Shown here piece after piece: positions 1 to 34,413 of a stretch of DNA of 34,413 nucleotides. The notes under the pieces are model-generated. The model was not told the origin of the DNA, ran no database searches, and saw only the letters and a list, made by a program, of their open reading frames with translations. This stretch comes from Fidelibacterota bacterium (GTDB lineage: Bacteria > Fidelibacterota > UBA2242). A program made the translations under genes and the position numbers. Where the stretch lies: assembly GCA_021161185.1 (NCBI GenBank), contig JAGHBC010000074.1:1-34413 (forward strand), written 5' to 3'. Each line of letters opens with the position of its first letter. Position 1 is the first letter of the stretch.

Positions 1-32
1 AAGCAACAATTATAAAATGAACGGATAGAAAC

Positions 33-569
33 ATGGATGAATATTCAAAGAATGAAGAACTTCATCTTTTACCCCTTTTTTATGACTATCTGCTGACGAT
101 TGCCATTGCCGGGTTCGGTCTGTTTATGGTCTCTGTGGAGCCAAACATACTCAGGCAATTCAGGTTCTGGATTTCACCGCAAACATTTGACAATCTAATA
201 CTCACCTGGTTTGCGCTCAGTGTAGTCTCCGCTCTTTTAATATTTTTTATCGGCGTTCTGATCCAATTATTTAAGAGGGAAAAACGATTAAACTATTTTA
301 TCTGGTTTCACATTATCCTGTCGTCAAGCCTCTTGTTTTCTACAATCTTTTACCAGCTATGGCACAGTCATAACGAACCCGCTGTTTTTGCCTTACTCGG
401 GATATTAATCATAACCAATGTCATAACCTTTGTGGTATCGGCTGTGTTTTTCTATATTCACTTTATAAGGCGACACAATTTTCTGCCTTTTGTGATGGGT
501 ATTATGGCTGCGACCACCGCCTTTAACTGGTTCTATTTAAGCCTTATCGGGAGAATTTCAATCTTCTGA
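33..569 (+). CDS. small integral membrane protein of unknown function
   Basis: 178-aa ORF with several hydrophobic segments (LLTIAIAGFGLFMVSV, LILTWFALSVVSALLIFFIGVLI, FALLGILIITNVITFVVSAVFFYI); starts ATG and ends 4 nt before the next ORF. Confidence 0.7.
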   Translation: MDEYSKNEELHLLPLFYDYLLTIAIAGFGLFMVSVEPNILRQFRFWISPQTFDNLILTWFALSVVSALLIFFIGVLIQLFKREKRLNYFIWFHIILSSSLLFSTIFYQLWHSHNEPAVFALLGILIITNVITFVVSAVFFYIHFIRRHNFLPFVMGIMAATTAFNWFYLSLIGRISIF

Positions 570-573
570 TAAT

Positions 574-2958
574 TTGGCGCCTATCTTTTATATGATAGAC
601 AATATTATAAAGCGGATGCCTTTGGCGTTTCCAGTCCTTTGGTATTTTCTGGGCATACTATTAGACAGATGTTTTCCGATTAATAATTTATTCTGGTTAA
701 TCGGGTTGGCTGTTTTTCTCATCCTGAGTTTTGTATTTTCCCCAAAAAACTGTTCTGCGGTATTTATTGTGCTTGTTATTATTGGAATGGGCGGAGTAAA
801 TCATAGCCGGCGAACCGTAATCGGCGCCGATCATATTACACACTTTATTGATGAAGCCGCGGATAGTATCGCAGTGCAGGTTGAAACAGCCGAAGGGAGT
901 GGCGCGGGCGATCAAAAACTAATTGTGAGCAATGTTCGTATCAAGAGGGGGAACTGGAGAGCCTGTCAGGGAAAAGCGTTATTAAAAATCAAAGATAGTC
1001 AGCGCAGGTATTTTTACGGTGATGAATTGAGGTTTTTCACGACCTTGCGCTTACCTATGGAGAGGCGAAATCCCGGTGAATTCGATTATAAGCAATATTT
1101 AGCCAACCATCACATCTTTGCGATCGGGTATTTGAAGGAAAAAGATATAACCCTTTCAAAAACGCCGTCGGTGTATTCATTACGCCGCATAGCGAACATT
1201 GTGAAATACCGGATTCAAGATTTGATTGCCATGTCGGTAAAAGGAGAACCGGGCGCTATTTTAAAGGCATTGTTGGTGGGCGTCCGCAGTGAGATCAATG
1301 ACGACACCGAGCAGGCATTTATTGATTCAGGCGTTATTCATGTGCTCGCCGTCTCCGGGTTACATGTGGGGTATGTGACACTGGTGTTTTGGATTATCCT
1401 GGGCTTTCTGAGGCTTCCGCTAAAACCCAAAGTGATACTTACGATTCTGGCGTTGAGTGCCTATGTTCTTGTTGTTGATATCAAACCATCGGTTTTGCGG
1501 GCAGTCATTATGGCGTCCATGATCCTGTTTGCCAAAGGATGGGAAAAACAGGTCAATGTCTATAATTCACTTGCCGCTGCGGCATTGATACAAACCCTTA
1601 TAGATCCTCTGCAACTCTTCGATATGGGCTTTCAACTCTCTTTCATAGCAGTGTTCTCAATTGTTTATATTTATCGTCGCTTTGATGTAATCCTGCCGGG
1701 TAAATTGCGCCCGATTTCCGTGTCTAATAAAATAGGCCGAAATATTTATCAGCTATTTTTAGTCTCTCTGTCGGCGTTATTAGGTACGCTGCCGGTTACA
1801 ATCTACTATTTCCATCGCATACCGCTTATTTCTGTTTTGTCCAACATTTTTGTAATTCCGCTGGTTAGTGTAATCGGCGGGCTGGGATTTGCACAGATTA
1901 TTCTTGGATTTTGCTGGTCTGGTTTTAATGTCGCCTACGGCGAGGTGGAAACGCTGTTAATTAAACTCTTGCAAGGCATTATTCAATTAATTTCCAAAAT
2001 ACCGTTCGCATATATTCAGGTTCCTCAAATTTCACTGCTGACTCTAATCCTGTTATATGTTTTGATTTTGGCATTGCTGAATTTTGACAGGCAAAGAGTG
2101 CAAAAAGTGATAATAATCGGATTGTTGATTGCGGCAAATATCTATATCTGGTCGGTTATCGCCGGATCATCTCAGGTGACAATTACATTTCTTGACGTTG
2201 GTCAGGGCGACGCTATTGTCGTTGAATTACCGTCAAAAAAAACGCTTCTCATCGATGCAGGTGACCGCAACTATAAGCGTGACTATGGCAAACTGGTTGT
2301 CTGTCCCTATTTGGAGCGTCGCGGTATCCGGAAGATCGATGTGCTGATTTTCAGTCATCCCCATAATGATCATATCGGCGGAGCGCCGTATATTTTGAGA
2401 CATCTGGATGTAGGTCAAATATGGGAAAGTGGTCTGAAAGCCCGATCACGGCTTTACAGGGAAATACATCATCTTGCCGATTCGTTGAGAATACCAATAA
2501 TTTGCCCTGAAGCGGGTGATATTGCTTCACTTTCAGATGAAATAAAATTACTTTTTCTGCATCCGTCAGATCGTTTCCTAAAGCGCTATCGGCGGAATTA
2601 TAATAATGCTTCGCTTGTGTGTAAACTCTGCTATAATGATGTGAGTGTTTTGTTTACCGGTGACGCTGAGAAAGAATCCGAATGCTACTTATGTTTATGG
2701 GACGACCTGTTGAAATCGACGGTATTAAAAGTTCCTCATCATGGGAGTAATACCTCTTCCACTTTACCGTATATAAATCTTATCGACCCTGAAATTGCCG
2801 TCATATCGGTTGGCGCTAAAAATAAATTCAATCATCCGTCTTTATCTACGATTGAACGATATAATCGGGCGGGAACGACATTATATCGCACAGATATTGA
2901 TCGTGCCGTTCAGATTAGGACAAAGGGAAAAATTGTAAGAATTGTTCATTGGAAATGA
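574..2958 (+). CDS. comEC: ComEC/Rec2 family competence/DNA internalization protein
   Basis: 794-aa polytopic protein with competence-domain motif (VIHVLAVSGLHVGYV) and C-terminal metallo-beta-lactamase-like domain (TFLDVGQGDAIVVELP, FSHPHNDHIGGAPYIL, LKVPHHGSNTSS); likely TTG start. Confidence 0.93.
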   Translation: MAPIFYMIDNIIKRMPLAFPVLWYFLGILLDRCFPINNLFWLIGLAVFLILSFVFSPKNCSAVFIVLVIIGMGGVNHSRRTVIGADHITHFIDEAADSIAVQVETAEGSGAGDQKLIVSNVRIKRGNWRACQGKALLKIKDSQRRYFYGDELRFFTTLRLPMERRNPGEFDYKQYLANHHIFAIGYLKEKDITLSKTPSVYSLRRIANIVKYRIQDLIAMSVKGEPGAILKALLVGVRSEINDDTEQAFIDSGVIHVLAVSGLHVGYVTLVFWIILGFLRLPLKPKVILTILALSAYVLVVDIKPSVLRAVIMASMILFAKGWEKQVNVYNSLAAAALIQTLIDPLQLFDMGFQLSFIAVFSIVYIYRRFDVILPGKLRPISVSNKIGRNIYQLFLVSLSALLGTLPVTIYYFHRIPLISVLSNIFVIPLVSVIGGLGFAQIILGFCWSGFNVAYGEVETLLIKLLQGIIQLISKIPFAYIQVPQISLLTLILLYVLILALLNFDRQRVQKVIIIGLLIAANIYIWSVIAGSSQVTITFLDVGQGDAIVVELPSKKTLLIDAGDRNYKRDYGKLVVCPYLERRGIRKIDVLIFSHPHNDHIGGAPYILRHLDVGQIWESGLKARSRLYREIHHLADSLRIPIICPEAGDIASLSDEIKLLFLHPSDRFLKRYRRNYNNASLVCKLCYNDVSVLFTGDAEKESECYLCLWDDLLKSTVLKVPHHGSNTSSTLPYINLIDPEIAVISVGAKNKFNHPSLSTIERYNRAGTTLYRTDIDRAVQIRTKGKIVRIVHWK

Positions 2959-2979
2959 TAATAAACCCTCCGATTAAAT

Positions 2980-3046
2980 ACACCTGTCAGGTTTAGTAGA
3001 TTTTTCTTCCTTAGATTAAAATTGATTGATTAAACCTCACAGGTGT
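2980..3046. repeat. hairpin repeat family A, copy 1
   Basis: ACACCTGTCAGGTTTA ... TAAACCTCACAGGTGT terminal inverted repeats (one mismatch), about 67 bp. Confidence 0.85.
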
Positions 3047-3176
3047 AATATGAGGCGCTATTTTTTGACACCCTTTTTCGCCTGCAGTCAGACAGGGCTA
3101 AACTCAGGATAACAGTAGCGAGAAAATATTTATATTGTAATTTTAGTTAGAAATGTTGATAATTAATCAAATGTGA

Positions 3177-3710
3177 ATGGAGTCCAAAATGATCCGTAAA
3201 CAAATACCCGCTGAAGATTTTATCATTCGTCCCCATCGTCTCTGGCATCATCAATGGCTGTTGCTCACCAGCGGAGATTTTCAATCGGGCGACTATAATT
3301 GTATGACTGTTGGTTGGGGCAGTATCGGTACGATGTGGTCAAAGCCCGTTGTTCAGGTGGTTGTCAGACCGACACGCTACACTCACCAATTTATGGAAAA
3401 GTATCCTACGTTTACACTATCCGCTTTCAGTGACTCCTACCGCGATGATTTAAAACTGCTCGGTTCAAAATCCGGTCGCGACGGCAATAAATTAGCCGAA
3501 GTGAAGCTGACTCCGATTCCTTCAAACCGTGTGGCTGCGCCGGGATTTGCCGAAGCGGAACTGATCATTGAATGCCGGAAAATTTATCATGATGTCCTTC
3601 ATCCTGAGAATTTTCTGGATGCTACCATAGATAAAAATTATCCCCAAAAAGATTATCACTCCGTCTATTTTGGGAAAATCGAAGCGATATTTGGTGTGGA
3701 TTTGAGATGA
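3177..3710 (+). CDS. flavin reductase-like (FMN-binding split barrel) family protein
   Basis: 177 aa; PLLLTSGDFQSGDYNCMTVGWGSIGTMWSKPVVQVVVRPTRYTHQF-type region typical of flavin reductase-like domain proteins. Confidence 0.8.
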   Translation: MESKMIRKQIPAEDFIIRPHRLWHHQWLLLTSGDFQSGDYNCMTVGWGSIGTMWSKPVVQVVVRPTRYTHQFMEKYPTFTLSAFSDSYRDDLKLLGSKSGRDGNKLAEVKLTPIPSNRVAAPGFAEAELIIECRKIYHDVLHPENFLDATIDKNYPQKDYHSVYFGKIEAIFGVDLR

Positions 3711-3944
3711 TGGTGTCGGAGTTGTTAACCTCTGGGATGATATGTCGGGAAAACAACCACAATTTCAAATTGCAAATATCAAATTTCAAATCTGCTATGT
3801 AGTGCAATGGAGTGTTGAAGCAAATTCAACCAATTCAACTAATAAACTAATTCAACTCTCCTTCGTCAGTTGGAAATTGGTTTTATGGAATTGGGTACTT
3901 TGAGGTGATATAATGGGGAATATTAAAATAAACGGTGGGAATAA

Positions 3945-5417
3945 ATGATAAAATCGAATAACAGCATTAGGAGAAGGTTCTTTTGGGGATTATTATCAAT
4001 TTCAGTTGCTGTTTTGTTGTTAACTAACATCCTTTGGTTTTATTCGGAGTATCGTCAATTCAAACAAAATGTTGAAGAAACCGCAGAAAGGACCACTAAT
4101 CAGCAAAAGGCTCTTATAAAAAGAGAAGTTGAGAGAACTATCGACTATATCAATTATATGAGAGAAACTCGAAAAAACGATTCTGTTGAAGAACTAAAAA
4201 AGGAAATCCTTGACCGTATAGCCAGGATCAGGTTCGGTGCTGACGGATATATTTTTGTTGTAACCTACGATGGTACAACATTGATGAATGACACTCAGCG
4301 GGAACTAATTGGAAAAAATATTTGGAATTTTGAAGATCCCAACGGTGTAAAAGTAATTCAAGAAGAACGGAAAGCGGTTGAAAATCCTGATGGTGATTTT
4401 ATTTATTATGTTTGGAATAAGCCCACAGAAAAGACTCCATCTCCAAAAATAACGTTTATGAAAGGTGTGCCTGATTGGGAATGGATGATCGGTGCAGGCA
4501 CATATCTCAAAGATATAAAGGATATTACGGATGCTAATAAAGCATTATTGAAAAAAAATCTTGAATCTCAAATAATTGAAATGTTTATTCTATTTCTGGT
4601 TATTTTGGCTATGGTAATAATTATTACAATTAAATTGTCAAGAAGGATCAGGAGTGAATTTGATGATTTCAGTGTATTTTTGGATAATAGCATTTTAAAA
4701 TACCAACAAAGTGACAATAAACAATTTGTCCTTAAGGAATTTCAAATTCTCGTGAATTATACGAATAAAATCCTGGAAGAGCGCCGGCGGATGGGAGAGG
4801 CGCTTAAAGAAAGCGAAGAGAAATACCGGCTTATGGTGGAGAATTCCGGAGATGGTATCGTAATTAGCCAGAAAGATAAATTTATTTTTGTTAATGATGC
4901 CTTTGCAAAAATGCTGGGCTACGATAAAGACGACCTTATTTACAGAAATTATAAAGAAATATATACAGATAAAGCCCTCAATAAACTCAAAGAACGTGAA
5001 AAACAACGTAACAAAGGACAAAAAGTCTCAAACCGCTATGAAACAGTGTTTAAAAAGAAGGATGGAAGCGAAATAGATGTTGAAGCCTATGTCACTATCA
5101 TTGAATACAAAGAAGATAAGGCAACCTTTGCGGTAATCCGTGACATTACGAAGCAGAAAAAGATGATTAAAATGCTGCAAGAATCAACGGTGCAGATCGG
5201 GGACTTAAAAGGCTTTATACCCATTTGTGCCGGGTGTAACAAGATCCGCGACGATGAAAAGGAGAATAAACCCTGGGTTTCACCCGCTGAATATGTCTCG
5301 GACCGATTACCCAATATTAATTTTTCCCACGGAATGTGCCCCGATTGTATGGCAAAATGGTATCCTGATTATGTTAATGTGAAGGATATTAAGAAAGGTA
5401 ATAAAGACAGTGACTAA
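3945..5417 (+). CDS. membrane sensor protein: N-terminal TM, Cache-type sensor domain, second TM, PAS domain, C-terminal CxxC...CxxC module
   Basis: Cache-like region (RFGADGYIFVVTYDGTTLMN, WEWMIGAGTYLKDI), TM ILFLVILAMVIIITIKL, PAS (YRLMVENSGDGIVISQKDKFIFVNDAFAKMLGY), C-terminus ICAGCNKIRDDE...FSHGMCPDCMAKWYPDY; no kinase or GGDEF motifs. Confidence 0.85.
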   Translation: MIKSNNSIRRRFFWGLLSISVAVLLLTNILWFYSEYRQFKQNVEETAERTTNQQKALIKREVERTIDYINYMRETRKNDSVEELKKEILDRIARIRFGADGYIFVVTYDGTTLMNDTQRELIGKNIWNFEDPNGVKVIQEERKAVENPDGDFIYYVWNKPTEKTPSPKITFMKGVPDWEWMIGAGTYLKDIKDITDANKALLKKNLESQIIEMFILFLVILAMVIIITIKLSRRIRSEFDDFSVFLDNSILKYQQSDNKQFVLKEFQILVNYTNKILEERRRMGEALKESEEKYRLMVENSGDGIVISQKDKFIFVNDAFAKMLGYDKDDLIYRNYKEIYTDKALNKLKEREKQRNKGQKVSNRYETVFKKKDGSEIDVEAYVTIIEYKEDKATFAVIRDITKQKKMIKMLQESTVQIGDLKGFIPICAGCNKIRDDEKENKPWVSPAEYVSDRLPNINFSHGMCPDCMAKWYPDYVNVKDIKKGNKDSD

Positions 5418-5803
5418 TAAAACGTTAATCAGCGGCTGTTCCCAACGGGGATAATGGTTGTAAAGTGGTTGTATAATTGTAACGTTTACCATGTGCCTAT
5501 GCGCCAATTCAACCAATTCACTAACCTGTCCTGCGTAACAATAGGTCGGGACAGACAGGAGTGGTTAACCTGTGAAAGCAAAGATGATTTTTTTAACATG
5601 TAAAACGTTAACCGCCGAATTTATTCGGTGGAATAGGACAAATCACATCCCAACTTCCGGCTTTAGTCGGCAGTTTTATCGAGGGATTTTGGGAGTGCAA
5701 AGAAATTATAGCAGAATGTCTCTGTAGAAATTTGATATTTGCTATTTGATGTTAGATATTTAATATAGATAATTTTTAAAATTAGTTGCTGAAAGGGAAG
5801 GGT

Positions 5804-8263
5804 ATGGAAAATAAAAGAACATATTTCATACCGATAATTTTTCTTTTGTGCGTGAATATTTTTTTCGCTTACGCCGTTGAGATAGATACGCTGAAAAGCC
5901 GGTTGGAAAGCCTGTCCGGTCAGGAGAAAATAGCTGTATTAAATGAATTGGCGGGAGCATACTGGGAATTGCCGCCCAATGAGAGGATTGTGTTTGCGGA
6001 ACAGGCGGTTGATTTGTCTGAAAAATTTCATGAGTACAAATCCAAAGCCGCGGCTTTCAATCATCTCGGAGTTGCTTATAATAATCTGGGAGATAGCCCG
6101 AAATCCATTGATTACTTCCTGCAGGCTTTGATAATCATGGAACAGATCGATGATAAAAGTGGAATCGCCGATTCTTATGTCAATCTCGGGCAGGCTAATT
6201 TCTATCTGGAAAATTTTGATAAAGCGCTGGAATATTTTCAGCAGTCTTTGGACCTGCGCGTTGAACTTGGTGATAAGCGGGATTTGTCCCAGTCGTTGAT
6301 CCTGCTCGGGAATGTGAAGGCAAAAACCGCCCAATATGATGAAGCCTTAGACTACTATTTCAAAGCTCTGACGATAAAAGAAGAAATCGATGATAAGAAC
6401 GGCATTTTCCAAATATACAATAATCTCGGAAATATCTATTTCGAGATAAAGCAGCCGGAAAAGGCTTTGGAATGCCGCTTGAAATCACTGCAAATCGACC
6501 GAGAACTTGATAATAAGTGGGAGATTGCCAATACCGCTTTTAATATTGCCGAGCACTATCTGGATAGCAAACAACCGGAAAAAGCCTATCCCTATATTCT
6601 TGAATCGCTAGAAATAGCTGAATATTTTGATAATAAAGGACTGATTTGTGACAATTTGTATAATTATTCTTTGTATCATGAATTAAGAGAAGAATACCAA
6701 AAAGCGCTCAAATATCAGAGAGATTATGCGGAATTAACGAAAAGTCTCTTTTCCGAAGAGCTCGGTGAAAAAATTGCCGAAATGCAAATAAAATATGAAA
6801 CCGAGAAAAAGGAAAAAGAGAATCAAGCCTATAAACTTCAGTTGGAAAAAGCCCGGACAGAGAGATGGCAGTTTACAGTAGGCATATTGATTATTCTGTT
6901 AATCGCTTTCATTATTTATTATCGATATAGGGCAAAGAAAAAATCGAATCTACTGTTAGAAGGTTTAGTGATGGAACGGACGCGGGAGTTGCAACAAAAA
7001 ATCAATGAACTTAAACAGACAAAAAGAGATCTTCAGAAAAATGAACAATTCCTGACTAATTTAATTGAGAGTATTCAAGACGGCGTCAGCGTCCTGAATC
7101 CTGACATGAGCATTCGGCATGTTAACGGGGTGATGAAACGGTGGTATGCGAAAAACCTGCCCCTGGAAGGGAAACTATGCTATCAGGCTTATCATAATTC
7201 CGACAAACCGTGCGATCCCTGCCCGACAATTCGTTGTCGGGAATCCGGGCAGACTGAGCATGATGTAGTTTCTGGTCTTCCCGGTTCGCCTGTAGAGTTC
7301 ATTGAACTTTTTAGCTATCCCATGAAAGACCGGGATTCGGGTGAAATAACCGGTGTGGTTGAATTTGTCAGAGATATCACCGACCGCAAGCAGGCGGAAG
7401 AAGAACTGCAAAAACACCGTGTCCACTTAGAAGAACTGGTAAAAGAACGCACAAAAGAACTTGAGGATAAAACCGCTGCTATTGTAAAATCCCAGGAAGC
7501 CTTGACATATTTGCTGGAAGATGTTAATGATGCCCGGAAAGACCTGGAAGTCTCTAAAAATGAATTGGAGGATGTAAATAAAGAATTGGAAGCCTTTGCC
7601 TATTCGGTGTCCCATGATTTACGGGCGCCGCTGCGACATATTGACGGATTTGCCGAACTATTAATGTCGCATACAGCCGATAAACTTGATGAAAAAGGCA
7701 AATCTTATATGGACAAAATTGTAACAGCGTCACAGAATATGGGGAAATTGATTGAAGGGCTACTGACATACTCGCGGATAGGGCGGAACGAGATATTTAA
7801 AATACCTGTAGAAGTTAATCCGATGATTGAGAGTATCAGGGACGAGTTTAAACCCGATATCAAAAACAGAATAGTCTCATGGCAGATAGACCAGTTGGGA
7901 ACAGTCCGGGCCGATCCAACTTTGCTTAAACAAGTGTTTGTTAATCTATTGTCTAACGCACTGAAATATACCCGACCGAGAAAAGAGGCGAAAGTAGAGA
8001 TAGGTCTTAAAAAATCCGATGAAAATGAGAAGATAATATATGTAAAGGATAACGGCGTCGGCTTCGATATGAAATATTACGATAAATTGTTTGGTGTTTT
8101 TCAACGGCTGCACAGCTCCAGCGATTTTGAGGGAATCGGAATCGGTCTGGCAAACGTTCAGCGTATTATTAGTCGACATGGCGGGCGGGTCTGGGCGGAA
8201 TCTAAACCGGATAAAGGCACTACTTTCTATGTTGCTTTGCCTAATGGGGAAGGAAAAGGTTAA
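5804..8263 (+). CDS. TPR-repeat, PAS-domain sensor histidine kinase
   Basis: N-terminal TPR repeats (ALEYFQQSLDLRVELGDKRDLSQSLILLGNV), TM, PAS with Cys motifs, H-box SVSHDLRAPLRHIDGF, N/G boxes NLLSNALKY, DNGVGFD, GIGIGLANVQRIISRHGGRVWAES. ORF track starts at TTG 5786; ATG at 5804 follows a purine-rich RBS (gaaagggaaggg). Confidence 0.92.
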   Translation: MENKRTYFIPIIFLLCVNIFFAYAVEIDTLKSRLESLSGQEKIAVLNELAGAYWELPPNERIVFAEQAVDLSEKFHEYKSKAAAFNHLGVAYNNLGDSPKSIDYFLQALIIMEQIDDKSGIADSYVNLGQANFYLENFDKALEYFQQSLDLRVELGDKRDLSQSLILLGNVKAKTAQYDEALDYYFKALTIKEEIDDKNGIFQIYNNLGNIYFEIKQPEKALECRLKSLQIDRELDNKWEIANTAFNIAEHYLDSKQPEKAYPYILESLEIAEYFDNKGLICDNLYNYSLYHELREEYQKALKYQRDYAELTKSLFSEELGEKIAEMQIKYETEKKEKENQAYKLQLEKARTERWQFTVGILIILLIAFIIYYRYRAKKKSNLLLEGLVMERTRELQQKINELKQTKRDLQKNEQFLTNLIESIQDGVSVLNPDMSIRHVNGVMKRWYAKNLPLEGKLCYQAYHNSDKPCDPCPTIRCRESGQTEHDVVSGLPGSPVEFIELFSYPMKDRDSGEITGVVEFVRDITDRKQAEEELQKHRVHLEELVKERTKELEDKTAAIVKSQEALTYLLEDVNDARKDLEVSKNELEDVNKELEAFAYSVSHDLRAPLRHIDGFAELLMSHTADKLDEKGKSYMDKIVTASQNMGKLIEGLLTYSRIGRNEIFKIPVEVNPMIESIRDEFKPDIKNRIVSWQIDQLGTVRADPTLLKQVFVNLLSNALKYTRPRKEAKVEIGLKKSDENEKIIYVKDNGVGFDMKYYDKLFGVFQRLHSSSDFEGIGIGLANVQRIISRHGGRVWAESKPDKGTTFYVALPNGEGKG

Positions 8264-8277
8264 GGTTGAGCCAGAGA

Positions 8278-8343
8278 ACACCTGTCAGGTTTGGTTGGTT
8301 TATCTTTTCCGGATGCGACCATTTCCATAAACCTGACAGGTGT
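8278..8343. repeat. hairpin repeat family A, copy 2
   Basis: ACACCTGTCAGGTTT ... TAAACCTGACAGGTGT, 66 bp, starts 15 nt after the histidine kinase stop. Confidence 0.88.
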
Positions 8344-8379
8344 ATTGCTCCTGGGCAGACTATTGAGGCGAAACGTTAA

Positions 8380-8395
8380 CCCCGACGCGTCGGGG
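8380..8395. repeat. 16-bp perfect GC-rich palindrome within an intergenic module
   Basis: CCCCGACGCGTCGGGG followed by CTTTAGCCGGTGG; degenerate counterpart TCCCGACGCACCGGGACTTCAGCCGGTGG near 9057. Confidence 0.8.
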
Positions 8396-8569
8396 CTTTA
8401 GCCGGTGGAACAGGGAATCTTGTCCCGGCTCCTGATTTTAGTCGGCACACTCACCGAATGAATTCGGAAGATGTGGTAGTGGTTGTTTTTGCCGCCCAAT
8501 AAATTGGGTGGTCAAAGTTTGGAGACGAGATAATGGAAAATTCAGCCGATACATAATGCGGGAAAAAAG

Positions 8570-8959
8570 ATGACAAAATTACTTCTGTTGTTGACCAATG
8601 CGGAAAATCAAAAAATATGTGAAAAATATTTAGGAGAGAATAAAGATAATTTTGAATGGACTGTTATCAATTCCGCTGCAGAATTAAGAAATATCCCGGC
8701 ATCCCTGCGGTTTGATGTAATATTTGCCGATCTTCCGGCGGAGGATTACACCGCATCCGATTTAACAGGCTTTGCCGGAGAGAAACCGGTGATTACTTTG
8801 GTTAATGCCAGTGAAGAGGATAAAATTGTCGAACTAATTCAAGCCGGGGTATTCGATTTTTTGATTACCGACCCTGAAGGTCTTTTTCTGAAAAATATTC
8901 CAGTAATCATGGAAAACAACCTGACAGGTGTAATGAGACCGGAATATGTGCCCTTGTAA
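8570..8959 (+). CDS. degenerate response-regulator receiver-like protein
   Basis: 129 aa; receiver-like pattern MTKLLLLLTNAENQ / FDVIFADLP / PVITLVNASEEDKIVELIQAGVFDFLI; keeps an Asp at the expected phosphoacceptor position but lacks other conserved residues. Confidence 0.65.
   Translation: MTKLLLLLTNAENQKICEKYLGENKDNFEWTVINSAAELRNIPASLRFDVIFADLPAEDYTASDLTGFAGEKPVITLVNASEEDKIVELIQAGVFDFLITDPEGLFLKNIPVIMENNLTGVMRPEYVPL
8918..8934. repeat. hairpin repeat family A, half-copy (right arm only)
   Basis: AACCTGACAGGTGTAAT inside the 3' end of CDS 8570-8959; matches the right arms of the full copies. Confidence 0.7.
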
Positions 8960-9013
8960 GAGATTATTGTCTTGAGTAAAATTATTGACAGGACTTGTGT
9001 TAGGTTTTAGTTA

Positions 9014-9044
9014 ACTCGTTCCCAAATTGAATTTGGGAACGAGT
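9014..9044. repeat. 31-bp perfect palindrome
   Basis: ACTCGTTCCCAAATT-G-AATTTGGGAACGAGT: 15-bp arms with a 1-nt centre. Confidence 0.9.
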
Positions 9045-9130
9045 GAGACTTTCAAATCCCGACGCACCGGGACTTCAGCCGGTGGATGATGGTTGATAAT
9101 CGTAGTTGTAAAGTGGTGGAGTATTGGCGA

Positions 9131-9194
9131 AAAACCTTCCGGTTCGTCTGTTTTGACACAGCTGCTGATTTTATCGAACCTTCGGAAGGTTTTT
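9131..9194. repeat. hairpin repeat family B, copy 1
   Basis: AAAACCTTCCGG ... TTTTGACACAGCTGCTGATTTTATCGAACCTTCGGAAGGTTTTT; AACCTTCC/GGAAGGTT arms. Confidence 0.85.
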
Positions 9195-9292
9195 AATTCA
9201 TCACCAATTTCAAATATCAAATATCAAATTTGTTATATAGAGGACATGGAGTGGTGGAGCAAAATTAAACAATTCAACCAATTCTTAAATAA

Positions 9293-10543
9293 TTAAAAGG
9301 AATTTATCGATTCGGTTTTGAAGCTTCTTTTCTTCAGCCTTGGCTCAAAGAGCACGTGTAGCGCCATGGCAATTATCCCTTTAATACAGCCCTCTTCTTT
9401 CAGTTCACCCACAACAATCGGTGTGGATTGAAAAGGAATATTATGCATATTCTGTTTTACAATATACCGACATTTTTCCAGCAGATACTCGCTATTTTCA
9501 ATAACTGGTCCGCTTAATACGATCATACTGGTATTGAGTAATTTTATCAAATCCGAACACAATATTGCCAATAGTAAGGCGTATTCATCTAAAATTTCCT
9601 GAATTACGTCTGTAAACATTTCATTTCGATCATCAAGAATTTTCTTAAGGGGCCAATCATGAATATCTTTATCGGGAAACTTATACCGCACTTTCATTTT
9701 TATTGTATCAATCAAATGTTGCTCACGCAATATATCACCAAAGGTATACTGACTTGTAAAAAGATTTCTGAAATGCGTGGGGTCGGTCAAATGATGACCC
9801 AATTCGATATAGCCTACCTCGCCGGCGCTGCCGTAGCGACCGCGCAATAAACTACCTTCGACAATCATTCCGGCGCCAATACCCTCGCCGAGCCAAATAC
9901 AGACCATATTATTGGTATTCTGCCCGGCGCCTAATAAATGCTCACCGAATGTGCGGGCATTAACATCATTCTCGATAATGACCGGAACTTTATATTTTCT
10001 ACTGAATACTTTTGCCAACGGGTGCTGGACCCAGCCGTGTAAACTCACCGCAAAGGCCAGTTCGCCTCTTTCATAATCAATGAAGCCAGGCACGCCGATC
10101 CCGATACTGATCAATTTAGCTTTAAATACCGGACGACGGCTAAATATTTGATCGATACATTCGGTGATTTTGGGGAGTACGTTAAAAATTGTCGACCCGT
10201 TTTCATAATTAATGATCTCTTCATGAATGATTTTCGAGTTCAAATTAGCAATTGCAATTTTTGAATAGACGCTGTGAATTTCAATCCCAACTACAAAACC
10301 GTTGTTTGGATTTAATCTTAACATGGTCGGACGCTTGCCGCCTTTACTGGTGGATTGCCCTTTACCGATTTCAATAATATAGCCGGCTTCGATCAAACGA
10401 CTGACAATTTCCGATATGGCAACCTTGGATATTTTGGTTCTTTTAGCCAGGTCGATTCTCGAGATAGCCTCTTCATCTTTGACAAGGGTCAGAATCCTGA
10501 TCTCATTGAGCTCTTTAATTAGTTTGGAATTTACGATATTCAT
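9293..10543 (-). CDS. ROK family transcriptional regulator (N-terminal wHTH)
   Basis: wHTH region (ISRIDLAKRTKISKVAISEIVSRLIEAGYI), ROK signatures (FVVGIEIHSVYSKIAIANL, GIGVPGFID, IENDVNARTFGEHLLGAG, IWLGEGIGAGMIVEGSLLRGRYGSAGEVGY). Confidence 0.9.
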   Translation of the reverse strand: MNIVNSKLIKELNEIRILTLVKDEEAISRIDLAKRTKISKVAISEIVSRLIEAGYIIEIGKGQSTSKGGKRPTMLRLNPNNGFVVGIEIHSVYSKIAIANLNSKIIHEEIINYENGSTIFNVLPKITECIDQIFSRRPVFKAKLISIGIGVPGFIDYERGELAFAVSLHGWVQHPLAKVFSRKYKVPVIIENDVNARTFGEHLLGAGQNTNNMVCIWLGEGIGAGMIVEGSLLRGRYGSAGEVGYIELGHHLTDPTHFRNLFTSQYTFGDILREQHLIDTIKMKVRYKFPDKDIHDWPLKKILDDRNEMFTDVIQEILDEYALLLAILCSDLIKLLNTSMIVLSGPVIENSEYLLEKCRYIVKQNMHNIPFQSTPIVVGELKEEGCIKGIIAMALHVLFEPRLKKRSFKTESINSF

Positions 10544-10854
10544 AATTGCTGCCTGATTATTATTGTTATTTGTTAATCATAAATTGTTATCCCGGGAAAT
10601 ATCATCATTTCTTCGGTTGTGGGGTTGCTTATCAATGGTGCGCTAACCGGAATATAACTATTTGCATTGACAACTTTCCTTAACAACTCAAATGTACCGT
10701 ATTTACAAACAAACCTAAGATAAACTATTTTTACGACAAAATAAAGGGAGTTTGTACAATTTACCAACAAACTTAAAAAGCCCTTTAAAATGTGGTAATA
10801 TCAAACGGGGGTTGGGAAAGATGAGGTTGAGAGGAAAATATCCGGTGAGCTAAT

Positions 10855-10920
10855 ACACCCGTCAGGTTTAATCAATTAATCTTATCTGGGTTAGGAGGAT
10901 TTAATAAACCTGATAGGTAT
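10855..10920. repeat. hairpin repeat family A, copy 3
   Basis: ACACCCGTCAGGTTTA ... TAAACCTGATAGGTAT; loop and left flank (GAGCTAAT, AATCAATTAATCTTATCTGG) shared with copy 4. Confidence 0.85.
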
Positions 10921-10951
10921 AATCCGTGAATTTTAATGGAATCAAATTTTC

Positions 10952-11017
10952 AACCAATTCAACCAATAACTCATAATTAATCTCAACCGGTAAAACATTA
11001 ACCACCGAATTTCCCAA
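10952..11017. repeat. 66-bp exact direct repeat, copy 1
   Basis: AACCAATTCAACCAATAACTCATAATTAATCTCAACCGGTAAAACATTAACCACCGAATTTCCCAA, identical to 11460-11525. Confidence 0.93.
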
Positions 11018-11298
11018 TAGGGACTCCCGGCGGAGTATTCGGTGGGAGAGAATACACCCACGCCAGTGCCCGACTTTCTCGAAGAGACTCCTTGCGGAGT
11101 AGTCAGTTGATAGTCCTAATAATCCCGCAGGGATTAAACATGAATAACATCAGATGAAGTCTGGTGATAAAAAGTACTCCATCCAAGCAAAACACCGGCG
11201 GTGTTTAACTTGATAAGCATGAAATCATTTCGTATAGGTGTGCTAGATACTTAATACTGAGAAATCATCCCATTACTCCAATTCACCCAATTTTCCAA

Positions 11299-11345
11299 GG
11301 TGGTTGTAAGGTGGTTGTAAAGTGGTTGTAAGGTAGTTGTAAAGT
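11299..11345. repeat. 11-bp tandem repeat array
   Basis: About four units of RGTRGTTGTAA: GGTGGTTGTAA GGTGGTTGTAA AGTGGTTGTAA GGTAGTTGTAA. Confidence 0.85.
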
Positions 11346-11350
11346 AGCGA

Positions 11351-11415
11351 AAAACCTTCCGAAGATTAGTCTGTCTTGACACAGCTGCTGATTTTATCGA
11401 ACCTTCGGAAGGTTT
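11351..11415. repeat. hairpin repeat family B, copy 2
   Basis: AAAACCTTCCGAAG ... CTTGACACAGCTGCTGATTTTATCGAACCTTCGGAAGGTTT; same internal sequence as the copy at 9131. Confidence 0.88.
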
Positions 11416-11459
11416 ATAATTGCAAATATTAAATTTTCCCCCAATTCACCCAACCAATA

Positions 11460-11525
11460 AACCAATTCAACCAATAACTCATAATTAATCTCAACCGGTA
11501 AAACATTAACCACCGAATTTCCCAA
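11460..11525. repeat. 66-bp exact direct repeat, copy 2
   Basis: Identical to 10952-11017. Confidence 0.93.
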
Positions 11526-11648
11526 CGGGACTCCTATCTACGGAGTAGTCGGAGAGTTTTCCGAATGAATTCTGGGGATATGTGGTAGTGGTTGTTTATA
11601 TCACCCAATAAATTGGGTGGTTAACCTTTGAGACGATATGATGGAAAT

Positions 11649-11667
11649 AAACCTTCCGAAGATTATC
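11649..11667. repeat. hairpin repeat family B, left-half fragment
   Basis: AAACCTTCCGAAGATTA, identical to the left arm of the copy at 11351; no right arm nearby. Confidence 0.65.
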
Positions 11668-11761
11668 TTTATATTCTCGCTCCTCCATGTGTATTATATG
11701 CAAGGACTATTTGTGTGGAGCGTGTACTTTATTACTCTTTCGGAGAATACCTGGAGCTAAT

Positions 11762-11827
11762 ACACCTGTCAGGTTTAATCAATTAATCTTATCTGGAGGA
11801 GAAGGATCTAATAAACCTGACAGGTGT
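11762..11827. repeat. hairpin repeat family A, copy 4
   Basis: ACACCTGTCAGGTTTA ... TAAACCTGACAGGTGT, perfect 16-bp terminal inverted repeats, 66 bp. Confidence 0.9.
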
Positions 11828-11914
11828 TAATACAGTAATCTTTATTTCCATTGGATACGTCATTTTGAATCCCTGATTTAACAGGGTGAATTCGATGGGA
11901 TAGAATTTGAGATT

Positions 11915-13084
11915 TTACCTGAAGATCGCAATAAACACACCCGCCGCAATTGCTGAACCGATTACGCCGGCAACATTAGGCGCCATGGCGTGAAAGAGCA
12001 GGTGATTATCCTTATCGTATTTTCGGGCAAAATGCTGGACCACCCGGGCGGAATCCGGTACCGCAGAGACACCGGCGGCGCCGATCAGCGGGTTGATCTT
12101 ATCCTTAAGAAATAGGTTCATAAATTTGGCGAATAATAACCCGCCGAAAGTCGCGATGCCAAAGGAGAGTAAACCGAGAAAAAATATCCCCAGTGATCTC
12201 GGCGTCAGGAAACCGACGTTAACGCCGTCTACATAGCGGACTGCCTGGGTACTGGCGCCAACTGCGAAAGACAATAAAATAGTGCAGATATCCAGGAGAG
12301 CATTACCGGCGGTTCTGGCCAGCCGGTCAGTCACACCACTTTCTTTCAACAGGTTGCCGAGCATTAACATACCAACGAGCGGTAAGGAACCGGGTGCGAT
12401 CAGGGCCGCCACGATAACGACAATAATCGGGAATAGGATTTTTTCGCGTTTTGTTACTTTTCGGGATGGTTTCATGCGGATTTTTCGTTCCTTTACGGTA
12501 GTCAGTAATTTCATAATAGGCGGCTGAATTAAGGGCACAAGTGCCATATATGAGTAAGCGGCAATGGCGATTGGTCCCAGTAAATGCGGCGCTAATTGGG
12601 ACGAGAGAAATATTGACGTCGGTCCGTCCGCTCCGCCAATAATGCCGATAGAAGCAGCTTCCTGGTTGGTGAATCCCAACATCAGGGCGCCGAGATAGGT
12701 GACGAAAATACCAATCTGTGCCGCAGCGCCTAAGAGTACCGATTTGGGGTTTGAGATCAGCGATGAAAAATCCGTCAGAGCGCCGATTCCGAGAAAGATC
12801 AGGGGTGGAAATATTCCTGAAGTCACGCCCCAATAGATCAGACTGAAGACACTGTTTTGAGGAGCGCCGTTGGCGACGGTATCGTAAACGCCGAGTGGAA
12901 GCCCCTGAATATAGGGAATATTACCGACGATGACGCCAAAGCCGATCGGAAGGAGCAGAAGGGGTTCGTAATTTTTGACGATTGCGAGATAAATGGCAAC
13001 ACAGCCCACCACGATCATGATTATATTGCTCCACTGCAGATTGGCAAATCCGGTAGTTTCAATGATCCGTAAAATCATATCCAT
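11915..13084 (-). CDS. sodium ion-translocating decarboxylase subunit beta (OadB/MmdB family)
   Basis: 389-aa polytopic protein; GIIGGADGPTSIFLSSQLAP and NPLIGAAGVSAVPDSARVVQ motifs typical of the beta subunit; adjacent to biotin-carrier and carboxyltransferase genes. Confidence 0.95.
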   Translation of the reverse strand: MDMILRIIETTGFANLQWSNIIMIVVGCVAIYLAIVKNYEPLLLLPIGFGVIVGNIPYIQGLPLGVYDTVANGAPQNSVFSLIYWGVTSGIFPPLIFLGIGALTDFSSLISNPKSVLLGAAAQIGIFVTYLGALMLGFTNQEAASIGIIGGADGPTSIFLSSQLAPHLLGPIAIAAYSYMALVPLIQPPIMKLLTTVKERKIRMKPSRKVTKREKILFPIIVVIVAALIAPGSLPLVGMLMLGNLLKESGVTDRLARTAGNALLDICTILLSFAVGASTQAVRYVDGVNVGFLTPRSLGIFFLGLLSFGIATFGGLLFAKFMNLFLKDKINPLIGAAGVSAVPDSARVVQHFARKYDKDNHLLFHAMAPNVAGVIGSAIAAGVFIAIFR

Positions 13085-13099
13085 AATTAAAAATACTCC

Positions 13100-13552
13100 C
13101 TATTCCATCTCGATCAAGATATCGCCTTCGCTCACAGAATCACCCTCTTTGACCAGGATCGACTTCACTTTGCCGTCCCCTGGCGCCTGAATTTCATTTT
13201 CCATCTTCATGGCTTCCATAACGATGACGTCCTGACCGGTTTTTAAAATATCGCCCTCTTTAACCTGTATTTTCAGGATTAAGCCGGGTAGGGGCGCCGC
13301 AATTGTTGATGTGCTGAAAACTGTCTTTGGCTTATGCAATGTTGGCGTTGTGGTGGCCGGTCTGTCTATCGGGGTAGCAACTGAAGGCGCTTTGGATTGC
13401 AGATCGGAAACCTGCTCGATACCGAGGTCTTTTATTCCAACGGTGTAGGTTTTGTCATTCACAGTAACCACGGCTTCATAGGCATTGAATTCGTTGATGG
13501 TTACGGAATAAGATTTACCGTTTATTTCAAGTTGAAGGGTCTTCTCTCTCAT
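13100..13552 (-). CDS. biotin/lipoyl-attachment domain protein (decarboxylase gamma/biotin carrier subunit)
   Basis: Biotinylation motif VIVMEAMKMENEIQAPGDGKV near C-terminus with linker region upstream. Confidence 0.93.
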   Translation of the reverse strand: MREKTLQLEINGKSYSVTINEFNAYEAVVTVNDKTYTVGIKDLGIEQVSDLQSKAPSVATPIDRPATTTPTLHKPKTVFSTSTIAAPLPGLILKIQVKEGDILKTGQDVIVMEAMKMENEIQAPGDGKVKSILVKEGDSVSEGDILIEME

Positions 13553-13554
13553 AT

Positions 13555-13920
13555 CTATTGTTTCCTTAATGTGCTTAAACGTTGACCATATTTATAACCA
13601 GACTTCCAGGCGCTTTGTTGTTCTCCGTGTTTGAAGGTGATTTGGCTCTGGAGGGATTCAAAATGGATTTTGCGATAGATTTCAATTGCAGCGGTAATAG
13701 CCGCCAACTCATCTTCGGGGATTGCAACAGCTTTTTTTGGTAAGACAATATCAGATTTGCCAAGATTGACAGATTCGGCTGCGGTGCTGCGGTGTAACCG
13801 TTCAAATACTTTATTGAACAGGTGAATAGTCGTTGCGATCAAAATAAGCCCGCTAAAGACAACCAGAACGCCGCTTAAGGCGATGTTGAAGCCGTTATTT
13901 TGGATGATATTTTCGAACAT
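13555..13920 (-). CDS. OadG-like small membrane subunit (delta) of Na+-translocating decarboxylase
   Basis: Short protein with single N-terminal TM (FNIALSGVLVVFSGLILIATTIHLFNKVF) between the carboxyltransferase and biotin carrier genes; ATG at 13920 (MFENIIQNNGFN) preferred over the longer ORF start at 13971. Confidence 0.8.
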   Translation of the reverse strand: MFENIIQNNGFNIALSGVLVVFSGLILIATTIHLFNKVFERLHRSTAAESVNLGKSDIVLPKKAVAIPEDELAAITAAIEIYRKIHFESLQSQITFKHGEQQSAWKSGYKYGQRLSTLRKQ

Positions 13921-13930
13921 AATGACTCTC

Positions 13931-15481
13931 CTATAAGGGGATGTTTCCATGTTTTTTCGGTGGATTATCATCCCGTTTATTTGCCAGCATTTCCAGAGCC
14001 TTTATCAGCTTATATCGGGTTACTTTAGGTTCGATGACTTCGTCGACATAACCCTTTGATGCCGCCACGTACGGGTTTGCAAATTTATCCCGGTATTCAT
14101 CGATCTTTTCTTGCAATTTTTCCTGCGGATTATTGGCTGCCTTAATCTCTTTGGAGAAGATAATTTCACTGGCGCTCTGGGGTCCCATTACGGCGATTTC
14201 CGATGCCGGCCAGGCGTAGGTAAAATCTCCCCGCAGTTGTTTTGAGTTCATCACGCAAAATGCGCCACCATATCCCTTACGGGTAATAACGGTAATTTTG
14301 GGCACGGTGGCTTCGGCATAGGCGTAGAGCATTTTGGCGCCGTGCTTGATAACGCCGTTAAACTCCTGAACCGTGCCGGGCATGAATCCGGGAACGTCTT
14401 CAAAGGTGATTATGGGGATATTAAAAGCGTCACAGAACCGCACAAAGCGGGCGGCTTTATTGGAAGAGTTACTGTCCAGAACTCCGGCAAGATACTTTGG
14501 TTGGTTGGCGACGATGCCCACGGATTTGCCATTCAAATGCCCAAATCCGATTATTATATTCGGAGCGTAAAGAGCCTGAACCTCCAGGAATTCGCCATTA
14601 TCGAGAATGCGGGTTAAAACATCTTTCATGTCGTAGGGCTTATTGGTATTATCCGGAACGAGATAATTTAACTCCTCATCGATTCTGTCTACCGGATCTT
14701 CATTGGCGATAACCGGCGCCTCTTCCATATTATTTTGAGGAAGGTAATTGATGAGAGTGCGGATGCCTTCAAAGAGGCTTTGTTCATCATTGTAGGTAAA
14801 ATGGGTGATGCCACTCTTTGAGGCATGAACATCGGCGCCGCCTAAATCTTCCGCCGTCACATCTTCATGGGTGACGGTTTTGACGATTTTTGGACCTGTC
14901 AGGAACATATAAGCCGTTTTCCGGACCATGAAGATGAAATCCGTCAGAGCGGGTGAATACACGGCACCACCGGCGCAGGGTCCGACAACGGCGCTGATCT
15001 GAGGAATGACTCCGGAATAGAGCACATTGCGCAGGAATATTTCGGTATACCCTGCCAGAGAGTCGACGCCTTCCTGAATTCGGGCGCCGCCGGAATCATT
15101 GATGCCGATTACCGGCGCACCGACTTTGGCTGCTATTTCCAGGACCTTGACGACCTTCTCGGCAACGGTTTTCGACAGCGAACCGCCAAAAACCGTAAAA
15201 TCAAAGGCATAAACGAAAACCAACCGACCATGAATGGTGCCATAACCGGTGACCATCCCGTCTCCGAGGATCTTTTTCTTATCCATATTAAAATCAGTGC
15301 AGTTATGAGTCCGGAACATATCCATTTCATCAAAACTGTTCTTATCCAATAGCAGATCGATTCGCTCCCGTGCCGTCAATTTCCCGCGCTGATGCTGCTT
15401 TTCAATAGCTATCTCACCGCCGCCCAGCCGGGCTTTCTCAATATTTTCTTTTAACTTAAGATATTTACGCTCTCTACTCAT
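13931..15481 (-). CDS. mmdA: acyl-CoA carboxylase/decarboxylase carboxyltransferase subunit (methylmalonyl-CoA decarboxylase alpha-like)
   Basis: 516 aa; GDGMVTGYGTIHGRLVFVYAFDFTVFGGSLS, GINDSGGARIQEGVDSLAGYTEIF, GPCAGGAVYSPALTDF, TRKGYGGAFCVMNSKQL; in operon with beta, gamma and delta subunits. Confidence 0.95.
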   Translation of the reverse strand: MSRERKYLKLKENIEKARLGGGEIAIEKQHQRGKLTARERIDLLLDKNSFDEMDMFRTHNCTDFNMDKKKILGDGMVTGYGTIHGRLVFVYAFDFTVFGGSLSKTVAEKVVKVLEIAAKVGAPVIGINDSGGARIQEGVDSLAGYTEIFLRNVLYSGVIPQISAVVGPCAGGAVYSPALTDFIFMVRKTAYMFLTGPKIVKTVTHEDVTAEDLGGADVHASKSGITHFTYNDEQSLFEGIRTLINYLPQNNMEEAPVIANEDPVDRIDEELNYLVPDNTNKPYDMKDVLTRILDNGEFLEVQALYAPNIIIGFGHLNGKSVGIVANQPKYLAGVLDSNSSNKAARFVRFCDAFNIPIITFEDVPGFMPGTVQEFNGVIKHGAKMLYAYAEATVPKITVITRKGYGGAFCVMNSKQLRGDFTYAWPASEIAVMGPQSASEIIFSKEIKAANNPQEKLQEKIDEYRDKFANPYVAASKGYVDEVIEPKVTRYKLIKALEMLANKRDDNPPKKHGNIPL

Positions 15482-15547
15482 TTGTGTATCCTCTTTTTAT
15501 TGGACAGGATATGATGGTCATGTAATTTACACCCGCTAATCCTTTTT

Positions 15548-15952
15548 TTAACTCTTTATCTGGCAAATTTCCGTCAGGACTCTGCCCGATGATTTAGGGT
15601 GAAGAAAGGCGATTTGACTGCCATGGGCACCGCTGCGCGGCTTTGTATCGATCATCTGAATATTCTTTGCAATAAACTGTTGAATATCTTCATCGATGTC
15701 ATCGGACTGATAAGCCACATGATGAATACCTTCCCCCTTTTTTTCAATAAATTTGGCAATTGGACTGTCATCTGCGGTTGGTTCAAGAAGTTCAATTTGA
15801 ACTTCACCAATTTTGAACATCGCGACCCGCACTTTCTGATCCGGGACTTCATCAATTCCGGTCAATTCCAGATTGAGCACATCCCGGTAAAAAGGAATAT
15901 GATTTTCGAGTGATGTAACGGCAATGCCGATATGATTAATTTGGGTAATCAT
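15548..15952 (-). CDS. mce: methylmalonyl-CoA epimerase (VOC family)
   Basis: 134 aa; INHIGIAVTSLENHIPFYRDVLNLELTG...GEGIHHVAYQSDDI; 4-nt overlap with MeaB. Confidence 0.93.
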   Translation of the reverse strand: MITQINHIGIAVTSLENHIPFYRDVLNLELTGIDEVPDQKVRVAMFKIGEVQIELLEPTADDSPIAKFIEKKGEGIHHVAYQSDDIDEDIQQFIAKNIQMIDTKPRSGAHGSQIAFLHPKSSGRVLTEICQIKS

Positions 15953-16914
15953 TTCCAGTTTATCTCCTGTAAAAATTTATCAATTTTTTTATTTAATAAT
16001 TTATAGGGGCTGACCTTTTTTTGAAAAACATTCTCAACCCAGGAGTCTAGACAATCATCAATATTTAAAAATTTATCTACATGTTCTTTTATTTTCGAAA
16101 GGGCGATATGTTTTAATTCATTTTCGATACGATTTTTGCGTTTTTGGGTAAGATTTCCGTTTTTTAATATGGTTGTGTAGTAAGCCTGAATTAGCGAATA
16201 TGCCTCAGCGATGCCTTCATTCAATGTAGCCGATGTCATCGTGATCGGATGTTCGGTTGTATTTCCAGTGCCGTTTTTCAAACTCAAAACATATTCAACT
16301 TCCGCTCGCAGCCGGTCGGCGCCGTCGTGGTCTTTTTTATTTATGATGAAAATATCGCCGATTTCCATGACGCCGGCCTTCAACGCCTGAATCTCATCGC
16401 CAAGCCCGGGGACTAAAACGAGCAAAACAATATCCGAAAGCTCCATGACTTCAATTTCAGTTTGTCCGACTCCGATGGTCTCAATAATAATATGGTCGTA
16501 GCCGGCTGCGTCAAAGATTCTGACAGCGTCACCTGTTGCTCCGGCGACACCGCCCAAATGTCCTCTTGACGCCATGGAACGGATAAAAACGCCGTCATCG
16601 ACAGCATGTTTCTGCATCCGCAACCGGTCGCCTAATATGGCGCCGCCGGTAAAAGGCGAACTGGGATCCACGGCAATCACGGCAACTTTTTTCTTATCCC
16701 GCCGGATATGCTCGATAAGGCGGTCAAGCAGGCTGCTTTTTCCCGCGCCGGGCGGTCCGGTAATTCCCCAGATAACAGCATGCCCGCAATGGGGATAAAG
16801 GGCGTCGATCAGAGCTTCTTTTTTAACGGTTTCCACTCCGTTTTCCACCAGGCTGATTGCTTTTGCAATCCCCCGAATATCACCCTTGATGACCCGCCTG
16901 GCTAATTCCTGCAA
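15949..16914 (-). CDS. meaB: methylmalonyl-CoA mutase-associated GTPase MeaB
   Basis: P-loop GITGPPGAGKSSLLDRL, VAVIAVDPSSPFTGGAILGDRLRM, FIRSMASRGHLGGVAGAT, NKKD motif. Confidence 0.95.
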   Translation of the reverse strand: MQELARRVIKGDIRGIAKAISLVENGVETVKKEALIDALYPHCGHAVIWGITGPPGAGKSSLLDRLIEHIRRDKKKVAVIAVDPSSPFTGGAILGDRLRMQKHAVDDGVFIRSMASRGHLGGVAGATGDAVRIFDAAGYDHIIIETIGVGQTEIEVMELSDIVLLVLVPGLGDEIQALKAGVMEIGDIFIINKKDHDGADRLRAEVEYVLSLKNGTGNTTEHPITMTSATLNEGIAEAYSLIQAYYTTILKNGNLTQKRKNRIENELKHIALSKIKEHVDKFLNIDDCLDSWVENVFQKKVSPYKLLNKKIDKFLQEINWK

Positions 16915-16925
16915 AGTATAATCCG

Positions 16926-17324
16926 TTATTTTACTGTTTCAATAAAATCAGTGATATCTTTGATAGGTGTGCCGGGAGTGAAAATCGCCCGAATACCCTT
17001 CTCCTTTAATGAGGGGATATCTGATTCCGGAATTACGCCCCCGCCAAAGACGATGATATCGCCGGCGCCTTTTTTCCGGAGAAGATTCACAATCTTGGGA
17101 AAGAGTTCATTGTGAGCGCCGGACAGAAGACTGAGCCCGACAAAATCGACGTCTTCCTGAATGGCTGTTTTTACAATGGCTTCCGGAGTCTGACGTATTC
17201 CGGTATAGATGACCTCATAACCGGCGTCTTTCAATGCCCGGGCAACATATTTAGCGCCCCGGTCATGACCATCGAGCCCCGGTTTGGCAATTAAAATTCG
17301 AGTTTTTTTATCCATTTTAATCAA
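16926..17324 (-). CDS. cobalamin-binding small subunit of methylmalonyl-CoA mutase (split form)
   Basis: DxHxxG B12-binding motif ([18 protein letters not shown]), [26 protein letters not shown]. Confidence 0.95.
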
Positions 17325-17326
17325 TC

Positions 17327-19000
17327 CTATAATACAATTGATTCTTGATATTCACCAAATTCAGCCCTAAGCACATTGCAGATTTCTCCGAGGGAAGCAT
17401 AATCCTTTACTGCATCGATGATAAAGGGCATTAAATTCCGGTCCGGATCTTTTGCCGCGGCTCCCAGCACCGCAAGTCTGCTTCGGACAATATCACTGTT
17501 ACGCTGTTTTTTTATCTGTGACAGCTTTTCGATCTGAACTTTCTGCAATTTCGGATTGACTTTTAATAAACCGCCGGGCGCATTTTCACTGATCGTAAAT
17601 TTATTTACCCCTACAATAATTCGTTCAGCCCGCTCAACTTCCTGTTGATAGCGATAGGCGGCGTCCTGAATCTCTTTCTGAACATATCCGTTTTCAATGG
17701 CATGGACCATTCCGCCCATCTCTTCAATTTTATTCAGGTAATTCCAGACCTCGTTTTCGATTTTGTCGGTCAGATTTTCAACATAAAAACTGCCCGCCAA
17801 AGGATCAACCGTATTGGTTACGCCGGATTCATGAGCGACAATCTGCTGGGTGCGCAAAGCAATGCGGACAGATTCTTCGGTTGGTAAACTCAGGGCTTCA
17901 TCTCTTGAATTGGTATGGAGACTCTGGGTGCCACCCATGACTGCCGCCAGGGTTTGAATTGCAACCCGGACAATATTATTATCCGGTTGTTGAGCCGTCA
18001 AAGTGCTACCAGCCGTTTGAGTGTGAAAACGCAGCATCATGGATTTCGGATTTTGGGCGTTAAATTTTTCTTTCATTATTTTTGCCCAAATGCGTCGAGC
18101 CGCCCGGAATTTGGCAACCTCTTCAAGCAGATCGCTATGGGCGTTGAAGAAAAATGATAAACGCCCGGCAAAACTGTCAATATCCATACCCGATTTCAAG
18201 GCTGCATTTACATATTCAATACCGTCAGCTAGGGTAAAAGCCACTTCCTGAACCGCTGTGGAGCCGGCTTCGCGAATATGGTATCCGGAGATGCTGATGG
18301 TATTCCATTTGGGAACTTCGGTGGAACAGTATTCGAAAATATTGGTGATCAGCCGGAGCGATGGCTTGGGCGGAAAGATATAAGTCCCCCGCGCCATATA
18401 CTCTTTCAGAATATCGTTTTGAATAGTTCCGGTTAATTTGTTGCGGGGGACACCCTGTTTTTCAGCTACGGCAATATACATTGCTAAGAGAACCGCTGCC
18501 GGTGCATTGATGGTCATGGAGGTAGAGACCCTATCCATTGGAATTCCGTCGAATAGGATTTCCATATCCTTTATAGTGTCGATCGCGACTCCAACCTTAC
18601 CAATTTCGCCTTCAGCATGGGGATCATCGGAATCATACCCAATCTGAGTCGGCAGATCGAAGGCGATTGACAGCCCCGTTTGGCCCTGATTTAAGAGATA
18701 TTTATAGCGTTCATTTGATTCTTCCGCTGTCCCGAATCCGGCATATTGGCGCATGGTCCAGAAACGCCCGCGGTACATGGTTGGCTGTACTCCGCGGGTG
18801 AAGGGGTATTCACCGGGGAAACCTATTTTTTCGTTATAATCGTCGAAATCACCGCTTTCCGGCAAGGCAACTCTTTCAGCCGACAGCCACGAACCGGTGG
18901 TAAACTCGGTTTTTCGCTCGGGGAAACGGTCGATGACCTTTTTTAGTGTGCCGGCTTCCCATTCTTTCTTTTTTTGCAGGAAGCGTTCATCTTTTGACAT
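17327..19000 (-). CDS. methylmalonyl-CoA mutase large subunit (N-terminal catalytic domain)
   Basis: 557 aa; [106 protein letters not shown]; 2-nt gap to the B12 subunit; RBS AAGGAGT upstream. Confidence 0.96.
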
Positions 19001-19363
19001 TAGCGCGACTCCTTACTTTTGAATAGAATTGAATCTTTCATCAAAAGGTAATTAATGCTTAGTTTATTGATATTGCCTGTGGAAAATCTGTATCTCTATC
19101 TAAAAATCATTTCAGATAGAGACAAATTTTATACCAAGAAAATTTCACAAACAGACTCTTGCCGGGAGTATCTTAAAAAACTTAAAAAATTAAAGAGGAA
19201 TTATGAGAAAAACAACAGATACCGTGACTATTCCGAGGGTATTTAAAATCATCACGCTTTCTCATAAAGGAGAAAATGGATTGAGGAAATAAATTAAATT
19301 TGGTTCCTTCTCAAATTCAGTGGGTAAAATAAAAAATGGCTCTTTCTTGAATTGAGTGGATAG

Positions 19364-19391
19364 GTCCGTGGTCCGTAGTCTGTGGTCTGTA
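19364..19391. repeat. 7-bp tandem repeat (GTCYGTR x4)
   Basis: GTCCGTG GTCCGTA GTCTGTG GTCTGTA. Confidence 0.85.
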
Positions 19392-19489
19392 AACAATGAT
19401 TCTTTGAGTTCAAAAGATGTTTATGAGTTGGCATACGAACAGGCTATGGATATTTTTTTCTTATCTAAAAAATTCCCAACCCCCACTAC

Positions 19490-19556
19490 CCAACTACTAC
19501 CCAACTACCATACAACTACCATACAACTACTATACAACTACCATACAACTACCATA
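19490..19556. repeat. 11-bp tandem repeat array, reverse-complement relative to the 11299 array
   Basis: Units CCAACTACCAT / ACAACTACCAT / ACAACTACTAT; reverse complement is ATGGTAGTTGT, sharing a GGTAGTTGT core with 11299-11345. Confidence 0.85.
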
Positions 19557-19670
19557 ATTAACCGAAGGATAAAGTTCCTTTATTTCTTCTTGAATAATGT
19601 TAAATTTAGTAGATATTTGTGAATTCATAGCTTGAATGGAATGTTTTAATAATAATGAATCGTATTTAAG

Positions 19671-21512
19671 ATGAAATTGTACCTGCGTATGTTGAAGTGG
19701 GCAAAGCCCTACTGGAAAGTCTTGTTGGGCGGTATTCTGGCGTCACTGTTGTTCGTGGTCTTTAACAGCGCCTCGGTCTGGTTGACAGCCTCTTTTGTGA
19801 ATGTGATTTTTCCCAAAGAACATGCGGAGGTCGCTCAGAAGCTGGAAGCGCCGGCGGATCTACAGGAAAAATTCAGCCTCAACGATAAATTAAAAAATTA
19901 TACAAATCAATTGCTGATTCACGACGACCCCTTTGCATCTTTAAAGGCGCTTTGTATCGTGATTTTCCTGACCTTCTTTTTCAAGAATGTGTTTTTCTAT
20001 ATAAAAAATATCGCTTTAGGCTATGTTCAATTAAAGTTAATTGCCGATTTACGCAACGCGCTGTTTACCCATATTCACAATCTATCGTTATCCTATTTTC
20101 ACCGGAAAAAGGGCGGCGAATTGCTTTCAATTATCCTGAATGATGTCGGGATTATGCGGCGGGCTTTTGTGGTGAGTTTTGATAAGTTGCTTGTCGAGCC
20201 GATAAATATTTTAACATTTGTAACGTTGTTGTTTATCATTTCCTGGAAGCTGGCTTTATTATCTTTTATAATTTTACCGGTATCTTTTTTTATTATTTCC
20301 AGGATCGGTCAAAGTATTCGTCGTAAATCAGTACGAACGTCCAAGAAGATCGCCGGAATTATGGCGATTCTCAATGAAACTGTGGGCGGTATCCGGGTCG
20401 TCAAAGCCTTTGCCATGGAGGAGTTCGAGAAACGGAAATTTTTCAGGGAAACGCAACGCTATTTTAATCTTACTTTTAAGCGCAGGCGCTTGCGGGCGAT
20501 ATCTTCGCCAATCAACGAAACTTTCGGGGTCGGTATCGGCGTTATCCTGCTTTGGATCGGCGGCAGTCATGTTCTGGCTGGTACGGGCATTGAAGCTGAA
20601 GATTTTATCCGTTTTATTATCCTGTTATTTGCTATTTTGAATCCGATAAAAACACTAAATACGGTTAACGTTGATATCCAGGAAGGTTTGGCTTCAGCCT
20701 CCCGTGTTTTTTCCATTTTGGATGAAAAATCCGACATTACCGAGAAAAAGAATGCCATTCAGATAACCCGATTTAAAAAAGATATTCGTTATGAACATGT
20801 TGATTTTTGGTATGATGAGTCAAATGGGAACATTTTAAGCGATGTTAATTTGACGGTTAAAAAGGGCGATATTATTGCGATTGTCGGCCACTCAGGGGCC
20901 GGCAAAACGACTTTCGTAGATTTGCTTCCGCGTTTTTATGATGTGACCGCCGGACGGATATTAATTGACGATATTGATATTTGCGATCTGACTCTGTCGT
21001 CGCTTCGTTCGTTAATGGGAATCGTCACTCAGGAGACGATTTTATTTAACGATACGATTTTCAATAATATAGCCTACGGTATGATAGATGCGGATCCGGA
21101 GGTTGTGCAAACTGCCGCCAAAGCCGCCAACGCCGATGAATTTATCGAGGAATTTCCTGATAAATATGAGACAATAATTGGCGATAAAGGCTCACGGTTA
21201 TCCGGCGGTCAGGCTCAGCGTATCGCCATTGCCCGGGCCCTGTTGAAAAATCCGCCTATCCTGATTTTTGACGAAGCGACCTCCTCTTTGGATACCGAAT
21301 CGGAAAAGAAAGTCCAGGCTGCAATCGACCGTCTGATGAAAGACCGGACCGTATTTGTTATTGCTCACCGGTTAGCGACTATCCAAAATGCCACTAAAAT
21401 TATAGTTTTAGATAAAGGTCGGATCGTGGAAGCGGGAACTCATCAGGAATTGCTGGATAAAAATGGTTTATATAAGTATTTCTATGATATTCAATTTCAC
21501 TATAATCAATAG
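19671..21512 (+). CDS. MsbA-like ABC transporter (fused permease and ATP-binding protein)
   Basis: 613 aa; TM domain; Walker A GHSGAGKTT, signature LSGGQAQRIAIARALL, Walker B ILIFDEATSSLD. Confidence 0.95.
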   Translation: MKLYLRMLKWAKPYWKVLLGGILASLLFVVFNSASVWLTASFVNVIFPKEHAEVAQKLEAPADLQEKFSLNDKLKNYTNQLLIHDDPFASLKALCIVIFLTFFFKNVFFYIKNIALGYVQLKLIADLRNALFTHIHNLSLSYFHRKKGGELLSIILNDVGIMRRAFVVSFDKLLVEPINILTFVTLLFIISWKLALLSFIILPVSFFIISRIGQSIRRKSVRTSKKIAGIMAILNETVGGIRVVKAFAMEEFEKRKFFRETQRYFNLTFKRRRLRAISSPINETFGVGIGVILLWIGGSHVLAGTGIEAEDFIRFIILLFAILNPIKTLNTVNVDIQEGLASASRVFSILDEKSDITEKKNAIQITRFKKDIRYEHVDFWYDESNGNILSDVNLTVKKGDIIAIVGHSGAGKTTFVDLLPRFYDVTAGRILIDDIDICDLTLSSLRSLMGIVTQETILFNDTIFNNIAYGMIDADPEVVQTAAKAANADEFIEEFPDKYETIIGDKGSRLSGGQAQRIAIARALLKNPPILIFDEATSSLDTESEKKVQAAIDRLMKDRTVFVIAHRLATIQNATKIIVLDKGRIVEAGTHQELLDKNGLYKYFYDIQFHYNQ

Positions 21513-21529
21513 AATAAACATTAAATTTC

Positions 21530-22681
21530 ATGATATCCGATAAAAAATTTGTTGTCTTTCTATATTTAAATGGTATTCATCACTTATATCACTCTGCCAT
21601 AACGGCGATGGAATTATCATTGTTGCAGGATGATTTTAGTGTGAAACTGATTTCCTGTTCGGCGGAACATACCTCGATATTGAAGTATATCCAATCTCGG
21701 TATCCCGCTAATCGCTGTGAAATTATCACGGTGCCGTTGCCGTTTCGCTATAAGTATCTGAATTTCAAGAAAAAGTCTTACCCGTCGCCGGTGGATACAA
21801 TTCCAAAAGTAAAAAATATCCTGCGAACCAGCGACGCAATCATCTCCACTTCTCATTCGATAGTAAAATATTTTAAAAAATTACGACTGGAGAAACCGAA
21901 GAATATTTACCAATATCACGGTTGCGGGGATAGAAAATATGGATTTGATCCGGTTTTGGGTGACTTTGATTTAATATTGTTACCCGGAGTTTATCATCAA
22001 AATCGGCTTGTAGATGAGGGTATTATTCCAAAAGAGAAGACCGTAATTGTAGGTTGGCCTAAACTGGATTATAGTACCGATATCGGTTCATTAAAGCAGG
22101 CTCTTTTTAATAATGACCGGCCTATTGTGCTATATGCCCCGCATTGGCAGCCGGGTTTAACATCTTTTAAACATTGGGGCAGAGAAGTTATGGAATATTT
22201 CTATCGTCAGGATAAATACAACCTGATATTTGCGCCTCATATTCAAATTATGCATTGGCGTGTAAAATATGGCTATGATCTGAATCTGGATAAGTATAAA
22301 TGTGACCATATCCATATCGATTTTGGAAGCGAGCGAAGTGTAAACGGCGCCTATACTAAAGTGGCGGACTTGTACATGGGAGATGTCAGCAGCCTGGTCT
22401 ATGAATGGATTGCTTTTCAGGCCCGCCCTTGTTTATTTCTAAATGCACATCAGGTAAACTGGCGGGAAGATGTGAATTACCGCAATTGGCAGTACGGTCC
22501 GGTAGTAGAGTCGATGGATCAGTTGGACCGAAAACTGAATGAAGCCGTTGAAGATAAGGAATACTTAAATATTCAGTCAGAACGAATTAAGGAATATATG
22601 AATTTAACCGATGTCCCTTCGTCTCGACGGGCGGCGGAAGCGATTTATCAATACTTGAATAATAATTCAGGAAACTCTTAA
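21530..22681 (+). CDS. CDP-glycerol glycerophosphotransferase-like (TagB/TagF superfamily) protein 1
   Basis: 383 aa; QYHGCGDRKYGF, IVLYAPHWQPG, ADLYMGDVSSLVYEWIAF pattern of the family. Confidence 0.82.
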   Translation: MISDKKFVVFLYLNGIHHLYHSAITAMELSLLQDDFSVKLISCSAEHTSILKYIQSRYPANRCEIITVPLPFRYKYLNFKKKSYPSPVDTIPKVKNILRTSDAIISTSHSIVKYFKKLRLEKPKNIYQYHGCGDRKYGFDPVLGDFDLILLPGVYHQNRLVDEGIIPKEKTVIVGWPKLDYSTDIGSLKQALFNNDRPIVLYAPHWQPGLTSFKHWGREVMEYFYRQDKYNLIFAPHIQIMHWRVKYGYDLNLDKYKCDHIHIDFGSERSVNGAYTKVADLYMGDVSSLVYEWIAFQARPCLFLNAHQVNWREDVNYRNWQYGPVVESMDQLDRKLNEAVEDKEYLNIQSERIKEYMNLTDVPSSRRAAEAIYQYLNNNSGNS

Positions 22682-22756
22682 TAGGTGAATGCGCTGTCAA
22701 TTATATTATTTCAAAAAACCAATAGATTTATTGTGATGATTAAAAGAGATTAATTA

Positions 22757-23497
22757 ATGAAAGCAGTTATTCTTGCCGCTGGTTCGGCGCGTCGTTTATC
22801 ACCTCTCACCGATAATATGCATAAGAGTTTGCTTCCTATCGGTGAAAAATCCATCCTGGAGCATCAGTTGGACGCGATCAATCGTTACGGCGTACCCGAA
22901 GCGCTAATTGTGGTCGGCTATCTGAAAGAACAGATCGTGAAAAAATTCGGTGATCAGTATAAGAACGTGACTCTCAGTTACATTGAGAATCCCGATTATG
23001 CAACTACCAATACGGTTTATTCACTTTATCTGGCGCGTGGTTATTTTCGTGGCGCTGATTTTATGTATTTTAACGCCGATGTCGTGTTTCATCATAATCT
23101 CGTCGGTCGGATTCTTCAATCGGAAATGCCGACGGCGTTGGGTGTTGAGGTCAAGCCCTGTGGAGCAGAAGAGGTCAAGGTCATTGTCGACGGTCAGCAC
23201 CGGATTTTAAGAATAGGCAAGAAAATTGATATTGAAAAAAGCCTCGGCGAATTTGTCGGGGTAGCGAAATTTGCCGGCGAAATCACAGCCGCTTTTATCG
23301 ATGGATTAAAGGCGGTCATCGATAGTGGTGAAAAGACAGCTTTCTTCGAAAAAGGTATCGATAAAATTCTTGATATGCACGATATCTATTACGAAGATAT
23401 CAGTGATATTCCCGTGATTGAAATAGATTTTCCCGAAGATCTCGAAAAAGCCCGGAAAAAAATATATCCCAAAATTAAAGCGATGGCTGAAAACTAA
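22757..23497 (+). CDS. sugar/polyol-phosphate nucleotidyltransferase (LicC-like phosphocholine cytidylyltransferase family)
   Basis: MKAVILAAGSARRLSPLTDNMHKSLLPIGEKSILEHQLDAI nucleotidyltransferase motif; NPDYATTNTVYSLYLAR resembles LicC-type enzymes; FNADVVFHHNL metal-binding region. Confidence 0.88.
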   Translation: MKAVILAAGSARRLSPLTDNMHKSLLPIGEKSILEHQLDAINRYGVPEALIVVGYLKEQIVKKFGDQYKNVTLSYIENPDYATTNTVYSLYLARGYFRGADFMYFNADVVFHHNLVGRILQSEMPTALGVEVKPCGAEEVKVIVDGQHRILRIGKKIDIEKSLGEFVGVAKFAGEITAAFIDGLKAVIDSGEKTAFFEKGIDKILDMHDIYYEDISDIPVIEIDFPEDLEKARKKIYPKIKAMAEN

Positions 23498-23515
23498 TTA
23501 ATTTATTGATTACCT

Positions 23516-24607
23516 TTGAATAAGATAAGCGTTCTATATAACCTTCATCATCTTTACTATCTACCCCAGTTTTTACCGGTAATCCGGGAAATGGAAAAAA
23601 GGGGTATGTTTGAGCTCTATTTCTCCGCGGTTATCGACAAAGACAGAATCGATCATCAATTAATCAAACAGGCTCTTGCCGCAATTTCCGGAACCTTTGT
23701 CGACGCTAAAAGTGAGAAGGCGCGACAAAAAGAGATTTTAGCCCGTAATTTTGATGTTACTGTTTTTGGCAAAAGCGGGCATGCCGATGAATATTGCTCA
23801 GCGAACACACTCGCGGTTCTGCTCTACCACGGCATCGGCGTAAAATCCTGCTACTATACCGATTACAATCCCCGGATCAATGTCCGTTATGTGGAAGGGC
23901 AGTACCGATTTGATGAATTAAAGAGACGGGGCGTCGGTACCGAACTGGTCGTTACCGGCTGTCCGAAGCTGGATCCGCTATTTGAATCGGATAACGGGGT
24001 GGCAATTTTATCGGAGCTTAATCTCGATCCCGATAGAGCAACAATTTTATATGCCCCGACGTTTTACCCCAGTTCCATTGAAGTGTTGGGGGAGTCTATC
24101 GGAGAACTGACGGCTGATTATAACCTTATCGTCAAATTGCATCATTTTTCATGGATGCTGAAAAAATACCGGCATCAGAAAAAGCTGTTTCAAAAATTAA
24201 CCCGAAAATATTCCCACGTTCACTTGCTGCCGGTAGAAGAATATTCGATTATTCCTTTTTTCAAACCTGCCGATATCCTTCTGACCGAAGCATCGTCGGT
24301 TGCATTTGAGTTTTTGGCAACCGGAAAACCGGTCGTAATCAGCGACATCTGCCATTTAAGAAAAAAACACCGGATTTTTCACCGTCAGTTTCAGAAAAAG
24401 CGCCTGGATACAGAGATGCAGCGGCTGCTCAATTTTGCATATCACTTTGATAATGTATCCCGGTTACCCGGAACATTAAAAACCGCCATGAACGAAAAGA
24501 GTGACTATAAAAACCGGACGGCAGATCTTCCTGAAAAATATTTGGGGATTCTCGATGGAAAAGCCAGTCAACGTATTGTCGATGATTTGATAGAACGGTT
24601 GAAATAA
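23516..24607 (+). CDS. CDP-glycerol glycerophosphotransferase-like protein 2
   Basis: 363 aa, TTG start; LLYHGIGVKSCYYTDYNPRINVRYVEG, ILYAPTFYPSSIEV, ADILLTEASSVAFEFLATGKPVVI. Confidence 0.8.
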   Translation: MNKISVLYNLHHLYYLPQFLPVIREMEKRGMFELYFSAVIDKDRIDHQLIKQALAAISGTFVDAKSEKARQKEILARNFDVTVFGKSGHADEYCSANTLAVLLYHGIGVKSCYYTDYNPRINVRYVEGQYRFDELKRRGVGTELVVTGCPKLDPLFESDNGVAILSELNLDPDRATILYAPTFYPSSIEVLGESIGELTADYNLIVKLHHFSWMLKKYRHQKKLFQKLTRKYSHVHLLPVEEYSIIPFFKPADILLTEASSVAFEFLATGKPVVISDICHLRKKHRIFHRQFQKKRLDTEMQRLLNFAYHFDNVSRLPGTLKTAMNEKSDYKNRTADLPEKYLGILDGKASQRIVDDLIERLK

Positions 24608-24611
24608 TATT

Positions 24612-25649
24612 ATGCGCCGCTACCTTCATTTTATTACCAAACCCTACTCTTTCAGCGTGATCCAGGCGCTGACTGATGAGATAAACAGGAATAATTGGGG
24701 TAAATCTCTGATATTCCTGCCGGATGAGTTGCAAAGGCTTTATCGGTTCAAGACTCCGGTTACTTCATCACTTGCCGCAGCCGTTGACTTTCAGCCTGAT
24801 GCGGTATTCGTTCCCGGAAATATTGTTCATGATAGAATTCCCGGTTTAAAAGTTCAGGTATTTCACGGGCTCTGTGAAGAAAAGGGTGGACATTATAAAA
24901 TCAGCGGGTTTTTCGACCTGTATTGTACCAGTGGTCCCCTAATTACCCGCAAATTCGAAGTGCTTGCCGAAAAGCACAGACATTTTCAGGTTGCGGAAAC
25001 AGGCTGGCCAAAAGTTGATTTACTACTCAAACCCTATGAACGGAACGATGTATTCCGTAAAATCGGATTACAAACAAACAAAAAAATAATTTTATATGCT
25101 CCCACTTTCAGTCCGAAATTCAAATCTTCGGATAAATTATTTCCCCTGTTGCCGGCGGTGATTCGTGAGAATGAAACCTGGATTATCAAATTTCATGATC
25201 TTATGGATAAGAAAGATAAACTGCGATTTAAACAATTGGAATCGGATAATATCCGAGTTTGGGAACATTCCGATAATATTCCCTTACTCCAAGCGGCAGA
25301 TGTGCTGATCTCCGACACTTCGTCGATTGTATATGAATTTATGCTGTTGGATAAGCCGGTGATTACGATTGATGCCGGTGTTAGATTGGAGAAGGGAATC
25401 AATATTGGTAATATGGATCAGTTAAGAAATGCCGTAGACAGATCAATAGCCGATCCCAAAGAATTTTCCCATAACAGACAACGGGTACTCCGGGAAATTC
25501 AACCTTACACCGATCATGCCAATGCCGCCCGTGTTCTAAAAGCAACCGAAGCGATTTTATCTTCTAAAATTCAGACCGTCATGAAAAGGAAGCCATTGAA
25601 TTTATTTAGAAAATACAAAGTTCGGAAAATGTTTTATTATTGGGGATAA
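24612..25649 (+). CDS. CDP-glycerol glycerophosphotransferase-like protein 3
   Basis: 345 aa; QVFHGLCEEKGGHYKISGFFDLYCTSGP, ILYAPTFSPKFKSS, ADVLISDTSSIVYEFMLLDKPVITI. Confidence 0.85.
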   Translation: MRRYLHFITKPYSFSVIQALTDEINRNNWGKSLIFLPDELQRLYRFKTPVTSSLAAAVDFQPDAVFVPGNIVHDRIPGLKVQVFHGLCEEKGGHYKISGFFDLYCTSGPLITRKFEVLAEKHRHFQVAETGWPKVDLLLKPYERNDVFRKIGLQTNKKIILYAPTFSPKFKSSDKLFPLLPAVIRENETWIIKFHDLMDKKDKLRFKQLESDNIRVWEHSDNIPLLQAADVLISDTSSIVYEFMLLDKPVITIDAGVRLEKGINIGNMDQLRNAVDRSIADPKEFSHNRQRVLREIQPYTDHANAARVLKATEAILSSKIQTVMKRKPLNLFRKYKVRKMFYYWG

Positions 25650-25652
25650 GGC

Positions 25653-26441
25653 GTGCAAAAATCTGCTTATACCGGACCTTCTCTCAGTCGTTATCATTTT
25701 GAAGGATTAACGAATAAGGGTTGGATAATAGAAAAAGCCACGGAAGTCTATAAACGTCAACCCAATGTAGTGGCGCTTATGGAGTTTGAAATTGATAACC
25801 GCTTCCGGAAAGTAGTTGTAAAATGCTTTGGCTGGCGTAATACTATTTCCGCTATTATGAGTCCTTTTATGCGGTCCCGGGCTCAGAAATCCTGGGATGC
25901 CTCATGGTGGTTGCTCGAGGCGGGTGTGCCGGTTCCCAAGCCGATTGCGGTTTTTACCAACCGCAGCCGGGGCTTTGTAAAATCCAATTTTCTGATAACG
26001 GAATATATCGGACAAAACCAAAAGGTCCGGCAAATTCTACGGAACGGAATCGTTGAGGTTAAGCAAAAGAATCTTATTTTAAGAAAAATGGCTGAAATGG
26101 TCCGCAAAATGCATCAAGCCGGGATGATTCACCATGATTTAACGCCGGGCAATTTTCTGGTAAAGGACAGCAATTGTGAAGAGATTTATTTGGTTGATTT
26201 GAATCGTTTACGGCGCAAGTCCCGGATCACCGTCGCCGGGAAAATGCATGATATTTCCAAGATGGGATTATGCTCTTGCAATCTCGAATATTCCCATGAA
26301 AATTGTAGATGGCAATATTTCCTCAGACAATATGAACCGGAACAGTTTGACCGGAATTTAAAAGTCCTGAAAAGAGCCATTCGACGGACGCGGGTGCGCC
26401 GCAAAGTAAAAAAGTTAAAAAAAATCAATGAGAAGAAATAA
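25653..26441 (+). CDS. lipopolysaccharide core kinase-like protein (WaaP/Kdo-kinase/InaA-type)
   Basis: 262 aa, GTG start; kinase-like KVVVKCFGW, catalytic loop MIHHDLTPGNFLV, metal-binding VDLNRL. Confidence 0.82.
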   Translation: MQKSAYTGPSLSRYHFEGLTNKGWIIEKATEVYKRQPNVVALMEFEIDNRFRKVVVKCFGWRNTISAIMSPFMRSRAQKSWDASWWLLEAGVPVPKPIAVFTNRSRGFVKSNFLITEYIGQNQKVRQILRNGIVEVKQKNLILRKMAEMVRKMHQAGMIHHDLTPGNFLVKDSNCEEIYLVDLNRLRRKSRITVAGKMHDISKMGLCSCNLEYSHENCRWQYFLRQYEPEQFDRNLKVLKRAIRRTRVRRKVKKLKKINEKK

Positions 26442-27195
26442 ATTAGTGCGAGGCGAAATAGGCGGGCGGAAATCTGTTTTGACGGCGATTTTAGTCCTCT
26501 TGTTACCATTTAATATTCTGAAAGCCCAGACATCATTACCTTTTAGCGTCGGAGAACGACTGATCTATTCGGTATTCTTCAATTTTATAAGAGGAGGGAA
26601 ATCGTGTCTGGAAGTAGCCGGTATCGATACGATTGATAAAAAACCCGTTTATCACATTAAATCGAGGACGGAATCCGGCGCTTTTTTCGACCGAATTTTC
26701 AAAGTCCGCGATTATATGGAGTCCTGGGTCGATATTGAGGGAATCTATTCCCGTAAATTCAGTAAATCCCTACGCGAGGGCCGCTATCGAAAGCAGTACT
26801 CGGTGCTGTTCGATTATGACAATTTAAGGGCGGTTTCTCCTTACGATACGGTGGCTATCGACGGAATAATTCACGACGGTCTCGCGCTGTTCTATTATGT
26901 CCGCACGATTGATTTTTCCCTGGGAGATATCATCGATCTGAATTATTTTGACAACGATTCACAGCGCCCGTTTAAGATCAAAGTCGAAAAGATTGAAAAA
27001 GTCCGGGTTCCCGCCGGTGTGATTGAATGCTTTGTGCTGACGCCTTTTGCAGAAAAAGGCAGCTTGTTCAAAAACAAAAACTTGGTGACCATTCATCTTA
27101 GCACCGATGAGAAAAGACTGCCCGTCATGATATCCAATGAGGCGCGTTTCGGTGCTATGGTCCTGAAATTGGAATCGGTAGAACTTCCCAATTAG
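26428..27195 (+). CDS. DUF3108 domain-containing protein
   Basis: 255 aa with N-terminal hydrophobic segment (ILVLLLPFNILKAQ), then LPFSVGERLIYSVFFNFIRGGKSCLEV; 14-nt overlap with preceding CDS. Confidence 0.8.
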   Translation: MRRNKLVRGEIGGRKSVLTAILVLLLPFNILKAQTSLPFSVGERLIYSVFFNFIRGGKSCLEVAGIDTIDKKPVYHIKSRTESGAFFDRIFKVRDYMESWVDIEGIYSRKFSKSLREGRYRKQYSVLFDYDNLRAVSPYDTVAIDGIIHDGLALFYYVRTIDFSLGDIIDLNYFDNDSQRPFKIKVEKIEKVRVPAGVIECFVLTPFAEKGSLFKNKNLVTIHLSTDEKRLPVMISNEARFGAMVLKLESVELPN

Positions 27196-28307
27196 CTAAC
27201 TTTAATCGCTTTTCCCGTATCGGGATCAAAATACCGGATTTTAGTCATGTCCGGATAAAGTTTTATGGTTTCGGAAACAAAGGATTCAGGTCTGAATTCC
27301 GTACTTCTGCAGGTAAAGGTGGTATCACCGCTACTTAGATAAAGCAGTGTTTCATTGCCCATCGGTTCAAAAATATTTACCCGGAGTTCGATCATAGGTG
27401 CATCATCAACCTTTGGCGTAATTGCTATATCTTCCGGGCGAATCCCGACGGTAATGTTTTTATTAATATAAGGTTTTAAAGAAGCGGCATGTTTTTGGGG
27501 AATGGGGATATTGAAGGAACCGTTGTCGGCGATCAGAGCGCCTGCTTTAATTTTCATGGAGATGAAATTCATTGCCGGACTGCCGATGAATCCTGCCACG
27601 AATCGATCTGCAGGCTCATTGTAGAGGCGCAAGGGTGTGCCCAACTGGTGAATTACTCCGTCATTCATAACGGCGATGCGATCACCCATGGTCATTGCCT
27701 CGATCTGATCGTGAGTGACGTAGACCATCGTCGTTTTAAGGCGCTTATGGAGTTTTTTGATTTCCGCTCTCATTTGGACGCGCAGTTTGGCGTCGAGGTT
27801 GGAGAGTGGTTCGTCGAAGAGAAAAACGGCAGGTTTGCGAACAATCGCCCGTCCCAGGGCGACGCGCTGACGCTGTCCGCCCGAGAGTTGCTTGGGTTTG
27901 CGCTTTAGCAAGGATGTAATTTCCAAAATTTCCGCAGCATCCTCTACGCGTTGCTGAATTTCAGATTTCTTGAATTTTCGTAATTTTAACCCGAACGCCA
28001 TGTTGTCATATACGGTCATGTGGGGATACAGGGCATAATTCTGAAAAACCATGGAAATGTCACGATCCTTGGGAGGAATGGCGTTTACCAGTTTATCTCC
28101 GATATAGATATCGCCTTCTGTGGCGGTCTCCAGCCCGGCAATTAATCTCAACATTGTACTCTTTCCACATCCGGAAGGACCGACCAAAACGAGAAATTCT
28201 CCGTTAATTACCTGAAGATCTAAGTTTTCAATGACTTTAACGCTGGTGTCGTATTGTTTGCTGATGTTTTTTAGTTCAATTTGAGCCATTTTTGATACTC
28301 CGTCCAA
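27192..28307 (-). CDS. ABC transporter ATP-binding protein, MalK/UgpC (CUT1 carbohydrate) family
   Basis: Walker A GPSGCGKSTMLRLIAGLE, MVFQNYALYPHMTVYDNMAFGLK, LSGGQRQRVALGRAIVRKPAVFLFDEPLSNLDAKLR, MVYVTHDQIEAMTMGDRIAV and C-terminal TOBE-like region. Confidence 0.95.
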   Translation of the reverse strand: MDGVSKMAQIELKNISKQYDTSVKVIENLDLQVINGEFLVLVGPSGCGKSTMLRLIAGLETATEGDIYIGDKLVNAIPPKDRDISMVFQNYALYPHMTVYDNMAFGLKLRKFKKSEIQQRVEDAAEILEITSLLKRKPKQLSGGQRQRVALGRAIVRKPAVFLFDEPLSNLDAKLRVQMRAEIKKLHKRLKTTMVYVTHDQIEAMTMGDRIAVMNDGVIHQLGTPLRLYNEPADRFVAGFIGSPAMNFISMKIKAGALIADNGSFNIPIPQKHAASLKPYINKNITVGIRPEDIAITPKVDDAPMIELRVNIFEPMGNETLLYLSSGDTTFTCRSTEFRPESFVSETIKLYPDMTKIRYFDPDTGKAIKVS

Positions 28308-28325
28308 TCTTTATTATTGAAAATG

Positions 28326-30050
28326 TCACTTTTGCTCTTTTAACCATAGCACCTCGTAAGGTGATAATTCAATTTCTTCCCGGATTTGAAATAGGGAATC
28401 GGTTAAAAGGTTACAAATTTTATTTTTTGATTCAAATATGTTTTCCGGTAGAGTGACTGGCAATATTTCTGGTGTCATATTAATGAGGACAAAGATGCTT
28501 TCGAGATTATCAGGGGAAGACCGCAGAATTGAAAAAACTTCACTTGTTATCGGAATAACTTTTTGGGGCCCTTTGGGGTGAAACGCCCGTTGTTGACGAC
28601 GTATTTTGATCATTTTTTGGTAAGCGAAAAATATTTTTGTCATCCGGTTTTCAGAGTTGGACAGAATTTCTCGGATTTCCGACAGATCGAATTTACGGCG
28701 GTTGATAGAGCGTTTTTGACCGGTGGCCCGGACGCCGTCGAAATCATTTTCCGTACCGAACAGACTGTGAATATAGATTGCCGGTAAGCCTGCCAGCGAC
28801 AGCAAAATTGCCTGGGAAGCGAGATATTTTTTTATATTCAACGACTCGTCTTGAAAGGTCGCCAGAGCGGAATAGTAGGTTGAATTAAGTTCATAGGGAC
28901 TTAGCGAGCCGCCTGCCGTTTTTTTTGACGAGGTATATCCTCCGGTTTGGGCAATATTGTCCGCTATGGCGGCTATTTCGGTGTCGGAAAGGATTCCCTC
29001 CAGCGGTCTGACGCCGATGCCGTCATGGGTTGCCAGAACATTCAGATAGAGGCATTTTCCGGGCGCCAGCGGAATGGTTCTTAACCAATTCATCAGCACC
29101 GTTGCATTAGCCTGATATAAGCAATAAAGCACCAATCCAGGTAAAGCAAATTGATAGACCATTTGAACCTCATTTTGACCGTTGCCGAAATAGCTCAGGT
29201 TTTCTCGGAAAGGAACGTTGGTCTCAGATAATAGAAGCACATCCGGATAAGCGATCTCCATGACGAGGTGAAACAGTTGAACAATTTGATGAGTCTCTTT
29301 AAGACTCAGGCAACTTGTGCCGATGCGTTTCCAGATATGACCTATTGCGTCAAGGCGGATGATCCGGGCGCCCTGCGAAGCATAGAAAAGCAATACGTCG
29401 ATAATTTCGAGAAGAACGCGTGGATTTTGATAATTCAGATCAACTTGATCATCGCTGAAAGTCGTCCATAAATAGACCGGTTTACCTGCTTTCTCAAAAC
29501 GGGTGAGCAGGGAATGAACCCGTGCCCGGGCCACCTCCGACAGATCAATGGCGGGATCGGTATCGATGAAAAAATCGGAGTAATCCGGATTGCCATTGAG
29601 ATATTCCTGCAGCCAGGGACTTTTTGCGGAAATATGGTTGACAACCGCGTCGAAAATCAGTTCAAAGTTTTGATGAATATCTTCTATGTCTGTCCAGTCA
29701 CCGAAGTCTGGATTGACTTTTTTATAATCGATGACGGCGAATCCATCGTCGGAAGAATAGGGATAAAAGGGCAGGAGATGGACCAGTGAAATTAGCCCTG
29801 CAAGGTGTTCATCTAAAAATGTTTTTAAAGATTGCAGATGTGAAATATCCGTACTTCTGAAATTATCGCCATAGCAGATGAGCGCAATGTCAGTTTCGTC
29901 TAATTCTTTCCGGATCGGATTTCCCGGTGTACTGAATGATTGGTGGGTTCTAAGTAGATCTTTTAGAGCGGTCAGGAATTTTTGCGCCCTGGCAGGTCCG
30001 TAAAGTTCAGTTGCTATCCCCTTGATCTTATTCAGGTGTTTCTGTTTCAC
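28326..30050 (-). CDS. GH13 subfamily 18-like glycoside phosphorylase (sucrose / glucosylglycerate phosphorylase-like)
   Basis: 574 aa; HLLPFYPYSSDDGFAVIDYKKVNPDFGDWTDI, IIRLDAIGHIWK, VLLLSETN, LATHDGIGVRPLEG, SLFGTENDFDGVRATGQKRSINRRKF match this subfamily as I know it. Confidence 0.88.
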   Translation of the reverse strand: MKQKHLNKIKGIATELYGPARAQKFLTALKDLLRTHQSFSTPGNPIRKELDETDIALICYGDNFRSTDISHLQSLKTFLDEHLAGLISLVHLLPFYPYSSDDGFAVIDYKKVNPDFGDWTDIEDIHQNFELIFDAVVNHISAKSPWLQEYLNGNPDYSDFFIDTDPAIDLSEVARARVHSLLTRFEKAGKPVYLWTTFSDDQVDLNYQNPRVLLEIIDVLLFYASQGARIIRLDAIGHIWKRIGTSCLSLKETHQIVQLFHLVMEIAYPDVLLLSETNVPFRENLSYFGNGQNEVQMVYQFALPGLVLYCLYQANATVLMNWLRTIPLAPGKCLYLNVLATHDGIGVRPLEGILSDTEIAAIADNIAQTGGYTSSKKTAGGSLSPYELNSTYYSALATFQDESLNIKKYLASQAILLSLAGLPAIYIHSLFGTENDFDGVRATGQKRSINRRKFDLSEIREILSNSENRMTKIFFAYQKMIKIRRQQRAFHPKGPQKVIPITSEVFSILRSSPDNLESIFVLINMTPEILPVTLPENIFESKNKICNLLTDSLFQIREEIELSPYEVLWLKEQK

Positions 30051-30062
30051 AATAAAAATGGA

Positions 30063-31196
30063 TTAAAAGATGTTCTTTTTATTTATATGTGTTATTCGGC
30101 AGCATAAATCATCTTCGCCGGAAGCAATGATATAATGATCATCGGCTTCGACGATGCCGGTGGTGAAAACGACATCGGATAGATAACTAATATCTTGATA
30201 ATCGGTCATCAAATCGGTATTGCTTTGTAATAGAGGTTCGCAAATATCGATGTCTTTGACGATCCAGGGGTGCTCTTTGTCCAGTAACGCCCGGAAGGTG
30301 CGATATATGCCGACGGTTTCGTTTTTCTCGACGCCGTGGAACAGAATTAACCAGCCCCGGTCAGTGAGGATCGGTTGGGCGCCGGCGCCGAGTTTTAAAT
30401 TGATCTTGGAATTCTTACGGGGGCGCAGAAAAGGGCTGTCAATAGGTTTCCAGTGGAGTAGGTCCGGGGATTGGGCTAAATTGATGGACGGCCCCGGTAA
30501 ATACATTTGATCCTGATAGGTGGAAAAATATAGTTCACCCATCGGGCGGGTCATGGCCATATAGTAGCCATTGATTTTCTCCGGAAACAAGACCATATCC
30601 TTATTCTGATGGTCGAGGATGATACCTTCAAGATGATAATTCAGACCGTCTTGCGAAGAATACAATGTGGTGGAATGCCGTTCGGAGCTGACGGAGCAGG
30701 TGGTCATATAGTAGGTATTGCCGATTTGTGTGATCCGCGGATCTTCGATGCCGTACTCTTGGTAACTGGTTCGGGGCGCGATAATTTTATCATAGTGAAT
30801 TCGGATAATACTCAGTCCGTCCGGAGTGGTTTCCACCGGCAATAACCATGAAAATGAAGTCAGTCCATATACTTTTACAAAAGCATGCTCCAAAAACCGA
30901 AATTTTCTGGGGTCACGAGTATCCAAATGTTCGGCGGAATGTTCCTCGATAATATATTTATCGACCGGATGCCACCGGATCATGCGGAATTTCTGATCCT
31001 TTATCGGCTCTTTTAATGACTCGGCGATCCGTGCCATAAGGAGCAGGTTGCCATTAGACAGCCGTGTTAGCGCCGGGTTAAAGGCGCCTAAAATATAGGT
31101 TTCCAAACCGGTTTTTTGATGGATTGGGCAGAGCTGAATATCAATTTCTTTTGGTGAAAGAATAATTTTGTCTTTAACTACTTTAGATTGCTGCAT
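30063..31196 (-). CDS. glycoside hydrolase family 130-like protein (beta-mannoside phosphorylase family)
   Basis: 377 aa; FNPALTRLSNGNLLLMARIAE, YGIEDPRITQIGNTYYMTTCSVS, LKLGAGAQPILTDRGWLILFHGV. Confidence 0.87.
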   Translation of the reverse strand: MQQSKVVKDKIILSPKEIDIQLCPIHQKTGLETYILGAFNPALTRLSNGNLLLMARIAESLKEPIKDQKFRMIRWHPVDKYIIEEHSAEHLDTRDPRKFRFLEHAFVKVYGLTSFSWLLPVETTPDGLSIIRIHYDKIIAPRTSYQEYGIEDPRITQIGNTYYMTTCSVSSERHSTTLYSSQDGLNYHLEGIILDHQNKDMVLFPEKINGYYMAMTRPMGELYFSTYQDQMYLPGPSINLAQSPDLLHWKPIDSPFLRPRKNSKINLKLGAGAQPILTDRGWLILFHGVEKNETVGIYRTFRALLDKEHPWIVKDIDICEPLLQSNTDLMTDYQDISYLSDVVFTTGIVEADDHYIIASGEDDLCCRITHINKKNIF

Positions 31197-31299
31197 AACT
31201 CACTCAAATATAAATATTTTTTTATTGGTGTAATACATAAAATCGTAAAATCGACGGAAAACGCTAAAATTAACGATTAAAATATTTTTGTAAAAAAGC

Positions 31300-31328
31300 T
31301 TGACATAAATCTTCTGATAAAATATATT
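31300..31328 (+). promoter_or_regulatory. candidate sigma70-type promoter for the LacI-family regulator
   Basis: TTGACA (31300-31305), 17-nt spacer, TATATT (31323-31328), 31 nt upstream of the ATG at 31360. Confidence 0.6.
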
Positions 31329-31329
31329 A

Positions 31330-31337
31330 AAACGTTT
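31330..31337. promoter_or_regulatory. candidate LacI-family operator core
   Basis: AAACGTTT, perfect palindrome with central CG, directly downstream of the predicted -10 box in the divergent intergenic region. Confidence 0.5.
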
Positions 31338-31359
31338 CGATAAATCAAATGAGAATATT

Positions 31360-32379
31360 ATGGCAGCTACAATAAAAGATATTGCAAAAAAAGCCGGAGT
31401 ATCCATGTCAACGGTTTCACTCGTCCTGAACCGCAAAGGATACGTAGCGTCGGAAACAAAACAGCGGATATTATCCATTATGCAGCAGATGGATTACAAG
31501 CCGCTCCGTTCCGCTCGCAAACTGGCTACGCAAAAGACCGGTAATATTGGCTATATATTATGGGAGGGGCATTTTTCCGAAGTGGAAATGTTTTACAGTC
31601 AGGTCTTCCTTGGGATGGAATATGCCGCCCGTAAAAATGATCATTATATTCTATTAACGACGGTGAAAGAAGAATTTGATCCTAAAGAAAATCTTCCCCG
31701 GTTTTTGCGGTATAATGATGTTGACGGGGTAGCGTTGGCTGGAAGAGTACCTCATGCTTTGATTGAATATCTCGATAATCAGCAGTTGCCATTTGTCCTT
31801 ATTGATTATGAATTGCCGGGCAAGAATTATAATTGTGTGAAGATTGATAATTACAATGGTGCGTTCCGGGCTGTAGAGAATCTAATTAATGCCGGTAGAA
31901 AACAGATTGCTTTCGTTGGGGGGACTTTTATTCATCCATCAATAAAAGATCGCTATAGGGGATATAAAGAGGCGCTGGAAAAATACAACTTAATTCATAA
32001 TGATTATTTGAAGAAGAACAGTTATTGTGAGGATGTGGAAACTTCCCGGGCGATCGGTGAAAAAGGTGCGACCAAATTATTAAAGAAAAATCCGGCAATC
32101 GATGCCGTCTTTTGCTGTAACGATACAACGGCAATGGGAGTGATTAGCGGTATCCAAAAAAGTGGGAAAAGAATACCTCAGGATATCGCAGTGATAGGTT
32201 TTGATGACATACCTCCGGCGAAATTTAATTCTCCTAAACTTTCAACAATTCAGGTTCCGAAGCTGGACATCGGTAAGGAAGCCTATAAACTGCTCTGCGA
32301 AATAATGAATAACCCATCGAGGGCGCCGCAGACTAGGACGATATCGGTAGATTTGATCGTTCGGGAAAGTAGCTATTAG
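31360..32379 (+). CDS. LacI family transcriptional regulator
   Basis: N-terminal HTH ATIKDIAKKAGVSMSTVSLVLNRKGYVASETKQRIL; periplasmic-binding-like effector domain; C-terminal AVIGFDDIPPAKFNSPKLSTIQVP. Confidence 0.95.
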   Translation: MAATIKDIAKKAGVSMSTVSLVLNRKGYVASETKQRILSIMQQMDYKPLRSARKLATQKTGNIGYILWEGHFSEVEMFYSQVFLGMEYAARKNDHYILLTTVKEEFDPKENLPRFLRYNDVDGVALAGRVPHALIEYLDNQQLPFVLIDYELPGKNYNCVKIDNYNGAFRAVENLINAGRKQIAFVGGTFIHPSIKDRYRGYKEALEKYNLIHNDYLKKNSYCEDVETSRAIGEKGATKLLKKNPAIDAVFCCNDTTAMGVISGIQKSGKRIPQDIAVIGFDDIPPAKFNSPKLSTIQVPKLDIGKEAYKLLCEIMNNPSRAPQTRTISVDLIVRESSY

Positions 32380-32433
32380 GAATTTTAAGGGAATTAGAAA
32401 AACAAATATTTTTAGATTAAAAGGAAACAGCGA

Positions 32434-33924
32434 TTGAGTTTTAAAGATATAGACGGGAAAGATATTTTTCTGCTTGGTGCAAACTACTGGCCTTCTTCAT
32501 CGGCGTTGAATATGTGGACCGAATGGAATCCCGATGAATTGAGCGAGGATGTAAGGCGGATGAAACAGTTAGGAATGAATGTTTGCCGTCCTTTTTTATA
32601 TATGCCTGCGTTTATGGAGGAGGAAAACCGGGTAAGCCCGCTAATGCTGGAAAAGCTTCGGGTTTTCCTTGGCATCTGTGAAAAAAATAAATTACATACC
32701 CTGCCCACATTTATCGTGGGACACATGTCCGGGGAAGATTGGGATGTCTCATGGCGACAAGGCGCAAATTTCATTACCGATCGGCGAGTCGTCGAAGCGA
32801 CAAAACTCTATATTTCAACAATTGTAAATAAGATTAAAGATTTTTCCTATATACTCGGCTGGCTCCTGTCCAACGAATTGCCGAACTATATCGGGAAACA
32901 ATCGCCTGATGATATTGAGAATTGGATAAGGGAAATAATTTATACGATAAAAAAAGAAGACCCCGATCGGCTGGTTAGTATTGGTGACGGCGCCGCCTGG
33001 TCGCCGGAAATCTTAGGTGAAAATTCAGACTTTCATTTACGCAAACTGAATCAATATCAGGATTTTGTCGGGCTGCATTATTATCCCAGAGTTATGAATC
33101 CCTGGCATCACAGTTATACAACGGCGTTTCGTATCCGTATGGCGCAAGAGTGGCGGCGACCTGTCATCGTAGAGGAGTTTGGCACATCGACAACTCTCTG
33201 CTCCGAAGATAATCAGGCAAATTATTACCGTTCGGTTTTTTATAGTGCTTTGATTAATGGCGCGAAGGGGACTTTGGGTTGGTGTCTGAATGATTTTGAT
33301 TTTGAAGACAAGCGACCCTATTCGCACCATGCTTATGAAGAACGGTTCGGAGTTGTCAGAACCGACAAGACATTGAAACCTGCAGCGCTTGAGTTTACCA
33401 AATTTAGAAAAATTGCCGGAGAATTAACTCAAAAGAGTTACCGGAAAATCGAATATCCTGTCGGTCTTTTTATCCCTTCAAATTACTATTATGAATATCC
33501 CCACCAGTTTCAGCCGGAATTTCGACAGTGGTACGACTTTTACCTTGAAAGTTTTTCCTTATTAAAGCGAGCAAATCTGGATGTTAAAATGGTTGTCGAG
33601 CCGGCTCAGATTTTAGAGAACGATGGAAAATATTCCCATGAATTAAACCTGAATCCTGAAGAAATCCCGGTTTTGTTTGTTCCCCGTTTTAAGATTATGA
33701 CTAAGAAGATGCGTATGCAATTAGAAGAATATATCCAAAACGGCGGCGTTCTCTATTTCAGTTTTGCCAACGACAGCTGGGTTTTGGTTGGCATCTTCTC
33801 GCCGGAGTCAAGACGGACTGCAAGTTTGGGATTCCGGATTTCTACGATAGCGATTTTCTTGATATTATTATTAAAGAGGATTGGGGGAGTTTCCAACGCG
33901 GACAAAAATTGCAGTTTCCATTAA
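32434..33924 (+). CDS. GH-A clan (GH5/GH2-like) glycoside hydrolase, N-terminal part of frameshifted gene
   Basis: TTG start; TIM-barrel-like GANYWPSSSALNMWTEWNPDELSEDVRRMKQLGMNVCRPFLYMP, putative acid/base LLSNELPNY, putative nucleophile VIVEEFGTST; last ~48 residues after the break look out of frame. Confidence 0.75.
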   Translation: MSFKDIDGKDIFLLGANYWPSSSALNMWTEWNPDELSEDVRRMKQLGMNVCRPFLYMPAFMEEENRVSPLMLEKLRVFLGICEKNKLHTLPTFIVGHMSGEDWDVSWRQGANFITDRRVVEATKLYISTIVNKIKDFSYILGWLLSNELPNYIGKQSPDDIENWIREIIYTIKKEDPDRLVSIGDGAAWSPEILGENSDFHLRKLNQYQDFVGLHYYPRVMNPWHHSYTTAFRIRMAQEWRRPVIVEEFGTSTTLCSEDNQANYYRSVFYSALINGAKGTLGWCLNDFDFEDKRPYSHHAYEERFGVVRTDKTLKPAALEFTKFRKIAGELTQKSYRKIEYPVGLFIPSNYYYEYPHQFQPEFRQWYDFYLESFSLLKRANLDVKMVVEPAQILENDGKYSHELNLNPEEIPVLFVPRFKIMTKKMRMQLEEYIQNGGVLYFSFANDSWVLVGIFSPESRRTASLGFRISTIAIFLILLLKRIGGVSNADKNCSFH

Positions 33925-34403
33925 ATAATACAAATCCCGAATTCGGCTACTGTCCCGTTCTCGAAACTTCCGCCAAAGTAATCATGGAAGATAAAAGTGG
34001 TTCTCCTTTTCTTATAGAGCATTCGGTCGGGAAAGGGACGGTTTATTTTTGTACCTTTCCCATCGAAATGCTTGCTCTTTCCAGCCATGATGAGCAATGG
34101 AAATACACGCTTAGCCGGATTTATCGTTCAATTTATCAGACTGTTTATTCCAATCCTTTATTTTCAATCGAGGGTGACGGTTTGGAAATGGGCGTGTGGA
34201 AAAACTATGACGGTAACTTTTATAAAGTTATCATTATTAATCATTCATGGGATGAAACACCTGGAATTTTGTATATAAGAAATAAAACATTCAAAATTGA
34301 CTATTGTTCTTCTGAGTGCGAATTAATAGGTACAAACAGATGTGGAATCAGCCTGGGTAGAAAGGGAGTTTGTATCTTTGATATTCAATATATTGGGAAA
34401 TGA
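33909..34403 (+). pseudogene. C-terminal part of the same glycoside hydrolase, in a different frame
   Basis: Frame +3 is open from at least 33783 (FGWHLLAGVKTDCKFGIPDFYDSDFLDIIIKEDWGSFQRGQKLQFPLNNTNPEFGYCPVLE) and joins the +1 frame sensibly if one T is restored in the T-run at 33782-33785. Confidence 0.75.
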
Positions 34404-34413
34404 AATAGTTTAA

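Follow-up and report, generated by a model that had tools for sequence, protein, structure and literature searches.

Hairpin elements in the window and in the genome

The window, i.e. the whole stretch of DNA that was analysed (34,413 nucleotides), is contig C25 of a 2.09-Mb, 160-contig MAG of an uncultured marine Fidelibacterota bacterium, which belongs to Candidatus Neomarinimicrobiota. It carries four full copies of a short hairpin element (family A) and one right-half fragment, all at the positions reported in the first-pass annotation, and an arm match together with a model scan likewise found no copy to the right of 12 kb. Copy 1 (2980-3046, 67 bp, minus strand, 67.4 bits) starts 21 nt behind the stop of a ComEC-like gene (574-2958), and copy 2 (8278-8343, 66 bp, plus strand, 67.4 bits) starts 14 nt behind the stop of a histidine kinase gene (5786-8263). 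The lone right arm (about 8916-8932, minus strand) was recognised as an arm match, and its flank, read by eye, is similar to that of a full element on contig C138. Copy 3 (10855-10920, 66 bp, plus strand, 74.3 bits) has decayed arms and is situated in the gap upstream of a ROK-type regulator gene (9293-10543, minus strand), and copy 4 (11762-11827, 66 bp, plus strand, 92.1 bits), with intact arms, lies 87 nt past the 3' end of a decarboxylase beta-subunit-like gene (11915-13084, minus strand). All four full copies are intergenic. The annotation had described the loops as different except in copies 3 and 4. This holds for copy 2, which falls in a separate loop subfamily (its closest matches being copies in the relative G010 and on contig C47), but copy 1 is reversed relative to copies 3 and 4, and once turned round it aligns with both.

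With up to three mismatches, ACACCTGTCAGGTTTA is matched 12 times in the window, compared to 0.08 expected by chance. Absence of the element from the rest of the genome, which the annotation had named as the outcome that would speak against a family, is not what was found: the half-site ACCTGWCAGGTKT gives 80 genome-wide matches (42 + 38) versus 0 for the reversed control. Grouped into whole elements, these matches amount to about 26 copies, almost all of exactly 66 bp, which are dispersed and mostly extragenic, as in REPINs. A covariance model gives 49 matches in the genome itself (both strands counted), and 14-61 in each of eight related genomes of the family, with no match in a further six; G015 stood outside this run and carries elements too. 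Being present in eight relatives and absent from six, family A is thus patchily distributed. Similar arm pairs with other loops occur, among the matches listed, in Cyclobacterium, Marivirga, Balneolota, Anaerolineae, Thiotrichaceae and Ignavibacteria. No Rfam family matched window positions 1-13000, a literature search on CCTGTCAGGT returned nothing relevant, and a viral-contig search gave no leads for family A.

Several other repeats accompany these elements. A second family of hairpins, whose ends are of the AACCTTCSGAAGGTT type, is present at 9132-9198 and 11352-11421 (95% alike over 56 nt); it is matched weakly by the family A model and may be another REP family, and its core ACCTTCGGAAGGT is also found on other contigs. 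The gap between the ROK-type and decarboxylase genes is long and full of nested repeats, including a 66-nt direct repeat that is 100% identical between 10952-11017 and 11460-11525. A run of an 11-bp tandem repeat (AACTACCATAC-like) occupies 19470-19556, and a related 11-bp run (GGTTGTAAGGT) occupies 11297-11340. Elsewhere in the genome, two family A elements on contigs C54 and C155 (L043:462-527 and L056:997-1062) have the same flanks in opposite orientation, close to contig ends, and several bases of the loop are different between them; this could reflect strain variation, a duplication or an overlap in the assembly. Finally, a Parabeggiatoa MAG, among the matches listed, holds head-to-tail arrays of ACCTGTCAGGTTT hairpins (L198:3322-3500 and L206:4798-4922) with periods of 62 and 66 bp.

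Arms, loop and flanks

Each element consists of two inverted REPs (the 11-bp palindrome ACCTGWCAGGT plus TTTA) around a 34-nt loop, so that both arms hold a palindrome of their own and the two REPs together form a hairpin, which is the arrangement of a REPIN. The annotation's impression of conserved arms and a looser loop was borne out by 46 copies of the family, each 66 bp long and set in one orientation, in which the mean information content is 1.85 bits per column in the arms versus 0.99 in the loop. When orientation is normalised, the loops prove to be homologous and fall into subfamilies. The alignment contains 14 double-change cells, compared to 2.0 in shuffles and no more than 2 in slid controls, and therefore arm pairing has been kept; kinship of the rows inflates such counts, but stem pair 2 (pair 2-65) alone gives four standard types (C-G, T-A, G-C and A-T). 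Kept pairing fits a hairpin that would be recognised as single-stranded nucleic acid. Compared to shuffles, copies 1, 2 and 4 fold as RNA with z-scores of about -5 to -6, whereas the decayed copy 3 reaches -3 as RNA and about -1 as DNA (the latter not significant).

The tetranucleotide GT[AG]G was absent from the hairpin foot throughout the 46-copy alignment, where the ends read ACACCTG...CAGGTGT, and the repeat is therefore filed as an atypical, GT[AG]G-less REP rather than a canonical one. In most copies a T precedes the left arm and an A follows the right arm, which is indistinguishable from a 17th arm base pair, and some copies have other flanks (GA, TG). Target-site duplications, one of the two signs of mobility proposed in the annotation, were not visible; the other, a matching REP-associated tyrosine transposase (RAYT), was found.

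A transposase gene flanked by and containing the element

The gene in question lies off the window, on contig C1 of the same genome (L034:1939-2643, 235 codons from stop to stop). Its open reading frame was found with a profile built from the Y1 transposases of the family, and a Pfam search did not recognise it. NCBIfam REP_Tyr_transpos matches it with E=7e-14 (51.9 bits, i.e. under the curated cut-off of 80 bits), and a profile of ten such proteins matches E. coli TnpA_REP (PDB 4er8) with E=2e-9, with HxH and YIxxNP in register. H82, H84 and Y167 are invariant in the RAYT alignment. With a HuH motif, a catalytic Tyr in YIxxNP and homology to TnpA_REP, the C1 protein is a divergent RAYT (TnpA_REP) and the likely partner of family A.

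Three elements belong to this gene. The upstream one (L034:1862-1926) ends 12 nt before the open frame, the downstream one (L034:2662-2727) begins 15 nt after the stop codon, and the third (L034:2221-2286) lies within the gene and in frame, where it inserts TPVRFNQLILSGGEGSNKPDRF between the HuH motif and the helix that follows. The same REP thus flanks the RAYT gene, as in REPIN systems, and the annotation's idea of mobilisation through the arms, with its lead to a REP-associated transposase, is supported by a gene that is both flanked by the element and contains it, from which we infer mobilisation. The glycogen synthase frames beside the RAYT (L034:325-1926 and L280:3-951) continue into the first arm of the element upstream, which thus supplies their stop codon.

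Other Y1 transposases were considered as partners. C17 and C30, which have Pfam Y1_Tnp matches in the same genome, have no ACCTGWCAGGT nearby and seemingly go with other hairpins. A Y1_Tnp fragment on C54 is located 75 bp from an element, which is taken as coincidence because the fragment's full homologue, on C17, lacks one. Among the family's other Y1 genes, most have no arms within about 1.5 kb.

The in-frame element recurs at the same place in RAYT orthologues of G015 (85% identical) and G006 (83%), in a decayed copy in G010 (91% over the C-terminal part) and in a RAYT remnant in G001. A paralogue in G006 (54% identical) has another REP (ACCTTGCAGGT), also in frame and at the same place. 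In a related RAYT of G006 (L281:1395-2177, minus strand), tandem in-frame copies of a different REP (ACCTGCAAGGT/ACCTTGCAGGT) occupy the same protein position. Outside the family, ACCTGWCAGGT occurs within 150 bp of, or inside, RAYTs of an Ignavibacteria bacterium, an Anaerolineae bacterium and two of a Bacteroidales MAG, and the other RAYTs compared have none alongside. On the RAYT tree the REP-bearing rows fall in one region, and their distribution needs 4 changes, so the tree does not show a single origin of the REP-RAYT pairing. In both this MAG and G015 the RAYT lies behind a glycogen synthase gene, and between the two genomes the RAYT is 85% identical versus only about 66% for the synthase, a discrepancy that hints at transfer or conversion instead of simple descent. 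A close RAYT or remnant is present in 5 of the 10 element-bearing genomes of the family and in 0 of the 6 element-free ones, a co-occurrence that is only suggestive, all these genomes being incomplete MAGs; no close RAYT was found in the element-bearing, likewise incomplete G002, G003, G009, G012 and G013.

Individual loci point to inheritance as well as turnover. G001 carries an orthologue of window copy 4 at the matching locus, and orthologues of the C47 element are present in G002, G010 and G015; at the copy-1 locus of G001 the gene ends without an element. Such shared and missing loci between species indicate that copies have been inherited and also gained or lost. In the joined-flank search, which recovered shared and missing loci, no clean or exact empty junction was found, and no transposition event or intermediate was seen.

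Probable mobilisation, alternatives and known systems

The family, its hairpin with compensatory changes, and the linkage to a RAYT gene that recurs in other genera and phyla are directly established, and it is very probable that family A consists of REPIN-like miniature mobile elements mobilised in trans by the C1 RAYT. The mechanism would follow that of published TnpA_REP work (PMC6006769, PMC3116915, PMC8266576). The RAYT (HuH plus Tyr, of the single-strand endonuclease class) would recognise the REP hairpin in single-stranded DNA and cut near its foot, and a copy of the element would be reinserted elsewhere in trans, without a target-site duplication. Inserted copies would afterwards decay or be passed down in place, and their effects on neighbouring transcripts would be incidental.

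The reading frame used in the RAYT is open in 36 of the 46 copies versus 20.3 (sd 3.3) after loop shuffling, all other frames being under chance or always closed, and copy 4 is 4 edits away from the in-RAYT copy compared to a mean of 14 between copies; the copies in both counts are related by descent. The open frame and the closeness of copy 4 would match descent of the dispersed copies from an in-frame source, and are to be taken as a lead only. A dN/dS-like ratio of the loops did not single out any frame, and codon-level selection on the loop is therefore unsupported. It is conceivable, though rather doubtful, that the in-frame copy is a self-renewing master template whose coding-shaped loop is inherited by the dispersed copies. 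In that case the length of 22 codons and the single stop-free frame would follow from the need of the in-frame copy to stay open, and the transposase gene would carry its own substrate and perhaps an autoregulatory site.

Instead of RAYT substrates, the elements could be MITEs with terminal inverted repeats of 16-17 bp, moved by an IS630/Tc1-type DDE transposase that duplicates a TA target. The T-left/A-right flanks of most copies are compatible with a TA duplication outside CACCTG...CAGGTG, but flanks vary (GA, TG) in other copies, the arms are themselves palindromes, and in several lineages they both surround and lie within a tyrosine transposase gene. No DDE-type gene was noticed together with the arms. 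The counter-case rests on the positive case for the RAYT, and on balance a MITE origin is improbable. Slightly less probable still is selection as transcription terminators or mRNA 3'-end stabilisers, a role favoured by the strong hairpins and by the positions of copies 1 and 2 just behind gene stops, positions which had made a terminator plausible in the annotation. An intrinsic terminator is not supported: neither arm is followed by a T-tract, and no copy was called as a terminator, in a scan restricted to loops of 3-8 that would by itself overlook long ones. Moreover, copy 3 is found upstream of a gene, another copy falls within a reading frame, and six members of the family do without any element. 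Stabilisation of mRNA as a by-product of the elements is possible. Chance similarity or an assembly artefact can practically be dismissed, since nothing was found in its favour beyond the fragmented MAG and the proximity of some copies to contig ends, and the match counts given above far exceed expectation and control while independently assembled relatives carry the same element.

As probable mobile elements partnered by a RAYT, family A elements resemble the REPINs, i.e. REP doublets forming hairpins, described together with RAYTs by Bertels and Rainey in 2011 (PMC3116915): two inverted palindromic REPs and a spacer form a hairpin, the elements are dispersed and mostly extragenic with conserved ends and a looser middle, and REPs flank the RAYT gene. 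They differ in numbering tens rather than hundreds of copies, in a REP without a GT[AG]G foot, in a length nearly fixed at 66 bp and in having one copy in frame within the RAYT gene. REPs that lie in frame in RAYT genes are described for subclass 2.4 of TnpA_REP, and atypical REPs without GT[AG]G, mostly from Bacteroidetes, for subclass 2.6 (PMC6006769); the two subclasses are Bertels groups 4 and 5. Each matches parts of the C1 case. The C1 RAYT has a REP in frame between the HuH and Y motifs, as in subclass 2.4, but the other motifs of that subclass (WQ, YIxNNP) are lacking in the RAYT protein P0001; with NHFH, YIHLNP and FE replacing WQ, it fully matches neither published motif set. As short dispersed palindromes, often downstream of genes, the elements are also like GTAG- and CGTC-tagged REPs, TIRtrons and Rickettsia palindromic elements (PMC3733652), some of which lie in frame within coding genes, and the same source describes some RAYT-like genes bordered by repeats unrelated to GTAG REPs. 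Family A has no GTAG or CGTC tag, however, and its only clear in-frame case is its own transposase gene. Since both in-frame and GT[AG]G-less REPs have been published (PMC6006769), this kind of element is already known; no description of either GT[AG]G-less or in-RAYT REPs in Neomarinimicrobiota was found in the literature searched.

With family A, the range of REPIN/RAYT systems comes to include Neomarinimicrobiota, and the REP is one without the usual guide tetranucleotide. The C1 RAYT and the ACACCTGTCAGGTTTA hairpin form a concrete candidate enzyme-substrate pair for cleavage-site choice in such RAYTs. In addition, the RAYT and its G006 paralogue each having an in-frame REP of its own at the same place, together with the near-fixed 66 bp, would offer a testable idea of the way in which REPIN populations are renewed.
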